Shown piece by piece: positions 1-64,000 of a stretch of DNA of 64,000 nt. The notes under the pieces are model-generated. The model searched no databases, was not told the DNA's origin, and saw nothing but the letters and a program-made list of their open reading frames with translations. The stretch lies in assembly GCA_947631395.1 (NCBI GenBank), contig CANRLF010000003.1, positions 62,001-126,000 of the forward strand, read 5' to 3'. Both the position numbers and the translations under genes were made by a program. How positions within the stretch are numbered: the first letter of the stretch is position 1; each line of letters opens with the position of its first letter. This DNA is from an uncultured Oscillospiraceae bacterium (GTDB lineage: Bacteria > Bacillota > Clostridia > Oscillospirales > Oscillospiraceae).

Positions 1-856
1 TGAGATCATCACCGGTGAGCTCCGAAAGGTCGCGGTCCAGAACGTAGTTCAGCACACAGGCGCAGAAGGTGTCACCCGCGCCGGTGGTCTCGATGACGCC
101 GCCAAGCTTGACTCCCGGGACGTGGACGCGCAGGCCGCGATAATAGGCATAGCTCCCGCCGGGACCGGCGGTGACGTTCAACAGCTTAATATCAGGGAAT
201 TTTTCCAGAAGCTCCGCGGCACCGGTGTCAAAGTCGGTCTTGCCCGTCATAAACTCAAGCTCGTTGTCAGCTATCTTCACCACGTCTGCCCTGCCTAACC
301 CCCAGGCGATCTGCTCCCGGGCGTCGTCGAAGCTTGCCCACAGCGGCGGGCGGAGGTTGGGGTCAAAGGATATGATAGCGCCGGCGTTTTTGGCGACGGA
401 TACCGCCTTTTTTGTGGCGTCGCGCACGGCATCGTGAGTCATGGACAGGGTCCCAAAATGGAAAATTCGGGCGCTCTCAATTAGCTCAAGTGGCAACTCT
501 TCCTCGGTCAGCGTCATGTCCGCCCCGGGGTTGCGGTAAAATGAGAAGTCTCTGTCCCCGCCCGGCAGGGTCTTGACGAAGGCCAGAGTGGTACGTACCT
601 GTCTGTCCGTCAGGAGAGCCCGGGCGTCGATACCGGCGGCCTCCACCACGGACCGAAGGTCACGGCCAAACATGTCATCCCCAACCTTGCCGATAAAGGC
701 GGTATTTTTCCCCAGCTTCCTGAGCATGGCCAGCACGTTGCAGGGAGCTCCGCCGGGGTTTGCCTCAAAGAGCGGGTTGCCCTGTGGGCTTACTCCGTTC
801 TCCGTCATGTCCATCAAAAGCTCGCCGAGGGCCACCACGTCAAATTTTTTGCTCAC
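1..856 (-). CDS. Fructokinase, PfkB/ribokinase family (3' end beyond window)
   Basis: Phosphorylates fructose released by the neighbouring GH32 enzyme to fructose 6-phosphate in the cytoplasm. About 285 residues are present and the frame is still open at the left edge, so the last few dozen residues are missing. Visible are the PfkB N-terminal signature (VVALGELLMD followed by the NPGGAPCNV sugar-binding stretch) and the GAGDTF motif whose Asp, near residue 262, is the catalytic base. The start is taken as GTG at 856 because GAGGTGA lies about 7 nt upstream; it follows the GH32 stop by 11 nt, so the two are cotranscribed. It is the last gene seen in the minus-strand fructan operon. Fructokinase is favoured over other PfkB sugar kinases by context. 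Confidence 0.9.
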   Translation of the reverse strand, partial: MSKKFDVVALGELLMDMTENGVSPQGNPLFEANPGGAPCNVLAMLRKLGKNTAFIGKVGDDMFGRDLRSVVEAAGIDARALLTDRQVRTTLAFVKTLPGGDRDFSFYRNPGADMTLTEEELPLELIESARIFHFGTLSMTHDAVRDATKKAVSVAKNAGAIISFDPNLRPPLWASFDDAREQIAWGLGRADVVKIADNELEFMTGKTDFDTGAAELLEKFPDIKLLNVTAGPGGSYAYYRGLRVHVPGVKLGGVIETTGAGDTFCACVLNYVLDRDLSELTGDDL

Positions 857-867
857 AGCGCGTCACC

Positions 868-2352
868 TCACAGGATAAGGTCATATTTTTCCACGTCCAT
901 GATAACACTGCCCATGGACTCAAAGCTGATGGCGTCGGCGCTCACGTCGGTGTATATCACAGTGGTGGCCGCCTGCTCGCCGTCGTTTACAAACAGCTCC
1001 ATGCTGTACTTGTCAAGGACGATGCGAAGCTTTATCTCCCCGCCATGCGGCCGGACAACAAAGTCCCGGACGTTGACGATGTCGTGGGGGAAGCCGCAAC
1101 GGGTCCTGTCCACACGGACGGTACTGCACTCCGGCTTATACCGGACGGTTGTCATGTTCTCGCCATTGCCGGCCACGTTTACCTTGAACCAGCCGTACAT
1201 GCTGTTCTGCGAGGCCGAGCGGACGGTGACTGTCATGTCTATCACCCGGCCCCGGACGTTCTGGAGGGTGGTCATGCCGTTTAAAAGCACGTTTCTATAT
1301 AGTATCTGGTAGCTCCTGCATTTTTCAAGCTCCCGGACCGGGTTCTGGTACAGCCACCCGTCCCGGACGGAAAGCTCCCGGGGCACGGTCATCTGACCAA
1401 ACCACTGGGCGTTGGCGGGCTGGCAGTTTGAGGTCTCCCAGTTTTGCATCCAGCCGATCATCACCCTCCTCCCGTCGGTCGTCAGAAGGGTCTGCGGAGC
1501 GTAGAAGTCAAGGCCGTAGTCAATGGCCTGGACGCTCTCCCGATCCAGGTGGCACCGCTCCCGGTCATATTTGCCGATGAGGCACAAGGTGCCGTGGCCC
1601 GCGTGAAACTCAAGGCCGATGGCGGTCATCTCCTCGGGACTTGTGAGCAGAACATGCTTGCCGTCCAGCTCAAAGAAGTCGGGGCACTCCCACATCCGCC
1701 CAAACTGGTTGTGGCAGGCCGCCAGCACTCCCTTATATTCCCAGCTCAGGCAATCGGAGCTCTCGAAGAGCAGTACCGACCCGCTCCCGTCGGCGGGACG
1801 GTTGCCCACCACCATATAATAGGTGTCCCCCTCCCGCCAGAGCTTGGGGTCACGAAAATCGAAGGGGCTCCCGCCCTCCGGCAGGTCCTCGGCGGATATT
1901 ACCGGGTTAAGGCCGTATTTTTCGTAATTGAGGCCGTCCCCCACCGCCACGCACTGGGTCTGGCGGTCATGGAGCTTGCCGTTCTCCTCACGCACTTGGC
2001 GGACGCCTGTGTACAGCAGCAGCTGCCGACCGTCAGGCAGCTCCACGGCGCTTCCGGAGAAGCAACCGTTTTTATCGTACTCCTGATCCGGCGCCAGGGC
2101 CACGGGAAGGCGCTCCCAGTGGAGGAAGTCCGACGTTTTCACGTGGCCCCAGTGCATGGGTCCCCACTTTGTCTCGTAGGGGTGATACTGGTAAAAAAGG
2201 TGGTACTCACCGTTATAGATCGAAAAGCCGTTGGGGTCGTTCATCCAGCCGATCGTAGGCGTGAGGTGGAAGGCCGGGCGCTTGTCGTCGCCTATGAACG
2301 GGCCATACTGGGCCTCAAATTCTCTGGCTTTTTTCAGTACCTCACTGGCCAT
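868..2352 (-). CDS. GH32 beta-fructosidase (sucrose/fructo-oligosaccharide hydrolase), cytoplasmic
   Basis: 494 residues without signal peptide, so it should hydrolyse imported sucrose or fructo-oligosaccharides inside the cell. The three GH32 acidic motifs are intact: WMNDPNG with nucleophile Asp39, RDP at 167-169 and WEC with acid/base Glu222. A five-bladed propeller is followed by the C-terminal beta-sandwich from about residue 340. The ATG at 2352 is chosen since AGGAGG lies 9 nt upstream; ATGs at 2358 and 2373 are too close to or upstream of this site. The start overlaps the stop of the YesL-like gene by 11 bp, indicating translational coupling. Import through an ABC transporter (no PTS present) argues for unphosphorylated substrate rather than sucrose 6-phosphate. 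Confidence 0.93.
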   Translation of the reverse strand: MASEVLKKAREFEAQYGPFIGDDKRPAFHLTPTIGWMNDPNGFSIYNGEYHLFYQYHPYETKWGPMHWGHVKTSDFLHWERLPVALAPDQEYDKNGCFSGSAVELPDGRQLLLYTGVRQVREENGKLHDRQTQCVAVGDGLNYEKYGLNPVISAEDLPEGGSPFDFRDPKLWREGDTYYMVVGNRPADGSGSVLLFESSDCLSWEYKGVLAACHNQFGRMWECPDFFELDGKHVLLTSPEEMTAIGLEFHAGHGTLCLIGKYDRERCHLDRESVQAIDYGLDFYAPQTLLTTDGRRVMIGWMQNWETSNCQPANAQWFGQMTVPRELSVRDGWLYQNPVRELEKCRSYQILYRNVLLNGMTTLQNVRGRVIDMTVTVRSASQNSMYGWFKVNVAGNGENMTTVRYKPECSTVRVDRTRCGFPHDIVNVRDFVVRPHGGEIKLRIVLDKYSMELFVNDGEQAATTVIYTDVSADAISFESMGSVIMDVEKYDLIL

Positions 2353-3019
2353 CGTCATCGTCCTCCTCTTCATCCTCCGCCGGTGGAGCGGCGGTCTCTT
2401 TTGCCAGGTCCTCGGGTCGCATGTGGAGCCTGAACACCTTTTCCATTGTGAAGCTGACGATCACAAATACAGCCGCGGGCCCGATAAGGGCCATAAAGGG
2501 CACGAGGAGCGTCAGCGCGATGCCCGCAAGCAGCGGGGCCATGACGCCAAGCATCCTTATGGGATGGAGCACCATGAGCATACCGGCGAATTTGAGCACC
2601 TCCAGGACCCTGCCGTTGAACCTGGCGGCGTAAGCGGCCACGTATACCGCCCATGTCACGCCGAGGCACCAGAGGACAAGGCCCACGGTGTAGAGCCTTC
2701 CGAAGGGCTTTCCCGCGATGCTCATTCCCCGCAGGGCAAACACGTCCACGGTCAGTATCGCCAGCACCAGGAACACGAACGCCCACAAGATAGTGGATCG
2801 CTTCAAATTCTCCTTGAACGGCCCCCAGAAGAGCCTCCACAGTCCGCCCTCCTTTTTCCGGACGGAGTGGTAGGCCGCGGAGTAAAGCGCCGTGGTCGAA
2901 GCGCCGATGGTGACCACGGGGAGGGAGAAAACCAGCCACAGAACGCTGAGGCAAATGCAATCTCCGATGGCGGTCAGAGCTCCCATAACGGGGCTGTCAT
3001 ATCCGAATATACCTTTCAT
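2342..3019 (-). CDS. YesL-like membrane protein (DUF624)
   Basis: 225-residue polytopic protein with hydrophobic segments around residues 12-40, 75-95, 105-128, 145-165 and 170-195, the spacing seen in the DUF624/YesL family that accompanies CUT1 polysaccharide-uptake loci in Firmicutes. The opening MKGIFGYDSPVMG followed by a first membrane segment is typical of the family. The C-terminus ends in an acidic run (EDEEEDDDD). Molecular role is unknown; proposed roles as accessory transporter or sensor remain inference. It sits between the secreted GH32-like lipoprotein and the cytoplasmic GH32 in the same operon. Confidence 0.85.
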   Translation of the reverse strand: MKGIFGYDSPVMGALTAIGDCICLSVLWLVFSLPVVTIGASTTALYSAAYHSVRKKEGGLWRLFWGPFKENLKRSTILWAFVFLVLAILTVDVFALRGMSIAGKPFGRLYTVGLVLWCLGVTWAVYVAAYAARFNGRVLEVLKFAGMLMVLHPIRMLGVMAPLLAGIALTLLVPFMALIGPAAVFVIVSFTMEKVFRLHMRPEDLAKETAAPPAEDEEEDDDDGQ

Positions 3020-3049
3020 ACTTCCTCCCTCCCCGCCTCAGCGGCGGCT

Positions 3050-4789
3050 TCACGGTCTGGTGTACTCCCTTAATGAGGTGAACAGCACCGAGTTGTTTTC
3101 GGCGAATATCTCTATGTTCTTGCCGCTGGCGCCGTAGAGCCGAACGGTAAGCGAGTTCACGCCGTCAATGTAGAAGATACCCACGCTGCCCTCCTGGATG
3201 TAGGTGAAAGAATATGTCTCACCTGCCGTCAGGGGCGCCGCGGTCTCGGTTATGACCGTTCCGCCCTCGTTGAAGGCCAGGCGCATGACGCCGTCGGAGG
3301 GAGCTATGGAGATAAATTTATTTTTGTCGTCACGGCCATTGTAGTCGAAGCTGAGGCCGAAGGAGCCCTCCCCCGTGAAGGTAAATTCACCGGTGAGCAT
3401 GAAACTCTCGTAGCAGGTGAAGGCATCCGCGTAGTTATACGCCGAGCCCGACGCCACATACGCGTGGGTGCCGCCCTCGCACGGAAGCTCGCGCCGGACG
3501 CTGAAGCTTTCCGCCACCGCGTCCACCGGGTCGAGGTAGAGAGTACCGTCGGAGTTCTGGATGATCTCCTGGGCGGCCATATTACCGGCCCATCCGGCCA
3601 CGTCCTGGGTGGAGGACATGGACTCGGACCTTCTGGCCCAGCCCACCATGTAGTATTTCTCGCCGTCCTCCACGTGCTTTGCCGCGTAGAAGAGCTTGCC
3701 GTCCAGCCTCACAGGGTCCCCGTAGGGGCCGTAGGGCGTGTCAGACACGGCGTACCAGAGGGTGTCGTCCTGGGCTGAATAGGTTATGTAGTATTTGTCG
3801 CCGATCTTGAATGTGTCGGAGCACTCCAAATTCCAGAAGTCCCCGTTTTTGGCCTCGTCGTTTGTGAAGATGACGCCGTCATAGTGCTTGTTTTTAAGGT
3901 CCGGGCTCACGGTGTACTTGAGGATCCGGGCCACGCCGTCCATAGCGGCGGTGACGGTCAGTATGATGTTTCCGGTTTCCGGATCCACGTAGCCCTGGGG
4001 GTCCCGGAAATCGTTCTTCTGACCCAGCTCCGCGGGGGGCGTGATCTCCCAGCCCTCCAGTTTCTCAAAGGATGTAGGCGTATCGCCCACGGCCACCATG
4101 ACCTTCTCGGCGTACTCCAGCACCGCGCCGTTTCCGTGGCCGGTGTAGAAGAAGTAATATTTGTCCCCTGACTTCACAACGGAGCCCGTGCCTATCCAAC
4201 TGTCCTGACCGCCGTCGCGGTTGGCCTCCAGCACCGGCGCGTCGACCTCGGTGTAGGTCACGAAGTCCGTGGTGGTGGCAAGGTAAACGGAGTGGTTGTA
4301 GGAGTCCCCGGCCTCCTTGAGGTAGTAGATGTAATAGGTGCCGTCCTCAAAGTATGGCATGGTGTCCCCCACGAAGGGCTGGCTGGTGCCATCTTTCTCC
4401 GGTCGGAAGAAGGCACTGTACTCGTAGGCGTCCTCCTGGCTTCCTGGACTGCGAAGGGATGAGAAGTCCTTATCGTTGCCGGGGTTTGAGGGTGTGTCGC
4501 CAGTATTTTTGTCCCAGCCGGCGTAAAGGGTCATATCGCCCTGGACCTTATCGGATGCAAAGTCGAAGCTCTCGGTGAGCCCGGCGTCCTGGAACCAGCC
4601 GATGAAGCTGTATCCGTCCTTGGCGGGATCGGCGGGGGCCTCGGCCTTTTTGCCGCCCTTCACTGTCATGGATTCGATGGCGGTGCCTGCGGAGCCCTCG
4701 TCGAAGCTCACGGTATATTCCGCCGAGGAGCATGCGCCGAGAGATATTATAAGGGCGAGGCACAGCGCCGCGCAAGTTATTTTTTTCAT
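3050..4789 (-). CDS. Surface lipoprotein with InlB-type repeat and GH32-like catalytic propeller (fructanase)
   Basis: 579 residues. A lipoprotein signal ends at LGAC (Cys20). Residues about 25-92 form one Listeria-Bacteroides/InlB-type beta-repeat (GYSFIGWF then LYAGW), followed by a linker rich in G, N, D and S. From about 125 on there is a GH32-like five-bladed propeller: candidate nucleophile Asp142 in GDTMP, an FRDP motif at 261-264 and an EC motif at 322-323. A C-terminal beta-sandwich follows. The start at 4789 has GGAGG upstream; earlier in-frame Met codons precede the signal peptide and lack support. It probably degrades fructan at the cell surface to supply the ABC transporter. The nucleophile motif differs from canonical WMNDPNG, so exact specificity is open. 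Confidence 0.82.
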   Translation of the reverse strand: MKKITCAALCLALIISLGACSSAEYTVSFDEGSAGTAIESMTVKGGKKAEAPADPAKDGYSFIGWFQDAGLTESFDFASDKVQGDMTLYAGWDKNTGDTPSNPGNDKDFSSLRSPGSQEDAYEYSAFFRPEKDGTSQPFVGDTMPYFEDGTYYIYYLKEAGDSYNHSVYLATTTDFVTYTEVDAPVLEANRDGGQDSWIGTGSVVKSGDKYYFFYTGHGNGAVLEYAEKVMVAVGDTPTSFEKLEGWEITPPAELGQKNDFRDPQGYVDPETGNIILTVTAAMDGVARILKYTVSPDLKNKHYDGVIFTNDEAKNGDFWNLECSDTFKIGDKYYITYSAQDDTLWYAVSDTPYGPYGDPVRLDGKLFYAAKHVEDGEKYYMVGWARRSESMSSTQDVAGWAGNMAAQEIIQNSDGTLYLDPVDAVAESFSVRRELPCEGGTHAYVASGSAYNYADAFTCYESFMLTGEFTFTGEGSFGLSFDYNGRDDKNKFISIAPSDGVMRLAFNEGGTVITETAAPLTAGETYSFTYIQEGSVGIFYIDGVNSLTVRLYGASGKNIEIFAENNSVLFTSLREYTRP

Positions 4790-4816
4790 TGTTAACGACC
4801 TCCTTATTATACCGAA

Positions 4817-4846
4817 AGAGGGGATGGGTTTTGACTCATCCCCTCT
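4817..4846 (-). terminator. Intercistronic hairpin before the GH32-like lipoprotein gene
   Basis: A 10-bp perfect stem (4817-4826 with 4837-4846) lies between two lipoprotein genes of the same operon. Read on the minus strand it is followed by TTTCGGTAT rather than a proper T-run, then by the ribosome binding site. It may be a weak attenuator or an mRNA-stabilising element that sets the ratio of uptake genes to hydrolase genes; it is not a convincing full terminator. Confidence 0.55.
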
Positions 4847-4856
4847 GTGGGTCTCT

Positions 4857-6659
4857 TTACGCAACGCTTCTCTGGTAGATCGTTATGCTACTGAGCTCGA
4901 CCGTGACCTCGCCCATGGCGGCAAGATCCGCGGAGCCGAACTGGAAGAGCATTTCAAAGGGCATATCCATGATGAGGGTATCTGTGGTATCGAAGGTGAA
5001 GGTCTGCTCCTCAGTGGTGAAGTCGATGCCCTCGGACACTCTGGGATCCCAGCTGCCGGCGGGGTTCAGGAAGAAGCCGCAGGATACGGGAGCCGTGGCC
5101 TTACCGGTGATCTCCACTGTGAAATAGCTGTCGGCGGGCAGGTCAAGGTTCATGTAGAGCTTGTTGTGCCAGTCGACCGTGCCGCCCTGGTCGATGCGGT
5201 AATAGAGCTTGCCGCCCTCGGTCCAGATGGTGCCCACGCCCAGCTCGTTGTCCTCGTCGGTGCCGTTATACACGCCCCAGGTGTAGTCCTCGGCGTCGGC
5301 ACGGACGGTGGAGAAGCTGTCGATGGTCTTGTGTGTCTCAAGGTCGCCCTCAAGCTTTCCAAATTCAACCGCGGTGACCGTGATGGTGTTGGCCGTAACG
5401 CCCTCGGCGGGGTTGCCTATCTGCATACGGATGACGGGGTCCTCAACGGCGTTCTCGGCGGTGAACTGCTTTGTGACGGTGGTCTCCTCACCGGCCTTGA
5501 GTGAAAGCCCGTTGAAGTTTGCTCTGGCCTGATCGGCGAGGGTGGAGCTCTCGACCAGAAGCTCGCCGTCCTGATCGTGCTCGGACACCAGCGTCACCTT
5601 GTAATAATACTTGGCGCCGGACTCGATGGCGTTGCCGCCAAGGCCAAGGTCAGCCTTTATGCTCCACACGCCGCCCTCGGTAGGATAATTCTCGATGGTA
5701 AACACGCCCTTGCCGTCGGCAACAGCGGCCGTGCCGTTGGCGCCGTCACCGGCGCTCAGCGCCACGGCGGAGGCATCGGCAAAGTCGGCGGTGTAGACGG
5801 GGACCTCGGTCTGAGCGCCCGTTATCTCGTAGAGCTCTATCTTGTCGATGGTCACTGTGAAATTCTCAGGCGTGGTGTCAGCGGGGTTATCGGGGTTGGG
5901 GGAGATCTTTCCGAGGTGTATGAGGAGCTCCGCTGTCCCCTCGCCGGGGGAGGTGAAGTTGAGCTCCAGAGGAGCGACGGAGGTGCCGATCTTCATGTTA
6001 TACGCGTCGCCGAAGAGCTCCCAGCCCTCAGCGGCCTCATTCCTCGCGAACATGTGGGCGTAGGTCTCAGCGGTGGATTTGGCCCAGACCTTCAGCCTGT
6101 AATCGGCGGCCTTCAGCTCAAAGCCGGGCTTTGAGAGCTTGACGTCGCCGTCGCCCTCGCCGGGGTTCTCGATGTCAAAGACGAAAGCGCCGCTCTTGAG
6201 CTCGCCGGTGGCCTTGGCCTTCTCGCCGATAACGGCCTCCCAGCCGTGGGAGTCAGGGGTGATGTCGGAGAAGTCGAAGCTCACGAGCTCCACGGCCTCG
6301 CCGGTCTTGCGGGTGACGGTCAGGGTGGCATAGGCCTCCGCGGTCTCGCCGCCCTTGTCGGTGACGGAGTAGGTCAGCTCATAGGAGCCGGCGTCCTCCG
6401 GGGTGGTCTTACCGTTTGTAAAGGTGAGCTCCGGTACGCTCTTTACGGTGATCATGCCGGTGATGTCCCCGTCCTCGGCGTCCGAGGCGGTGACGCCCGC
6501 CAAGGCGTCAAATTGGCTTCCGGCCTCCACGGCCTGGTCGGCCACGCCGGAGATGGATGGGGGAGTGTTCTCGCCGCCGTTTCCGCCTGAGCAGGCCGCC
6601 AGGCTCAGGGCCAGGGTAAGGCACAGCAGTATGGCTGTAAGCTTACGTGTATTTTTCAT
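4857..6659 (-). CDS. Lipoprotein with Ig-like domain and beta-sandwich (putative carbohydrate-binding) modules
   Basis: 600 residues. Lipobox ends at LAAC (Cys23). Residues about 33-120 resemble a DUF5011/Cry22Aa-type Ig-like domain (PPSISGV, ASDAEDGDITG, YELTYSVTDKGG). The rest consists of about three beta-rich segments (roughly 125-285, 290-430, 435-600) with the look of carbohydrate-binding jelly-roll modules; no catalytic motif was recognised. GAGGAGG lies 8 nt before the ATG at 6659; the upstream Met at 6689 lies inside the previous gene. Located between the solute-binding protein and the surface hydrolase, it probably captures fructan at the surface. That function is inference from position and fold. 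Confidence 0.72.
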   Translation of the reverse strand: MKNTRKLTAILLCLTLALSLAACSGGNGGENTPPSISGVADQAVEAGSQFDALAGVTASDAEDGDITGMITVKSVPELTFTNGKTTPEDAGSYELTYSVTDKGGETAEAYATLTVTRKTGEAVELVSFDFSDITPDSHGWEAVIGEKAKATGELKSGAFVFDIENPGEGDGDVKLSKPGFELKAADYRLKVWAKSTAETYAHMFARNEAAEGWELFGDAYNMKIGTSVAPLELNFTSPGEGTAELLIHLGKISPNPDNPADTTPENFTVTIDKIELYEITGAQTEVPVYTADFADASAVALSAGDGANGTAAVADGKGVFTIENYPTEGGVWSIKADLGLGGNAIESGAKYYYKVTLVSEHDQDGELLVESSTLADQARANFNGLSLKAGEETTVTKQFTAENAVEDPVIRMQIGNPAEGVTANTITVTAVEFGKLEGDLETHKTIDSFSTVRADAEDYTWGVYNGTDEDNELGVGTIWTEGGKLYYRIDQGGTVDWHNKLYMNLDLPADSYFTVEITGKATAPVSCGFFLNPAGSWDPRVSEGIDFTTEEQTFTFDTTDTLIMDMPFEMLFQFGSADLAAMGEVTVELSSITIYQRSVA

Positions 6660-6672
6660 GTTATTTGCCTCC

Positions 6673-8358
6673 TCACTTCGTGGCGACATACCTGTCGTAG
6701 GCGGCCTGGTAGACCTCCAGGAGTTCGGCCAGGTGGGTCCTGCCGGTCAGGTCCTTCTGGAAGGTGGACCAGTCGCCGTCGGACACGCCGCCGTTCATAA
6801 GCCACTTTATAAGGTTGGTGCGGATGTAGTCATTGAGGGCGGACTCATACTGGGTGATGACGTTGAGCTCCTTTGCGGTGAACTGGAGGTTGGGGGTGGG
6901 GGTGACGTTGGCGGGGATGTAGGGTGTCACATAGGCCTGGAGGCGCTCAAGGCGGAGCTTGGCGCGGGGCTCCATGTTGACAACGTGCTCCCAGGCGTAG
7001 TCGTTGAGGTAGATGATGCCGAGAGGCGCGTTCTGGAGCCTGAGCTCGTCGGAGGTGATGCCCTCGGGCAGAGCCTTCTGCACCAGCATCCCGTTGGAGT
7101 CAAGCTCCTCCTCATAGACGATGCCGATGGGGCCGTAGTTGATCTGAGCGGAGATCATGGGATCGTAATAACGGTCAAAGTAGGTAAGAAGGATCTCAAC
7201 ATTGGGGGTGTCGGCAAAGATGACAACCTCGCCGGTGCTGATCTCGGGGTTATTGGACACGCAGGCGGTCTGGGAAGTCCCGTCAGGTCCAACCAGCGGT
7301 GCGCAGACGATGTAGTTTTCGGGGTTGGATACGACCGTCTCGCTCTCCCACCAGTAGAAGAAGCCGTAGGTCTCGGCGCCCTTGCCGTTGGCGAGGAAGT
7401 TATCCTGGCTTATCTCAAAGGACACCTTGTCGATGAGGTTGTTGGTCACCCAACCGGCGATGAAGTTGGTGGCCTCCTTGAAACGGTCGTCCTGTACGGT
7501 GTAGGTGATCTTGCCGTCCACGACCACCCGGTGCTCTAAGTTGTCATTGAGCCCGAACATGCCGTAGAGGTCGCACTGGTTGCCCTGCCAGTTGTTGTAG
7601 ACGAAGCTCATGGGGCGCTCGTCATCGGTTTTGCCGTTGCCGTTCATGTCGTTGTCGCGGAAATAGGTCATAAGCTCCTCGGCCTGCTTGGCGGTGAGGC
7701 TCAGGCCGTCCTTGAGGTCCGCCTCAGTAAGGCCCGTGACCTTGCCGGCCTTGATTGCCGCCGCGGCCCAGTTTTTATTGAGGAAGAGGATGTTGGGGTT
7801 CTGGAGAAGGCCCATCTCCTCGACTCTCGGCAGAGAGTAGATCTTGCCGTCCTCGCTGGTGAGCTGTGCCTTTATGTCGGGGCGCTCATTCAGGATCTTC
7901 TGGAAGTTGGGCATATACTCAAGGTAATCGCTGATGGGCAGGAGCACATGGCGCTGGGCGTACTTGTTGATCTCGCCGGCGGTCATGCCCGCGTGATAGA
8001 TGGCGTCGGGGCGCTCGGCGGCGTTGCCGAAGATAAGGTTCTTCTGCTGGCCGTAAACGGACTCGGACACGTTCTCCCAGCTGACATACACGTTGGTGCT
8101 CTCGTACAGATCCTGCATGATCTTCATGTCGTTGTAGTCAAGCGCCGAGGCGTTCTTGGAAGAATAGATGTTGAAAGAGATCTCCTGTGCGCCCTTATCG
8201 TTGAGGATGGGGGCGGAGGTATCGGTCCACTGATAGCCGTAATCGGATACGAGCTTATCCACGTCGGCGCTGGTGCGGTCGTCGGTCTTGCCGCCTCCGC
8301 AGGAGGCCAGCGTCAGGGCCATGATGGCGCAGAGAATAAGGGAAACTGTCTTTTTCAT
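6673..8358 (-). CDS. ABC transporter solute-binding lipoprotein (LplA-like, CUT1 family)
   Basis: 561 residues with a lipoprotein signal ending LASC (Cys20). The large size and the segments NIYSSKNAS, YHAGMTAGEINKYA, LLPISDYLEYMPNF and GKIYSLPRVEEMG are typical of the LplA-like extracellular binding proteins of Firmicutes that serve polysaccharide-derived oligosaccharides. It is directly upstream of the accessory lipoproteins and 26 nt downstream of the permease pair. Substrate is inferred from the linked GH32 enzymes and fructokinase to be fructo-oligosaccharides or sucrose. Confidence 0.92.
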   Translation of the reverse strand: MKKTVSLILCAIMALTLASCGGGKTDDRTSADVDKLVSDYGYQWTDTSAPILNDKGAQEISFNIYSSKNASALDYNDMKIMQDLYESTNVYVSWENVSESVYGQQKNLIFGNAAERPDAIYHAGMTAGEINKYAQRHVLLPISDYLEYMPNFQKILNERPDIKAQLTSEDGKIYSLPRVEEMGLLQNPNILFLNKNWAAAAIKAGKVTGLTEADLKDGLSLTAKQAEELMTYFRDNDMNGNGKTDDERPMSFVYNNWQGNQCDLYGMFGLNDNLEHRVVVDGKITYTVQDDRFKEATNFIAGWVTNNLIDKVSFEISQDNFLANGKGAETYGFFYWWESETVVSNPENYIVCAPLVGPDGTSQTACVSNNPEISTGEVVIFADTPNVEILLTYFDRYYDPMISAQINYGPIGIVYEEELDSNGMLVQKALPEGITSDELRLQNAPLGIIYLNDYAWEHVVNMEPRAKLRLERLQAYVTPYIPANVTPTPNLQFTAKELNVITQYESALNDYIRTNLIKWLMNGGVSDGDWSTFQKDLTGRTHLAELLEVYQAAYDRYVATK

Positions 8359-8384
8359 TTATAGACCTCCATTAAAATTAGCTG

Positions 8385-9296
8385 TCAGCCCTTCAAAGAG
8401 CCGATCATAACGCCCTGGCTGAAGTACTTCTGAACGAAGGGGTAGAGAAGCAGCACGGGGACGCTGGACACTATAACGGATACGTACTTTATCTGGTTGG
8501 CCATACGGTACTGCTCCAAAATGGTCTCGCCGGAGCCGCCCATGGTGCTCTCGGAGGCTATCAGGATCTCCTTCAGCACCAGCTGGAGGGGATACTTGGC
8601 CTCGTCCTGGAGGAAGATCATGGCGTTAAAGTAGCTGTTCCACTGGCCGATGGCGTAGTAAAGGGCCATGACGGCCAGGATGGCCTTTGAGAGGGGCAGG
8701 ACAAGGGAAGTGAATATCCTGTACTCCCCCGCTCCGTCTATCTTGGCGGCCTCCACCAGTCCGTCGGGGATGCTGGACTCGAAGAAGGTCTTTGTCATAA
8801 ACAGGTTCCACACCGAAAGGATGGAGGGCAGTATCACGGACCACATGGAGCCCACGAGGCCCAAGGAGCTCATCACGTTATAAAACGGTATGAGTCCGCC
8901 GCCGAAGAACATGGGGATGATGAAGTAGATCATCCAGAGCTTCTTGCCGGGGACGGTCTTGCGGCTCAGCGCCCAGCCCGCGGGAACTGTGACCGCCAGG
9001 GAAAGGACGACCGTAAGAGCGGTGTAGATTATGGTGTTCAGATACCCGGTCCAGATGCTCTTCTCCTGGAGTATCCGCTTAAATCCGTCCATGGTGATCT
9101 GCACGGGATAGAGGACCACCTTTCCGCCCAGTACCGCGTCGGGGTCGGAGATGGCCGCGATCACAATGAAGTACAGGGGGTAAATGACTATAAGGGCCAT
9201 GAGGCCGAGGAACAGGGCGTTGATGGTGTAGAACACCTTGTCGCCAAAGCCCAGCCTTATTGGCGGGCGTCTTTTTGCTGAATTTTTCACTGACAT
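8385..9296 (-). CDS. ABC sugar permease, LplC/YtcP-like
   Basis: 303 residues with six predicted membrane helices and the CUT1 permease cytoplasmic loop EAAKIDGAGEYRIFTSLVLPLSKA at about 200-225, which docks to the ATPase. The C-terminus ends QGVMIGSLKG, the usual end of LplC-like proteins. Start at 9296 is preceded by AAAGGAGG at a spacing of 8; an in-frame Met at 9317 lies upstream of this site and inside the preceding gene. Partner of the permease encoded immediately upstream. Confidence 0.93.
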   Translation of the reverse strand: MSVKNSAKRRPPIRLGFGDKVFYTINALFLGLMALIVIYPLYFIVIAAISDPDAVLGGKVVLYPVQITMDGFKRILQEKSIWTGYLNTIIYTALTVVLSLAVTVPAGWALSRKTVPGKKLWMIYFIIPMFFGGGLIPFYNVMSSLGLVGSMWSVILPSILSVWNLFMTKTFFESSIPDGLVEAAKIDGAGEYRIFTSLVLPLSKAILAVMALYYAIGQWNSYFNAMIFLQDEAKYPLQLVLKEILIASESTMGGSGETILEQYRMANQIKYVSVIVSSVPVLLLYPFVQKYFSQGVMIGSLKG

Positions 9297-9310
9297 CACT
9301 TTCTCCTCCT

Positions 9311-10291
9311 TTACCACAGGGAATTTTCAGAGAACTTCTTTGAGGTGGTATTGGCGATGATGAGAAGGACCACGTTGATGATGGAGTTGAAAAGTCCGAT
9401 GGCCGTGGCGTAGCCCTGATTAGGTACGCCCGTAAGGCCCTGCTTGTAGACGTAGGTGGCGATGAGCTCGCTGACTCCCAGGTTGCCGTCGGTCTGCATA
9501 AGGAGCGCCTTCTCATAGCCCACGCCCATGAGGCCGCCGATGGACATGATGAGCATGACGCTGATCATGGGCATTATGGCGGGCAGGTCCACGTGCAGGA
9601 CCCGCTGGAACCTGGAGGCGCCGTCAAGTATCGCCGCCTCGTGCTGGCCGGGATCCACGTTTGAAAGCGCCGCGATATAGATGATGGCGCTCCAGCCGAA
9701 GTCCTGCCAGTTTGAGGAGAGTATGTACAACGGCCTGAAGGCTCCGCTTTCAAGGAAGTAGGACTTCCTCTCGCCGCCAAGTCCCGCCACGATGTTGTTC
9801 ACCAGACCGTAGCGGCCGAAGAACAGCGTCAGCATACCGACAAGGACCACCAGGGATATAAAGTGGGGCCCGTTGAAGATGGTCTGCAATACCTTCGACA
9901 TCCTGCGGCCCTTCATTGCGTTCAGCATGAGGGCGATGATGATGGGAAGCGGGAAGCCGATGACGAAGCCGATGATGCACAGAAGGAACGTGTTTTTCAT
10001 CAGCGGCCAGAACTGCACGTCGGTGAAGAACCTGGTGAAGTTCTCAAATCCTATCCACCTTGTGTATTTGCCCAGGATCGGGTCGCCGGGCATAAAGTCC
10101 TGGAAGGCGATGAGGACGCCGTAGATAGGCAGGTAGTTGAAAAGGAACACTACCAGCACGGCGGGAAGAAGCATCACAAGGAACGGGTGATTTTCCCTGA
10201 GCCTCCTCCATCTCCTCCGGGCCTTGAGCCGGCGGGGGCTCATGTCCGCGGTGAGCGCCGCCCCGTCAGGACCGGCTTTTACTTTTCGCAT
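9311..10291 (-). CDS. ABC sugar permease, LplB-like
   Basis: 326 residues: a basic cytoplasmic N-terminus (about 35 residues), six membrane helices and the permease loop HEAAILDGASRFQRVLHVDLP near residue 235. FLFNYLPIYGVLIAFQDF after the first helix is a signature of the LplB branch. A G-rich ribosome binding site (AAAGGGGAAAA) precedes the ATG. Forms the heterodimeric membrane channel with the downstream LplC-like permease; cotranscribed from the 11.6 kb promoter. Confidence 0.93.
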   Translation of the reverse strand: MRKVKAGPDGAALTADMSPRRLKARRRWRRLRENHPFLVMLLPAVLVVFLFNYLPIYGVLIAFQDFMPGDPILGKYTRWIGFENFTRFFTDVQFWPLMKNTFLLCIIGFVIGFPLPIIIALMLNAMKGRRMSKVLQTIFNGPHFISLVVLVGMLTLFFGRYGLVNNIVAGLGGERKSYFLESGAFRPLYILSSNWQDFGWSAIIYIAALSNVDPGQHEAAILDGASRFQRVLHVDLPAIMPMISVMLIMSIGGLMGVGYEKALLMQTDGNLGVSELIATYVYKQGLTGVPNQGYATAIGLFNSIINVVLLIIANTTSKKFSENSLW

Positions 10292-10339
10292 TTCTTTTTT
10301 CCCCTTTCATTGATTTATTGTTACCGGCGCCAAAGTGGT

Positions 10340-11527
10340 TCAGAGAAGATTCAAACCGCTCTCCGCGTCGAAAAGATGGACAAGATCAGGCCTGAAAGCG
10401 AATTTTACCGTCTTGCCGATGGAGTGGGCCGCCAGGTCTATGCCCACGGTGGGGATGATAGCCACCACGTCGTTGCCCTCCGCGTCCATATGGAGGTGGA
10501 GCTCTGAGCCCATCATCTCGGACACCTCTATCTTTCCGGAGAAGTCACCCTCATCGATGGTCATATGCACCGGGCGGATGCCCAGGACCACATTGCAGGG
10601 TCCCTGTTTTTTCTCCTTCAGGGCCTTCTGCTGGCTGTCCGTCAGGCGGAGCTTTTTGCCCATGACCTCCACCTCGTACACGCCGTTATCGTTCGTGAGC
10701 TTGCTGTTTTCGAAAAAGTTCATCTGGGGCATTCCGATGAAGCCGGCCACGAACAGGTTCACGGGGTGATTAAATACCTCCTGGGGAGTGCCGATCTGCT
10801 GGATGAAGCCGTCCTTCATTATGACGATCCTGTCGCCCAGGGTCATGGCCTCGGTTTGGTCGTGGGTCACGTAGATGAAGGTGGTGCTTATCTTCTGCCG
10901 GAGCTTTATTATCTCCGCCCGCATCTGGTTTCTGAGCTTGGCGTCCAGGTTCGAAAGAGGCTCATCCATCAAAAGGACCTGGGGGCTCCTGACGATGGCA
11001 CGGCCGATGGCCACGCGCTGTCTCTGGCCGCCGGACAGGGCCTTGGGCTTGCGGTCGAGATACTGGGTGATGTCAAGTATCTCCGCGGCCTCCCGCACCT
11101 TCCGCTCTATCTCGTCCTTGGGCGTCTTTTTGAGCTTCAGGGAGAAGGCCATGTTCTCATAGACAGTCATGTGGGGGTAGAGGGCGTAGGACTGGAATAC
11201 CATTGCGATGTCCCTGTCCTTGGGGGCCACCTCGTTCACGAGCCTATCGCCTATGTAGAGCTCTCCGGAGCTTATCTCCTCAAGCCCCGCGATCATGCGG
11301 AGAGTGGTGGATTTTCCGCACCCGGAGGGACCCACCAGAACGATGAACTCCCTGTCGGCGATGTCCAGGTTGAACTTCTGGACGGCCACCACGCCCTCGT
11401 CGGTGATCTGGAGATTTGCCTTCTCCTTCCCCGGCTCCTCCACCTGATGCTTCTTTTTCTTCTTTTTCTGCCCGCCCTCGGCGTTCGGGTACACCTTGGT
11501 GATGTCCCTAAGGGTCAAGCTTGCCAT
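10340..11527 (-). CDS. ABC transporter ATPase, MsmX/UgpC type
   Basis: 395 residues. Walker A GPSGCGKS at 66-73, signature LSGGQ at 164-168, Walker B LLMDEP at 185-190, then the C-terminal MalK-type TOBE regulatory domain. Between the first two beta strands, residues about 17-46 carry an insertion containing six consecutive lysines and a charged stretch that MsmX-type ATPases normally lack. First gene of the fructan operon, with AGGAGGGGAT before its ATG. Many Firmicutes energise several sugar importers with one shared MsmX; here the ATPase is encoded inside the locus, so it may be dedicated or may still serve others. Confidence 0.95.
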   Translation of the reverse strand: MASLTLRDITKVYPNAEGGQKKKKKKHQVEEPGKEKANLQITDEGVVAVQKFNLDIADREFIVLVGPSGCGKSTTLRMIAGLEEISSGELYIGDRLVNEVAPKDRDIAMVFQSYALYPHMTVYENMAFSLKLKKTPKDEIERKVREAAEILDITQYLDRKPKALSGGQRQRVAIGRAIVRSPQVLLMDEPLSNLDAKLRNQMRAEIIKLRQKISTTFIYVTHDQTEAMTLGDRIVIMKDGFIQQIGTPQEVFNHPVNLFVAGFIGMPQMNFFENSKLTNDNGVYEVEVMGKKLRLTDSQQKALKEKKQGPCNVVLGIRPVHMTIDEGDFSGKIEVSEMMGSELHLHMDAEGNDVVAIIPTVGIDLAAHSIGKTVKFAFRPDLVHLFDAESGLNLL

Positions 11528-11578
11528 AGGATCCCCTCCTGTTTCGGATAAAATTTTCTTGCGATGTTATTTACTTAA

Positions 11579-11598
11579 TGTAAAACCGTCGGTTTACA
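11579..11598. promoter_or_regulatory. Operator dyad for the LacI-type regulator
   Basis: A 20-bp near-palindrome with TGTAAA and TTTACA ends and a CCG/CGG core. It lies about 20-35 nt downstream of the predicted start site of the minus-strand operon, a position suited to roadblock repression. A second, overlapping ACATTAATGT palindrome and a further GTTTACA half-site follow immediately (11591-11611). Binding by the divergently encoded LacI protein is inferred. Confidence 0.65.
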
Positions 11599-11622
11599 TT
11601 AATGTTTACATTTCATGGCCTT

Positions 11623-11651
11623 ATTGTAATCTCAAATTTACAGATTGTCAA
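11623..11651 (-). promoter_or_regulatory. Sigma-A promoter of the fructan operon
   Basis: On the minus strand TTGACA (11651-11646) and TACAAT (11628-11623) are separated by exactly 17 bp, a near-consensus promoter. Transcription would start near 11616, giving a leader of about 90 nt that contains the operator dyad. Confidence 0.85.
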
Positions 11652-11758
11652 CAAAACTTTTACTAAAATATTAAAAATGTAAACTTAGCCAAAAAATATT
11701 TGAGTTTTTTGTGCAAAAGGAACAACCAAAAAATTTTCCAGTTTACAAAATGCACATC

Positions 11759-11787
11759 TTGATTTTTCATTTTGTATATGTTATATT
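11759..11787 (+). promoter_or_regulatory. Promoter of the LacI-type regulator gene
   Basis: TTGATT at 11759-11764 and TATATT at 11782-11787 with a 17-bp spacer, about 30 nt before the ribosome binding site. The whole 294-bp divergent region is strikingly AT-rich compared with its surroundings. Confidence 0.7.
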
Positions 11788-11821
11788 GAATAAGTAAATT
11801 AATCGTGAGGGGGACAGCTTG

Positions 11822-12856
11822 ATGGCACTCAGACGGGTCACCATGCAGGACATCGCCGATTCCTGCGGATTGTCCAGAAACACTGTATCAAAAATATTCA
11901 ACGGCCGCGGGGCAGTCCCCGAGGCCACCAGACGCCTTGTGCTGGAGAAGGCCCAGGAGTTGGGTTACAGACAACTGCCGGAGGACGAGCAGTCCAGGGC
12001 CGAGCCCCGCAGTCAGAACATAGCTCTATTTACGAGCAACATGCCCTCCTCGGACTCCCACTTCGGCACTCTCTTCGTCCCGGCCTTCGCCGGGGCTCTC
12101 AGCCGGGCGGGGTACACTCTTATGATGTATGAGCTCACGGAGGAGGAGTTCATGTCGAACCGCCTGCCGGCCCACGCCGTTCTGGAGCAGACGGCGGGCA
12201 TACTGGGCATCGAGCTGTTCAGCAGGCCCTACACCGAGATGATATGCTCCCTGGGCCTGCCGGCCATATTTGTGGACTCCTGGGCCGGGGCAAACACCTC
12301 GACGTTGAAATATGACCTCATTTCCATGGAGAACGTGGCCAGCACCATCGCTCTGACGAACCAGATCATCCGCTCCGGCGGACGGAAGCTGGGTTTCGTG
12401 GGGGATCTTGACCACTGCAACAGCTTCCATGAGCGTTGGATAGGCTTCTCCATAGCTCTCGACCGGGCCGGGTTCCCGCTGGACAGGAGCCTGTGCATCC
12501 TGGACCGGGACGGCCGCCAGTACAGCGACCCGGAGTGGCTGAGCCGGAAGCTCAGCGAGATGCCGGTGCTTCCCGACGGACTGGTCTGCGCCAACGATTA
12601 CATCGCCCTGCACATAATGAGCGCCCTGAAGCAGATGGGCGTGGCCATACCCGGGAGAGTCATGGTGTCCGGCTTTGACGGGACCCCCCAGTCGGCCGTT
12701 GTGGAGCCGGCCCTGTCCACCGCCCAGATACCCGGCGCGGAGATCGGAAAATTAGCCGCCGACATACTCCTGGACCGTATCGAGAACCCCGACCGGCCCT
12801 ACCGGACCACCTATGTCAACACCGTTCCCCTCCTGCGCGCCTCCGCCTCCCGCTGA
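11822..12856 (+). CDS. LacI-family transcriptional regulator
   Basis: 344 residues. An N-terminal HTH with the LacI hinge pattern (VTMQDIADSCGLSRNTVSKI) is followed by a periplasmic-binding-protein-like effector domain with the segments SGGRKLGFVG and LVCANDYIALHIMSAL. ATG at 11822 follows GAGGGGGA; a TTG one codon upstream is disfavoured. Divergent from the fructan operon, which it probably represses in the absence of sucrose, fructose or an oligosaccharide. The effector is inferred from context only. Confidence 0.92.
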   Translation: MALRRVTMQDIADSCGLSRNTVSKIFNGRGAVPEATRRLVLEKAQELGYRQLPEDEQSRAEPRSQNIALFTSNMPSSDSHFGTLFVPAFAGALSRAGYTLMMYELTEEEFMSNRLPAHAVLEQTAGILGIELFSRPYTEMICSLGLPAIFVDSWAGANTSTLKYDLISMENVASTIALTNQIIRSGGRKLGFVGDLDHCNSFHERWIGFSIALDRAGFPLDRSLCILDRDGRQYSDPEWLSRKLSEMPVLPDGLVCANDYIALHIMSALKQMGVAIPGRVMVSGFDGTPQSAVVEPALSTAQIPGAEIGKLAADILLDRIENPDRPYRTTYVNTVPLLRASASR

Positions 12857-12890
12857 CGTTGCCGTCTGGATCAGCGTTAACAGCGTTTTT

Positions 12891-12918
12891 TAAGCGCCCC
12901 GTGAACTCGGGGCGCTTA
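12891..12918 (+). terminator. Terminator hairpin after the LacI-type gene
   Basis: A 10-bp perfect stem (12891-12900 with 12909-12918) with an 8-nt loop, followed by an AT stretch (ATATT) rather than a full T-run. Plausible intrinsic terminator of moderate strength. Confidence 0.6.
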
Positions 12919-12921
12919 ATA

Positions 12922-12950
12922 TTGCGTTCCGCTCATTGTTGTGCTATAAT
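12922..12950 (+). promoter_or_regulatory. Promoter of the CbiT/CobL-like gene
   Basis: TTGCGT (12922-12927), 17-bp spacer, TATAAT (12945-12950) with an extended TG one base before the -10 box. The same TTGCGT/TG-n-TATAAT combination recurs at 40263-40291. Confidence 0.75.
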
Positions 12951-13014
12951 ATATGTATATACGCGCGCGGCAAGCATATGAACTCGCCGTTTATCACCGA
13001 TGGGAGGTACATAT

Positions 13015-13911
13015 ATGGAAAACATGTTCACAAATACACACATCCTGGCGTGGCTGACCTATTTCGCCGAAAACATGCAGGTGGACCTGGAGAAGGTCAA
13101 GCTTCTGGACATCACCAGAAAGAACAAGAACCTTATACCCACGGTGGAGTCCCACGGCGCCGTGCTCGTGTTTACCGAGGCAGGGCACCCCGACATCTTT
13201 TATAAGATGTGGGACGCGGGCCTTGGTGAGTGCGAGGTCTGGTACAACGAGGGCTCCGAGCCCGCGGGCCCAATACTCCACGCGCCAATAAAGGACATGA
13301 TAAATCGGGGCATCAACGCCTCCGCCGGGATGCTCATCTTAAATCCCAACGCCCGCTCCACCACCAAGATCGGTATGCGCAACTCCGATTTCTTCAAGGG
13401 CTCCGTCCACTATGTGGGAAGCGAGATACGGGCGGTCATCTTAAATAAGATGCACGTATCCAGCGCCGACACGGTCTGCGTCATCGGCGGCGCCTCCATC
13501 GCGGTGGAGACGGCCATCCTGGCCCCCGAGGGCACGGTCATCGCCGTGGAGTATAACCAGCACGACCGCCACACGGTGGAGGAAAACGCCCACCAGTTCG
13601 GCCTCAACAACATAACCGTCATCGACCGTGTAAGCGAGGACACCATGAAGGATCTTCCGGTGCCCGCGCTGACCTTCCTTGTGGCCTCCGCCAGTATGGA
13701 ACGTGAGATAGAGTGCTTACTAAAGCTCAACCCCCACATGGAGTTCGTCATCTACACCCTGGACTTCAGGTGCGCCGCCACTCTGCCGGACACCCTCGCC
13801 GGATACGGCGTCGGCGAGACCGAGGTATTGCAGATAGCCGTCAGCAAACTTACGGGCAAGAACACCTTTGACGCCGAACCGGCGCCCTGGATAATCTCCG
13901 GGCGGGCGTAA
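13015..13911 (+). CDS. Orphan CbiT/CobL-like (precorrin methylase family) protein
   Basis: 298 residues. The C-terminal part (about 125-298) has the layout of CbiT, the precorrin-6B methyltransferase/decarboxylase: SEIRAVILNKM, a Rossmann glycine region, ETAILAPEGTVIAVE, NNITVID, and the terminal QIAVSK with a final IISG as in CobL. The N-terminal 120 residues resemble no domain clearly and could be a degenerate CbiE half. The SAM-binding glycine loop reads CVIGGASIAVE and not the usual GxGxGSxxIE, so cofactor binding may be altered. GGGAGG precedes the ATG at 13015. No other cobalamin gene is near; it has its own promoter. Biological role unknown. Confidence 0.6.
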   Translation: MENMFTNTHILAWLTYFAENMQVDLEKVKLLDITRKNKNLIPTVESHGAVLVFTEAGHPDIFYKMWDAGLGECEVWYNEGSEPAGPILHAPIKDMINRGINASAGMLILNPNARSTTKIGMRNSDFFKGSVHYVGSEIRAVILNKMHVSSADTVCVIGGASIAVETAILAPEGTVIAVEYNQHDRHTVEENAHQFGLNNITVIDRVSEDTMKDLPVPALTFLVASASMEREIECLLKLNPHMEFVIYTLDFRCAATLPDTLAGYGVGETEVLQIAVSKLTGKNTFDAEPAPWIISGRA

Positions 13912-14003
13912 AACCGGATTTTCGGTGCGCTGATACCCGCTTTTTTGTCAAAGATGTATCTTGACATCCCACATTTATTCGTTTAAAATACTGATAATTT
14001 CAC

Positions 14004-14245
14004 TTGCTAAAGACCGTGATGGAGACAGTAGGCGTTCCCAGAGCCGCAGAGAGCCGGAGGTTGGTGCAAATCCGGTGCCGCAGGACACGCTGAATATCAC
14101 TCCGGAGTTTCAGCCCGAAACACGTTTGGAGTAGGCGCTGACGGTTCTCCCCGTTAACGGAGGCGTGTATGGATGTACACAGTAACGGGTGGTTGAGCGG
14201 TGTCAACTTATGACGTCCGTCCCTTTACGGGACGGACGTTTTTTA
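14004..14245 (+). ncRNA. T-box riboswitch leader, predicted isoleucine (ATC) specifier
   Basis: Fills most of the 353-bp gap before the oxidoreductase operon. Visible T-box parts: a Stem I block with AGAGAGCCGG, GGTTGGTGCAAATCCGG, then TGAATATCACTCCGGAG, in which the codon at the specifier position (14096-14098) is ATC, Ile; and a T-box/antiterminator segment GTAACGGGTGGTTGAGCGG (14182-14200) containing TGGT at 14190-14193, complementary to the ACCA end of tRNA-Ile. It ends in an 11-bp perfect terminator stem (14213-14223 with 14229-14239) followed by six T. Uncharged tRNA-Ile should allow read-through. The specifier was assigned by aligning by eye with known T-box Stem I layouts. Confidence 0.9.
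14213..14244 (+). terminator. T-box regulated intrinsic terminator
   Basis: Perfect 11-bp GC-rich stem with a 5-nt loop and a six-T tail, 20 nt before the first structural gene's start codon. Its formation competes with the antiterminator of the leader. Confidence 0.9.
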
Positions 14246-14264
14246 ATGAAAAGAGGTTTAAGCA

Positions 14265-14846
14265 ATGAGCAAGACCATGACTGAGATCCGCTGGCACGGG
14301 CGCGGCGGGCAGGGGGCCAAGACCGCGTGCCTTCTGCTGGCCGACGCGGCCTTCGCCTCCGGAAAGCACGTACAGGGCTTCCCGGAGTACGGCCCTGAGC
14401 GGATGGGCGCGCCAATTACCGCCTACAATCGGATAAGCGACCTTCCCTGCACCATCCACTCCAACATATATAACCCCAATTACGTGGTTGTGGTGGACGA
14501 GTCTCTTCTCCACTGCGTGGACGTGACAGCGGGGCTCGATCCGGAGGGGGCCATCGTAATAAATTCCCCCAGAGCGCCCGAGGAGCTCCGTCCCCTGCTC
14601 CGGGGCTACACCGGAAGCGTGTATACCATCGACGCCAGGACGATCTCAGAGCAGTGCCTGGGCCGGTACTTCCCCAACACGCCCATGCTGGCGGCCATAG
14701 TGAAGGTCAGCGGTGTGCTGGATCCGGACAGGTTCATCTCGGATATGGAGGCGTCCTTCCACCACAAGTTCGCCACAAAGCCCCAAGTCATAGAGGGCAA
14801 CATGAAATGCTTAACGATGGCAATGAAGGAGGTGCGGGGAGCGTGA
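14265..14846 (+). CDS. 2-oxoacid:ferredoxin oxidoreductase, gamma subunit
   Basis: 193 residues. Begins with the family's conserved WHGRGGQGAKTACLLLADAA segment and continues with VQGFPEYGPERMGAP, both typical of gamma subunits of pyruvate/2-ketoisovalerate ferredoxin oxidoreductases. It helps form the CoA-binding and structural core with the other subunits. The ATG has AGAGG upstream. First gene of a gamma-delta-alpha-beta operon, the order used by archaeal-type VOR/POR enzymes; translationally coupled to the delta gene by a GTGA overlap. Confidence 0.92.
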   Translation: MSKTMTEIRWHGRGGQGAKTACLLLADAAFASGKHVQGFPEYGPERMGAPITAYNRISDLPCTIHSNIYNPNYVVVVDESLLHCVDVTAGLDPEGAIVINSPRAPEELRPLLRGYTGSVYTIDARTISEQCLGRYFPNTPMLAAIVKVSGVLDPDRFISDMEASFHHKFATKPQVIEGNMKCLTMAMKEVRGA

Positions 14847-15154
14847 GCTACATAAAAGCCGAAAATATAAATGAGCAGTCCCCCTGGCAGGAGATGACCC
14901 CCGGCGGGGAGATATACGAGGGCGGCACCTCGCGGCTTACAAAGACCGGCGAGTGGCGTTCAAATCGCCCTGTGTGGGACCCGCAGAAGTGCCGTCAGTG
15001 TCTTCTTTGCGCCCCCTTCTGCCCTGACTCCTCCATCCCCGTGAAAGCGGGCAAACGTGTGGATTTCGACTACGACCACTGCAAAGGGTGCGGCATCTGC
15101 TGGAAGGTCTGCCCCTTTGAGGCCATAACCATGGAACAGGAGGTGCACCAATGA
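14843..15154 (+). CDS. 2-oxoacid:ferredoxin oxidoreductase, delta (2[4Fe-4S] ferredoxin) subunit
   Basis: 103 residues starting at GTG, which overlaps the gamma stop (GTGA) and is preceded by AAGGAGGTG. Two ferredoxin cysteine clusters are visible: CRQCLLCAPFCPD and CKGCGICWKVCP, each binding one [4Fe-4S] cluster. It transfers electrons from the TPP subunit to soluble ferredoxin. An in-frame start inside gamma exists but has no ribosome site. Stop overlaps the alpha start by 4 bp. Confidence 0.92.
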   Translation: MSYIKAENINEQSPWQEMTPGGEIYEGGTSRLTKTGEWRSNRPVWDPQKCRQCLLCAPFCPDSSIPVKAGKRVDFDYDHCKGCGICWKVCPFEAITMEQEVHQ

Positions 15155-16350
15155 GCATCCGTGAACGTCTTTCCGGCAATGAGGCCATCGCCACCGCCAT
15201 GCGGCAGATAGACCCCGATGTCTTTGCCGCCTTCCCCATAACCCCCTCCACCGAGATACCCCAGTATTTCGCCCAGTACGTGGCCGACGGCAAGGTCGGC
15301 ACCGAGTACGTCACCGTGGAGAGCGAACACTCCTCCATGTCCACCTGTATCGGCGCCGCCGCCGCGGGTGCGAGGGCCGTGACCGCCACCTCCTCAGCGG
15401 GCCTTGCGTTCATGTACGAGGTCCTCTACGTGGCGGCCTCCAGCCGTCTGCCCATAACCCTGGCCTGCGTTAACCGCACACTGACGGGCCCCATCAACAT
15501 AAATAACGACCACTCTGACTCCATGGGCGCCAGGGACGCCGGGTGGCTCCAGATCTACGCCGAGAACAACCAGGAGGCATACGATAACTACCTCCAGGCC
15601 ATGCGCATCTCCGAGCACCCCTCCGTCAGGCTCCCCATAATGATCTGCCAGGACGGCTTCATAACCTCCCACGCCGTGGAGAACATACTCTTAGAGTCCG
15701 ACGAGGACGTGAAGAAATTCGTGGGCGAGTACCGCCCCGAGCACGCCCTTCTTGGACGTGACCACCCCCTGGCCGTCGGCCCCTACGACTCCTGCCCCTA
15801 CTGCATGGAGCACAAGGTCCAGCAGGCCGAGGCCATGAAGAACGCGAAGAAGGTCATCCTTGACGTGGCCGCCGACTTCGAGCGGACCTTCGGCCGCAAG
15901 TACGGCTTCTTTGAGGAATACCGCATGGAGGACGCCGAGGTTGCCCTCGTCCTCATCGGCTCCACCGCCGGCACCGCCAAGGCATGTATCGAAAAGCTCC
16001 GGGCCCAGGGCGTTAAGGCCGGCCTTGTGAAGATCCGGGTGTTCCGTCCCTTCCCCATGGAGGAGCTGGCCCAGGCCCTCAAAAACGTGAAGGCCGTGGC
16101 CGTCATGGATAAATCCGAGGGCTACTCCGGTTGCGGCGGCCCCCTCTTCGCTGAAACACGTTCGGCATGCTACGATTTGGATAATCCCCCGAAGATGATC
16201 GACGTGGTCTACGGCCTTGCCGGCCGTGACTGCGCGGTGGAGGACATCGAGAAGGTCTACCGGCATCTTCTGAAGATCGTTGAGACCGGCGACGTGGGCC
16301 CCCGTTACATACACTTCGGCCAGCGCAGTAATCAGAAGGAGGTGCTTTGA
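15151..16350 (+). CDS. 2-oxoacid:ferredoxin oxidoreductase, alpha subunit
   Basis: 399 residues. N-terminal pyrimidine-binding domain of the TPP fold (AAFPITPSTEIPQYFAQY, VESEHSSMSTCIGAAAAGAR, TSSAGLAFMYEVLYVA) and a C-terminal transketolase-like domain (GSTAGTAKACIEKLRAQGVK, IRVFRPFP). The motif set is that of POR/VOR alpha subunits. Substrate specificity cannot be read by eye; the isoleucine T-box upstream points to branched-chain 2-oxoacids. ATGA coupling with delta. Confidence 0.93.
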   Translation: MSIRERLSGNEAIATAMRQIDPDVFAAFPITPSTEIPQYFAQYVADGKVGTEYVTVESEHSSMSTCIGAAAAGARAVTATSSAGLAFMYEVLYVAASSRLPITLACVNRTLTGPININNDHSDSMGARDAGWLQIYAENNQEAYDNYLQAMRISEHPSVRLPIMICQDGFITSHAVENILLESDEDVKKFVGEYRPEHALLGRDHPLAVGPYDSCPYCMEHKVQQAEAMKNAKKVILDVAADFERTFGRKYGFFEEYRMEDAEVALVLIGSTAGTAKACIEKLRAQGVKAGLVKIRVFRPFPMEELAQALKNVKAVAVMDKSEGYSGCGGPLFAETRSACYDLDNPPKMIDVVYGLAGRDCAVEDIEKVYRHLLKIVETGDVGPRYIHFGQRSNQKEVL

Positions 16351-16352
16351 GT

Positions 16353-17288
16353 ATGGCTTACAATCACAAGGTCGAGCTTTCAAAGCCCGAACGCTTCGCC
16401 CCGGGCCACCGGCTCTGCGCCGGCTGCGGCGCGGGAATCGTCTGCCGTGGCATAACCCGCGCCTTAGATGAGGGCGACCGGGCGGTCATATGCAACGCCA
16501 CCGGGTGTCTGGAGGTCTCATCCTTCCTCTACCCCTACACCGCCTGGGAGGACAGCTACATCCACTCCGCCTTTGAAAACGCCTCCGCCGTCTGCGGCGG
16601 CGTGGAGTCTGCCTACAAGGCCCTCAAAAAGAAGGGCAAGCTTGAGGGCGACTGCAAATTCATCACCATCGGCGGCGACGGCGGCACCTACGACATTGGC
16701 TTCCAGTCCCTGTCCGGCGCCATGGAGCGCGGCCACGACATGGTGTACTTCTGCTATGACAACGAGGCGTACATGAATACCGGCATCCAGCGTTCCTCCT
16801 CCACGCCCCGCTTCGCCAACGCCACCACCACCCCGGTGGGCACGGAGTCCCTGGGCAAAAAGCAGGAGAAAAAGGATCTCACCGTAATAATGGCCGCCCA
16901 CAATATCCCCTACGTGGCCCAGACCACCTTCATCGGTAACTTCAAGGACTTCCACGAGAAGGCCCACCGGGCCATCTACACTCCGGGCCCGGCCTTCGTA
17001 AACGTCATGGCCCCCTGCCCCCGGGGCTGGCAGTACCCCTCCGAGCTCTTGCCGCAGATATGCAAGATGGCCGTTGAGACCTGCGTCTGGCCCCTCTATG
17101 AGGTGGTTGAGGGCAAGTGGATGCTCAGCTACGAACCCAAAAAGAAGCTCCCCGTCGAGGAGTTCATGCGCCTCCAGGGCCGCTTCAAGCACTGCTTCAA
17201 GCCCGGCAACGAGTGGACCATTGAGGCCGCCCAGGACTACGTGGACCGCAAGTGGTCCGAGCTCCTCGAAAGGTGCTCCCGTAGCTGA
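16353..17288 (+). CDS. 2-oxoacid:ferredoxin oxidoreductase, beta (TPP-binding) subunit
   Basis: 311 residues. GHRLCAGCGAG provides N-terminal cluster cysteines, and the thiamine diphosphate site is GGDGGTYDIG followed by DNEAYMNTGIQRS, which supplies the metal-binding Asp and Asn. AAGGAGGTG lies 10 nt before ATG 16353; a TTG at 16347 would be only about 4 nt from it and is disfavoured. Last gene of the operon, followed by a strong bidirectional terminator. Together the four subunits interconvert a 2-oxoacid plus CoA and acyl-CoA plus CO2 with ferredoxin. Confidence 0.93.
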   Translation: MAYNHKVELSKPERFAPGHRLCAGCGAGIVCRGITRALDEGDRAVICNATGCLEVSSFLYPYTAWEDSYIHSAFENASAVCGGVESAYKALKKKGKLEGDCKFITIGGDGGTYDIGFQSLSGAMERGHDMVYFCYDNEAYMNTGIQRSSSTPRFANATTTPVGTESLGKKQEKKDLTVIMAAHNIPYVAQTTFIGNFKDFHEKAHRAIYTPGPAFVNVMAPCPRGWQYPSELLPQICKMAVETCVWPLYEVVEGKWMLSYEPKKKLPVEEFMRLQGRFKHCFKPGNEWTIEAAQDYVDRKWSELLERCSRS

Positions 17289-17331
17289 GGCTCAAATTTC
17301 AATTCGAAGTACATCTTTAATATATACAACC

Positions 17332-17361
17332 AAAAGCGCCCCCAAACGGGGGCGCTTTTTT
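17332..17361. terminator. Bidirectional terminator between oxidoreductase operon and GH43 gene
   Basis: 12-bp perfect stem (17332-17343 with 17348-17359), 4-nt loop, A-run on the left and T-run on the right, so it can terminate the plus-strand operon and the convergent GH43 gene. Confidence 0.93.
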
Positions 17362-17385
17362 CAGCATATAGGGACTGGGGTAGAG

Positions 17386-18897
17386 TTATTTATTCTCGAT
17401 CCTTACGAACTCGTACTTCCCGTAACCGGAGGAACTGCGGTTTTCGCGGTTGCAGGACCAGAGGCACAGCTTGGCGCCGGTCCAGGTGGCGCGGGTAAGA
17501 GGCATGTTGCCGCCAATCGGTGAGTAGTCTGTTCCGTCAACTGACCATGAAAAGTGGAAGGTCCCGCCCTCCATATCGAGGCGCAGGTATACCGGACCCG
17601 CTCCGATATTTAGGCTCTCCACAAGCTTCTCCGTGGCCTCACCCTCGAAAAACTCCTCCGTCACGTATCCCCGGTACAGTGCGAGTTTCCAACCGGAGTC
17701 TGACCGCTGAAGCGCCAGATAGCCGTAGCTGTGGCCGATCACGCCGATGGCCGCCATGTCATGCTCCTCGCCGTCGTCCGAAAGCCGCACCCTCGTCACC
17801 ATCGAGAGGGCGGGACTCTGGGGTATCTGTGTCAGGGCGTTGGGCGCGTACCAGAGGAGGTTTTCTCTGGTGCTATTCGAAAGGCAGGCAAGGCGAAGAT
17901 CGCCTGTCCCTCCGCCGGGAGCAAAAAAGCTGTCCCTTGGGTTTGCCTGCCACTGCCACTGAAGCCCCGGGCGTCCTTTGTAAAACGCGTCCGACTGGGC
18001 GATCCGGTATTCAGGGCCGCCCTCACTCGGCATGGTCCACTCCGGCACCGGCTCACCGACGCCGTCGCCCGCGTCTGCGCCAATAATGGGCCAGCCGTCC
18101 TTAAACGTCATTGGCTGAAGATGTGTTATCCGACCAAGGGCCCCCACGTCCTGAAAGTGTACGAACCAGTCCCGGCCGTCGCATGATGTGACCCAGCCGC
18201 CCTGATGTGGGCCGTTCACGGATGTGGAGCCCTGTCGCATCACAACCCGGTACTCATACGGTCCCCACACATTGCGGGAGCGCAAAGCCGACTGCCAACC
18301 CTCGGCAACGCCTCCGGCGGGGGCAAGTATCAGATACCAGCCTTCGTGTTTATAAAATTTTGGTCCCTCAATGCCCGGCGCCCGCCGGACATCCTGGAAA
18401 ACGAGTCGCGGCTCGCCGATGAGCCTCCGGCAGTCCGGGTCGATCTCCACCACCGACAGCCGATCCCTGATCCCGGCCCGGCTCTTGGCGTAAGCGAACA
18501 CCATATAGGCCCTCCCGTCGTCCCACAGCGGGCACGGGTCCTCCCAACCCAGGGATCGACACAGTAGATTCAACTCAAATTGACCGTAGGGGTCGGTGGA
18601 GCGGGCCACCAGTATGCCCTCGTCAGGCAGTGGCACAAATACGTAGAACATCCCGCCGTGGAAACGAATAGACGGTGCCCATGTGCCGGAGCCGTGTGAG
18701 GGCCGGTCATACTTTTCAAAGGGCAATGCCGGGACGCAGTAGTTGATGATCTCCCAATGGACCAGGTCTCTGGAGTGGAGAAGCGGTACGCCGGGCAGAT
18801 ACGTGAATGACGACGCCACCATATAGTAGTCCTCCCCCACCCTGATAACGTCCGGATCTGAGTAATCGGCGTACAGGATCGGATTTTTATATTCCAT
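17386..18897 (-). CDS. GH43 family glycoside hydrolase (beta-xylosidase/arabinofuranosidase-like)
   Basis: 503 residues, no signal peptide, hence cytoplasmic. The three GH43 carboxylates are visible: catalytic base in YSDPDV near residue 12, pKa-modulating Asp in WEDPCP near residue 130, and acid Glu in IEGPKFY near 190. A beta-sandwich (GH43 C-terminal type) follows from about residue 310. The start at 18897 has GGAGGG six nt upstream; the in-frame upstream Met codons lack a site. It probably cleaves short xylo- or arabino-oligosaccharides; there is no adjacent transporter, so the substrate source is unknown. Confidence 0.9.
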   Translation of the reverse strand: MEYKNPILYADYSDPDVIRVGEDYYMVASSFTYLPGVPLLHSRDLVHWEIINYCVPALPFEKYDRPSHGSGTWAPSIRFHGGMFYVFVPLPDEGILVARSTDPYGQFELNLLCRSLGWEDPCPLWDDGRAYMVFAYAKSRAGIRDRLSVVEIDPDCRRLIGEPRLVFQDVRRAPGIEGPKFYKHEGWYLILAPAGGVAEGWQSALRSRNVWGPYEYRVVMRQGSTSVNGPHQGGWVTSCDGRDWFVHFQDVGALGRITHLQPMTFKDGWPIIGADAGDGVGEPVPEWTMPSEGGPEYRIAQSDAFYKGRPGLQWQWQANPRDSFFAPGGGTGDLRLACLSNSTRENLLWYAPNALTQIPQSPALSMVTRVRLSDDGEEHDMAAIGVIGHSYGYLALQRSDSGWKLALYRGYVTEEFFEGEATEKLVESLNIGAGPVYLRLDMEGGTFHFSWSVDGTDYSPIGGNMPLTRATWTGAKLCLWSCNRENRSSSGYGKYEFVRIENK

Positions 18898-18947
18898 ATT
18901 CATCCCTCCGGCGGCGTATTGTAGCCTCATTATATTTTTCGCAAGAC

Positions 18948-19472
18948 TCACTTTTTCACGGATGCGTCATCTTCGCTTTTTGACCTTGTAAGCATCCATA
19001 TGCCCACCACATTTGATATGACGGTCAAAAGGTCGAATACAAAACCGGTGTAATTTCTGATACTCAGATCGTACACCACCCAGCAGATCTGGCCGAAGAT
19101 AAGGACGCATTTTAGTACCCGCTCGTCCTTCGTGCTGAGGCTCAGCGTCAGTGCACAGGCGGCAATAAACGGAAGCCACCCCAGAAGCCCCTCAGCGGCA
19201 AAGGCGAAGGTGCAGACGCCCTGAATGACTATAAAGGTGATCTTCCACGGCAGTGTGAAGGGCAGAAAAAGGCACAGCAGGTTCCGGGCGATGCTCACAG
19301 CGTTCGCCACCACCCCGGCATAGCCCCCAAGGACCAGGTTCCCCGCCCCCATGAGTCCGAACTGGACACACTGAGCCGACAGTATATGCCACTTCTCCTT
19401 GATAAGGCCGATGGCGATCATAATAATCGACCCCAAAAACGCCAGTATGTTCCCTATCACCACGAGCTTCAC
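18948..19472 (-). CDS. YgjV-like inner membrane protein
   Basis: 174 residues with about six hydrophobic segments and short loops, resembling the YgjV family of small polytopic proteins of unknown function. Starts at GTG 19472 with GGGGGAG 8 nt upstream. It ends about 50 nt before the GH43 start on the same strand and could be cotranscribed with it. Function not known. Confidence 0.65.
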   Translation of the reverse strand: MKLVVIGNILAFLGSIIMIAIGLIKEKWHILSAQCVQFGLMGAGNLVLGGYAGVVANAVSIARNLLCLFLPFTLPWKITFIVIQGVCTFAFAAEGLLGWLPFIAACALTLSLSTKDERVLKCVLIFGQICWVVYDLSIRNYTGFVFDLLTVISNVVGIWMLTRSKSEDDASVKK

Positions 19473-19536
19473 GCCATGCTCCCCCGCTTCTAAGCATTAT
19501 CACAAAAATGGTATCATCCAACCCCTAAAAAGTCAA

Positions 19537-19557
19537 GGGCCCGGATAAACCGGGCCC
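19537..19557 (-). terminator. Terminator after fucO
   Basis: 8-bp GC stem (19537-19544 with 19550-19557), 5-nt loop; on the minus strand it is followed by TTGACTTTTT. Separates fucO from the downstream YgjV-like gene. Confidence 0.65.
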
Positions 19558-19601
19558 CTGGTCAGCGCAAAAGGGGGAGTTCTCTTTGGATGTGAGATAT
19601 T

Positions 19602-20750
19602 TTAGAGGAGTGAGCGGTAAAGGGCCTTGATCTCCTCTACGCTTGTCTCTCTGGGGTTGCCGGGACGGCAGGCGTCAGCGTAGGCGGACTCGGCCAGGAA
19701 GTCGATGTCCTCCTCCTTCAGGATGCCCTTGAGGTCGGCGGGGATGCCAACGTCGGCGGAGAGCTTCTTCACGGCGGCGATGGTGGCCTTGGCCGCCAGA
19801 TGGTCGGTCATCATGTCTATTCCCGGTACGTGCATGGCCTTGCCGATGGCGCGATAACGCTCGCCGGCCACGGGCGCGTTGTACTCAAGGCCGGTGGGCA
19901 GGATGATGGCGCAGGCAACGCCGTGAGGCGTGTCATAGAGGGCGCTGAGGCCGTGGGCCATGGAGTGAACGATGCCCAGGCCCACATTGGAGAAGCCCAT
20001 ACCGGCGATATACTGGCCGAGAGCCATTCCCTCACGGCCGTCGGGATCGTTTTGTACGGCGCCGCGGAGGTTGGCGGAGATGAGCCGGATGGCCTCCAGG
20101 TGGAACATGTCGGAGATAGCGCAGTGGCCGGCGGTGATATAGCCCTCAATGGCATGGGTCAGGGCATCCATGCCGGTGGCGGCGGTGAGGCCCTTGGGCA
20201 TGGTGGACATCATGTCGGGGTCCACAACGGCGATCTCGGGGATGTCGTTCACGTCCACGCAGACGAACTTGCGCTTTTTCTCCACGTCGGTGATGACGTA
20301 GTTGATGGTGACCTCCGCGGCCGTGCCGGCGGTGGTGGGCACGGCGATGGTGAAGGTGGCGTGTTTTTTGGTGGGAGCCACACCCTCAAGGGAGCGGACA
20401 TCGGCAAACTCGGGGTTCTCCACGATGATGCCGATGGCCTTCGCGGTGTCCATGGCCGAGCCGCCGCCCACGGCGACGATGCAGTCCGCGCCGTTCGCCT
20501 TGAATGCGGCCACGCCGGTCTGGACGTTCTCAATGGTGGGGTTGGCCTTGATGTTGGAATAGACCTCATAGGGGAAATTGGCCGCCTCCAGCAGGGCGGT
20601 GACCTTACCGGTGACGCCGAACTTGAGAAGGTCAGGGTCGGTGGCGACAAACGCCTTTTTGTATCCGCGGGCGGTGAGCTCCGGGACAATGTTCTCTATC
20701 GCGCCGTGGCCGTGATAGGAAATTGTGTTCAGAACTATGCGGTTTGCCAT
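19602..20750 (-). CDS. fucO: Lactaldehyde reductase / 1,2-propanediol oxidoreductase (iron-containing ADH)
   Basis: 382 residues, the length I recall for the E. coli enzyme, and the whole chain aligns by eye with FucO: MANRIVLN start, GGGSAMDTAKAIGII, ADVRSLEG, PTTAGTAAEVTINYVITD, HAIEGYI, and metal ligands in HSMAH and TPHGV. It reduces L-lactaldehyde to 1,2-propanediol with NADH in deoxy-sugar fermentation. Start ATG 20750 is preceded by AAAGGAG at spacing 9; the upstream GTG directly abuts that site. Monocistronic, with its own promoter and terminator. No fucose or rhamnose gene is adjacent. Confidence 0.88.
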   Translation of the reverse strand: MANRIVLNTISYHGHGAIENIVPELTARGYKKAFVATDPDLLKFGVTGKVTALLEAANFPYEVYSNIKANPTIENVQTGVAAFKANGADCIVAVGGGSAMDTAKAIGIIVENPEFADVRSLEGVAPTKKHATFTIAVPTTAGTAAEVTINYVITDVEKKRKFVCVDVNDIPEIAVVDPDMMSTMPKGLTAATGMDALTHAIEGYITAGHCAISDMFHLEAIRLISANLRGAVQNDPDGREGMALGQYIAGMGFSNVGLGIVHSMAHGLSALYDTPHGVACAIILPTGLEYNAPVAGERYRAIGKAMHVPGIDMMTDHLAAKATIAAVKKLSADVGIPADLKGILKEEDIDFLAESAYADACRPGNPRETSVEEIKALYRSLL

Positions 20751-20807
20751 GGTAAACACTCCTTTGTCAAAAATTCATATTTCCCCACAGGGGGTTTTCA
20801 TGTATTT

Positions 20808-20836
20808 ATTTTAACTTAATGTTGGAAAAACTTCAA
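20808..20836 (-). promoter_or_regulatory. fucO promoter
   Basis: On the minus strand TTGAAG (20836-20831) and TAAAAT (20813-20808) are spaced by 17 bp. Confidence 0.7.
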
Positions 20837-20928
20837 CAGAAAATACGCGGTATTTGTATAACTTTTTATTTCTCTCCCCCGGATACATGGGAGGTACACA
20901 AAAAATTATTAAAAATCTGTAAAACGGA

Positions 20929-20957
20929 TTTAAATCCCACAACTTATGTGCTATAAT
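20929..20957 (+). promoter_or_regulatory. Promoter of the U32-family gene
   Basis: TATAAT at 20952-20957 with extended TG at 20949-20950; the -35 box (TTTAAA) is weak, as expected with an extended -10. Confidence 0.65.
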
Positions 20958-20999
20958 ACAAATATCTATGCGCATTTTTTATGAAAGGGGTGGCGAACA

Positions 21000-23057
21000 A
21001 TGGAGCTTTTATCCCCGGCCGGCTCGGCCGAAGGGGTATCCGCGGCGGTTCAAAGCGGCGCGGACGCGGTGTATCTGTCCTTCGCCACTCTGAGCGAGCG
21101 GAAAAAGTGGGACCTGACGGAGGACGAGCTGGGACGGGCGGCACAGTTTGCCCACGTACGCGGCGCGAAAATATACGTGGTGCTGGACTACTCCCACTTC
21201 GACCTTGACATGGCCGCCGCGGTGGAGAACGCCCGGAGGGCCTCGCGGATGGGGGCGGACGCCCTGATCGCCGACGACCTGGGGCTCATTTGGGCCCTGC
21301 GGCGGGCCATACCGAGTATGCCCATCCACGCCGGCGAGGCCCTCGGGATACACGACCTTGATGGGGTAAAGCTCTGCGCCGCCATGGGCGTCACCAGAGT
21401 CGCCCTGCCGCGGGAGCTTCCGAAGGCGGAGCTGGAGGCCATAGTAAAGGACTCGCCCATTGAGACGGAGATATGCGTCCACGGCCCCCTGTGCGCGGCA
21501 TTTCAGGGTCAGTGCATGATCCCTGCCCTCCGGGGCGCGGACCCGGGCCCCTGTCCGGGATACTGCCACACGGGCTTCAAGGCCGGCATACGCGAGCGCC
21601 ACCCGGTGGCCATGAAGGATCTGTGCCTTATCGGTGAGGCCGAGTTCCTGCTGGGCCTCGGCGTCACGGCGCTTCGCATTGACGGCCGGGAGCGCCGACC
21701 TGAGTACTGCGCCGCCGTCACCGGCGTCTGGTCCAGGGCCATTGGTACGCTCCGGACGCCCTCCGAGGAGGATATGGAGCTTCTTCGCGGCGCGTTCCCC
21801 GCGGCGGGCTTCACCGACGCCTACCTCACCGGAGCTCAGGCCGAGTCCATGATGGGCGTGGCCGAGCCGGAACCGGAGGGGGACACGCCCTTCTACACCG
21901 CCGTGCGCAAAAACTACCTCAACCACGAATTTCAGCGCGTTCCCGTGACCTTTGACATATCTCTCGAGCTCGAGCAGCCGTTCAGGCTGTCAGCAACCGA
22001 CGACCGGGGCAACACGGTATCCGGCGAGGGCGGCGTTCCGGAGCTCGCCTTCCACACCGAGACCACCCAGGCGATGCTCCAGACGGAGCTGTTCAAGACC
22101 GGCGGTACGCCCTTCCGCTTCGCCGGGCTCTCCGCCCGGATACAAAAGGGCATATATCTGGACCCGAAGCTGTTGGCGCCTGTGCGTGACGGCCTCCTGC
22201 AGGAGCTGCTGGAAATGCGGGTGGGCCTTCAGCCCCGGGCCGAGGGCGTGGTCCCGGCCCTGCCCTCAAGCCCCGGACCCTCCGGGCCGCCGGTTCTGAC
22301 CGTCTCGGTACAGCGGTGCTCTCAGCTGTCACCAAAGCTTTTGAGTCTCGCCCCTCCGGTGCTCTATGTGCCCCTGGAGGAGGCGGTATCCGGTGACAAG
22401 CGCCTGGAGCCCTTCCTCGATTCAAAGGACATAACTGTCTGCGCGGCACTTCCGGAGTACATCTACGGTTCCGAGTCCGGCCGGGTGGCTCAGCTCCTCC
22501 TCAAGGCCCGGCAGTTGGGCATCACCGAGGTGGCGGCGTCGAATATCGGTCACATCATATTCGCGAGGAAGCTCGGCTTCACCGTCCGCGGGGATCTGGC
22601 TCTAAATGTCCGCAACTCAAATACTCTGGCGGTCCTTCTGGGCCTTCGCCTGAAATCCGCGGCCCTGGCCATGGACATGAGTGCCTCCCAGGTGCGGTCC
22701 TTGGAGAAATACATGGACACGGAGCTCGTCATATACGGGCGTATGCCCCTCATGCACACGGGACTGTGCCTCATCCGGGCCCAGTCGGGCGTTTGCTCCT
22801 GTGACAGCGCCCTTGGATTTCCGGACTCCTCCGGCTTTATAAACCCCGTCACACGCTCCTTCGGCTGTCGCAACACCCTGTGGAGCGCCCAAAAGCTCCA
22901 CCTGATAAAGCGCAGTCGTGAGTACCTGACCGCCGGGCTCTGGGGTGTGCGCCTCAGCTTCACCACAGAAAACGCCGACGAATGCGCGAAGATCACCGAA
23001 CGCTATCTGGAGCTCGGAACATACGAGCCGTCAAGCACCACACAGGGAAAGTTTTAA
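21000..23057 (+). CDS. U32 peptidase-family protein with DUF3656 (RlhA-like)
   Basis: 685 residues. N-terminal TIM-barrel-type U32 domain begins MELLSPAGSAEGVSAAVQSGADAVYLS; the signature around residues 158-190 contains EICVHGPLCAAFQGQCM and following Pro/Cys residues. A long C-terminal part corresponds to the DUF3656 extension. Members with this architecture include E. coli RlhA, required for 5-hydroxylation of a 23S rRNA cytidine, so an RNA-hydroxylation role is more likely than proteolysis; older annotations say collagenase-like protease. AAAGGGG precedes the ATG. Possibly cotranscribed with maf (48-nt gap). Confidence 0.85.
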   Translation: MELLSPAGSAEGVSAAVQSGADAVYLSFATLSERKKWDLTEDELGRAAQFAHVRGAKIYVVLDYSHFDLDMAAAVENARRASRMGADALIADDLGLIWALRRAIPSMPIHAGEALGIHDLDGVKLCAAMGVTRVALPRELPKAELEAIVKDSPIETEICVHGPLCAAFQGQCMIPALRGADPGPCPGYCHTGFKAGIRERHPVAMKDLCLIGEAEFLLGLGVTALRIDGRERRPEYCAAVTGVWSRAIGTLRTPSEEDMELLRGAFPAAGFTDAYLTGAQAESMMGVAEPEPEGDTPFYTAVRKNYLNHEFQRVPVTFDISLELEQPFRLSATDDRGNTVSGEGGVPELAFHTETTQAMLQTELFKTGGTPFRFAGLSARIQKGIYLDPKLLAPVRDGLLQELLEMRVGLQPRAEGVVPALPSSPGPSGPPVLTVSVQRCSQLSPKLLSLAPPVLYVPLEEAVSGDKRLEPFLDSKDITVCAALPEYIYGSESGRVAQLLLKARQLGITEVAASNIGHIIFARKLGFTVRGDLALNVRNSNTLAVLLGLRLKSAALAMDMSASQVRSLEKYMDTELVIYGRMPLMHTGLCLIRAQSGVCSCDSALGFPDSSGFINPVTRSFGCRNTLWSAQKLHLIKRSREYLTAGLWGVRLSFTTENADECAKITERYLELGTYEPSSTTQGKF

Positions 23058-23105
23058 ATTACAGTTATAAAATCAGAAAGTCCCTGCCGGAAAAAAGGAG
23101 AAAAC

Positions 23106-23684
23106 ATGATAATACTTGCCTCCGCGTCCCCGAGGCGGCGCGAGCTGCTGTCCGGGATGGGGATAGAGGAATTTGATATACGCCCCTCCTCCCACGAAGC
23201 TCCCCTCCGGCGGGATCTGCCGCGGACTGAGGCCGTGGCGCTCATCGCCAGTGGCAAGGCCCGGGACATCGCCTCCGGCTCCGGGCCTGACGACATCGTC
23301 ATCGCCGCGGACACCCTCGTATTCCTGGACGGTGAGCCCCTGGGAAAGCCCCGTGACGCCTTAGACGCCGCACGGATGCTCAGGGCCCTCTCCGGCAGGG
23401 AGCATCAGGTGATAACGGGCCTTGCGGTTATAGCCGGGGGCGTTACATACACCGACGCCGTGAGTACCCTCGTCAGCTTCCTGCCGCTTACCGACGAGCA
23501 GATAGACTGGTATATTTCCACCGGCGAGCCCATGGACAAGGCCGGGGCCTATGGCATACAGGGCAAGGGCGGAATGCTCATCCAGGGCATATCCGGGGAC
23601 TATTACAATGTGGTGGGTCTGCCGGTATCAAGGCTGGCCGGGCTTTTGGAGGCCGCCGGACATAAGGTTTTTTCAAGAGGATAG
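23106..23684 (+). CDS. maf: Maf-family nucleotide pyrophosphatase
   Basis: 192 residues. N-terminal SASPRRRELL, the ADTLV motif with catalytic Asp and the following GKPRD are those of Maf/YhdE house-cleaning nucleoside triphosphate pyrophosphatases (dTTP/UTP class). AAAAGGAG precedes ATG. It stands at the head of the cell-wall elongation cluster mreC-mreD-PBP2, as in many Firmicutes. Confidence 0.93.
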   Translation: MIILASASPRRRELLSGMGIEEFDIRPSSHEAPLRRDLPRTEAVALIASGKARDIASGSGPDDIVIAADTLVFLDGEPLGKPRDALDAARMLRALSGREHQVITGLAVIAGGVTYTDAVSTLVSFLPLTDEQIDWYISTGEPMDKAGAYGIQGKGGMLIQGISGDYYNVVGLPVSRLAGLLEAAGHKVFSRG

Positions 23685-23687
23685 GGT

Positions 23688-24530
23688 ATGAAGGATTTTA
23701 TTTCTAAAAAGGGAATATATATCGCCGTTGCCGCTGTGGTGGTGGCCATCGCCGCCGCCATCTCCGTCGCTGTATCCGGCGGGAGCTCGGGCTTCGCGAG
23801 CCTCCTTTCGGAGCCGTTTTTCAAGCCCGTTAAAAGCGCCATGACGAGCCTTGTGAACTCTTTGGAGCACGTTTACGACTACATGTACCGCTTCGACGAG
23901 CTGAAGGCCGAGAATGATCGGCTGAAGGCCCAGGTGGCGGAGCTCGAGCAGGACTACCGGGAGTACACGGAGATAAGCGAGGAGAACGAGCGTCTGCGCG
24001 CCCTTCTGGGCTTTGCCGAGCGCCACGAGAACATCGTTATGGAGCCGGCGTCGGTCCTGTCCTGGACCGCCTCCAATTTCTCCTCCTCCTTCACCGTCAG
24101 CAAGGGCTCCTCCTCCGGCGTGGAGCTTGGCGACCCGGTTATAACGGAGAACGGCTACCTTGTGGGCCAGGTCACCTCCGTGACGTCCACCTCCAGCACC
24201 GTAACGACCATCCTGGACACCACCTTCCGGGTGGGGGCGCTCATATATGAAAGCGGCGACACCGCCGTGGCCTCAGGCGATTTTGAGCTCTTTAAAGAGG
24301 GCCGGGTGAAGCTTTCGTATATCGGCGAGGGCTCCGGCATAGTCACCGGCAGTACCGTGGTGACCTCCGGCTCCGGCGGACGCTTCCCGGCGGGACTGAT
24401 GATCGGCAAGATCTCCGGGATACTTGTCAACTCCTCCGGCCTTGACCCCTACGCCGTGGTTGAACCCTCCGCCAATGTCCGTGAATGCGCCCACATATAC
24501 ATCATTACGGACTTTGCCGTCAGCGAGTGA
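23688..24530 (+). CDS. mreC: Rod-shape determining protein MreC
   Basis: 280 residues: short cytoplasmic N-terminus, one membrane helix (about 8-27), a coiled coil (about 63-105, ending ENERLRALLGF) and the extracytoplasmic double beta-barrel with VELGDPVITENGYLVGQV and GRFPAGLMIGKI. It scaffolds the elongasome outside the membrane. Begins 3 nt after maf. No mreB lies upstream, where it normally is. Confidence 0.92.
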   Translation: MKDFISKKGIYIAVAAVVVAIAAAISVAVSGGSSGFASLLSEPFFKPVKSAMTSLVNSLEHVYDYMYRFDELKAENDRLKAQVAELEQDYREYTEISEENERLRALLGFAERHENIVMEPASVLSWTASNFSSSFTVSKGSSSGVELGDPVITENGYLVGQVTSVTSTSSTVTTILDTTFRVGALIYESGDTAVASGDFELFKEGRVKLSYIGEGSGIVTGSTVVTSGSGGRFPAGLMIGKISGILVNSSGLDPYAVVEPSANVRECAHIYIITDFAVSE

Positions 24531-24540
24531 GGGGCACGCT

Positions 24541-25041
24541 ATGGGAAAACAAAAATACGCCACCGCCGTAAAGCTCCTTATACTGTGCCCGTACCTCATC
24601 CTCCTCTATATCCTCCAGGCCACCGTGTTCACGCGTCTTACGCTCTTCGGCGTCAAGCCCATGCTCCTTCCTGTGGCCGTGGTGGGTATAGCCATATTCC
24701 GCGGCCGGGTGGAGGGCGGCGTCTTTGGACTTTTCGCCGGCATGTTCATGGATATGTCCTATAACCAGCCCACGATAGAGTTCACACTCATACTTACCCT
24801 CACCGGTATACTTTTGGGAGCCCTGTCGGATACCGTCCTCGTTCGCGGTTTCCCCTCCTATCTGCTGTGCTCGGCGGCTCAGCTACTGCTCTGCTCCGCC
24901 TGCCAGATACTGGTCATCACCGTGACCACGTCCATACCCGTCTCTGCCCTGCTGCCCATCGCCATAAGGCAGACGCTATACTCGCTTATCCTCTCACTGC
25001 CCTTTTATTACATCTCCCGCTTTCTCGCCCACATAATCTGA
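24541..25041 (+). CDS. mreD: Rod-shape determining protein MreD
   Basis: 166 residues, about five membrane helices, with the family patterns KPMLLPVAVVGIAIFRG and GLFAGMFMDM. ATG at 24541 follows GAGGGG, 10 nt after the mreC stop; a longer in-frame extension reaches into mreC and is discarded. Confidence 0.88.
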   Translation: MGKQKYATAVKLLILCPYLILLYILQATVFTRLTLFGVKPMLLPVAVVGIAIFRGRVEGGVFGLFAGMFMDMSYNQPTIEFTLILTLTGILLGALSDTVLVRGFPSYLLCSAAQLLLCSACQILVITVTTSIPVSALLPIAIRQTLYSLILSLPFYYISRFLAHII

Positions 25042-25050
25042 GGTGCCAAA

Positions 25051-27159
25051 ATGGATAAATTTATTAAACCATCAAGAATTATCGCCCTGGCGCTGGCTAT
25101 GGCAATACTCCTGTCGGTCTATGCCCTGACGCTATACCGCATACAGGCCCTGGACAGTCAGGCTCTCCTTGACGACGCGCCGGAGCTCACCGCCACAAAC
25201 AGCACGGTCTACGCCGCCAGGGGGTCCATGCTTGACCGGAACGGCGTACTTCTGGCCTCCGACAGGACGGTCTACGACGTGAAGATCGACAGGAACCAGC
25301 TTCTCAAGGCCGAGGAGCCCAACAGCATAATCCTCACACTCATCGGCGTCTGCGCCAAATACGGTGTCAAATACAACGACCCCTTCCCCGTGACCACCGC
25401 CGCGCCCTTTGAATATTACGTGGACGCCACGAACACCCAGAAAAGCTGGCTTCGGAGCTACTTTAAATACTTCACCAACAGTCTCGGCATCGAGGACACG
25501 GAGGAGGACCCCCAGGTCCCGGCCACGGACCTTATAAGCTGGATGCGTGACCACTACAAGATACCCTACACCGCTACGGCGGAGGATGCGAGAAAAATCA
25601 TCGGCGTCCGCTACGGACTTGAGATGCAGGTCATAAACTACTCCGATTACGTTTTCGCCGCCGACGTGTCCGATAAGCTGGTGAGCTACCTTTCCGAGCA
25701 GAACCTGCCCTGTGTCGCCATCGTCACCCGCTCGGAGCGCGAGTACCACACGCCATACGCTTCGCACCTTATAGGGTACATCGGGGCCATGAGCACGGAC
25801 GAGTACAACAACAAGTACAAGGCCCTTGGATACCCCTTCAACGCCAGGATCGGAAAGGTGGGGGCGGAGGCGGCCTTTGAGGAGTACCTCCACGGCACGG
25901 ACGGTGAGATAACCACTTACCGGGACCCCTCCGGGGCCGTAACGGACGTGGAGGTAAAAAAGGAGGCACAGGCCGGGAGCAACGTATATCTTACCATCGA
26001 CATACAGCTCCAGCAGGTGGCGGAGAACGCCCTGGCCTCCACCATAGCCCAGATGAACATGGACCGTGAGGACGAGGCCCGGGAGAAGGCCGAGAAGGAG
26101 GGCACCGTCTACGAGGAGCCCGATTACGCCACCGGCGGCGCGGCGGTGATGCTTGACGTAAAGACCGGCGAGGTCCTGGCACTGGCGAGCTACCCGACCT
26201 TTGACCTGAACACCTTCTACGATCAGTACACGGCGCTGAATAACGACCCGTTGAAGCCCCTTGTCAACCGGGCCACCCAGGGCACCTACAACCCCGGGTC
26301 CACCTTCAAGATGGTGACGGCCTACGCGGCCCTCTCAAATCACACCATCTCCACCAGGACCACCATCCACGACGACAGCAAGTTCACAAAATACCCGGAC
26401 TATCAGCCAAGGTGCTGGATCTCCCCCGGCAGCCACGGGACTATAAACGTGGTCCAGGCGCTGGAGAAGTCCTGCAACTACTTCTTTTACACCGTGGCCG
26501 ACAACATGGGCATAACGAAGATAGCCGACACCGCCAAGCTCTTCGGCTTCGGCGATCACACGGGCATAGAGATCGGTGACTCCACTGGGACGGTCGCGTC
26601 TATCGAGTCCAAGCGCGAGCTTCAGGACGAGGGCTGGTGGGACGCGGATACCCTTATCGCCTGCATCGGTCAGGGGCTCAATCTCTTCACTCCAATACAG
26701 ATAGCCAATTACGTGGCCACTATCGCCAACGGCGGGACAAGATATTTTACCACGGTCCTTCGCAATATAACGAGCTACGACTACTCCGACGTGATCATGC
26801 GCCGGGCTCCTCAGGTGGCCGGCGTCATTGACGACCCCGAGGGGTACATACCCGTGTTACAGCAGGGTATGAAGGCCGTGGCAAAGACCGGTACCGCCGC
26901 CAATGCCCTTTCAAATTACCCCATCCCCGTGGCGGCCAAGACGGGCACGGTCCAGTCCGACACCTCCAAAATAAACGACGGCGTTTTCGTCTGCTACGCC
27001 CCCGCCAACGACCCACAGATCGCCATCTCCGTGGTGGTGCAAAAGGGCGGCTCCGGCGCGGCGCTTATCACCATTGCCAAGGACCTGATGGACGCCTACT
27101 TCGCCGACACCGCCTCCACTGACGTATCCGCCCCGACTGACAACTCTCTTTTGAAATAA
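25051..27159 (+). CDS. mrdA: Penicillin-binding protein 2 (class B, elongation transpeptidase)
   Basis: 702 residues: N-terminal membrane anchor (about 9-28), PBP dimerisation domain with the YAARGSMLDRNG motif, then the transpeptidase domain with catalytic Ser-x-x-Lys in NPGSTFKM, the SxN-type motif in KSCNYFF and the KTGT box in VAAKTGTVQS. Cross-links peptidoglycan together with a RodA partner that is not encoded here. Acidic/lysine-rich insertion around residues 335-355. Translationally close to mreD (9 nt). Confidence 0.93.
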   Translation: MDKFIKPSRIIALALAMAILLSVYALTLYRIQALDSQALLDDAPELTATNSTVYAARGSMLDRNGVLLASDRTVYDVKIDRNQLLKAEEPNSIILTLIGVCAKYGVKYNDPFPVTTAAPFEYYVDATNTQKSWLRSYFKYFTNSLGIEDTEEDPQVPATDLISWMRDHYKIPYTATAEDARKIIGVRYGLEMQVINYSDYVFAADVSDKLVSYLSEQNLPCVAIVTRSEREYHTPYASHLIGYIGAMSTDEYNNKYKALGYPFNARIGKVGAEAAFEEYLHGTDGEITTYRDPSGAVTDVEVKKEAQAGSNVYLTIDIQLQQVAENALASTIAQMNMDREDEAREKAEKEGTVYEEPDYATGGAAVMLDVKTGEVLALASYPTFDLNTFYDQYTALNNDPLKPLVNRATQGTYNPGSTFKMVTAYAALSNHTISTRTTIHDDSKFTKYPDYQPRCWISPGSHGTINVVQALEKSCNYFFYTVADNMGITKIADTAKLFGFGDHTGIEIGDSTGTVASIESKRELQDEGWWDADTLIACIGQGLNLFTPIQIANYVATIANGGTRYFTTVLRNITSYDYSDVIMRRAPQVAGVIDDPEGYIPVLQQGMKAVAKTGTAANALSNYPIPVAAKTGTVQSDTSKINDGVFVCYAPANDPQIAISVVVQKGGSGAALITIAKDLMDAYFADTASTDVSAPTDNSLLK

Positions 27160-27247
27160 TTCCGTCAAAAATCGGTAAAATATTCAGCTTTTTGAATAAA
27201 ATGCCAGCAAAAATCCGAAAAGTGTATAGAAGTTATCCTTATAACTC

Positions 27248-27276
27248 TTGCAAAAAGCCAGGCTCTCATATATAAT
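27248..27276 (+). promoter_or_regulatory. Promoter of the MinD-like gene
   Basis: TTGCAA (27248-27253), 17-bp spacer, TATAAT (27271-27276), so the ATPase gene can be transcribed apart from mreC-mreD-PBP2. Confidence 0.75.
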
Positions 27277-27292
27277 TTATAAGGGGGTATAT

Positions 27293-28030
27293 ATGGGTAC
27301 ATCGATTTTGATAACCTCCGGCAAGGGCGGCACCGGGAAAACCGCCTGCGCCGCCGCCATAGCCTCGGCTCTGGCGGCTCTATCCCACCGGACCCTGTGT
27401 GTGGACTGCGACGCGGCCCTCAGAAATCTGGACCTCACGCTGGGTCTCTCCGATCAGGTCCTGTGGGATTTCGCGGACGTGCTGAACGGCGAAGTACCGG
27501 CGTCCGAGGCCCCTGTCCCCCACCCCCGGATAAAGGACCTGTGGTTCCTCTCCGCCCCGGCGGACATCCCGGAGGACGTCTCCCCCGACGCCTTCGTCAG
27601 GATGATAGACGGATACCGCGAGGAATATGACTATGTTATCCTGGACTCCCCCGCCGGAATTGGCGCGGGGTTCCGTCTGGCGGCTCCGGCATCAGACCTG
27701 GCGGTCATCGTGGCCACCGGGGATCTTACGAGCCTGCGCGACGGCCAGCGCGTCGCCCAGGAGCTACGGGCCCTCGGTGTCACGGAGCTTCGGCTTTTGG
27801 TAAACCGCGTTAGCCCCAGGGCCTTCAGACGTGTACGCAGGAGCGTCGACGAGGTGATAGACACCGTCGGCGCAAGACTCATAGGCGTTGTGAGCGAGGA
27901 CGAGGATGTGAGCGAGGCGCTGAACCGCCAGACTCCCCTGCTTCTCTACGGCTCCCGCCGGGCCCTGCCTCAACTGCAGAATATCGCCCGCCGCCTCACC
28001 GGTGAGCGGATACCCCTTGGACGGATATAG
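27293..28030 (+). CDS. MinD-like P-loop ATPase lacking the membrane-targeting tail
   Basis: 245 residues. Deviant Walker A GKGGTGKT with signature Lys11 and Lys16, CDCDAALRNLDLTLG, and ILDSPAGIGAGF correspond to MinD. The chain ends at ERIPLGRI, where MinD proteins normally continue for roughly 15-25 residues into the amphipathic membrane-targeting helix. No minC or minE is adjacent. GGGGG precedes ATG 27293; the upstream in-frame TTG has none. It may be a divergent MinD or a related ParA/MinD placement factor; role in septum placement is not assured. Confidence 0.8.
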   Translation: MGTSILITSGKGGTGKTACAAAIASALAALSHRTLCVDCDAALRNLDLTLGLSDQVLWDFADVLNGEVPASEAPVPHPRIKDLWFLSAPADIPEDVSPDAFVRMIDGYREEYDYVILDSPAGIGAGFRLAAPASDLAVIVATGDLTSLRDGQRVAQELRALGVTELRLLVNRVSPRAFRRVRRSVDEVIDTVGARLIGVVSEDEDVSEALNRQTPLLLYGSRRALPQLQNIARRLTGERIPLGRI

Positions 28031-28042
28031 CGCGGCTCTTCA

Positions 28043-28069
28043 GTCGGCTACGCCGACAGCTCCCCTTAA
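28043..28069 (+). repeat. Short palindromic element, possible dispersed-repeat remnant
   Basis: GTCGGC and GCCGAC arms around TAC, followed by AGCTCCCCTT. The pattern resembles short dispersed palindromes common in intergenic DNA of gut Clostridia. It lacks a T-run, so it is not an evident terminator. Only this copy was noted in the window. Confidence 0.4.
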
Positions 28070-28133
28070 AAAGAGGCGTCAAAGAGGAAAATATATTCAA
28101 ATTGTTTTTATTATATAGAAAGCTGGTGACGGT

Positions 28134-28535
28134 ATGAACATCGCCCTCATGGCACACGACAGGAAAAAGGAACTGATGGTTCAATTTTGCATCGCCTACT
28201 GTGGGATACTTCAGGCCCACTCGATCTGCGCTACCAACACCACAGGAAGATTAGTCAAAGAAGCCACGGGACTGCCGATTGATCTCTACCTCTCCTGCGA
28301 CCAGGGCGGTGACCAGCAAATGGCGGCGCGCCTGGCGTACAATGAGCTGGATCTGGTGATTTTCTTCTCCGATCCCACCGACCCCCGCTCCGGCGCCTCC
28401 ACCAACAAGATCGGTCGACTCTGTGACCAGCAGAATGTGCCCTTTGCCACCAACGTCGCCACCGCCGAGGTCCTGATAAGGGGCCTTAAAGACGGTATGC
28501 TTGATTGGCGCGACATCGTAAACCCCAAAAAGTAA
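28134..28535 (+). CDS. mgsA: Methylglyoxal synthase (variant active site)
   Basis: 133 residues. Converts dihydroxyacetone phosphate to methylglyoxal. Family motifs are clear: ALMAHDRKKE (His8), CATNTTGRL, GGDQQ with the catalytic-base Asp60, and PFATNVATAE. The segment between IFFSDP and the ATN motif reads TDPRSGASTNKIG, so the His and Asp that correspond to E. coli His98 and Asp101 appear to be absent. Located after the MinD-like gene as in many Firmicutes. Confidence 0.82.
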   Translation: MNIALMAHDRKKELMVQFCIAYCGILQAHSICATNTTGRLVKEATGLPIDLYLSCDQGGDQQMAARLAYNELDLVIFFSDPTDPRSGASTNKIGRLCDQQNVPFATNVATAEVLIRGLKDGMLDWRDIVNPKK

Positions 28536-28582
28536 CAGTCCGGGCGCTATTGGCCCCCTGAACGTAAGGGATCATTCCACAA

Positions 28583-28610
28583 CCCCCGCTCCTCGGGCGG
28601 GGGCTTTTTT
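28583..28610 (+). terminator. Terminator between mgsA and hisS
   Basis: 7-bp G/C stem (28583-28589 with 28597-28603), 7-nt loop and a six-T tail. Confidence 0.85.
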
Positions 28611-28628
28611 GCGAAAGGATACTTATTC

Positions 28629-29984
28629 ATGGAACGCATTAAACCCCACACCCTGTCGGGCTTCATGGAGCTCACCCCAAAAAAGCAGGCGCTGATGGAG
28701 CACATAACCGACACTATAAAGCGCGTCTACTCCCTCTATGGCTTCACGCCCCTGGACACTCCCGTCATTGAATCCGCTGACGTACTGCTGGCCAAGGGCG
28801 GCGGCGAGACGGAGAAGCAGATCTACCGCTTCACCAAGGGCGACAGTGACCTTGCCCTCCGCTTCGACCTGACTGTGCCCCTGGCTAAATATGTGGCTAT
28901 GAATTACGCCGAGCTGGCCTTCCCCTTCCGCCGCTATCAGATCGGCAAGGTCTACCGTGGTGAGCGGGCCCAGAGAGGCCGGTTCCGGGAATTTTACCAG
29001 GCGGACATCGACATCATCGGTGACGGGGAGCTCAGCATAATGAACGAGGCGGAGATTCCCTCCATAATCTATCGCCTCTTTACTGAGCTGGGCCTTACGC
29101 GGTTTGTGATACGTGTCAACAACCGAAAGCTCCTCACCGGTTTTTACGACATGCTTGGCCTTTCAGAAAAGGCCGGGGACATCATGCGCACGGTGGACAA
29201 GCTGGAGAAGATAGGCCACGATAAGGTCATGGCGATCCTGACTGGCGACCTCGACATATCCGCCGGTGACGCAAATGAGATATTGGGTTTTATCTCCATA
29301 ACCGGCACCAACGCCCAGGTCCTCAGCGCCTTGGAGGCGTACAGGGGCCGGAACGCCACCTTCGATATGGGCTATGAGGAGCTCGCGACCGTGGCCGGGT
29401 ACCTTGCGGATTTCGGTGTGCCGGAGGAGAATTTTGCCCTTGACCTGACTATCGCCCGGGGCCTTGACTACTACACCGGTACGGTTTACGAGACCCAGAT
29501 CACTGGCCACCCGGAGGTGGGCTCCGTATGCTCCGGCGGTCGGTATGACGACCTGGCGGGATACTACACCGACAGGAAGCTTCCGGGCGTCGGTATATCC
29601 ATCGGGCTTACGCGGCTTTTCTTCATCCTTGACGACGTGGGCCTTCTCTCAGACGACCTCCCCACCGCCCCGGCGGACGCCCTTATCCTGCCCATGACCG
29701 ACGATATGTCCCACTCGGTAGCTCTCGCCACGGCCCTGCGCCAACGCGGCATCCGGACTCAGATATATTCAGAGCCCAAAAAGTTCAAGGCCCGTATGGC
29801 CTACGCCAACCGGCTGGGCGTACCCTTCGTGGCGATCCTTGGGGAGGACGAGATCGCCGCCGGCGCCGTCTCCGTAAAGGACATGTCCACCGGCGCTCAG
29901 GAGCGCGTAAGCGTCAACGACGCCGCCGGTTACATCTCCGACGCGTTGAGCCGCCGTCCTGTGGCCCGGCCCATAAAGGAATGA
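28629..29984 (+). CDS. hisS: Histidyl-tRNA synthetase
   Basis: 451 residues. Class II motif 2 (GKVYRGERAQRGRFREFYQAD), the histidine-specific RGLDYYTGTVYE and the motif 3 region GGRYDDLAG then GVGISIGLTRL are all present; a C-terminal anticodon-binding domain spans about 345-440. The presence of complete motifs favours HisRS over the HisZ paralogue. Followed at 3 nt by a small membrane-anchored protein, with which it is coupled. Confidence 0.93.
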   Translation: MERIKPHTLSGFMELTPKKQALMEHITDTIKRVYSLYGFTPLDTPVIESADVLLAKGGGETEKQIYRFTKGDSDLALRFDLTVPLAKYVAMNYAELAFPFRRYQIGKVYRGERAQRGRFREFYQADIDIIGDGELSIMNEAEIPSIIYRLFTELGLTRFVIRVNNRKLLTGFYDMLGLSEKAGDIMRTVDKLEKIGHDKVMAILTGDLDISAGDANEILGFISITGTNAQVLSALEAYRGRNATFDMGYEELATVAGYLADFGVPEENFALDLTIARGLDYYTGTVYETQITGHPEVGSVCSGGRYDDLAGYYTDRKLPGVGISIGLTRLFFILDDVGLLSDDLPTAPADALILPMTDDMSHSVALATALRQRGIRTQIYSEPKKFKARMAYANRLGVPFVAILGEDEIAAGAVSVKDMSTGAQERVSVNDAAGYISDALSRRPVARPIKE

Positions 29985-29987
29985 GCC

Positions 29988-30506
29988 ATGAGTCTTAAAA
30001 ACGCGGCTATAATTATCGCCATCCTCCTCATCGTCATTTTGGTGGTGGGGCTGATACTCTGCCGGCCAATGGCCGTGGAGAATTACGCCGACGGCATATT
30101 CAATTTCGCCGCCGTCAGTGACATAACCGTCCGGGCCTGGACCGAGGACCCCGAGGCCCCGGGTACCGTGCCCATGACGGTCGACAAGGAGGACGGCGTT
30201 TTCGATGACCTGATCGACGAATTTACCCGCCGCGGCTTTGGCCGCACACCGGGGTCAATATTCTCGAACGCCGCCCCCAGACCGGAGCCGGGAGATATGT
30301 GCTGGCGGCTGACCTTCAGGTGCACCATCTCACAAAGCACTCTCACCGTGGAATACACTGGCGGCGTCCTGCGCCTTATTGGCGGCGAGGCCGTCACCGT
30401 CACCACTCAGGACAAGGAGGAGTGGGCGAAGGAGATCTACGAGCTTCTGATCCCCCTCTACCCCCAGCCGGAGCCGGAACCGGAACCCGAGCCGGAGGAC
30501 GCCTGA
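29988..30506 (+). CDS. Membrane-anchored hypothetical protein with Pro-Glu tail
   Basis: 172 residues: an N-terminal hydrophobic helix (about 6-26), an extracytoplasmic domain of about 125 residues with WRLTFRC and LTVEYTGGVLRLIGG segments, and a terminal run of alternating Pro and Glu. Not recognised as any known family. It sits between hisS and aspS and follows hisS by 3 nt; position suggests only cotranscription. Could be a sensor or cell-wall associated domain, but nothing decides this. Confidence 0.7.
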   Translation: MSLKNAAIIIAILLIVILVVGLILCRPMAVENYADGIFNFAAVSDITVRAWTEDPEAPGTVPMTVDKEDGVFDDLIDEFTRRGFGRTPGSIFSNAAPRPEPGDMCWRLTFRCTISQSTLTVEYTGGVLRLIGGEAVTVTTQDKEEWAKEIYELLIPLYPQPEPEPEPEPEDA

Positions 30507-30572
30507 CACACCGCCGGAAACTCGGCGGCTGAGACAGAGATATACACAAAGAAATAATTGGAGTGATCGCTT

Positions 30573-32345
30573 ATGACCCAGTCACGTACACACAACTGCA
30601 ACGAGCTCAGACTTTCCGACGCCGGGAAACAGGTCCGGCTTGTCGGATGGCTCGAAAACATCCGTGCCGTCAGCGGCAACCTGGCCTTCCTGGTCCTCAG
30701 GGACTTCTACGGCACCACCCAGGTGGTGGTGGAAAATGAGGACATCCTCAACCAGCTCAAGACCATAAACAAGGAGTCCACCATCGCGGTAAACGGCACC
30801 GTTCGGGAGCGGAGCAGTAAAAACCCCAACCTGCCCACCGGCGACATAGAGGTGGTGCCCGAATCCATTGAGCTCCTGGGCCGTTGCCGATACAACGAGC
30901 TTCCTTTCCAGATATTGCGGTCCCGGGAGGCCGACGAGGCGCTGAGGCTCAAATACCGTTATCTGGACCTTCGTAACCCGGAGGTAAAGAAGAACATCGT
31001 ACTGCGCTCAAATGTGGTGGCGGCCCTTAGGAACGCCATGATCGACGAGGGCTTTTTGGAGATCACCACTCCCATACTCACGGCCTCCAGCCCCGAGGGC
31101 GCCCGTGACTATCTTGTCCCCGCCAGGAAGCATCCCGGCAAATTCTACGCCCTGCCCCAGGCCCCCCAGCAGTTCAAGCAGCTACTGATGACCTCCGGCT
31201 TTGACAGGTACTTCCAGATAGCCCCCTGCTTCCGGGACGAGGATGCCCGTGGCGACAGGTCGCCCGGGGAGTTTTACCAGCTGGATATGGAGATGGCCTT
31301 CGCCGACCAGGATGATGTCTTTGCCGTCCTGGAGAAGGTCCTGCCGCCCATTTTCGCCAAATACGGCACTTATAACAGGGCCAGCGACGCACCCTTTGTC
31401 CGCATACCTTATCTTGAGGCCATGGACAAATACGGCTCTGACAAGCCCGATCTGCGCATTGACCTTACCCTCCGGGACGCCACCGACGCGCTGTCCGGTT
31501 GCGGCTTCGGGCCATTTGAAAATAATACCGTGAAGGCCGTTGTGGTAACGGACTTTGAGGGCACCCGTAAGCAGATAGACAAGCTCTGCGCCGATGTGGA
31601 GGTCCAGTCCGGCCAGAAGGCCTACTGGTTCCGCCTGGACGAGAGCGGCAATGTCGTCGGCGGCATAGCGAAATTCGTGGAGCCCATCAAGGACAGGGTG
31701 ATCTCCGCCCTCGATCTCAAGCCCAGCTGCTTTGTGGGACTCACCGCCGGGAAGAAGCTCGACGCCCAGAAATGCGCCGGCGTGCTCAGGTCAAAGCTGG
31801 GCGCCATGTGCCCGAACCACATGGACGCGGAGCAGTACGCCTTTTGCTGGATAGTGGACTTCCCCATGTACGAGATCGGTGAGGAGTCCGGGGAGCTTGA
31901 GTTCTGCCACAACCCCTTCTCCATGCCCAACGGAGGGCTTGAGATCCTCCAAAAGGCGGCCTCCGGGGAAATAGACCCCCTGACTATCACCGCCTATCAG
32001 TATGACCTTGTGTGCAACGGGGTGGAGCTTTCCTCCGGCGCCGTGCGCAACCACGACCCGGAGATAATGATCGAGGCATTTAAGCTCGTAAGGCTCGGCG
32101 AGGAGGACGTGAAGGCCAAGTTCCCCGCCATGTACAACGCCTTCTGCTATGGCGCGCCCCCCCACGCGGGTATCGCCCCCGGCGTGGACCGTATGGTCAT
32201 GCTCCTCACCGGGGCCGAGACCATCCGTGAGGTCATACCCTTCCCCATGAACAAGAACGCCCAGGACGTGATGATGGGCGCCCCCGGCGAGGTCACTGAT
32301 AAACAGCTTCAGGAGCTCAACATCGCCGTCACGGTAAAAGAGTGA
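30573..32345 (+). CDS. aspS: Aspartyl-tRNA synthetase
   Basis: 590 residues, the bacterial long form: N-terminal OB-fold anticodon domain (1-105), class II core with ATP-binding motif 2 in the variant FRDEDARGDRSPGEFYQLD, the inserted GAD domain (about 290-400), and motif 3 GIAPGVDRMVML. The RSPGEFYQLD variant differs from the more common DRQPEFTQ form. Whether the enzyme is discriminating cannot be decided by eye. TTGGAG precedes the ATG. Confidence 0.93.
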   Translation: MTQSRTHNCNELRLSDAGKQVRLVGWLENIRAVSGNLAFLVLRDFYGTTQVVVENEDILNQLKTINKESTIAVNGTVRERSSKNPNLPTGDIEVVPESIELLGRCRYNELPFQILRSREADEALRLKYRYLDLRNPEVKKNIVLRSNVVAALRNAMIDEGFLEITTPILTASSPEGARDYLVPARKHPGKFYALPQAPQQFKQLLMTSGFDRYFQIAPCFRDEDARGDRSPGEFYQLDMEMAFADQDDVFAVLEKVLPPIFAKYGTYNRASDAPFVRIPYLEAMDKYGSDKPDLRIDLTLRDATDALSGCGFGPFENNTVKAVVVTDFEGTRKQIDKLCADVEVQSGQKAYWFRLDESGNVVGGIAKFVEPIKDRVISALDLKPSCFVGLTAGKKLDAQKCAGVLRSKLGAMCPNHMDAEQYAFCWIVDFPMYEIGEESGELEFCHNPFSMPNGGLEILQKAASGEIDPLTITAYQYDLVCNGVELSSGAVRNHDPEIMIEAFKLVRLGEEDVKAKFPAMYNAFCYGAPPHAGIAPGVDRMVMLLTGAETIREVIPFPMNKNAQDVMMGAPGEVTDKQLQELNIAVTVKE

Positions 32346-32406
32346 TCCATGGCCGCCCGCGATCTACGGGCGGTCCCCTCTTGCCCAATGTCACCGGAGG
32401 TAAAAT

Positions 32407-33225
32407 ATGCTTGCCGACTATCATACCCACTGTCTGCCCTGGTCCCCGGACGCCGACTCGTCCATGCTGAGCATGGCCCAGGCGGCCGCGGAGCGGGGGC
32501 TTACCCATATGTGCGTGACAAATCACATTGAAAATTGCGCTCAGGAGCCTCAGTCCTCAGACCAGTTCCCGCCGTTTCACGACTGGGACGGCCTTTTGCG
32601 GGAGTTTCTCCGGGTCAAGGAGGCGCTGGGTGGAAGGCTCGATCTGCGGCTTGGGTGCGAGATCGGTTCACCCCACTATCTGCCGGAGGAGGGGCGGCTT
32701 ATATGCACACAGCCGATATTCGATTTCGCCATCGGCTCGGTCCACAACCTCCGGGGCAAACGGGACTTTTACTACCTGACCTACCCCCAGGACTTCGATG
32801 AGTTCCGGCCCGAGGTGGAGGAGTATCTTGATGAGAACATCGCCATGGCCCGCTCGGGACTGTGCGATGTCATAGGTCACCTGGGTTATATGCGCCGGTA
32901 TATGGCCCGGCAGAAAAAGGGCTTTGACATGATGCTCTTTGAGGACCGTCTGCGGGAGCTCTTCCGGGCGTGTATCGAAAACGGCGTCGGCATCGAGCTT
33001 AATTGCTCCGGCCTTTCCGACGAGCTCCGCGGCTTTATCCCGGAGCCCCAGGTCCTGAGGCTATACAGGGAGCTTGGCGGGGAGATAATAACCTGCGGCA
33101 CTGACGCCCACTCCCCGGACAAGGTCGGCGTGGGCATAGATGAGTCCTATGGACTTTTGCGGACGCTGGGATTTAAATACGTATGTCTTTACAAAGATCA
33201 CACGCCGGAATTTGTACGGCTATGA
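32407..33225 (+). CDS. PHP-domain phosphatase, HisK/HisJ (histidinol-phosphatase) type
   Basis: 272 residues. Metal-binding motifs of the PHP superfamily are present: DYHTHCLPWSPDA at the N-terminus, VTNHIEN, GCEIG, FAIGSVH, GHLGYMRRYM and CGTDAHSP near the C-terminus. This set fits the histidinol-phosphate phosphatase branch. GGAGG precedes the ATG. No his biosynthesis genes are adjacent, so the physiological substrate remains uncertain. Confidence 0.82.
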   Translation: MLADYHTHCLPWSPDADSSMLSMAQAAAERGLTHMCVTNHIENCAQEPQSSDQFPPFHDWDGLLREFLRVKEALGGRLDLRLGCEIGSPHYLPEEGRLICTQPIFDFAIGSVHNLRGKRDFYYLTYPQDFDEFRPEVEEYLDENIAMARSGLCDVIGHLGYMRRYMARQKKGFDMMLFEDRLRELFRACIENGVGIELNCSGLSDELRGFIPEPQVLRLYRELGGEIITCGTDAHSPDKVGVGIDESYGLLRTLGFKYVCLYKDHTPEFVRL

Positions 33226-33238
33226 AGGAGGATAAGAT

Positions 33239-33685
33239 ATGAAGATCGCCTTGGGATGCGACCACGGGGGCTATGAGCTCATGCAAAAGGTGAAGGAGCA
33301 CCTGTCGGAGCTGGGCTGCGAGTACGTCGACTTTGGCACATATTCCACCGACAGCTGTCACTACCCCGTCTTTGGGGCAAAGGCCGCCCACGCGGTGGCG
33401 GACGGTGAGTGCGACCTCGGTATAGTCATATGCACCACCGGCATAGGCATGTCCATGGCCGCCAACAAGGTGAGTGGCGTCAGGTGCGCCCTGTGCTCGG
33501 ACTGCTATTCCGCCGAGATGACCCGCCGTCACAATAACGCCAATATGCTTTCTCTGGGCGCCGGAGTCGTGGGGCCGGGACTGGCCATAAAAATAGTCGA
33601 CGCCTTCCTCAGCCACGAGTTTGAGGGCGGCCGCCACGCCACCAGGGTCGCCATGCTTGACGACATACAGCGGGGGGATATGTGA
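33239..33685 (+). CDS. rpiB: Ribose-5-phosphate isomerase B
   Basis: 148 residues. Begins KIALGCDHGGYELM; has the catalytic-cysteine loop ICTTGIGMSMAANK and the RRHNNANMLSLG segment, all RpiB hallmarks. Interconverts ribose 5-phosphate and ribulose 5-phosphate. Overlaps the next gene (TGATG). Related LacA/LacB galactose-6-phosphate isomerases are less likely because there is only one subunit. Confidence 0.93.
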   Translation: MKIALGCDHGGYELMQKVKEHLSELGCEYVDFGTYSTDSCHYPVFGAKAAHAVADGECDLGIVICTTGIGMSMAANKVSGVRCALCSDCYSAEMTRRHNNANMLSLGAGVVGPGLAIKIVDAFLSHEFEGGRHATRVAMLDDIQRGDM

Positions 33686-33909
33686 TGAACCGCCGTGACG
33701 TGCGCATATACCGCAGCCACCGCCCACTGAAAACGGCCCTGACGGTATTCTTCATCCTGCTGGCCGCGCTGATCGCCCTGGCCATCGCCACGTTTTTCGG
33801 CTTTAAAAAATACATCGTCTACACCTCTGACGGAGTAAAGCTGGAGGTCCCATGGCTCCAGGGCCCGGCGGAGGTGAGCTCCGGAGAGTCGCCGGAGGTC
33901 CAGGAGTGA
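33685..33909 (+). CDS. Small single-pass membrane protein
   Basis: 74 residues: basic N-terminus (MNRRDVRIYRSHRP), one membrane helix (about 17-40) and a short tail with a YTSDGVKLEVPW motif, as in small proteins that precede ApbE in some Clostridia. Start overlaps the rpiB stop and the end overlaps the apbE start. Function unknown; may associate with the flavin-transfer module. Confidence 0.65.
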   Translation: MNRRDVRIYRSHRPLKTALTVFFILLAALIALAIATFFGFKKYIVYTSDGVKLEVPWLQGPAEVSSGESPEVQE

Positions 33910-34913
33910 GGCGGGCCGCGGCGCTCTGCGCCCTGTTGTGCCTCGCCCTGACCGCCTGCTCCCCCGCCCCGGCAAAGCAGAGCTCCACGATCTTCGCCAT
34001 GGACACGGTCATGGAGCTTCAGCTCTACGGCGACGGGGCCGTACTGGCCGAGTCAACGCGGCTCATAACGGAGCTTGAGAAGGAGCTTTCCGCCACGGAC
34101 CCGGAGGGCGGGGTGTACGCCTTCAACCACACCGGCACGGAGCTTGGCAAAAGTGCCGCTGAGCTTTTCCTTCGCGCCATGGATATAAGCCGCCTCACCG
34201 GCGGGGCCATGGATATAACGGTCTACCCCGTCGTCCTGGCCTGGGGCTTCACCACCGGACAATACCGTGTGCCCGGGGACGAGGAGATAGCCGCTCTCCT
34301 GGAAAAGGTTGGCTATACAAAAGCCTCCGGGTTTGATCTGCCCCAGGGAGCCATGATAGATCTAGGCGCCGTGGCAAAGGGCTACACCAGCGACCTGATC
34401 GCCGATCTCTGGCGTCAGCGCGGCATCAGCTCCGGCCTTATGAACCTTGGCGGGAATGTATACGCCCTGGGCAAAAAGCCCGACGGCTCCCCGTGGCTTG
34501 TTGGCGTCCGGGACCCATTTTCCGATACGTTCCTCGGCACGGTGGAGGCGGAGGATGTCGCGGTGGTCACCTCAGGCGCCTATGAGCGGTATTTTGAGCG
34601 CGACGGAGTCATATATCACCACATAATCGACCCAAAAACCGGCCGCCCTGCCAAAAGCGGACTTGCGTCCGTCACTGTGATAGGTCCGGACGGGACATTA
34701 TGTGACGGCCTTTCCACCGCCTTTTTTGTCCTGGGCCTTGACCGGGCCGCGGAGATATGGAAAAGCTGTGAAGCTGACGGCGCCTCCCCTGACTTTGACG
34801 TACTGTTCGTCACGGACGGGGGGGAGATATATATAACCGAGGGGCTGGAGGGCTCCTTCTCCCCAACGAACGACTATGATACCGGCGATGTAAGGGTGAT
34901 ACGACGTGGTTAA
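33906..34913 (+). CDS. apbE: ApbE-type FAD:protein FMN transferase (lipoprotein)
   Basis: 335 residues beginning at GTG 33906, with GGAGG 7 nt upstream. A lipoprotein signal ends LTAC (Cys18 or so), so it works outside the membrane, transferring FMN from FAD onto Thr/Ser of target proteins. Conserved features: STIFAMDTVMELQLYG, DLGAVAKGYTSDL, GGNVYALG, HHIIDPKTGRPA and LCDGLSTAFFVLG. Overlaps both neighbours and forms a unit with the NusG-II and Gx-transporter genes. No recipient of FMN is encoded nearby. Confidence 0.9.
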   Translation: MRRAAALCALLCLALTACSPAPAKQSSTIFAMDTVMELQLYGDGAVLAESTRLITELEKELSATDPEGGVYAFNHTGTELGKSAAELFLRAMDISRLTGGAMDITVYPVVLAWGFTTGQYRVPGDEEIAALLEKVGYTKASGFDLPQGAMIDLGAVAKGYTSDLIADLWRQRGISSGLMNLGGNVYALGKKPDGSPWLVGVRDPFSDTFLGTVEAEDVAVVTSGAYERYFERDGVIYHHIIDPKTGRPAKSGLASVTVIGPDGTLCDGLSTAFFVLGLDRAAEIWKSCEADGASPDFDVLFVTDGGEIYITEGLEGSFSPTNDYDTGDVRVIRRG

Positions 34914-35277
34914 AACAAGGACCTGGATCGTCCTGATCTCCGCCCTGCTTCTGCTGTCCCTGGGGCTGACACTCTGGCTGTGGCTCCATCCGACCGGGGG
35001 CCGGACGGCAAATATATATGTGGACGGCGAGCTCGTGCGCTCCGTGGACCTCGCGGCCGTAGAGGGCGAGGAAACCTTCACCGTGGACACGGGCCGGGGG
35101 CTTAACGTCATCACCGTATCAGAGGGCAGGCTCCGCGTCTCCGGCGCTGACTGCCCGGACAAGGTCTGCGTCAACTCCGGGTGGCTCTCAGGCTCCGCGC
35201 CCATAGTGTGCCTTCCGCACAGACTTGTTATAAAATTCGCGGACAGTAGCGGCGGGCCTGACGCCGTGGCGGGGTGA
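34906..35277 (+). CDS. NusG domain II-containing membrane protein
   Basis: 123 residues from GTG 34906: N-terminal membrane helix (about 7-27) and an extracytoplasmic NusG_II-like beta domain with a conserved Cys pattern in SGADCPDKVCVNSGWLS and IVCLPHRLVI. Such proteins occur beside ApbE and Gx-family membrane proteins in Firmicutes. Overlaps apbE by 8 bp. The three cysteines might bind a ligand or form a disulfide; function unproven. Confidence 0.85.
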   Translation: MVKTRTWIVLISALLLLSLGLTLWLWLHPTGGRTANIYVDGELVRSVDLAAVEGEETFTVDTGRGLNVITVSEGRLRVSGADCPDKVCVNSGWLSGSAPIVCLPHRLVIKFADSSGGPDAVAG

Positions 35278-35281
35278 GCGT

Positions 35282-35782
35282 ATGAACGTGAAAGGACTTG
35301 CCCGGGACGCGGTGCTGACCGCCGTTGCTCTGGGGATATTCGTTGTGGAGCTCCAGCTCCCGGCGCTGACGCCTATTCCCGGGGTCAAGCTCGGCCTTGC
35401 CAACATCGTCACCGTCGTGGCCATGTTCACACTGGGCTGGGCCGACGCCGCCGGTATACTCCTGTGCCGGCTCGTGCTGGGCTCCTTTTTTGCCGGGAAC
35501 ATGATGGCGCTCCTGTATAGCGCCGCCGGCGGGACCCTGGCATTCCTGACGCTACTTCTCCTTCGCCGTGTGCTCGCGGAAAATCAGCTGTGGGTGGCGT
35601 CGGTTTTCGCCGCCATGGCCCACAACCTGGGCCAGGTCCTTGTGGCCGCCGCCGTCACCGCCACCCCCTCCATATTCGTCTACCTCCCGGTATTGCTTGT
35701 ATCCGGTATAATCACCGGCCTTCTCACGGGCCTCGCCGCTCAATACACCGTGTCGAGGGTCGGGCGGCATCTGAGGAAATGA
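35282..35782 (+). CDS. Gx transporter / heptaprenyl diphosphate synthase component I family membrane protein
   Basis: 166 residues with five to six membrane helices. The motif PIPGVKLGLANIVTVVAMFTLG is diagnostic of the PF07456 family, which resembles ECF-type S components and is also labelled Gx transporter. Third gene of the apbE trio (4-nt gap). The old label of a prenyl synthase subunit is doubtful for a polytopic membrane protein. Confidence 0.85.
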   Translation: MNVKGLARDAVLTAVALGIFVVELQLPALTPIPGVKLGLANIVTVVAMFTLGWADAAGILLCRLVLGSFFAGNMMALLYSAAGGTLAFLTLLLLRRVLAENQLWVASVFAAMAHNLGQVLVAAAVTATPSIFVYLPVLLVSGIITGLLTGLAAQYTVSRVGRHLRK

Positions 35783-35786
35783 GCCT

Positions 35787-36527
35787 ATGGAAAACGAAGC
35801 ACTGTTGACTAACCGCCTTGCCGAGCTCGCCTCCCGGGCCGGGAGCCGCGGGCGTTGGGTCTTTTCGGAGTTCCTGACTTTGGCCCAGCAGGACCTGCTT
35901 TGGCGGCTCAGGCTCGACTGCCCCTTTGAGCTCTTCGGCGGTCTCGCCTCCTCCGAGCGAAAAATAGCCTGCTTTGGCAGTGAGGACCTGTGCGGCTACG
36001 TGGAGCCGCCTCCCGTCGTCTGCCTCAGGCTCGAACCGGTCATGCAGAAATTTGCCGATCCCCTGTCCCACAGGGATTTCCTCGGGGCGCTCATGTCCCT
36101 GGGCGTCCGCCGTGAGGTCTTAGGGGATATAGAGATCGTGGACAACGTTGGGTACCTTTTCTGCCTTGAGTCCATCGCGCCCTTCATTGAGCAGAACCTA
36201 ACCTCCGTGCGCCATACGACCGTCCGCGTCGCCCCCTCCGCCCCGCCTGAAAAACTCTCCGCGCCACCGCCGGTCACGGAGCTCGTAGTCGCGTCGGAGC
36301 GTCTGGACGCCGCCGTGGCCGCAGTGTTCCGCCTCTCCCGTTCCCAGGCCCAGGAGCTCATCGACAGCGAGCAGGTATTCATCTCCGGCCGCCTCGCCAG
36401 GGCCTCCGCCGGACTTTCCGCCGGTGACATCATATCCGTCCGTCACTATGGCCGGTTCGTCTACGAGGGGATCTCCCGGGAAACGAAAAAAGGCCGCCTT
36501 CGTGTGGCGGTCCGGGTATATAAATAA
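35787..36527 (+). CDS. YlmH-like S4-domain RNA-binding protein
   Basis: 246 residues: an N-terminal YlmH-type region with FLGALMSLGVRREVLGDI, then a C-terminal S4 domain (about 170-240) with LDAAVAAVFRLSRSQAQELI. YlmH in Bacillus is linked to ribosome-associated quality control and lies in the divisome gene cluster there; here it is upstream of rplU. No clear ribosome binding site; it starts 4 nt after the Gx transporter gene and may rely on coupling. Confidence 0.85.
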   Translation: MENEALLTNRLAELASRAGSRGRWVFSEFLTLAQQDLLWRLRLDCPFELFGGLASSERKIACFGSEDLCGYVEPPPVVCLRLEPVMQKFADPLSHRDFLGALMSLGVRREVLGDIEIVDNVGYLFCLESIAPFIEQNLTSVRHTTVRVAPSAPPEKLSAPPPVTELVVASERLDAAVAAVFRLSRSQAQELIDSEQVFISGRLARASAGLSAGDIISVRHYGRFVYEGISRETKKGRLRVAVRVYK

Positions 36528-36555
36528 ACTTTTTTCCGGTTTTCCGAAAAAAATG

Positions 36556-36584
36556 TTGACTTTCCGGGATTTCAATAGTATACT
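36556..36584 (+). promoter_or_regulatory. rplU promoter and leader
   Basis: TTGACT (36556-36561), 17-bp spacer, TATACT (36579-36584). The following leader of about 80 nt before rplU could host the L21 autoregulatory structure known in Firmicutes; I could not confirm a fold by eye. Confidence 0.8.
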
Positions 36585-36670
36585 TTATAAGCCGCTTTGA
36601 GCTGAGCTTAAAGAGATTTTGAAAAATCCGCCTGCAAGAGCGAGTCTCTACATTATAAGAGGTGAAAACA

Positions 36671-36985
36671 ATGACAGCAATTATTGAGGCATGTGGCAAG
36701 CAGTATCGCGTAGCCCCCGGCGACACTCTCTATGTTGAGAAGCTGGGCGTGGAGGACGGCGGGTCCGTCACCTTTGACAAGGTCCTGGCCCTCTTCGGCG
36801 ACGACGGCACCGCCACCATTGGCACCCCCGTTGTGAAGGGCGCCACCGTCACCGCCACCGCGGTAAAGACCGGCAAGTCCAAGAAGATCATCGTCTATAA
36901 GATGCATCCGAAGAAGAATTATCGCCGTAAGCAGGGCCACCGTCAGCCCTATACCAAGGTCACCATCGACGCCATTAACGCGTAA
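36671..36985 (+). CDS. rplU: Ribosomal protein bL21
   Basis: 104 residues. [25 protein letters not shown] start and the C-terminal [21 protein letters not shown] are characteristic of bL21. ATG 36671 follows AAGAGGTG; the GTG at 36662 overlaps this site and is not favoured. Directly followed by rpmA with no prp gene between. Confidence 0.95.
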
Positions 36986-37026
36986 GGGACCTTTAGCGTA
37001 CCACACAACATGGAGGTGTAATTTAC

Positions 37027-37290
37027 ATGGCACATAAAAAGGGAATGGGCTCCACCAAGAACGGCCGCGATTCCGAGTCCAAGCGCCTTGGCGTTAAGCG
37101 CGCCGACGGTCAGTACGTTCTGGCCGGCAATATCCTGGTCCGCCAGCGCGGCACCAAGATCCATCCGGGCAACAACGTCGGCAAGGGCAAGGACGACACC
37201 CTGTTCGCCCTGGTCTCCGGCAAGGTCCGCTACGAGCACGTCAACCGTGACCGCAAGCAGGTCTCCGTCTACGAGGACATCGCCCAGTAA
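37027..37290 (+). CDS. rpmA: Ribosomal protein bL27 (no N-terminal extension)
   Basis: 87 residues starting [16 protein letters not shown], the proteobacterial-type N-terminus. Firmicute bL27 normally begins with about nine extra residues that the Prp protease removes; here that extension is absent, and the 41-bp space between rplU and rpmA cannot hold prp. TGGAGGTG precedes ATG. Body of the protein ([15 protein letters not shown] region) is ordinary. Confidence 0.96.
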
Positions 37291-37306
37291 CAAGCTAATA
37301 CAGTAA

Positions 37307-37337
37307 GAGGGACGCCAAGCGGCGTCCCTCATTTTTT
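37307..37337 (+). terminator. Terminator after rpmA
   Basis: 10-bp perfect stem (37307-37316 with 37321-37330), 4-nt loop, then a six-T run. Confidence 0.93.
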
Positions 37338-37385
37338 ATATTTCTCCGGTGAAAATCTCCGTGGCGCTTTTTACCGCGTCCACGT

Positions 37386-37403
37386 AATAACATCGATGTT
37401 ATT
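37386..37403. promoter_or_regulatory. 18-bp perfect palindrome upstream of degV
   Basis: AATAACATC/GATGTTATT, an uninterrupted dyad in an AT-rich 200-bp stretch between the rpmA terminator and degV. Typical of a dimeric regulator site; no regulator identified. Confidence 0.5.
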
Positions 37404-37444
37404 TCCTTTAGTAAATTACATATGTCCACACGCACGGCAAAAGA

Positions 37445-37469
37445 TGAACAAATTATCAAAATTTGTTCA
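37445..37469. promoter_or_regulatory. 10-bp inverted repeat upstream of degV
   Basis: TGAACAAATT and AATTTGTTCA separated by five bases, about 75 bp before the degV start. Could be an operator or, in RNA, an AT-rich hairpin; it has no T-tail. Confidence 0.5.
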
Positions 37470-37542
37470 ATTAGCACCTACCATTTTTTAATTATATGTG
37501 TTATTATTGATTACGCTATTTCGTAAAACTGGAGGTCCGACC

Positions 37543-38388
37543 GTGAAAATAAAGATAACTGCCGACAGCACCTGCGACCTGCCCGCCTCCGTCGCGGAGA
37601 AATACGGCGTACACATCTTCCCGCTCTATGTGGTGATGGACGGTGTGGCCCGCCGGGACGGGGTGGAGATAGTCGCTCAGGACATATTCGATCACGTTTC
37701 AGCCGGCGGGAAGCTCGGCAACACCGCCGCCGTCAACATAGGCGATTATCTGGAGAAATTCAGGGCCCTCCGTGAAAGCTATGACGCGATAATCCATTTC
37801 ACCATATCTGAGTCCATGTCCGCCTGCTATCAGAACGCCTGCATTGCCGCCGAGGAGGTCGGCAATGTCTGGGTGGTGGACTCAAAGAGCCTCTCCGTTG
37901 GCATATCAATGCTCGTCATGGACGCCTGCGAGATGGCCGCCTCCGGCAGTACCCCCGAGGAGATCGTGGCCGCCATGGAGGAGAAGCGGGAAAAGCTGGA
38001 CGTGAGCTTTGTGATCGACACCCTGGACTATCTCAGGGCCGGTGGCCGGTGCTCGCCTCTCGTGGCTCTCGGGGCAAACCTCTTGAACCTCAAGCCCTGC
38101 ATTGAGCTCCACGACGGCAGTATGGACGTGGGCAAAAAGTACCGCGGAGCCATTGAGAAGGTGGTGCTGAAGTACCTGGCCGACAGACTGGCCGACGTGG
38201 AAAGCATTGACACCCGCAGAGTCTTTTTTGTAAAGTCCAACGGCTTTACCGAGGAGTTTCTTGACGAGGCCCGCCGGGCGGTAATGGAGGCCTGTCCCTT
38301 CACCGAGCTTATCGACGCTGTGGCGGGTTGCACTATTTCAAACCACTGCGGGCCAAAAACTCTTGGCATAATAATGTATAGAAAATAA
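37543..38388 (+). CDS. DegV-family fatty acid-binding protein
   Basis: 281 residues. ITADSTCDLPASV at the N-terminus, VDSKSLSVGISMLV and LDYLRAGGRCSPL in the middle are DegV/FakB hallmarks; the family binds fatty acids and presents them to the kinase FakA. GTG start 37543 is preceded by GGAGGT at spacing 6, preferred over an upstream ATG. No fakA nearby. Confidence 0.9.
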   Translation: MKIKITADSTCDLPASVAEKYGVHIFPLYVVMDGVARRDGVEIVAQDIFDHVSAGGKLGNTAAVNIGDYLEKFRALRESYDAIIHFTISESMSACYQNACIAAEEVGNVWVVDSKSLSVGISMLVMDACEMAASGSTPEEIVAAMEEKREKLDVSFVIDTLDYLRAGGRCSPLVALGANLLNLKPCIELHDGSMDVGKKYRGAIEKVVLKYLADRLADVESIDTRRVFFVKSNGFTEEFLDEARRAVMEACPFTELIDAVAGCTISNHCGPKTLGIIMYRK

Positions 38389-38398
38389 GGCGTTTTGG

Positions 38399-38427
38399 TT
38401 GAATTGGACCGTATTCGATGATATAAT
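38399..38427 (+). promoter_or_regulatory. glyA promoter
   Basis: TTGAAT (38399-38404), 17-bp spacer, TATAAT (38422-38427). Confidence 0.8.
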
Positions 38428-38459
38428 ACAGGTGAAAATAAATTATAGAGGTACTTTCT

Positions 38460-39713
38460 ATGTATTCTGACCTTTTGGACTCCATTGGCTATATAAGCAC
38501 TCAGGACCCGGCTGTCGCCGCGGCCATGGGCCGGGAGCTTGGCCGTCAAAAACGCAACATAGAGCTCATCGCCAGTGAGAACTACGTGTCCCCCGCCGTC
38601 ATGGCGGCCATGGGCAGTGTCCTCACGAACAAATACGCCGAGGGCTACCCCGGAAAACGCTACTACGGCGGCTGTGAGTACGTGGACGAGGTGGAGACAC
38701 TGGCCATTGAACGGGCGAAGGAGATCTTCGGCGCCGGTTACGCCAACGTCCAGCCCCACTCCGGCGCTCAGGCCAACACCGCCGTTTATTTCGCCCTTCT
38801 CACCCCTGGCGACACGGTCATGGGCATGAACCTTGCTGAGGGTGGACACCTGACCCACGGCTCACCGGTGAACCTCTCCGGCAAATACTTCAACTTCGTC
38901 CCCTACGGCGTCAGCCCCGAGACCGGCCGCATAGACTATGACGCGGTGCTGGACATCGCGAAAAAGTGCCGTCCCAAGCTCATCGTCGCCGGGGCCTCCG
39001 CCTACCCCCGGGCAATAGATTTCAAGCGGTTCCGTGAGATCGCGGACGCCGTCGGCGCCTACCTCATGGTGGATATGGCCCACATCGCCGGCCTCGTTGC
39101 CGCCGGTGAGCACGAAAGCCCCATCCCCTGGGCCCACGTTGTAACCACCACCACCCACAAGACCCTCCGCGGCCCCCGTGGCGGGCTTATACTCACCGGG
39201 GATCCCGAGTTCGGCAAGCAGTTCAACAAGGCCATCTTCCCCGGTACCCAGGGCGGCCCCCTCATGCACGTCATCGCCGCCAAGGCCGTGTGCTTTGGCG
39301 AGGCCCTGAAGCCGGAGTTCAAAGCCTACCAGTCCCAGATCGTGAAAAACGCCGCGGTGCTGGCTCAGGAGCTCATGGCAAACGGCATAAATCTCGTCTC
39401 CGGCGGCACTGACAACCACCTGATGCTGGCTGACCTCCGCGGCACCGGCGTCACCGGCAAGGTTCTGGAGAAGCGTCTTGACGAGGTGTACATCACCGTC
39501 AACAAGAACGCCATCCCCAACGACCCCGAGAAGCCCTTTGTGACCAGCGGCATACGCATCGGCACCCCCGCCGTCACCACGAGAGGCTTCAGGGAGCCGG
39601 AGATGAAGATCATCGCCCAGTGCATCGCCGCCACCGCCCACGACTTTGAGGGCACCGCTGAGGATACACGCGCCAAGGTAAACGAGCTCTGCGCCAGATT
39701 CCCGCTGTATTGA
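38460..39713 (+). CDS. glyA: Serine hydroxymethyltransferase
   Basis: 417 residues, usual length. Interconverts serine and glycine with tetrahydrofolate. Conserved segments: [47 protein letters not shown] and the PLP-lysine site [14 protein letters not shown]. Monocistronic with its own promoter and strong terminator. Confidence 0.97.
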
Positions 39714-39728
39714 TGATAATTTGACATT

Positions 39729-39766
39729 CACCCCCGCCCGAGTGTTTCCCGGGCGGGGGTGTTTTT
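39729..39766 (+). terminator. Terminator after glyA
   Basis: 12-bp GC stem (39729-39740 with 39750-39761), 9-nt loop, T-run. Confidence 0.93.
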
Positions 39767-39875
39767 GTATCCCTCTCCCTCCTCAGAGAGGGGTGGCCAC
39801 ATCCGACACCTTTCCCCTTGATTTTATGGCCCCTTATGGTAACATATGGATAATCTCAATCAGGGAGGGCGGAAG

Positions 39876-40247
39876 ATGGATATTTGTACCAAGACGGAGG
39901 ACCGCGGGGAGCATTCATCGGTTTCGGTCCTGCCGGAGGAGCTCATGGGGGCTGTGGAGCTTTCGGGGCTCACGCGGAGGCACGCCATGGCGCTTTTGAG
40001 GGTGCCAAGCTCAAAGCTCCGCGAGGCGGCGCTGGTGGAGATGGCCTATTTGCGGCTCCCACCGGAGGAAGCGGACGGGTATGTGGACGCCATACTCTCC
40101 TCCGTCCTGCCCTTACCGGTGCGGGACTTCATCTCGGCCCTCTCACGTGACCTGGAGGCGCTCCGGGCCTCCGGCGTCATGGCGGAGCTTGCGCGTGACG
40201 ATGCCGACAATCTCATAAAGTTCACTCTGCGGATACCGATTACATAA
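39876..40247 (+). CDS. Small ParB-like protein of unknown function
   Basis: 123 residues. The central stretch LSGLTRRHAMALLRVPSSKL with the following VEMAYLRLPPEEADGYVDAIL resembles the ParB/Spo0J region where the HTH domain is followed by GHARALLxL and a helix ending VRETE. There is no nuclease/CTPase N-terminal domain. The ATG at 39876 has GGAGGGCGG upstream; an ATG at 39846 has none. Could be a truncated relic or a stand-alone DNA-binding factor. Not recognised as a named family. Confidence 0.6.
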   Translation: MDICTKTEDRGEHSSVSVLPEELMGAVELSGLTRRHAMALLRVPSSKLREAALVEMAYLRLPPEEADGYVDAILSSVLPLPVRDFISALSRDLEALRASGVMAELARDDADNLIKFTLRIPIT

Positions 40248-40262
40248 AAATGTCACCCGCTG

Positions 40263-40291
40263 TTGCGTTTCCCGTCGCGATTTGATATAAT
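40263..40291 (+). promoter_or_regulatory. Promoter of the acyltransferase gene
   Basis: TTGCGT (40263-40268), 17-bp spacer, TATAAT (40286-40291) with extended TG at 40283-40284. Confidence 0.8.
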
Positions 40292-40327
40292 ATTGGAAAA
40301 GGGACAGCTCTAAAACGGGGGACGCCG

Positions 40328-41827
40328 ATGTCAAAAAAGCGCATGACAAATGAGTACTCAGCATATATCGAAACGCTCACCGACGGTGAGCGCAGTCGTG
40401 TTGACTCATTTTTCCGCATACTTGACCAGCATCTGCGGCTTCCCCGGGAGTGGAAGCGGCAACTCACCCAGGATTTTGAGAACGCCATACTCTGGTACTC
40501 CAAAAACGGCGTGGAGCTTGACGACGCCCTGGCACGGCTGGCTCCCAGTAAGCTCGGCGGCTTTTACTCCCGGCCGGCGGAAGAGTGGTATCCGCTGGAC
40601 GCGGCGGCGAAGGTGTATCCACTGAGTATGAGCCACAGGCAGATGGCTGTCTTTCGTCTCTCCATGTATCTTGACCGCGACGTGGTGCCGGAGCTTTTGC
40701 AGATGGCCCTGACATTCACCATCAAGCGTTTCCCCTTCTTCGCCACCACCATCAAAAACGGCTTCTTCTGGCACTACATCGACTCAGCTAAACGCCGCTT
40801 CCCGGTGGAGGCCGAGTCCACGGTGCCCTGCGCGGATATAAACGTGTCCCTTACGGGCTCCAAATCCTTCCGGGTGCTCTATTACAAAAACCGCGTCAGC
40901 TGTGAGTTTTTCCACATCCTCACCGACGGCACCGGCGGTACCATCTTCCTGAAGACCCTTGTGGCCGAATATCTGAGGCTCATGGGGAACGACGTGAAGT
41001 GCGTATCCGGTGTGTTGGACATCGACGGCATCCCCGACGCCTCGGAGTCCGCCGACGATTTCTCCAAATACGTCTCTGGCAGGAAGTCCTCGGGCTTTGT
41101 GGACAAGCCGGCCCTTCAGATGGGCGGAAAGCTCTCCGCCGTCAGGCCCTGCCAGGTCATACATTTCGACATGGACTCCGACTCCCTCCGGGCCGCCGCA
41201 AGGGCCCGCGGGGCCTCGGTGACGGCTCTCGTCACAGCCATGATGTTCATCGCCTGCAAGTCCGCCGTGGACCGCCGCCAGGGCACCATCCACATCCAGG
41301 TCCCCGGCAACATGCGGACGCTCTTTGAGTCCGGCACCCTGCGCAACTTCTCCCTCTATGCCAACATCCACTTAAAGCTCACTGAGATAAGTACCGTCGA
41401 CGCCATACTCCCCTCCGTCAAGGCCCAGCTGGAGGCCGGCTTCGCCTTTGAGAAGATGCAGGAGATGATGAACGGCGCCGTGAAGCTTGTCCGGTCCGTG
41501 CGGTTCGTGCCGCTCTTTATAAAATGCCCCGTCGCCAGGGTGGTATACGGCTTTTTGGGGGACCGGGCCTTCACCACGACCCTGTCAAATCTGGGTATAG
41601 TAGAGCTGCCGGAGGGCCTTTCGGAGCACGTCAGAAAGATGGACTTCGTCCTCGGCACCGTGGCTCTTGCCCGGGCCGCCGTCTCAATGGTCACCGTCAA
41701 CGGCGTATGTACGCTGTCCATCGCCAAGCTCACCTCCGACCCATCATTTGAGGAGCGCATGTACTCGCTTTTCCGTGACCTGGGGATCACACCACGTCTC
41801 TCGGGCTCGGAGCTTTACAGCATATGA
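40328..41827 (+). CDS. Alcohol acetyltransferase/condensation-domain-like acyltransferase
   Basis: 499 residues in the CoA-dependent acyltransferase superfamily (alcohol acetyltransferase, PapA, NRPS condensation). The catalytic HxxxDG motif is at 196-201 (HILTDG), in the expected place after about 190 residues, and TTLSNLGIVELP near 415-426 corresponds to the C-terminal solvent-channel DFG-like region. The first 80 residues are an added charged helical part. No carrier-protein domain. Substrates cannot be read from sequence. GGGGGA precedes the ATG; a six-helix membrane protein follows 12 nt later, so the pair forms an operon with its own promoter. Confidence 0.78.
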   Translation: MSKKRMTNEYSAYIETLTDGERSRVDSFFRILDQHLRLPREWKRQLTQDFENAILWYSKNGVELDDALARLAPSKLGGFYSRPAEEWYPLDAAAKVYPLSMSHRQMAVFRLSMYLDRDVVPELLQMALTFTIKRFPFFATTIKNGFFWHYIDSAKRRFPVEAESTVPCADINVSLTGSKSFRVLYYKNRVSCEFFHILTDGTGGTIFLKTLVAEYLRLMGNDVKCVSGVLDIDGIPDASESADDFSKYVSGRKSSGFVDKPALQMGGKLSAVRPCQVIHFDMDSDSLRAAARARGASVTALVTAMMFIACKSAVDRRQGTIHIQVPGNMRTLFESGTLRNFSLYANIHLKLTEISTVDAILPSVKAQLEAGFAFEKMQEMMNGAVKLVRSVRFVPLFIKCPVARVVYGFLGDRAFTTTLSNLGIVELPEGLSEHVRKMDFVLGTVALARAAVSMVTVNGVCTLSIAKLTSDPSFEERMYSLFRDLGITPRLSGSELYSI

Positions 41828-41839
41828 AGGAGGCGCGGA

Positions 41840-42412
41840 ATGGATTTTGAAGTCATCTACCCGAAGATAAAAAAACAATCCCTGGCGATGCTCCGTGTCC
41901 GCTACATCTTCGGTATCCTGTTTCTGGTCTCGTCGGTCGCGTGCGTGGCGGTGAACCTTATCCTCCGGGGTCCCGCGTGGAGCGTCGTAGTGCTCTGGTC
42001 GCTCTATATGGTCTGGACACTGTGTCTGAAGCTCCCGCTGGTGGACAGGAACCTCATCAATCTCGGTGTGCGGTTCGCCGTAATGACCGTCATACTCCTC
42101 ATCCTCATCGACCGGCTCCTGGCCCCGGGTTGGGCCGAGTTTGTAGTGCCGCTGGTGGCCTACGGGGCCCTCATAGTCCTGGCTGTGCTCTTCTTCGTGA
42201 ACGTCTCAAAACAGCGCCAGAACGTGATGCCCCTGGTATTCCTGACGGTATGCGTGGTCATCGCCTCGGCCATCGCCCTCTTCGTTTTCTCCCTTACGAG
42301 CTGGCCAATGATCGTCCTGGCCTGTGTGGCTGTGGCGCTTCTGGTCGCCACGGTCTTTACCCTCCGGACGCGGCTTTTTTCTGAGATACGAAAGCGGTTC
42401 CATATAAAATAA
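41840..42412 (+). CDS. Six-helix membrane protein paired with the acyltransferase
   Basis: 190 residues: a short cytoplasmic start (MDFEVIYPKIKKQ), then six hydrophobic segments in three close pairs (about 22-43, 48-66, 74-92, 97-117, 128-148, 150-170) and a basic C-terminus. AAGGAGG precedes the ATG. Resembles an uncharacterised family that I associate with acyltransferase neighbours in Clostridia; I do not know a function. It could deliver or export the acylated product or hold the enzyme at the membrane. Confidence 0.72.
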   Translation: MDFEVIYPKIKKQSLAMLRVRYIFGILFLVSSVACVAVNLILRGPAWSVVVLWSLYMVWTLCLKLPLVDRNLINLGVRFAVMTVILLILIDRLLAPGWAEFVVPLVAYGALIVLAVLFFVNVSKQRQNVMPLVFLTVCVVIASAIALFVFSLTSWPMIVLACVAVALLVATVFTLRTRLFSEIRKRFHIK

Positions 42413-42448
42413 GACCCCGGCCCGCCCAAACGGCAGGTCCGGGGTCTT
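42411..42448. terminator. Hairpin between convergent genes
   Basis: 10-bp perfect stem (42411-42420 with 42439-42448) with an 18-nt loop, overlapping the stop codon of the membrane-protein gene. No clear T-run; likely shared by both directions. Confidence 0.6.
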
Positions 42449-42462
42449 GAGCTGCCTGGAGC

Positions 42463-43095
42463 TCAGATCTCCGTAAAATCCGCGATGTACATGTCGGCGG
42501 CCCGGCGGAGCTGTGGCTCCGCGGCGGCGTAGGAGCGGTCGTGGACAGCGACGGTCAGAAATCCCGCTCCGCCGGCTGTCAGCAGGGCGTGAGGCGCGTC
42601 CTCAAATACGGCGGTCCCTTCCGGGACTGAGCCCAAGCGTCTCGCGCACTCATAAAATATATCCGGTCTGTCCTTTCCCGAGCCGAACTCGGTACAGGTG
42701 AGGATAAATTTAAAATACTCCGAAAGCCCCAGACGGTTAAGGACGAACTCCACCAGGGGCCTCACTGTGTTTGTGGCCACGCAGGCCGGCACCCCGGCTG
42801 ACGCGAGCCTGTTTAGATACTCCCGGACTCCGGCCTTCGGCTCCACGGCGCGGTAGCCCTCCAGAACGTAACCGTTCACCTCATCGGCAAGCGTATCCGC
42901 CGTGGCAGGGATATTGAAGGCGTCCTTATAAAAGTCTATGGCGGTACCGAGAGTGCGGGCCTTGTACTCGGCAAAGAGCTTCTCGTCCCGAACCGGGGCG
43001 TATTTCAGGCAGAACCTCTCCCAGGCCCCGTCCCACACGGCCATGGAGTCTATGAGCGTCCCGTCAAGATCAAAAATTGCGGCTTTTATATCCAT
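42463..43095 (-). CDS. HAD-superfamily hydrolase (phosphoglycolate phosphatase/beta-PGM-like)
   Basis: 210 residues. Motif I DLDGTLIDS with nucleophile Asp near residue 9, helical cap (about 18-85), motif II in VATNT, motif III region GKDRPDIF, and motif IV FEDAPHAL. Substrate unknown. It starts 12 nt after the thiamine pyrophosphokinase stop, so the two share an operon; a role in thiamine phosphate or other phosphometabolite turnover is possible but unproven. Confidence 0.87.
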   Translation of the reverse strand: MDIKAAIFDLDGTLIDSMAVWDGAWERFCLKYAPVRDEKLFAEYKARTLGTAIDFYKDAFNIPATADTLADEVNGYVLEGYRAVEPKAGVREYLNRLASAGVPACVATNTVRPLVEFVLNRLGLSEYFKFILTCTEFGSGKDRPDIFYECARRLGSVPEGTAVFEDAPHALLTAGGAGFLTVAVHDRSYAAAEPQLRRAADMYIADFTEI

Positions 43096-43107
43096 ATTAT
43101 CCCCCGA

Positions 43108-43722
43108 TCAGCTGTTTTCCCACATGACGACGCAGAGACCGCTGTGGGCTGTCACGCAAGCGGGCCTGCCGGTAAACTGGTTGCTGACGCCGAGAGGCTT
43201 GTCGTCGCGCAGGACACTGCGGTCAAGACCATAGAGAAGTCCGGTCTCACTGACCACGGCGTCCCCTCCGTAGGCGAAAACGGAAATTAGCCCCCGGTGC
43301 TCCGGGCCAAAATCAATGCTCCCTTCGCGGATAGCCGTAACGGTCCACCGCGGTCCCACAAGGCGTGATGCCACTCCCCTGCGGGCGAGCATTGTGAGGA
43401 GCTGTATGTTGGCAAAGGTGTGATCCATCCGGCCGCCCATGCCGCCATAGATGACTATTTCCCCCGCTCCCCGGTCAAGGGCCTCCGTGTCCGCAAGCTC
43501 CATGTCCGTGGCGTCCTTCATCACCGGGTGCCGTATGAGCTCCACGCCCTCCGGCACCGCTCCGCCGTAGGAGTCGAAGTCCCCGACCACAAGGTCCGGG
43601 TCCCGACCAAGCTTCTCAAGCACCGCAAGTCCCCCGTCCGCCGCTATTACAAATGCCCCGTCCGGGATCTCGGGGCTTGTGTCCCCGTACTCCCCGGAGC
43701 CAAAAATACAAAATGTACCCAC
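43108..43722 (-). CDS. thiN: Thiamine pyrophosphokinase
   Basis: 204 residues. IAADGGLAVLEKLGRDPDLVVGDFDS, MKDATDMELA and GGMGGRMDHTFANIQLL are the canonical TPK segments; the Asp residues bind Mg-ATP. Makes thiamine diphosphate, the cofactor of the two ferredoxin oxidoreductases in this window. GTG start at 43722 with GGGAGGGAT upstream; the longer in-frame extension runs into promoter DNA. Confidence 0.92.
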   Translation of the reverse strand: MGTFCIFGSGEYGDTSPEIPDGAFVIAADGGLAVLEKLGRDPDLVVGDFDSYGGAVPEGVELIRHPVMKDATDMELADTEALDRGAGEIVIYGGMGGRMDHTFANIQLLTMLARRGVASRLVGPRWTVTAIREGSIDFGPEHRGLISVFAYGGDAVVSETGLLYGLDRSVLRDDKPLGVSNQFTGRPACVTAHSGLCVVMWENS

Positions 43723-43842
43723 GTTATCCCTCCCAAGGCGCGCGTTTGATACACGCGCAGGGACATTGTAGCACAGGTCAAGAAATTTTTCTCTCTTTTT
43801 CCGTGAAAATCGCAAAATTTTTTCTTCCAATACGGGAAAATA

Positions 43843-43851
43843 TGTTATAAT
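43843..43851 (+). promoter_or_regulatory. pfkA extended -10 promoter
   Basis: TG-T-TATAAT at 43843-43851; no good -35 hexamer, consistent with an extended -10 promoter, 50 nt before the gene. Confidence 0.65.
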
Positions 43852-43900
43852 GGTATCAGCGCCTTACAAAATCTGACCAGAAAAGGAGTCTTGATATACC

Positions 43901-44989
43901 ATGAAACGTGTAGGAATACTCACCAGCGGCGGCGACTGCCAGGCCCTGAATGCCACCATGCGCGGCGTGGCTAAGGGACTTTACAACATCTACGGGCCTG
44001 ACGGCGTCGAGATCATCGGTTTTCTTGAGGGCTACAAGGGCATGATCTACGAAAAGTACCGGAAAATGACGCCCAAGGATTTTTCCGGCCTTCTCACCGT
44101 GGGCGGGACCATCCTGGGCTCCTCCCGGACGCCCTTCAAGCTCATCCGCGAACCGGATAAGAACGGTCTTGACAAGGTAAAGGCCATGAAGGACACCTAT
44201 AAAAAGCTGAAGTTAGACTGCCTGGTGGTGCTGGGCGGTAACGGCAGTCAGAAAACGGCCAATCTTTTGAGCGAGGAGGGCCTCAACGTCATCGGCCTTC
44301 CCAAGACCATCGACAACGACCTCTGGGGCACGGACACCACCTTTGGCTTCCAGTCCGCCATATCCAACGCCACCAACGTCATCGACTGCATCCACACCAC
44401 CGCGGCCAGCCACAACCGCATATTCATCGTGGAGGTCATGGGCCACAAGGTGGGCTGGCTCACCCTGAACGCGGGCATTGCCGGCGGCGCGGACATAATC
44501 CTCATCCCCGAGATACCCTATAAGCTCAGCTCCGTCATCGACAAGATCGAGGAGCGCGGCAAGACGGGGCACGACTTCACCATTCTGGCTGTGGCCGAGG
44601 GCGCCATTTCCAAGGAGCGGGCCGAGATGTCCAAAAAGGACCGGAAAAAATCCCTGGCGGACCTTGCGGCAACCTACCCCTCCGTCTCATACGAGCTGGC
44701 GGCCCAGATAACCGAGGCCACCGGCAAGGACGTGCGCGTCACCGTCCCCGGCCACATGCAGCGCGGCGGTATGCCCGTTGCCTATGACCGTGTCCTCTCC
44801 TCGCGCCTGGGCGCTCAGGCGGCCCTGAATATCAAGGACGGCAAGTACGGCGATCTGGTGGCTATCCAGAACCACAAGATCGTGTCCGTCCCCCTCTCCG
44901 AGATCGCCGGGAAGCTCAAGATGGTGGACCCCGAGGGCGACATCATCACCGAGGCCAGACTCCTTGGCATAAGCTTCGGAGACGAGTAA
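43901..44989 (+). CDS. pfkA: 6-phosphofructokinase (phosphoryl donor ATP or PPi unresolved)
   Basis: 362 residues. GILTSGGDCQALNATMRG, GGNGS (112-116), PKTIDND (134-140), TAASHNRIFIVEVMGHKVGW and GHMQRGGMP are PFK family-A motifs. Residue 115 is Gly, as in ATP-using enzymes, while residue 135 is Lys, as in PPi-using ones, and the usual metal-binding Asp of GGDGS is Asn114. This mixed signature belongs to the long mixed-donor group; the donor needs an assay. AAAAGGAG precedes the ATG. Confidence 0.92.
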   Translation: MKRVGILTSGGDCQALNATMRGVAKGLYNIYGPDGVEIIGFLEGYKGMIYEKYRKMTPKDFSGLLTVGGTILGSSRTPFKLIREPDKNGLDKVKAMKDTYKKLKLDCLVVLGGNGSQKTANLLSEEGLNVIGLPKTIDNDLWGTDTTFGFQSAISNATNVIDCIHTTAASHNRIFIVEVMGHKVGWLTLNAGIAGGADIILIPEIPYKLSSVIDKIEERGKTGHDFTILAVAEGAISKERAEMSKKDRKKSLADLAATYPSVSYELAAQITEATGKDVRVTVPGHMQRGGMPVAYDRVLSSRLGAQAALNIKDGKYGDLVAIQNHKIVSVPLSEIAGKLKMVDPEGDIITEARLLGISFGDE

Positions 44990-45003
44990 AATTTTAAAAT
45001 AGC

Positions 45004-45031
45004 GCGGCGGGCATCAGTCCGCCGCTTTTTT
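45004..45031 (+). terminator. pfkA terminator
   Basis: 7-bp perfect stem (45004-45010 with 45019-45025), 8-nt loop, six T. Confidence 0.88.
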
Positions 45032-45066
45032 ATTGGGGTATATTTTTGAAATTTTTATTAACCCTA

Positions 45067-45095
45067 TTGACATTCCACCCATCGAGTGGTAGATT
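45067..45095 (+). promoter_or_regulatory. Heat-shock operon promoter
   Basis: TTGACA (45067-45072), 17-bp spacer, TAGATT (45090-45095), immediately before the CIRCE element so that HrcA bound there blocks transcription. Confidence 0.85.
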
Positions 45096-45099
45096 ATGT

Positions 45100-45126
45100 T
45101 TAGCACTCAGAAAGTTCGAGTGCTAA
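45100..45126. promoter_or_regulatory. CIRCE operator (HrcA binding site)
   Basis: TTAGCACTC (45100-45108), nine bases, GAGTGCTAA (45118-45126): an exact match to the CIRCE consensus, 13 nt before the hrcA start. Confidence 0.98.
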
Positions 45127-45139
45127 AGAGGTGAAGGGT

Positions 45140-46210
45140 ATGGCGCTCTCCGAGAGAAGGAAGAAAATACTCCGGGCCGTGGTGGAGGAGTACATCGACT
45201 CCGCCGAGCCTGTGGGGAGCAATACGGTCCTATCAAAGACCGGCCTTGGGTGCTCCTCGGCCACCATCCGCAACGAGCTTGTGGCCCTGGACAAGGAGGG
45301 CTACCTTGAGCAACCTCACACCTCCGCCGGAAGGGTCCCCACGGCCAAGGGCTATCGGCTCTACGTCAACGAGCTCATGCGCGAGCGGGAGCTCACTCAC
45401 GACGAGACCGAGGCCATAAACCGCGGGCTGGACATGGGCGGCGGCAACGAGAAGCTGATGGACGCCGTGGGCCACATGGCCACGGAGCTCACAAGCTACC
45501 CGGCGCTGACCATATCCGCCGCGGCGGCGGTGACTGTCAAGCGCGTGGAGCTCATATATCTTGACTCCAACTCGTTTATAATCGTGCTCCTGCTAACGGG
45601 AGATACGGTGAAAAACAAGCTCGTGCACCTGCCCTTCTCCTTCAGCGAGCTTCTGATAACGAGGCTGTCGGCGGTGTTCAACTCCTCCTTCACCGGTGTG
45701 ACCGAGGATCGTATAACGCCGGAGCTCATAGCCTCCACCGAGCGGGCCGTTGGCGACACCATGGGTCTCACGTCGGTGATAGCGGGCTTCCTTATTGAGA
45801 CGCTGTCCACATCAAAGGGCGGCGCCAGCGTATCCGGGGAGGCGAACCTTCTGAAGCTCCCCGAGTTCCGGGACCCGGAGAAGGCCCACAAGCTCATAAA
45901 TTACCTGTCCAACTCCGAAAATCTGGCGTCGCTGTCCACCTCGCCGGACTTTGGGGACGTGAAGGTGCTTATAGGCCCCGAAAACGCCGCCCTGGAGCTG
46001 AAGGACTCCTCAGTGGTCCTGGCAAGCTACAACGCCGGGGACAACATGCGCGGGATAATCGGCGTGGTCGGGCCCACGAGGATGGACTACTCAGCCGTGG
46101 CGGCGAAGCTGGCATACATCGCCGGAGGATTATCGAAGCTCCTCGGCGGCGGCGCGGCAACAAACGGCTACGGGAAACTGATGATAAAGGGAGATGACAG
46201 TAATGCCTAA
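45140..46210 (+). CDS. hrcA: Heat-inducible transcription repressor HrcA
   Basis: 356 residues. N-terminal winged helix (LSERRKKILRAVVEEYIDSAEPVGS) with SSATIRNEL and QPHTSAGRVPTAKGYR, then the GAF-like domain ending in a conserved PTRMDYSAVAAKLAYIA. ATG 45140 is preferred to the GTG at 45131 because AGAGGTG is then at a normal distance. First gene of the operon, autoregulated through CIRCE. Confidence 0.96.
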   Translation: MALSERRKKILRAVVEEYIDSAEPVGSNTVLSKTGLGCSSATIRNELVALDKEGYLEQPHTSAGRVPTAKGYRLYVNELMRERELTHDETEAINRGLDMGGGNEKLMDAVGHMATELTSYPALTISAAAAVTVKRVELIYLDSNSFIIVLLLTGDTVKNKLVHLPFSFSELLITRLSAVFNSSFTGVTEDRITPELIASTERAVGDTMGLTSVIAGFLIETLSTSKGGASVSGEANLLKLPEFRDPEKAHKLINYLSNSENLASLSTSPDFGDVKVLIGPENAALELKDSSVVLASYNAGDNMRGIIGVVGPTRMDYSAVAAKLAYIAGGLSKLLGGGAATNGYGKLMIKGDDSNA

Positions 46211-46745
46211 GAAAAGCAGGGAGGAAGAGTCCCAGGAAAAAGCCGGTGAGACTCCCGAGGTCCAGGAAACGGCCCCTGAGGATGCTCCGGAAAAGAAGGA
46301 GCCCGAAAAGACCGAGCCCACCGCCGAGGAGCTTTTGGCGGAGGAGAAGGACAAATATATAAGGCTCTACGCCGAATATGAAAATTACCGCAAGCGTTCT
46401 GCCAAAGAGCGCGAGGCCCTGTACAGCCAGGTCAAGGCCGACACCGTCACCGGATTTTTGCCGGTGTATGACAATCTCGAGCGGGCGCTGAAAACCGGTT
46501 GCGCGGATGAGGCCTTTTTGAAGGGCGTGGAGATGACCATGACACAGCTTGAGGGCGTGTTTGAAAAGCTTGGTCTCAAGCCCATAGAGGCCGTCGGAAA
46601 GCCCTTTGACGCGAACCTCCACAACGCCGTTATGCACGTCGAGGACGAAAGCTACGGTGAAAATCAGGTCGTGGAGGAGTTCCAGAAGGGCTTCATGCTC
46701 GGCGACAAGGTGATAAGATTTTCCATGGTAAAGGTCGCCAATTAA
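46203..46745 (+). CDS. grpE: Nucleotide exchange factor GrpE
   Basis: 180 residues: an acidic, disordered N-terminus (about 1-45), a long helix (KYIRLYAEYENYRKRSAKERE) and the C-terminal beta domain ending VIRFSMVKVAN. Exchanges ADP for ATP on DnaK. ATG 46203 has GGGAG upstream and overlaps the hrcA stop; the ATG at 46194 directly abuts that site. Confidence 0.95.
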   Translation: MPKKSREEESQEKAGETPEVQETAPEDAPEKKEPEKTEPTAEELLAEEKDKYIRLYAEYENYRKRSAKEREALYSQVKADTVTGFLPVYDNLERALKTGCADEAFLKGVEMTMTQLEGVFEKLGLKPIEAVGKPFDANLHNAVMHVEDESYGENQVVEEFQKGFMLGDKVIRFSMVKVAN

Positions 46746-46819
46746 AATAGACTCCCCTATTGAGACGGGGACCAAACAGGTAATCATATTTCAATTCATA
46801 TATTCAGGAGGAAATCAAA

Positions 46820-48676
46820 ATGGGTAAAATTATCGGTATAGATCTTGGTACTACTAACAGCTGTGTGGCGGTCATGGAGGGCGGCGAGCCTGTTGTCATC
46901 GCCAACGCCGAGGGTATGCGTACTACCCCCTCCGTGGTGGCCTTCTCCAAGGACGGCGAGCGCATGGTGGGCCATGTTGCCAAGCGCCAGGCCATCACCA
47001 ACCCCGACAGGACCGTAAGCTCCATAAAGCGCGAGATGGGCTCCAACTACAAGGTGACCATCGACGGCAAGGCATACACCCCCCAGGAGATAAGCTCCAT
47101 GGTGCTCCAGAAGCTGAAGGCCGACGCCGAGGCGTATCTCGGCCAGCCCGTCACCGAGGCCGTCATCACCGTCCCCGCCTACTTCACCGACTCCCAGCGC
47201 CAGGCCACCAAGGACGCGGGCAAGATAGCGGGCCTTGACGTCAAGCGCATCATCAACGAGCCCACCGCCGCGGCCCTGGCCTACGGCGTCGACAAGGAGC
47301 AGAGCCAGAAGATCATGGTCTACGATCTGGGTGGCGGCACCTTCGATGTGTCCATTCTGGACATCGACAACGGCGTCATCGAGGTCCTCGCCACCGCCGG
47401 CAACAACAGGCTCGGCGGCGACGACTTTGACCAGTGCGTGGTGCGCTACCTCATAGACGAGTTCAAAAAGTCCACCGGCATCGACCTTTCAAACGACCGC
47501 GTTGCCATGCAGAGGCTCCGCGAGGCCGCCGAGAAGGCCAAGTGCGACCTCTCCGGCATGACCAGCACCAACGTAAACCTGCCCTACATCACCGCCGACG
47601 CCACCGGTCCCAAGCACCTGGACGTGACTCTGACCAGGGCCAAGTTCAACGAGCTGACGTCTCACCTTGTGGAGGCCACCGCCGGCCCCGTCCGTCAGGC
47701 CATGTCCGACGCGGGCCTCAGCGGCAGTGACATCTCCAAGGTCCTGATGGTCGGCGGCTCCAGCCGCATCCCCGCCGTTCAGGACGAAGTCAGGAAGCTC
47801 ACCGGTAAGGATGGCTTCAAGGGCATCAACCCCGACGAGTGCGTGGCGGTCGGCGCGGCCATCCAGGGCGGCGTCCTCGGCGGCGACGTAAAGGGCATCA
47901 TGCTTCTGGACGTCACTCCCCTGTCCCTGGGCATTGAGACATTGGGCGGTGTTTTCACAAAGCTCATCGAGCGCAACACCACCATCCCCGCCAAGAAGAG
48001 CCAGATATTCTCCACCGCCGCGGACAATCAGACCTCCGTTGAGGTCAACGTCCTTCAGGGTGAGCGCGAGATGGCCCAGTACAACAAGTCCCTTGGCCGC
48101 TTCCATCTTGACGGCATCGCCCCGGCCCGCCGCGGCGTACCTCAAATCGAGGTCAGCTTCGATATAGACGCCAACGGCATCGTCAACGTCAGCGCCCGGG
48201 ATCTGGGCACCGGCCGCGAGCAGCACATCACCATCACCTCCTCCTCCAACATGTCCAAGGAGGACATCGACCGGGCCGTTCGTGAGGCCGAGCAGTACGC
48301 CGCTGAGGACGCCAAGCGCCGCGAGGAGGTGGACGTCCGCAACCAGGGCGACCAGATGGTATATCAGACCGAGAAGGTCCTGGCGGACGCCGGCGACAAG
48401 CTGGATCCCGCCGACAAGAGCGAGATAGAGTCCTGCCTTTCCTCCCTCAAGTCCGCCCTCTCCGGCACGGACACCGCGGCCATCAAATCCGCCACGGATA
48501 ACCTGACTCAGGTGTTCTATAAGGCAAGCGAGAAGCTGTACAGCCAGGCCAACCCCCAGGGCGGCCCCAACCCCGGCCAGGGCTATGACCCCAACCAGGG
48601 CGGCAATAATGGCGGCAACGGCGGTCAGCAGTACTACGACGCCGATTACGAGGTCGTGGACGACGACAAGAAATAA
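46820..48676 (+). CDS. dnaK: Chaperone DnaK (Hsp70)
   Basis: 618 residues. [17 protein letters not shown], the actin-like ATPase (to about 365), the [14 protein letters not shown] linker region, substrate-binding domain and a Gly/Asn/Gln-rich C-terminal tail ([12 protein letters not shown]) with acidic end [14 protein letters not shown] precedes ATG. Confidence 0.98.
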
Positions 48677-48697
48677 ATCCCATATACACTGTAAACG

Positions 48698-48721
48698 CCT
48701 CCGGGGCAAGCTCCCCGGAGG
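48698..48721 (+). terminator. dnaK-dnaJ intercistronic hairpin
   Basis: 9-bp GC stem (48698-48706 with 48713-48721), 6-nt loop and only a T-poor tail. More likely a partial attenuator or processing site that lowers dnaJ expression relative to dnaK than a full terminator. Confidence 0.55.
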
Positions 48722-48760
48722 AGTTTGAGTGTTTGAAAATCATTTTCTGACGAGGCTACT

Positions 48761-49897
48761 ATGGCTGATAAACGTGACTATTACGAGGTCCTGGGCATTG
48801 ATAAGGGCGCGAACGACGCCGATATAAAAAAGGCATATCACAAGATCGCCCGGGACAACCACCCGGATCTGCACCCCGACGACCCCAAGTGCGCCGAGCG
48901 CATGAAGGAGGCCAACGAGGCCTACGAGGTGCTCTCCGACAAGGACAAGCGGGCAAAATATGACCAGTTCGGCTTTGCCGGGGTGGACCCCAACTACGCC
49001 GCTCAAAACGGCGGCGGTTTTGGCGGAGGCTTCGGCGGGGTGGATTTCGACCTGGGCGATATACTTGGCGGCATATTCGGCGGGGGTTTCGGCTTCGGCG
49101 GCGGCCGCCAGCGCACACGCAACGGCCCCCGGCAGGGGGAGGACATAAGAGTTGGCGTATCCCTGAGCTTTGAGGAGGCCGCCTTCGGCTGTGATAAAAC
49201 CGTGAACGTGGGCAGGATTGAGGACTGCGACGAGTGCGGCGGCACCGGTTGTGCCAAGGGCACCACCGCCGAGGTCTGCCCCGACTGCCACGGCTCCGGA
49301 GTCACCGTCACCACTCAGCGCACCCCCTTCGGCATGAGCCAGGTCCAGTCCGAGTGCCCCAGGTGCCGCGGTAAGGGGAAGATCATTCACCAGCCCTGCC
49401 AAAAATGCCGCGGTCAGGGCAAGATCCGCCGCCAGCGGAGCGTCAACGTCCACATCGACGCCGGTGTGGAGAACCACATCACGATGTCCCTTCCGGGCCA
49501 GGGCAACGCCGGAGTCAACGGCGGTCCCGCCGGGGATCTGCTCGTCACCGTGTCCATCAGACCCCACGAATTTTTCGAGCGCGAGGGCACAAGCGTCCTG
49601 TGCGAGATGCCCATCACCGTCACTCAGGCTATGCTCGGGGCGGAGCTGGAGGTCCCCACTCTGGACGGAAAGGTCAAGTACACCATCCCCGAGGGTACTC
49701 AGCACGGCGACACCTTCCGCCTGCGCGGCAAGGGCATCCCGAATTTCCGCTCTTCCGGCCGCGGCGACCAGTTCGTCACCGTTGCGGTGACCATCCCGAG
49801 GAACCTCAGCGCCGAACAGCGGGAGCTTGTGAAAAAGCTGGATGAGACCCTCGGCGGCGCCGGCGACAGACCCAGGAAATTCAAAAGGAAGAAATGA
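48761..49897 (+). CDS. dnaJ: Chaperone DnaJ (Hsp40, class I)
   Basis: 378 residues: J domain (5-70) but with the loop H-P-D visible in DNHPDLHPDD, a Gly/Phe-rich region, four CxxCxGxG zinc motifs (CDECGGTG, CPDCHGSG, CPRCRGKG, CQKCRGQG) and the C-terminal substrate domains. Stimulates DnaK ATPase. No strong Shine-Dalgarno core (only GACGAGG) before the ATG. Confidence 0.97.
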   Translation: MADKRDYYEVLGIDKGANDADIKKAYHKIARDNHPDLHPDDPKCAERMKEANEAYEVLSDKDKRAKYDQFGFAGVDPNYAAQNGGGFGGGFGGVDFDLGDILGGIFGGGFGFGGGRQRTRNGPRQGEDIRVGVSLSFEEAAFGCDKTVNVGRIEDCDECGGTGCAKGTTAEVCPDCHGSGVTVTTQRTPFGMSQVQSECPRCRGKGKIIHQPCQKCRGQGKIRRQRSVNVHIDAGVENHITMSLPGQGNAGVNGGPAGDLLVTVSIRPHEFFEREGTSVLCEMPITVTQAMLGAELEVPTLDGKVKYTIPEGTQHGDTFRLRGKGIPNFRSSGRGDQFVTVAVTIPRNLSAEQRELVKKLDETLGGAGDRPRKFKRKK

Positions 49898-49926
49898 CCT
49901 TCATCGGAATTTCTGATACACATAAA

Positions 49927-49960
49927 GCCCCCGGTTTGATCACCTCAACCCGGGGGCCTT
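49927..49960 (+). terminator. dnaJ terminator
   Basis: 8-bp GC stem (49927-49934 with 49950-49957) continued after one mismatch by TTGA/TCAA, loop of 5. Its 3' arm overlaps the left copy of the 47-bp repeat. Confidence 0.75.
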
Positions 49961-50000
49961 ATCGTCTCTCCTTCCTCACTCCAGAACCGTGCCGGGGTAG
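49954..50000. repeat. Left copy of 47-bp direct repeat (spoIID 3'-end duplicate)
   Basis: 44 of 47 bases match 52221-52267 in the same orientation. Read on the minus strand it encodes the last eight residues of SpoIID (YPGTVLE and stop) plus 23 bases of downstream DNA. It marks the left boundary of the BlaI/M56 module. Confidence 0.85.
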
Positions 50001-50171
50001 CGAGGTATTCCTCTCCGGGAAGTACACAAATGGGCAGCTATCTTCGCCAGCGTAGAGTGCGGGTATCCGGCGGTCCCCTGCCACAGGCAGAGGCACCGAT
50101 TGAAGCGGTAGCCGAGACGCAAAAGCGCGGCTAATTTTGTCCATTCTTGTCTGCTACTGTCACTTTGCCTG
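50001..50171. other. Noncoding or degenerate DNA inside the cassette
   Basis: About 170 bp between the left repeat and the M56 gene. On the minus strand a frame leading into the duplicated SpoIID tail stays open for some 50 codons without a start or ribosome site; it may be a gene remnant. No promoter or RNA structure recognised. Confidence 0.4.
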
Positions 50172-51626
50172 TCACGAGTTGGAAATATTGTAACTCAAAT
50201 TAATCCCCGAAATGTTATAGTCGGACGAGTTAAAGATATAGAGCCTGTATGTTCCCGTTTCACTTATAATAAAGGAGTGTGATCCGCTGTCCCCCATAAT
50301 AGTCACATATGTCACCGTACCGCTTATTTCAACATAACCGATTTTGATTTCAGCTTCGGGACCTGCATTGCTTATACTAAAAGTGAGCCTTTGTCCCGCG
50401 CCGATTGCCAGCGATTTGAACGTATAACCGGTATTGGGGGCTATATCGCCGCTGAGTCTTGATGTATCCCCCATATCAGTCACTGTTCCGCCAATATCAA
50501 ATACCGTATTCTCAGGAAGTGCCGATTGCTTTCCTACCTGGATAACCCCTGTTTCAGGCCGTCTTGTATACTTAGACCGTGTAGATGGCTGTCCTGTCGC
50601 AAATAGATTGTCGCCGGATTCTGTTGTATGTTCAGGTAGCGCGGGCAAATCTCCGACACGTATCACTCCGTCGAGATTTGAATTTCTGATTTCCCGTGCT
50701 TCAGTGGCCGCAAAAGCGGTCCCAGTCACCATCGCTACGAATACAAGCGCAAAAGCAAGCGCACTTACTGATTTTTTTCTGAACCTCATAATAGATTCGA
50801 TCCTTTCTTCAATTGCATTTTTTGCAAAGTAGTTGTAGAACGGCGAAAAAATATGTCGTGTCTCCTCCATGCAAATCAGGACTCGCGCGTATGAGGCCCG
50901 GTCATTTCCCCCAAAGCGGCGGATGACGCATTCATCACAGGCTAATTCGATGTCCCGATTAAATAGAATGTAAAGTACCCACACCATCGGATTAAACCAG
51001 TGGACGCACACGGTCACAGCTACGATCAATTTGCTTACCACATCAAAATGACAAATATGCACATACTCATGGAACAGAATATACCGTAACTGGCTGTCAT
51101 TTTCCCAGTCCGTGTTTTTTGGCATCAGAATAACGGGATGAAACAGTCCGTAGGTCAAGGGCGTGGAAAGGCCGGTAAGACTTCTCACGTCTATTGCCCG
51201 TCGGAGCGGGTGCTCAGAAAGCCATTTTTGCACAAAATCATTCTGCACGGGCAATGAAGCCGCAAATTCGCGGCGACAGCGCAGATAGCACAGTGAAAAG
51301 TAACCGAAGCAAAGCACTGCTCCGACGATCCATATAATCTGCAAAGCTGATATTGCTGGCGTATTGACGTGTAACACTTGCGCGGCTTCTTTTTCAAATC
51401 CCGATATGCATTTCTCCACCGAATCTGCTACAAGGGCGCGCTGATTTGTAAACACGCGGCGGCTTAAAAGAAGCGGGAATGATATAGGCATGAGTAGACG
51501 AACAACCGCAATCCACCAAAAGGCCAAAAACACTTTCTTGGATAGCCTATGAATAGCTATCGCCCGAATGACAGTTACCGCAAGAATGATGACCGCCCCG
51601 GACAAACTCATTCGCAATAGGCTCAT
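50172..51626 (-). CDS. M56-family (BlaR1/MecR1-like) membrane metalloprotease sensor
   Basis: 484 residues. Four N-terminal membrane segments (about 8-25, 33-52, 94-115, 200-222) carry the cytoplasmic protease: HEYVH at 186-190 with downstream ligand Glu227 in DIELACDE. A further helix (about 289-308) leads to an ectodomain that is not a penicillin-binding sensor; it holds two similar motifs 40 residues apart (GVIRVGDLPALPEHT and GVIQVGKQSALPENT) and a beta-rich end. It probably senses an extracellular signal and cleaves the BlaI-type repressor. Start ATG 51626 is best among candidates, though its ribosome site is poor. Base composition is visibly more AT-rich than neighbours. Confidence 0.85.
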   Translation of the reverse strand: MSLLRMSLSGAVIILAVTVIRAIAIHRLSKKVFLAFWWIAVVRLLMPISFPLLLSRRVFTNQRALVADSVEKCISGFEKEAAQVLHVNTPAISALQIIWIVGAVLCFGYFSLCYLRCRREFAASLPVQNDFVQKWLSEHPLRRAIDVRSLTGLSTPLTYGLFHPVILMPKNTDWENDSQLRYILFHEYVHICHFDVVSKLIVAVTVCVHWFNPMVWVLYILFNRDIELACDECVIRRFGGNDRASYARVLICMEETRHIFSPFYNYFAKNAIEERIESIMRFRKKSVSALAFALVFVAMVTGTAFAATEAREIRNSNLDGVIRVGDLPALPEHTTESGDNLFATGQPSTRSKYTRRPETGVIQVGKQSALPENTVFDIGGTVTDMGDTSRLSGDIAPNTGYTFKSLAIGAGQRLTFSISNAGPEAEIKIGYVEISGTVTYVTIMGDSGSHSFIISETGTYRLYIFNSSDYNISGINLSYNISNS

Positions 51627-51636
51627 TAATCTCAGC

Positions 51637-51996
51637 TCACTCCCATTTGTCAACGATCTGTTTTAGCCGCTCGATCTGTTCGGTAGAAAGTCTCTTTTTG
51701 CCAAGCAGAGCAGCAAACAGATTATTCGCGGAGCCGTCATAGATTTTTTGAATTAATTCATTTGTTTCCACCTCCTGTACCGCCTCTTTGGAAATAAGGG
51801 CATGGCACATGAAGTTCGGCTCGGAACGCTCGATCGCGCCCTTTTGGATGCAACGCTTGATCAGCGTATAGGTCGTGTTTATGTTCCAACCCGTTTCCTC
51901 CTTCAGCACATCAGAGATATGCTTGGCCGTGGTGTCCCCTTCGCGCCAAAGCACACCCATCACCTTCAATTCGGAATCAAACAGCTTGATTGTCAA
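51637..51996 (-). CDS. BlaI/MecI-family transcriptional repressor
   Basis: 119 residues. LFDSELKVMGVLWREGDTTAKHI and NINTTYTLIKRCIQKGAIER form the winged helix of the BlaI family; the C-terminal dimerisation helices carry the region normally cut by the partner protease. I choose TTG 51996 because AGAAGG lies 6 nt upstream and the family starts here; an ATG at 52035 would be nearly leaderless. Its own promoter is flanked by two dyads, implying autorepression. Forms a two-gene operon with the M56 protease (start codons about 10 nt apart from its stop). Confidence 0.9.
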   Translation of the reverse strand: MTIKLFDSELKVMGVLWREGDTTAKHISDVLKEETGWNINTTYTLIKRCIQKGAIERSEPNFMCHALISKEAVQEVETNELIQKIYDGSANNLFAALLGKKRLSTEQIERLKQIVDKWE

Positions 51997-52044
51997 ACGA
52001 TCGCCTTCTTTCAAAAGACTACACGGTTTTGCCATGACATAATT

Positions 52045-52073
52045 ATACTACCACAGTCGTGCGAAAATGTCAA
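52045..52073 (-). promoter_or_regulatory. Promoter of the blaI-M56 operon
   Basis: On the minus strand TTGACA (52073-52068), 17-bp spacer, TAGTAT (52050-52045). Both core elements are covered or flanked by the two repressor dyads. Confidence 0.85.
52047..52060. promoter_or_regulatory. BlaI-type operator 1
   Basis: ACTAC-N4-GTCGT, one base from a perfect dyad, over the -10 element. Confidence 0.7.
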
Positions 52074-52074
52074 C

Positions 52075-52088
52075 ACTACTGCGGTAGT
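52075..52088. promoter_or_regulatory. BlaI-type operator 2
   Basis: ACTAC-N4-GTAGT, a perfect dyad just upstream of the -35 element, 28 bp centre to centre from operator 1. ACTAC/GTAGT arms are those of BlaI/MecI operators. Confidence 0.75.
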
Positions 52089-52220
52089 ATAATCTGTGAA
52101 CTTTTTGTTTCCTTTTTGTAAATGCGTTCCTTTACTAACATTTTGAATAGGCCCGTGTCGCTTTACAAAATAGTGCGGGATACTGTCAATATCATTTTTT
52201 ACTTCATCTTTACCGTACAT

Positions 52221-52267
52221 GGGCCTTATCGTCTCTCATGCCTCACTCCAGGACCGTGCCGGGGTAG
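52221..52267. repeat. Right copy of 47-bp direct repeat (spoIID 3' end)
   Basis: Overlaps the functional last codons and stop of spoIID (52243-52267) and 22 downstream bases. 44/47 identical to 49954-50000. Confidence 0.85.
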
Positions 52268-53259
52268 TAGTGCTCCAGTATCTCCTTATAGTCCGCTCCG
52301 GCGGCGGCCATGGTGTTGGCTCCGTACTGGCTCATCCCCACGCCGTGGCCGTACCCGGTAGTCGTCATGGTGACGCTCTTTTCGCCCGGCTCGAGCTTCA
52401 CGGCTGTGGAGCGCAGGGCGAACATGCTCCGCAGTGCCGGCCCTGTGACGGTCTGGCCGCCGATGTCCACTGTGCTCAGCCTGCCGGATGCGTCGTATAC
52501 CGTCCCTCCAAGCCAATCCTCCGGATTTCCCTCCAACTTCGCTTCTGGGTATCTGGCCTTCACCGTCTCCCGAAATTCCTCTGCCGACACGGTAACTCCC
52601 GTCACGTATCCCGGAACGGTATCGGCTGTCTCCGGGCTCTCGACGCTCACCAGATAAGGCAGGGAGCTGCTCCATATTTCACCGCTGGACTCCGTGTACC
52701 CCGCCGAGGAGGAGTGGAACACCGCCAAAGCCGGCTGGCCGTCGTACGTGAGGTACTTCCCGTCGGTGTCGCGGACCGCGGCGGTGACGCGCTTTAGGTT
52801 ATTCTCGAAGCTCTCGCCCCACTTGTCCCTCAGCTCCGTTATATCCCTGTATGCCGCGCAGCATGTACTGTCGGCGCAGATCTGGGCCTGCGGGTGGGCG
52901 GAGGTGCCGCTTTGGGCCTTTCTGATGTAATATGTCCTGAGGGCCACCGCCTGGGCCTTCAGCGCCTCCGGCTCAAAGGATGCCGGCATCTCCGCGGCCA
53001 GAGCCCCGATTAGGTAATCCCGCAGTGTGAGCTCAACTATCTCTCCGTTTTTCAAAAGCGTCACCTGCGTAAGCTCGTCCACCTCCGGTTCCTTCTCCCC
53101 GGTCTCCACATAAAAAAGCCCATCGGAGGCCGACGGCTCCGGATCCCCACTGTCGGACGGCGGCTCCTCGGCCTCCTCCCTGGGTGTCCAGGCCGCCGCC
53201 ACAGGAAAGATCAGCGCGAAAAGGGTGAACAAAACGCACAGCATCACCAGTACTTTCAT
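52243..53259 (-). CDS. spoIID: Stage II sporulation protein D (lytic transglycosylase)
   Basis: 338 residues. Signal/anchor segment 1-22, an acidic Pro/Ser-rich linker (25-55), then the SpoIID domain with catalytic Glu90 in ALAAEMPASFEPEALKAQA, cysteines at 128 and 133-134 (ICADSTCC) in the region where the C. difficile enzyme binds zinc, and the C-terminal GYGHGVGMSQYGA signature. Cleaves denuded glycan strands during engulfment. GGAGG precedes ATG. It suggests the host can sporulate; SpoIIP/SpoIIM are not in the window. Confidence 0.93.
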   Translation of the reverse strand: MKVLVMLCVLFTLFALIFPVAAAWTPREEAEEPPSDSGDPEPSASDGLFYVETGEKEPEVDELTQVTLLKNGEIVELTLRDYLIGALAAEMPASFEPEALKAQAVALRTYYIRKAQSGTSAHPQAQICADSTCCAAYRDITELRDKWGESFENNLKRVTAAVRDTDGKYLTYDGQPALAVFHSSSAGYTESSGEIWSSSLPYLVSVESPETADTVPGYVTGVTVSAEEFRETVKARYPEAKLEGNPEDWLGGTVYDASGRLSTVDIGGQTVTGPALRSMFALRSTAVKLEPGEKSVTMTTTGYGHGVGMSQYGANTMAAAGADYKEILEHYYPGTVLE

Positions 53260-53280
53260 ATGTAAACCTCCATTGTGCCA

Positions 53281-53309
53281 TTGACTTGTGGGGACAAAAT
53301 GTGTAAAAT
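53281..53309 (+). promoter_or_regulatory. Promoter of the polytopic protein gene
   Basis: TTGACT (53281-53286), 17-bp spacer, TAAAAT (53304-53309). Confidence 0.75.
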
Positions 53310-53367
53310 AGTATAGGCTTTTCCATGGCCGCTTCTCTGACTATTTTATTTGAAGTTGGTGCGTTAT

Positions 53368-54174
53368 ATGCGTAAATTGACCCTGCTCCCACTGGGCGCC
53401 TTACTTCTCGGCGCGGCGGGGGCCGCGCTGAGGGGCGCGGAGCTTACCACGGTTTTTGACCCCGTCAGCGGATTGCCTCAGCGGGGCGCCGGCGTAAGCG
53501 CCGCCCTTATAATACTGTTCATCGCCGTGTTGGCCCTGTCGCTGGCGGCGGCTATCGTCATAACGCTGAGGCTCGACGTGCCTGAGATATTCGAAAAGGC
53601 ATATTACACCGGCAGCTACCTGTCCTTCGCCGTTCGCGCCGTCCTCGGCGCCACGCTGATCGTCATGGCTGTCGTCTGTACCTTCGGCCGTACGGACCTT
53701 ATGGCGCTTTCGGGCCTGCCCCGGCTGGTGTTCATCGCCTTTATGATCCTATCCGGCGCTGGAATGGTCGTTATGGCCTACTACTCCTACACCCAGCGGG
53801 CCGAGTCCACCCTTCTGCGCTTAGGCAGCGTCATGCCAGCTATATTCTACTGCTACTGGATGGTGGCCCTCTACCGCATCAACGCCGGAAATCCGGTGAT
53901 TTTGGACTACTGCTACGGCTGTCTCGCCCTTGGCGGCGCGGCTATGAGCTCCTATTACGCCGCCGGCTTCACCTATAAGCGCAAAAACATCTTCGGAACC
54001 GTGTTCGTCAGCCTCCTGTCCATCTTCCTGCTCACCGTGTCCCTGGCCGACAGCTACCCCATTGAGTTGAAGGCCGTCCTGGCCGCCACGGCCATATACA
54101 TCACCGACAGCACCGCCAGGTTCCTCTCCAGCATGGAGCCCAAGGCCCGCGGCACCACCTCAGCCGAAAAATGA
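53368..54174 (+). CDS. Polytopic membrane protein of unknown function
   Basis: 268 residues with about seven hydrophobic segments (roughly 4-22, 44-66, 85-107, 117-140, 153-170, 178-198, 207-225). A YYSYTQRAEST loop and CYWMVALYRI are notable but not diagnostic. Weak ribosome site before ATG 53368. Divergent from spoIID, convergent with nrdG. No family recognised. Confidence 0.7.
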   Translation: MRKLTLLPLGALLLGAAGAALRGAELTTVFDPVSGLPQRGAGVSAALIILFIAVLALSLAAAIVITLRLDVPEIFEKAYYTGSYLSFAVRAVLGATLIVMAVVCTFGRTDLMALSGLPRLVFIAFMILSGAGMVVMAYYSYTQRAESTLLRLGSVMPAIFYCYWMVALYRINAGNPVILDYCYGCLALGGAAMSSYYAAGFTYKRKNIFGTVFVSLLSIFLLTVSLADSYPIELKAVLAATAIYITDSTARFLSSMEPKARGTTSAEK

Positions 54175-54201
54175 CCGACTCCCCAGCGCATCCATATAGC
54201 C

Positions 54202-54230
54202 AAAAGGCCCGCCTTACGGCGGGTCTTTTT
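54202..54230. terminator. Bidirectional terminator between polytopic protein gene and nrdG
   Basis: 12-bp stem with one G-T wobble (54202-54213 with 54218-54229), A-run left and T-run right. Confidence 0.9.
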
Positions 54231-54252
54231 CCTTGTCTATTTTCTCGTCTTT

Positions 54253-54777
54253 TTATATTCCGTCCCAGTAAACGGCCTTTCCCGATCTCAGCGTCGCCGG
54301 AAGGTCCAGTACCCGCTGATTTCTTGAACCCCGGAAGCGAAGGGAGATGTCCTTCTCAGCCAGGATAAACCGGCCATCCACCAGCACGTCGATGAGGGAC
54401 AGGAGCTCGTCCGTCACCTCGCACCTGGGGTGGGAGCCGTCACGAAGCAGCTCCTCAAGCGTAAATCCGGAATAGCACCATACAGTCTTATCGGGATACG
54501 TCTCCCGCACTCTGCGCACAAAGGGCAAAAGAGCCCGCTGGTTTTCTGGCTCCATGGGCTCGCCGCCTAAAAGCGTCAGGCCGTTTATATAGGAGGGAGC
54601 CAACATATTTATAAGCTCCTCCTCCGTGTCCTTTGTAAACGGCTTGCCGTAGTCAAAGTCCCATGTCTGGGGCTGGAAGCACCCCTCGCAGTGGTTGGTG
54701 CATCCGGAGACAAAGAGCGTCACCCGCACCCCCTGCCCGTCGGCAATATCGCAGTTTTTTATCTCGCCGTAATTCAT
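54253..54777 (-). CDS. nrdG: Anaerobic ribonucleotide reductase activating protein
   Basis: 174 residues. Radical-SAM CxxxCxxC at Cys26, Cys30 and Cys33 (CTNHCEGC), GLTLLGGEPM and the beginning MNYGEIKNCDIADGQG align by eye with E. coli NrdG. It installs the glycyl radical on NrdD. ATG 54777 matches the family start; a GTG at 54792 has a nearer Shine-Dalgarno (AAGGA) and remains possible. Unusually, it is separated from nrdD by a plus-strand cassette. Confidence 0.93.
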   Translation of the reverse strand: MNYGEIKNCDIADGQGVRVTLFVSGCTNHCEGCFQPQTWDFDYGKPFTKDTEEELINMLAPSYINGLTLLGGEPMEPENQRALLPFVRRVRETYPDKTVWCYSGFTLEELLRDGSHPRCEVTDELLSLIDVLVDGRFILAEKDISLRFRGSRNQRVLDLPATLRSGKAVYWDGI

Positions 54778-54805
54778 GCCGTCGTGGAACACGCTTTCCT
54801 TGGCC

Positions 54806-54821
54806 GTCGCACCGGTGCGAC
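54806..54821. promoter_or_regulatory. 16-bp perfect palindrome upstream of nrdG
   Basis: GTCGCACC/GGTGCGAC, without spacer, about 30 nt before the nrdG start. Could be an operator or a leader structure of nrdG. Confidence 0.5.
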
Positions 54822-55067
54822 CGCCGCGCGTTCGCTCCTCCTTCCAAATTTTCTATAAGTTTACCCACCGTCTCGGCGGTTGCTGATTTAATTTTTATAT
54901 GGTATTATGAAAAATAGGATATGTAAATAAGTCACGCGGCGCTTCACAGCCGGTTTTTAAATAAAGTCAATAAAAAGCCGTTCGCAACTGCCGGTTGCGC
55001 GATTGCCTACCTGTATGTATAGCGTTCAACCGGCACCGGATGTATGATGGAGGCGAAAGGAGGAAAT

Positions 55068-55538
55068 ATGGCACTGTCTGAAAAATTATACACACTTCGC
55101 AAAAAGAGTGGCCTTTCTCAGGAGCAGCTGGCGGAAAAGCTGAAGGTATCCCGACAGGCGATCTCCAAGTGGGAGTCTGGCGCTTCATACCCGGAAAGCG
55201 ATAAGCTTATCGCCATCAGCCGTTATTTCAATGTCTCTTTGGATTACCTCATAAATGAGCACGGCGGTCAAACCGAGGCCGCGCCGGGGCCGGAACATAG
55301 GGAAACCGTGAAGGAAGCGGATCGCGGGCAAAGAATCGCTGGATTTGTTATCTGTATCTGCGGTATCGTCTTACTGATCGTCTGGGGGCTTGCGTCACTG
55401 CTCGTTCCCGCGGCTTCGAGCCGACTCGGCGAGTCCTCAACCGTCACCATAGACGGTAACGGCGTCTATTTACTTCTCTGCGCGGTAGCCGTTGTCGTCG
55501 GGGCCGTCCTGCTCCTGAGGGGCTCCGGAAAAAAGTGA
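55068..55538 (+). CDS. Xre-family regulator with membrane helices
   Basis: 156 residues. HTH_3 domain (about 5-62: KLYTLRKKSGLSQEQLAEKL, VSRQAISKWESG) followed by a linker and two hydrophobic segments (about 90-112 and 130-148). AAAGGAGG precedes ATG 55068. This HTH plus two-helix layout is common in gut Clostridia, usually next to small membrane proteins whose genes it controls. Here the partner is the next gene. Confidence 0.88.
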   Translation: MALSEKLYTLRKKSGLSQEQLAEKLKVSRQAISKWESGASYPESDKLIAISRYFNVSLDYLINEHGGQTEAAPGPEHRETVKEADRGQRIAGFVICICGIVLLIVWGLASLLVPAASSRLGESSTVTIDGNGVYLLLCAVAVVVGAVLLLRGSGKK

Positions 55539-55551
55539 AAGGAGAAATGGC

Positions 55552-55773
55552 GTGAAAAAGCTATCCGTTATCTTTGGCGTATCGGCAGTCCTGCTGTCCG
55601 ATATTATGTGCGCTGTCGTGGCGTATAATTATTGCGATCTTGTCTGGGGAGGGCGGTACGCCGGGTACAGCGCCCCACCGGGTACGGCGTTTTTATATGC
55701 CGTCCCCTATCTTGTCGGCATTACCGCCTGTGCCGTCCTGGCCATCATATTCAGGAAAAGGGCCCTCAAGTGA
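55552..55773 (+). CDS. Small two-helix membrane protein
   Basis: 73 residues from GTG 55552 with AAAGGAG upstream: hydrophobic segments at about 4-26 and 46-67 with a Tyr/Gly-rich connecting loop. Follows the Xre gene by 13 nt. Function unknown; likely the regulated partner of the HTH membrane protein. Confidence 0.7.
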   Translation: MKKLSVIFGVSAVLLSDIMCAVVAYNYCDLVWGGRYAGYSAPPGTAFLYAVPYLVGITACAVLAIIFRKRALK

Positions 55774-55810
55774 CCGGCTGTCGGAAAAATGCCTGGCGGC
55801 CCTTAAAAAT

Positions 55811-55846
55811 CTTCCCGGGACTTGCGCCCCGGGAAGGTTTGTTTTT
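55811..55846. terminator. Bidirectional terminator between Xre cassette and nrdD
   Basis: 9-bp GC stem (55811-55819 with 55828-55836), 8-nt loop, T-rich tail on the plus side and ATTTTTAA on the minus side. Confidence 0.85.
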
Positions 55847-58043
55847 AAAGGTGAAGTACCCGATCTCTTATCTCCTGTGTCCTGCCCTGGTTCCAGAACT
55901 GGGTACCGATGTAACCGCAGGTGCGGCGGGCGACATTCATCTTGTTCTGGTCAGTGTTGCCGCACTTGGGGCACTTCCAGATGAGCTTGCCGTCCTCCTC
56001 GGCGATCTGTATCTCGCCGTCCCAGCCGCAGACCTGGCAATAGTCGGACTTGGTGTTGAGCTCGGCGTAGATGATGTTGTCGTAGATGAACTTCATCACC
56101 TGAAGCACGGCCTCCAGGTTGTTCTGCATGTCCGGGACCTCCACGTAGCTGATTGCGCCGCCGGGAGAGAGGGCCTGGAACTCGGCCTCGAACTTGAGCT
56201 TCGTGAAGGCGTCGATCTTCTCCGAGACGTGTACGTGGTAGGAGTTGGTAATATATCCCTTGTCGGTGATGCCCTCGATGATGCCGAAGCGGCGCTGAAG
56301 GCACTTGGCGAACTTGTAGGTGGTGGACTCCAGAGGAGTGCCATAGAGTGAGTAGTCGATGTTCTCGGCCGTTTTCCACTCCTTGCACTTGTCGTTCATC
56401 CTCTGCATAACGGAGAGGGCGAAGGGCGTGGCCTCCGGGTCGGTGTGGGACTTGCCGGTCATGTACTTGACGCACTCGTAAAGCCCGGCGTAGCCCAGAG
56501 AAATGGTGGAATAACCGCCGTATAGGAGCCTGTCGATTGGCTCGCCCTTCTCAAGGCGCGCCAAAGCGCCGTACTGCCAGAGGATAGGCGCCACATCGGA
56601 GGGTGTGCCCAAAAGTCTCTCGTGACGGCATCTGAGGGCCCTGTGGCAGAGCTCCAGACGCTCGTCAAAGATTTTCCAGAATTTGTCCATATCGCCGCCG
56701 GAGGAGAGGGCCACGTCGGGGAGATTTATGGTGACCACGCCCTGGTTGAAGCGGCCATAATACTTGTGCTTGCCCGGCTCGTAGTTGCCGGCGTTGGCGA
56801 TATTGCCCACTCCCGCGTCGGTAAAGCGGTCGGGGGTCAGGAAGGAGCGGCAGCCCATGCAGGTGTAGACGTCGCCCTTGAGCTCCAGCATCTTCTTCTC
56901 GGAGATATAGTCGGGGACCATTCTTCTGGCGGTGCACTTGGCGGCCAGCTTCGTGAGCTCCCAATACCGGGAACCCTCGGTGATGTTGTCCTCCTCCAAA
57001 ACATAGATGAGCTTTGGGAAGGCTGGGGTGACCCAGACGCCGTCCTCGTTCTTGGTGCCCTCGTAACGCTGCGCCAGGACCTCCCGGATTATGAGGGCCA
57101 GATCCTCCCTCTCCCGCTCGTTGCGGGCCTCGCCCAAATACATGAATACGGTGACGAACGGTGCCTGCCCGTTGGTGGTGAGGAGCGTTACGACCTGGTA
57201 CTGGATGGTCTGGACGCCCCGGCGGATCTCCTCATGGAGCCTGTCCTCCACGATCTTCTGTATCTTCTCCTCCTCGGGGTTGACGCCCAGTGTAACGAGC
57301 TCCTTCTCGACGACCTTCCTTATCTTGCGCCTGCTGATGTCCACGAAGGGCGCCAGGTGCGTAAGGGAGATGGACTGTCCGCCGTACTGGTTGGAGGCCA
57401 CCTGGGCGATGATCTGGGTGGCGATATTGCAGGCGGTAGAGAAGCTGTGGGGGCGCTCGATGAGTGTCCCGGTGATGACCGTGCCGTTCTGGAGCATATC
57501 CTCAAGGTTCACAAGGTCGCAGTTATGCATGTGCTGAGCATAGTAGTCCGTGTCGTGGAAGTGGATGATACCGGCCTCGTGGGCCTCCACGATGTCCCTG
57601 GGGAGCAAGATGCGCTCGGAGAGATCCCTGCTGACCTCACCGGCCATGTAGTCGCGCTGAGTGGAGTTGACCACGGGGTTTTTGTTGGAGTTCTCCTGCT
57701 TGGCCTCCTCGTTGCAGCACTCGATGAGGGAGAGTATCTTCTCGTCGGTGGTGTTGCTCTGACGGACGAGGGATCTGGTGTAGCGGTAGGTGATGTAGCT
57801 CTTCGCCACCTCAAAGGCCCCGTGGGCCATGATCTGCTTCTCCACCAGGTCCTGTATCTCCTCCACGGAGGGGCTCCGGCCCATGTTCTCGCAGTCGAGC
57901 TCCACGGACTGGGCGATGCGCTTTATCTGAAGGGGCGTCATCCGGGAACCGTCCTCCACGGACATGTTGGCCTTCATTATGGCGTTCTCTATTTTGGAGA
58001 TGTCAAACTCCATCTCCGCGCCGTTTCTCTTTATTATTTTCAT
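55845..58043 (-). CDS. nrdD: Anaerobic (class III) ribonucleoside-triphosphate reductase
   Basis: 732 residues. N-terminal ATP-cone (KIIKRNGAEMEFDISKIENA), ten-stranded barrel, a zinc site with CQVCGWDG and CPKCGN, and the glycyl radical site RTCGYIGTQF with Gly near 710. Makes deoxynucleotides without oxygen, needing NrdG for activation. Promoter and a putative NrdR site lie upstream. Confidence 0.97.
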   Translation of the reverse strand: MKIIKRNGAEMEFDISKIENAIMKANMSVEDGSRMTPLQIKRIAQSVELDCENMGRSPSVEEIQDLVEKQIMAHGAFEVAKSYITYRYTRSLVRQSNTTDEKILSLIECCNEEAKQENSNKNPVVNSTQRDYMAGEVSRDLSERILLPRDIVEAHEAGIIHFHDTDYYAQHMHNCDLVNLEDMLQNGTVITGTLIERPHSFSTACNIATQIIAQVASNQYGGQSISLTHLAPFVDISRRKIRKVVEKELVTLGVNPEEEKIQKIVEDRLHEEIRRGVQTIQYQVVTLLTTNGQAPFVTVFMYLGEARNEREREDLALIIREVLAQRYEGTKNEDGVWVTPAFPKLIYVLEEDNITEGSRYWELTKLAAKCTARRMVPDYISEKKMLELKGDVYTCMGCRSFLTPDRFTDAGVGNIANAGNYEPGKHKYYGRFNQGVVTINLPDVALSSGGDMDKFWKIFDERLELCHRALRCRHERLLGTPSDVAPILWQYGALARLEKGEPIDRLLYGGYSTISLGYAGLYECVKYMTGKSHTDPEATPFALSVMQRMNDKCKEWKTAENIDYSLYGTPLESTTYKFAKCLQRRFGIIEGITDKGYITNSYHVHVSEKIDAFTKLKFEAEFQALSPGGAISYVEVPDMQNNLEAVLQVMKFIYDNIIYAELNTKSDYCQVCGWDGEIQIAEEDGKLIWKCPKCGNTDQNKMNVARRTCGYIGTQFWNQGRTQEIRDRVLHL

Positions 58044-58117
58044 TGCGCTCTCTCCTCGTACACGAATTTAGCTATTGTAAACTGCGATCTCGCCAGCTTA
58101 ATGCCGAAAGTAAAATA

Positions 58118-58146
58118 ACTATACCACATCTTGTTTCCAAGGTCAA
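58118..58146 (-). promoter_or_regulatory. nrdD promoter
   Basis: On the minus strand TTGACC (58146-58141), 17-bp spacer, TATAGT (58123-58118). Confidence 0.75.
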
Positions 58147-58152
58147 GAGTAA

Positions 58153-58171
58153 AACCATATATATTGTGGTT
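58153..58171. promoter_or_regulatory. Candidate NrdR box
   Basis: AACCA-TATATATTG-TGGTT, an inverted repeat with an AT core just upstream of the nrdD -35 box. It resembles, without matching exactly, the NrdR consensus (ACAC-ATATAT-GTGT). A second box was not found. Confidence 0.45.
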
Positions 58172-58320
58172 TTTGATTTTTGCGTTATGCAAATTGTCAC
58201 ATGTTGGATTTTTTCGGCTATTTTCGGCAGAAAACGTGATATTTACAACCTTTTCGGGCCGTTTTTCCATCTTCCTGATGAAAAATATTGTAACATTGCA
58301 CAAAATCACTATTTAGCGTT

Positions 58321-59004
58321 TTACTTTACGCGGGCCGGTATCTCCCCCGTGATCTCGAGGCTCTCCGGCGTCACCCGGCACTCCAGCACTAAAAGGTTGA
58401 CCCCGGCGGCCACGGCCTCGCTCAGGGCGACGGCGAAATCCGGGTCAGTGGCGGCGTTGGGCTCGAAGTATCTCATGCCTGACATCTGCGCCACGAACAC
58501 GGCCCAGGCCTCAAAGCCCGCCTCCACGCACCTTATCAGCTCCCGGAGGTGCTTTCTCCCCCGCTCCGTCGGGGCGTCGGGAAAGCGGGCCACGCCGTTT
58601 TCCTCCAGTGTCACGCCCTTGACCTCGCAGAAGGCCCTGCGTTGTCCGGCCTCCACATAGAAATCGAACCTCGACGAGCCGAAAACCGTCTCCGGCCGTA
58701 TCAGGTCCGGCCGGCCGAATATCCCTCCGGCCTCAAGATACTCCCCGAACACCCTGTTCGGTGCCTGGGAGTCCATATTTATAAGTAGCTCCCCCTTTTG
58801 GACGGCGATAAGGTCATATTTCGTCCTTCTCGTCAGGCTGTCGTTTTTCTGGAGCCACACCCTGGCGTCCGGTACCAGGAGCTCCCGGCACCGGCCTGTA
58901 TTCTTCACATGGCATACCTCGCGCCTGCCGTCTATGTCCACGTGCGCTATGAACCTGTTGGGCCGCGAAACGAACCGGCCCTCCGTCACATCCGTATATA
59001 TCAC
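58321..59004 (-). CDS. sfsA: SfsA family protein (DNA/RNA nuclease SfsA)
   Basis: 227 residues. RFVSRPNRFIAHVDIDG, CHVKNTGRCRELLVP, GSSRFDFYVE, EVKGVTLEENGVARFPDAPTERG and HLREL are conserved SfsA segments; the C-terminal part has a restriction-endonuclease-like fold. The E. coli protein was called sugar fermentation stimulation protein. GTG start 59004 with GGGAGG 8 nt upstream. Divergent from trkA. Confidence 0.9.
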   Translation of the reverse strand: MIYTDVTEGRFVSRPNRFIAHVDIDGRREVCHVKNTGRCRELLVPDARVWLQKNDSLTRRTKYDLIAVQKGELLINMDSQAPNRVFGEYLEAGGIFGRPDLIRPETVFGSSRFDFYVEAGQRRAFCEVKGVTLEENGVARFPDAPTERGRKHLRELIRCVEAGFEAWAVFVAQMSGMRYFEPNAATDPDFAVALSEAVAAGVNLLVLECRVTPESLEITGEIPARVK

Positions 59005-59067
59005 CCGCGTCACCTCCCACACTGTGATTTTACTCCCCTCTGACCGGTTGTCAAGACGCTGTGGCTC

Positions 59068-59095
59068 TTGCATTTTCCGAATTTGCTGATATAAT
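59068..59095 (+). promoter_or_regulatory. trkA-trkH promoter
   Basis: TTGCAT (59068-59073), 16-bp spacer, TATAAT (59090-59095) with extended TG at 59087-59088. Confidence 0.7.
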
Positions 59096-59129
59096 TGTCG
59101 TATTACGATGTTGCCATGGGGGAATAGAC

Positions 59130-60503
59130 TTGAATATCATCATCGTCGGAGCCGGTGGCGTCGGATATTCTCTGGCCGACAGCCTCAATTCCGAAGGCCA
59201 CCAGATAACACTCATCGACTTAAATTCCGGGAAGCTCGACGCGGCTTTGGAGAAGCTTGACGTCCAGGGCCTCTCCGGAAACGGCGTCAGCCACGAGGTC
59301 CTCAACGAGGCCGGTATAGCCTCCGCGGACCTGCTGATAGCCGTCACCGACCAGGACGAGGTCAACATGCTCTGCTGTCTCATGGCCAAGAAGCTCTCCG
59401 GCTGTCAGACCATCGCCAGGGTCCGAAATCCCGTCTACTATCGGGAGATAAACCTCATAAAGGATGAGCTTGGCCTCAGCATGGCCATAAATCCGGAGTA
59501 CGCCACCGCGGGTGAGATATTCGACCTCATCCAGATCCCCGGCGCCATGACTGTCGAGACCTTCGCCAAGGGCCGCGTGGACCTTATCGAGATAGTCATC
59601 CCCCAAGGCTCGCCGGCTGACGGGCTCAAGATAGCTGACTTCCCCTCCCGGGTCAACCGCGGCACTCTTATATGTATGGTCGAGCGCCGTCTCACCCGTG
59701 AGGTCGTCATACCCAGCGGCGACACGGTCCTCCACGCCGGGGACAGCATATACATCATCACCCCGCCCCAGGAGCTGGTCCCGCTTTTCAAAAAGCTCGG
59801 CTTCCCCGTGAAGCCCAGCCGTGACGTTATGATAATTGGCGGTGGCCGCACCGCCTTCTATCTGGCCGAGCAGCTCATCGCCGCCGGCAACCGGGTGAAG
59901 ATAATCGAGAAGAACCGGGCCCTTTGTGAGGAACTCACAGCTTCCTTGCGTGGCGCGGACGTCATATGCGGCGACGCGGTGGATCGCCAGCTCCTGCTGG
60001 AGGAGGGCATAGGTGAGGAGGACGTGTTCGTGCCCCTCACCGACATGGACGAGGAAAACATCCTCCTCTCCCTCTACGCCCGAAAAATAAGCTCCGTCCG
60101 GCCCATAACAAAGGTCAGCACCGTTGGCTTTGCGGAGGTCACCGGCGAGCTTCCCGTAGGGAGCATCATAAACCCCAAGGAGATCACAGCCTACCGTATA
60201 CTGCGGTACGTCAGGGCCATGTCCAACTCGTCTGACTCCAGCGAGATCGAGTCTCTGTACTATCTGGCTGGCCGCCAGGTGGAGGTCCTGGAGTTCTACA
60301 TCAGGTCCGCCTCAAAAGTCACCGGCAGGCCCCTCTCCGAGCTCCGGCCGGCCATGGTACCCAACGTGATCGTCGCCTGCGTCTACCGCGGCGGCAAGGT
60401 CATAATCCCCCGCGGCAATGACGAGATACGTGTGGGCGATACGGTCATCGTCGTCACCACCTCCCACGGACTCTCGTCCATAAACGGCATACTTCGCGTC
60501 TGA
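59130..60503 (+). CDS. trkA: Potassium uptake regulatory protein TrkA
   Basis: 457 residues with two RCK_N/RCK_C pairs: NIIIVGAGGVGYSLAD at the start and VMIIGGGRTAFYLAEQL near 235, each a GxGxxG NAD(H)-binding fold. It gates the TrkH channel. TTG start 59130 follows GGGGGA and begins right at the Rossmann fold. Cotranscribed with trkH (12-nt gap). Confidence 0.93.
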   Translation: MNIIIVGAGGVGYSLADSLNSEGHQITLIDLNSGKLDAALEKLDVQGLSGNGVSHEVLNEAGIASADLLIAVTDQDEVNMLCCLMAKKLSGCQTIARVRNPVYYREINLIKDELGLSMAINPEYATAGEIFDLIQIPGAMTVETFAKGRVDLIEIVIPQGSPADGLKIADFPSRVNRGTLICMVERRLTREVVIPSGDTVLHAGDSIYIITPPQELVPLFKKLGFPVKPSRDVMIIGGGRTAFYLAEQLIAAGNRVKIIEKNRALCEELTASLRGADVICGDAVDRQLLLEEGIGEEDVFVPLTDMDEENILLSLYARKISSVRPITKVSTVGFAEVTGELPVGSIINPKEITAYRILRYVRAMSNSSDSSEIESLYYLAGRQVEVLEFYIRSASKVTGRPLSELRPAMVPNVIVACVYRGGKVIIPRGNDEIRVGDTVIVVTTSHGLSSINGILRV

Positions 60504-60515
60504 GGGGAGGGCACC

Positions 60516-61961
60516 ATGAACTATTCCGTCATACGCTGGCTGGTGGGCTGGGTGCTGAGCCTCGAGGCCGCTTTCCTGCTCATTCCGCTTGCCCTGTGCC
60601 TGGGCTACAGCGAGCCCTACGCCGTGGATTACCTCATCGCCATCGCCGTGACGGCCCTGCCGGGCCTCGCGATGGCCGCCAGGCGGCCAAAAAATCCCGC
60701 CTTCTACGCCCGGGAGGGCTTCGTGGCCACAGCCCTTTCCTGGATCTTTCTGTCACTGGCCGGGGCACTGCCATTTTGGATCTCCGGCTGTATCCCTAAA
60801 TATACCGACGCCCTTTTTGAGGTGATCTCCGGCTTCACCACCACCGGCGCGTCCATTCTCCGGGACGTGGAGAGTATGCCGAAGTCCCTGCTGTTCTGGC
60901 GGAGCTTCACCCACTGGATAGGCGGCATGGGGGTGCTCGTGTTCCTGTTGGCCCTTTTGCCGATGGCCGGGGGCCAGAGCATACTCATCATGCGGGCCGA
61001 GAGCCCCGGCCCCTCCGTGGGCAAACTGGTCCCAAGGCTCCAGCACACCGCCGTATATCTCTATGGCATCTATTTGGGCATGACCGTGGCCGAGGTCATC
61101 GTCCTGCTCATCGGAAAGCTCGACCTCTTCTCGGCCCTGTGTATATCCTTCGGCACCGCCGGTACCGGCGGCTTCGGAGTGCTCAACGACTCCTTCGCCA
61201 GCTACTCCACCTACGTCCAGGTGGCGGTGACCGTGTTCATGTTCGCCTTCGGGGTAAATTTCAACTTCTATTTCCTCATGCTCATGCGCAAGCTCCGCTC
61301 CGCCTTCTCAATGGAGGAGGTCCGGTGCTACTTCATCGTATTCGTGGCCGCGATGTCCCTCATAACATTGAACCTGATGAGCATGGAGTACGGTAGCTTC
61401 GGCTACTGTCTGCTCCACGCGGCATTCCAGTGCTCGTCTGTGATGACCACCACGGGCTTCTCCTCCGTGGACTTCGACCTGTGGCCCACGTTCTCAAAGA
61501 CAGTGCTCATATGCCTCATGTTCGTGGGCGCCTGCGCCGGCTCCACCGGAGGCGGCATCAAGGTTAGCCGTATGATCATGTACTTCAAGAACATCGGCCG
61601 TGAGCTCCGCCGTCTCATCCACCCCCGCCGGGTGACCGTAGTCCGCATGGACGGCAAGGCCCTGGACAGCGGAATGGTGGCATCGGTAAACATGTGGCTT
61701 CTGGCCTACATCGCCGTGTTCTTCGCCTCCATGCTTGCCATCAGCCTTGATAACTTCGACTTCACCACCAACTTCTCCGCCGTGGCCGCAACCCTGAACA
61801 ACATAGGCCCCGGCCTCAGCCTCGTGGGCCCGTCCAGGAATTTCGGTGACTTCTCGGCTCTCTCCAAGCTCGTCCTCATGTTCGACATGCTCGCCGGCCG
61901 CCTCGAGATCTTCCCCATGCTCCTCCTCCTTAGACCCGGCACCTGGCAAAAAGGCGCATAA
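60516..61961 (+). CDS. trkH: Potassium transporter TrkH
   Basis: 481 residues, four M1-P-M2 repeats. Selectivity-filter segments include SGFTTTGASIL, GTAGTGGFGVL, MTTTGFSSVDF and the intracellular loop GACAGSTGGGIKV. GAGGGGAGG precedes ATG. Followed by the hairpin array, without an adjacent gene on its strand. Confidence 0.95.
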   Translation: MNYSVIRWLVGWVLSLEAAFLLIPLALCLGYSEPYAVDYLIAIAVTALPGLAMAARRPKNPAFYAREGFVATALSWIFLSLAGALPFWISGCIPKYTDALFEVISGFTTTGASILRDVESMPKSLLFWRSFTHWIGGMGVLVFLLALLPMAGGQSILIMRAESPGPSVGKLVPRLQHTAVYLYGIYLGMTVAEVIVLLIGKLDLFSALCISFGTAGTGGFGVLNDSFASYSTYVQVAVTVFMFAFGVNFNFYFLMLMRKLRSAFSMEEVRCYFIVFVAAMSLITLNLMSMEYGSFGYCLLHAAFQCSSVMTTTGFSSVDFDLWPTFSKTVLICLMFVGACAGSTGGGIKVSRMIMYFKNIGRELRRLIHPRRVTVVRMDGKALDSGMVASVNMWLLAYIAVFFASMLAISLDNFDFTTNFSAVAATLNNIGPGLSLVGPSRNFGDFSALSKLVLMFDMLAGRLEIFPMLLLLRPGTWQKGA

Positions 61962-62458
61962 ATCAAGATTCAATTACCTTTCCTTCCAGCAGAAACTATA
62001 TTTTATATTTGATATTTTTCACCCGATAACAACCGATTAAGACCCGCGCCGGCTGAATTTTCCCGGACAGCGACACGCTCTATATTTGCAATTATACTCC
62101 CACAGGCAAAAAATCAACTCCCCTGAAAGTTCACGAAAGCCCCTCTCACCTCTTCATACAACACGAAAGCCCGCCTCTCGGCGGGCTTTCACCAGCTTGT
62201 CAAAAAACTATTAGAGATGATTTTCGCGGCGGCATGTACGTCGCGAAAATTACCTTTTGTTTTACAAGTGTGCCGCCTTCGGCGGCGCGCGCAGCAAAAC
62301 AGCAGGACCCGGGGTTTGAAATTTTAATTTCAAACCCCGGGTCCGCACGTTCCCCCTTGTCGGAAAAAGGCCGTCAGGCCTTTTTCCGACAGTCTCACGA
62401 AAGCCCGCCTTCCGGCGGGCTTTCGCAATTTTCACTATGACCTTTTTGTCTCGGTGCC
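61962..62458. other. 497-bp intergenic region between trkH and nifJ
   Basis: No credible coding sequence. The first 200 bp are AT-rich without strong structure, apart from a stray CACGAAAGCCC half-repeat at 62132-62142. The rest is occupied by a dense run of six hairpins annotated separately. Confidence 0.8.
62165..62425. repeat. Array of six consecutive strong hairpins
   Basis: Hairpins: H1 62165-62190 (11-bp stem), H2 62220-62250 (9 bp), H3 62270-62288 (8 bp including a G-T), H4 62305-62344 (19 bp, two-base centre), H5 62358-62391 (15 bp, loop GTCA), H6 62398-62425 (12 bp). H1 and H6 share the same stem sequence GAAAGCCCGCC; the others differ from each other. Two or more could serve as terminators for trkH and nifJ, but that does not account for six. 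Confidence 0.85.

Positions 62459-64000
<1,542 letters not shown>

Follow-up and report, generated by a model that had tools for sequence, protein, structure and literature searches.

In the window, a 64,000-nucleotide stretch of contig CANRLF010000003.1 from an uncultured Oscillospiraceae bacterium, a complete T-box leader with an isoleucine specifier, a promoter and a terminator is found ahead of porG-D-A-B (14265-17288), the genes of a four-subunit 2-oxoacid:ferredoxin oxidoreductase (Table 1). The arrangement probably constitutes an isoleucine-starvation switch on an anabolic enzyme that supplies isoleucine, with either propionyl-CoA or 2-methylbutyryl-CoA as the substrate. Judged from the protein sequences, carboxylation of propionyl-CoA to 2-oxobutyrate is slightly favoured over that of 2-methylbutyryl-CoA to 3-methyl-2-oxopentanoate.

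Table 1. Features of the T-box-por locus (window coordinates).
Feature	Position	Strand	Evidence
CbiT-like protein gene, conserved por neighbour	13000-13911	+	N-terminal part and CbiT-fold domain
Sigma-70-like promoter, TTGACA-17-TAAAAT	13961-13989	+	Consensus scan, 11/12 bases match
T-box leader (Stem I, specifier, antiterminator)	14007-14227	+	RF00230, 89.4 bits, E 2.6e-20
Specifier ATC (Ile)	14096-14098	+	Register of 8 other T-boxes of the genome; conservation
TGGT, expected partner of the tRNA acceptor end NCCA	14190-14193	+	Sequence
Intrinsic terminator stem-loop	14212-14240	+	Computed
porG, gamma subunit, 193 aa	14265-14846	+	TIGR02175, 199.9 bits (cut-off 81.1)
porD, delta subunit, 103 aa	14843-15154	+	TIGR02179, 101.5 bits (cut-off 60.05); Fer4 domains
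porA, alpha subunit, 399 aa	15151-16350	+	PF01855, PF17147; PorA_Arch, 480.3 bits (cut-off 550)
porB, beta subunit, 313 aa	16347-17288	+	PF02775; PorB, 362.2 bits (cut-off 405)

Results

The T-box leader

The leader matches the covariance model RF00230 in sequence and structure over its whole length, with model positions 1-219 of 219 aligned in a search of 401 bases, and an E-value of 3.9e-20 when the whole genome is searched. Its score is below the Rfam gathering score of 93, which is why the window yields no match in an Rfam scan at default settings. This limit is a curation threshold, below which seven of the nine T-boxes in this genome fall; the remaining six of the seven precede genes named by eye as synthetase or amino acid biosynthesis genes. 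The Rfam model also confirms the T-box in all six related loci that were sampled, and since these too score below the cut-off, annotation at that level would miss the leader. The E-value, together with the conservation of the pairing across families, excludes a chance match.

The Stem I, antiterminator, TGGT bulge and terminator named in the preliminary description are all borne out by the end-to-end alignment, the TGGT and the stem-loop. The TGGT is part of a GGGTGGT at 14187-14193, with GTGGT present in all 50 T-box-bearing relatives, and the terminator region (14205-14246) has a predicted folding energy of -23.1 kcal/mol. The antiterminator core is atypical, reading GGGTGGTTGAGCGG where the usual T-box core is AGGGTGGTACCGCG.

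On this anatomy, transcription would start just upstream of 14007. With charged tRNA-Ile the terminator would form, while uncharged tRNA-Ile (anticodon GAU) would pair with the ATC and, via its NCCA end, with the TGGT, stabilising the antiterminator such that porGDAB would be transcribed.

The specifier and its conservation

The register used to place the specifier gives the expected codon in each of the eight other T-boxes of this genome. ATC is unchanged in all 11 copies from the same genus and in 50/50 T-box-bearing relatives, in agreement with the isoleucine specifier proposed earlier. The specifier would thus name the amino acid relevant to the downstream genes, provided that por serves isoleucine. 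No T-box was found on ileS of this genome. Specifiers read by eye as isoleucine precede ileS in two other genomes (G116 and G124), ilvD-ilvB-ilvN in one of these (G124) and a BrnQ-like transporter in a third (G086), these genes likewise being named by eye.

A T-box is located ahead of por in 50 of 80 related por operons. Upstream DNA is missing at five of the other 30 loci; among the 75 loci that have it, no T-box was detected in 25. The lineages with the pairing range from Oscillospiraceae and Butyricicoccaceae to Syntrophomonadaceae and Peptococcaceae, and include many gut and methane-digester bacteria. Cultured species that carry this leader are Agathobaculum desmolans, Butyricicoccus pullicaecorum and Clostridium aminobutyricum. 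Within the genus, some of whose genomes are incomplete, a search for por at E<=1e-60 gives no match in 23 of 34 genomes. Both the unmatched genomes and the loci lacking a T-box count against an isoleucine switch. No T-box is found ahead of the 64% identical por of G041, which has Tyr28 where the family has phenylalanine, though at the listed alpha active-site positions no residue separates T-box-bearing from T-box-less enzymes.

The oxidoreductase and its probable substrate

As the preliminary description had stated, the operon encodes an enzyme of the four-subunit POR/VOR type, with TIGR02175, TIGR02179, PF01558, PF01855, PF17147 and PF02775 all above their cut-offs. Neighbouring genes overlap by four bases each; PorD is ferredoxin-like with two [4Fe-4S] motifs, and PorB, with a TTG start as listed, carries the thiamine-diphosphate-binding domain. 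Alpha and beta score below the cut-offs of the pyruvate synthase equivalogs PorA and PorB and also below those of the VOR profiles (333.8 of 646 bits for alpha, 288.1 of 405 for beta). The scores are nevertheless higher against the pyruvate synthases, at 480 versus 334 bits for alpha and 362 versus 288 for beta, and the nearest solved relative by sequence is the pyruvate enzyme 9bt4 (E 5e-86 for alpha, 4e-81 for beta).

PorGDAB would act as a 2-oxoacid synthase, forming from acyl-CoA, CO2 and reduced ferredoxin a 2-oxoacid that serves isoleucine. The reductive direction claimed in the preliminary description is supported by the logic of the T-box and by a parallel in Syntrophomonas DTU019, where a leucine (CTC) T-box of 105.2 bits precedes a second gamma-delta-alpha-beta operon; it is from these that we infer the direction itself. 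In a further parallel, C. aminobutyricum and Formimonas each have a phenylalanine (TTC) T-box ahead of a gene resembling phenylacetate-CoA ligase.

The choice of 2-methylbutyryl-CoA as the substrate fared less well, since the profiles favour pyruvate synthases over VOR and propionyl-CoA fits at least equally. 2-Oxobutyrate formed from propionyl-CoA could be completed to isoleucine by IlvBN, IlvC, IlvD and a transaminase. Isoleucine formation from propionate via 2-oxobutyrate is a known anaerobic route, cited in PMC7476758. The profile scores are weak guides to the substrate because in the enzyme behind the leucine T-box, whose beta subunit scores higher against VOR than POR, the alpha subunit still favours PorA over VOR (365 versus 340).

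The first proposal, in which 2-methylbutyryl-CoA is carboxylated to 3-methyl-2-oxopentanoate and transaminated to isoleucine, salvaging branched acids from neighbouring organisms, is one of the two substrate options within the isoleucine-switch explanation and is a possible, if not the leading, one. PMC2812497 cites such a route in rumen bacteria and proposes one in Methanobrevibacter ruminantium, the leucine T-box in Syntrophomonas suggests that branched acyl-CoAs are carboxylated, and alpha residues 28 (Phe in 75/75) and 118 (Asn in 72/75) differ from the tyrosine and tryptophan of 9bt4. On the other hand, Ile115 and Ile117 of alpha are as in 9bt4 and invariant in 75/75, the profile scores run the other way, and none of 27 close downstream genes can be recognised as a branched-acid CoA ligase. 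Nor is any acyl-CoA ligase, CoA transferase or transaminase recognisable among the same genes, which also weighs against the isoleucine switch as a whole.

Other routes to isoleucine and pyruvate

The same genome carries leuA-ilvB-ilvN-ilvC-ilvD-leuC-leuD-leuB-ilvA, so that por does not seem to be essential for isoleucine and nothing shows that a second route is needed, a further point against the switch. With these genes present, por as the sole route in place of IlvA or CimA was rejected for this genome, and the same applies to nearly all the others examined. Once the near-copies L082-L084 were set aside from the 50 T-box-bearing genomes, searches of the remaining 47 found IlvA in 27 (E<=1e-60), CimA in 17 (over its cut-off), one or both in 43 and IlvC in 41. 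The por route would then supplement IlvA or CimA. Four genomes (G087, G092, G125 and G126) have IlvC with neither IlvA nor CimA, a combination that would suit a 2-oxobutyrate synthase, and six have no IlvC; genome completeness is not given in either case and no inference was drawn.

It is unlikely that the enzyme is an ordinary pyruvate synthase whose pyruvate supply became tied to isoleucine by chance. While its closest solved relative is a pyruvate enzyme, an isoleucine-only sensor would be odd given that many amino acids draw on pyruvate, and a separate single-chain PFOR in this genome (1724.9 bits) can serve pyruvate; such an enzyme is present at E<=1e-200 in 33 of 46 searched genomes, with none at that level in the other 13. 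Less probable again is a catabolic role, the oxidation of branched 2-oxoacids with the T-box as an inherited accident. Related enzymes of amino acid fermenters do run oxidatively, and the loci without a detectable T-box could be taken in the same sense, but a T-box turns genes on at isoleucine shortage, which is the wrong logic for degradation, and ATC is retained throughout the T-box-bearing relatives.

The CbiT-like neighbour

The protein encoded upstream of the leader has the CbiT fold, although the fold search barely tested the N-terminal part of the model. Its score against the CbiT profile TIGR02469 is below the cut-off (39.9 of 78.3 bits) and its glycine-rich (SAM) loop is altered. Three gene arrangements place the gene next to por, together accounting for 39 of 80 loci, and 41 of the 50 genomes with T-box-por contain it. 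At 12 loci where it was not seen beside por it has no T-box of its own, though in two of these (L161 and L164) the locus begins where the contig does, with no DNA upstream, and por may in fact lie alongside. No recurrent neighbours of the distant CbiT-like genes were seen by eye.

This association could be taken to suggest that butyryl-CoA-rich anaerobes make isoleucine by a new pathway. In it, por would carboxylate a straight acyl-CoA, either acetyl-CoA or butyryl-CoA, and its CbiT-like partner would C-methylate the 2-oxoacid, converting pyruvate to 2-oxobutyrate or 2-oxopentanoate to 3-methyl-2-oxopentanoate. With the SAM loop altered, the partner absent from nine of the 50 genomes and no T-box of its own where the gene stands apart, such a pathway is a very long shot.

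A tyrosine switch on an aryl-pyruvate enzyme, with the specifier TAT one base earlier, has next to no probability and was ruled out: the window by itself reads GAA-TAT-CAC and the tyrS T-box of this genome has TAC directly after GAA, but across the 50 relatives the preceding base takes all four values (A in 22, T in 16, G in 7 and C in 5) before a constant ATC, and the C. aminobutyricum ileS leader carries the identical GAATATCACTCCGGAG.

Discussion

Whether anaerobic 2-oxoacid oxidoreductases act as CO2-fixing synthases is usually guessed. A conserved, amino acid-specific T-box points to what the enzyme is for and tells which amino acid it serves. Old physiology of gut, rumen and syntrophic bacteria, in which propionate or 2-methylbutyrate is turned into isoleucine, can in this way be tested on the genes themselves. 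The CbiT-like neighbour is in turn an uncharacterised family linked to the por enzyme by gene order. No mention of T-box control of such carboxylation was found in the literature searched, which took in the main text of PMC2494555, PMC3766115 and PMC7778990, the T-box surveys PMC2271356 and PMC2650889 lying outside its scope.

The proposed reaction is that of the 2-oxobutyrate synthase (2-oxobutyrate:ferredoxin oxidoreductase) of anaerobes, to which no gene is tied here, and it shares carboxylation to an isoleucine precursor with the 2-methylbutyrate route of rumen anaerobes and methanogens (PMC2812497). The enzyme resembles the four-subunit pyruvate:ferredoxin oxidoreductase 9bt4 in its subunit set, domains and many active-site motifs, and differs in scoring below the NCBIfam POR equivalog cut-offs, in Phe28 and Asn118 of alpha, and in its isoleucine T-box. 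The leader itself is built like the T-box leaders of ileS and ilv genes, with Stem I, a specifier loop, the TGGN bulge and a terminator/antiterminator, and shares its isoleucine specifier with the T-boxes that precede ileS in C. aminobutyricum and Syntrophomonas DTU019. Unlike these, it has an atypical antiterminator core and a score below the Rfam cut-off, and the genes that it would control encode a ferredoxin-dependent 2-oxoacid oxidoreductase.

An isoleucine-specific T-box in front of por

The preliminary description had placed an isoleucine T-box before a four-subunit 2-oxoacid:ferredoxin oxidoreductase, and both elements are borne out. Scanned against Rfam at the default gathering scores, the window returned no RNA family; with a lowered threshold, the T-box model RF00230 matches the leader from end to end with 89.4 bits (E 2.6e-20), below the model's cut-off of 93 bits. 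The whole genome has nine T-boxes at E<=0.001, this leader included, two of which exceed that cut-off. The four genes downstream (porGDAB), overlapping by 4 bases at each junction, encode the gamma, delta, alpha and beta subunits of a POR/VOR-type enzyme.

The specifier stretch, GAA-T-ATC-A-CTCC, allows two cuts, TAT and ATC. For the genome's eight other T-boxes, helices were paired and downstream genes named by eye; in these the codon lies 5' of the lower helix's 3' strand with a single base in between, and reads GTC for valS, CTC for leuA, TGG for trpE and a trpB-like gene, ACC for thrS, TGC for cysE/cysS, TTC for pheS and TAC for tyrS, the last with a small ORF intervening. The same register yields ATC in the window leader. 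ATC is present in all 11 por loci of the genus and invariant in 50 T-box-bearing relatives, where the preceding base is A in 22, T in 16, G in seven and C in five, the following base is A in 48 and C in two, and GTGGT lies further 3' in all 50. Because of this register and this invariance, the isoleucine reading of the sequence is firm.

Coordinates of the features discussed (window positions unless a locus is named)
Feature	Position	Strand	Remark
CbiT-like gene	13000-13911	+	
Promoter-like TTGACA-17-TAAAAT	13961-13989		
T-box (RF00230 match)	14007-14227		
Terminator	14212-14240		12 pairs
porGDAB	14265-17288	+	
Single-chain pyruvate:ferredoxin oxidoreductase, 3' part	62483-64000, running past window end	-	1724.9 bits, whole gene
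Leu (CTC) T-box and second four-subunit 2-oxoacid:ferredoxin oxidoreductase, Syntrophomonas sp. DTU019	L213 10441-10696 and 7272-10319	-	
Phe (TTC) T-box and phenylacetate-CoA ligase-like gene, C. aminobutyricum	L214 about 2091-3718	+	
Phe (TTC) T-box and phenylacetate-CoA ligase-like gene, Formimonas warabiya	L237 about 2600-4304	-	

Distribution of the T-box and of the CbiT-like neighbour

At least 540 relatives emerged when GTDB genomes were scanned with the alpha subunit, and the analysis went on with the best 80. A nucleotide profile, trained on the eight other T-boxes of the genome and the 11 por T-boxes of the genus, placed a T-box immediately 5' of por in 50 of these 80 loci (threshold above 30 bits, lowest retained match 42 bits; four matches below 10 bits were discarded, three being second matches in loci already counted). 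L081-L085, five of these 50 loci, nearly duplicate sequences used for training, and in five of the 30 loci lacking a match the upstream DNA is too short. The Rfam model confirmed the T-box in all six por loci sampled, at 43.8-83.9 bits, all below its cut-off. Among the T-box bearers are records of Agathobaculum desmolans, Butyricicoccus, Emergencia, Clostridium aminobutyricum, Syntrophomonas, Formimonas and Desulfoscipio. On a maximum-likelihood alpha tree the T-box label changes nine times, against a mean of 21.1 with shuffled labels, and the midpoint root has bearers to either side, making an old link with subsequent losses plausible. Within the genus por is accessory, with a match in 11 of 34 genomes (E<=1e-60) and none in the other 23. 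In a Desulfosudis MAG (L142, Thermodesulfobacteriota) a Por-CbiT-like operon has, by eye, an apparent T-box remnant upstream of about 3085, with Stem I start and terminator present and the middle gone, possibly left after transfer from Firmicutes.

The CbiT-like family, to which the gene upstream of the window T-box belongs, adjoins por in 39 of the same best 80 loci (13 upstream and 22 downstream on the same strand, four downstream inverted). Strong matches (E<1e-100) occur in 8 of the 11 por-bearing and 1 of the 23 por-less genus genomes (Fisher p 7e-5, relatedness ignored); weaker ones (E 1e-20 to 1e-35), which fall in long frames and probably represent true CobL, were left out of the count. 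The gene is present in 41 of the 50 T-box-por genomes (28 adjacent, 13 elsewhere) and in 11 of 27 examined among the 30 without a detected T-box. A Pfam search at E 0.001 gave the protein no matching family; it ends in a domain with the CbiT fold, in which the acidic E184 is invariant and motif I has the consensus ISGESIAVE. The usual Gly-rich SAM loop is longer, and the protein carries an altered one. A role in C-methylation is only a speculation.

Parallel T-boxes in other genomes

Of 69 T-box matches in five named genomes, 68 were inspected, the stretch viewed including the specifier in some but not all. Isoleucine specifiers, read by eye, precede ileS in both C. aminobutyricum and Syntrophomonas DTU019; Syntrophomonas DTU019 has one before ilvD-ilvB-ilvN as well, and A. 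desmolans one before a BrnQ-like transporter gene. In Butyricicoccus pullicaecorum ET57 (L233) a CstA-like transporter gene lies behind a T-box with, by eye, an apparent ATC specifier.

In Syntrophomonas DTU019 a leucine T-box (105.2 bits) precedes a second complete gamma-delta-alpha-beta operon, whose beta subunit scores higher as VOR (338.5 against 310.6 bits) and alpha as POR (365.1 against 340.3 bits); this alpha is 35% identical to that of the window. The phenylacetate-CoA ligase-like genes behind phenylalanine T-boxes score 572 and 599 bits, below the cut-off of 646, and an ACT-like protein gene follows each, an arrangement that suggests phenylalanine salvage from phenylacetate. Among the genes seen, the leucine case occurs in one of the five genomes and the phenylalanine case in two; together they suggest that T-boxes switch on salvage routes, working by carboxylation, for several amino acids.

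Substrate of the por enzyme

To judge from gene content, por is neither the sole isoleucine route nor the sole candidate pyruvate enzyme, since the genome also has a single-chain pyruvate:ferredoxin oxidoreductase and, downstream of a leucine T-box on contig C28, leuA-ilvB-ilvN-ilvC-ilvD-leuC-leuD-leuB-(ATPase-like)-ilvA (named by eye, IlvC and IlvA backed by profile matches). No T-box was found upstream of its ileS.

The preliminary description had proposed carboxylation of 2-methylbutyryl-CoA. PMC7476758 cites several anaerobes as forming isoleucine from propionate through ferredoxin-dependent carboxylation, and reports that in wild-type E. coli, by another enzyme, 30% of isoleucine was labelled from propionate, rising to almost 60% when formate was added. 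For M. ruminantium, the proposed route starts from 2-methylbutyrate (PMC2812497). Both routes are compatible with a host retaining IlvA or CimA.

The alpha subunit scores 480 bits as PorA_Arch against 334 as VOR alpha, and beta 362 as PorB against 288 as VOR beta, all below cut-off. Alpha residues F28, T31, R109, I115 and I117 are identical in all 75 relatives compared, and N118 is kept in 72; some of these would line the substrate pocket, to judge by the Desulfovibrio/Desulfocurvus enzyme. Compared with the solved four-subunit pyruvate enzyme (PDB 9bt4), T31, R109, I115 and I117 are the same, whereas F28 replaces Tyr and N118 replaces Trp. The pattern fits a small substrate that is not pyruvate, and we lean slightly towards propionyl-CoA.
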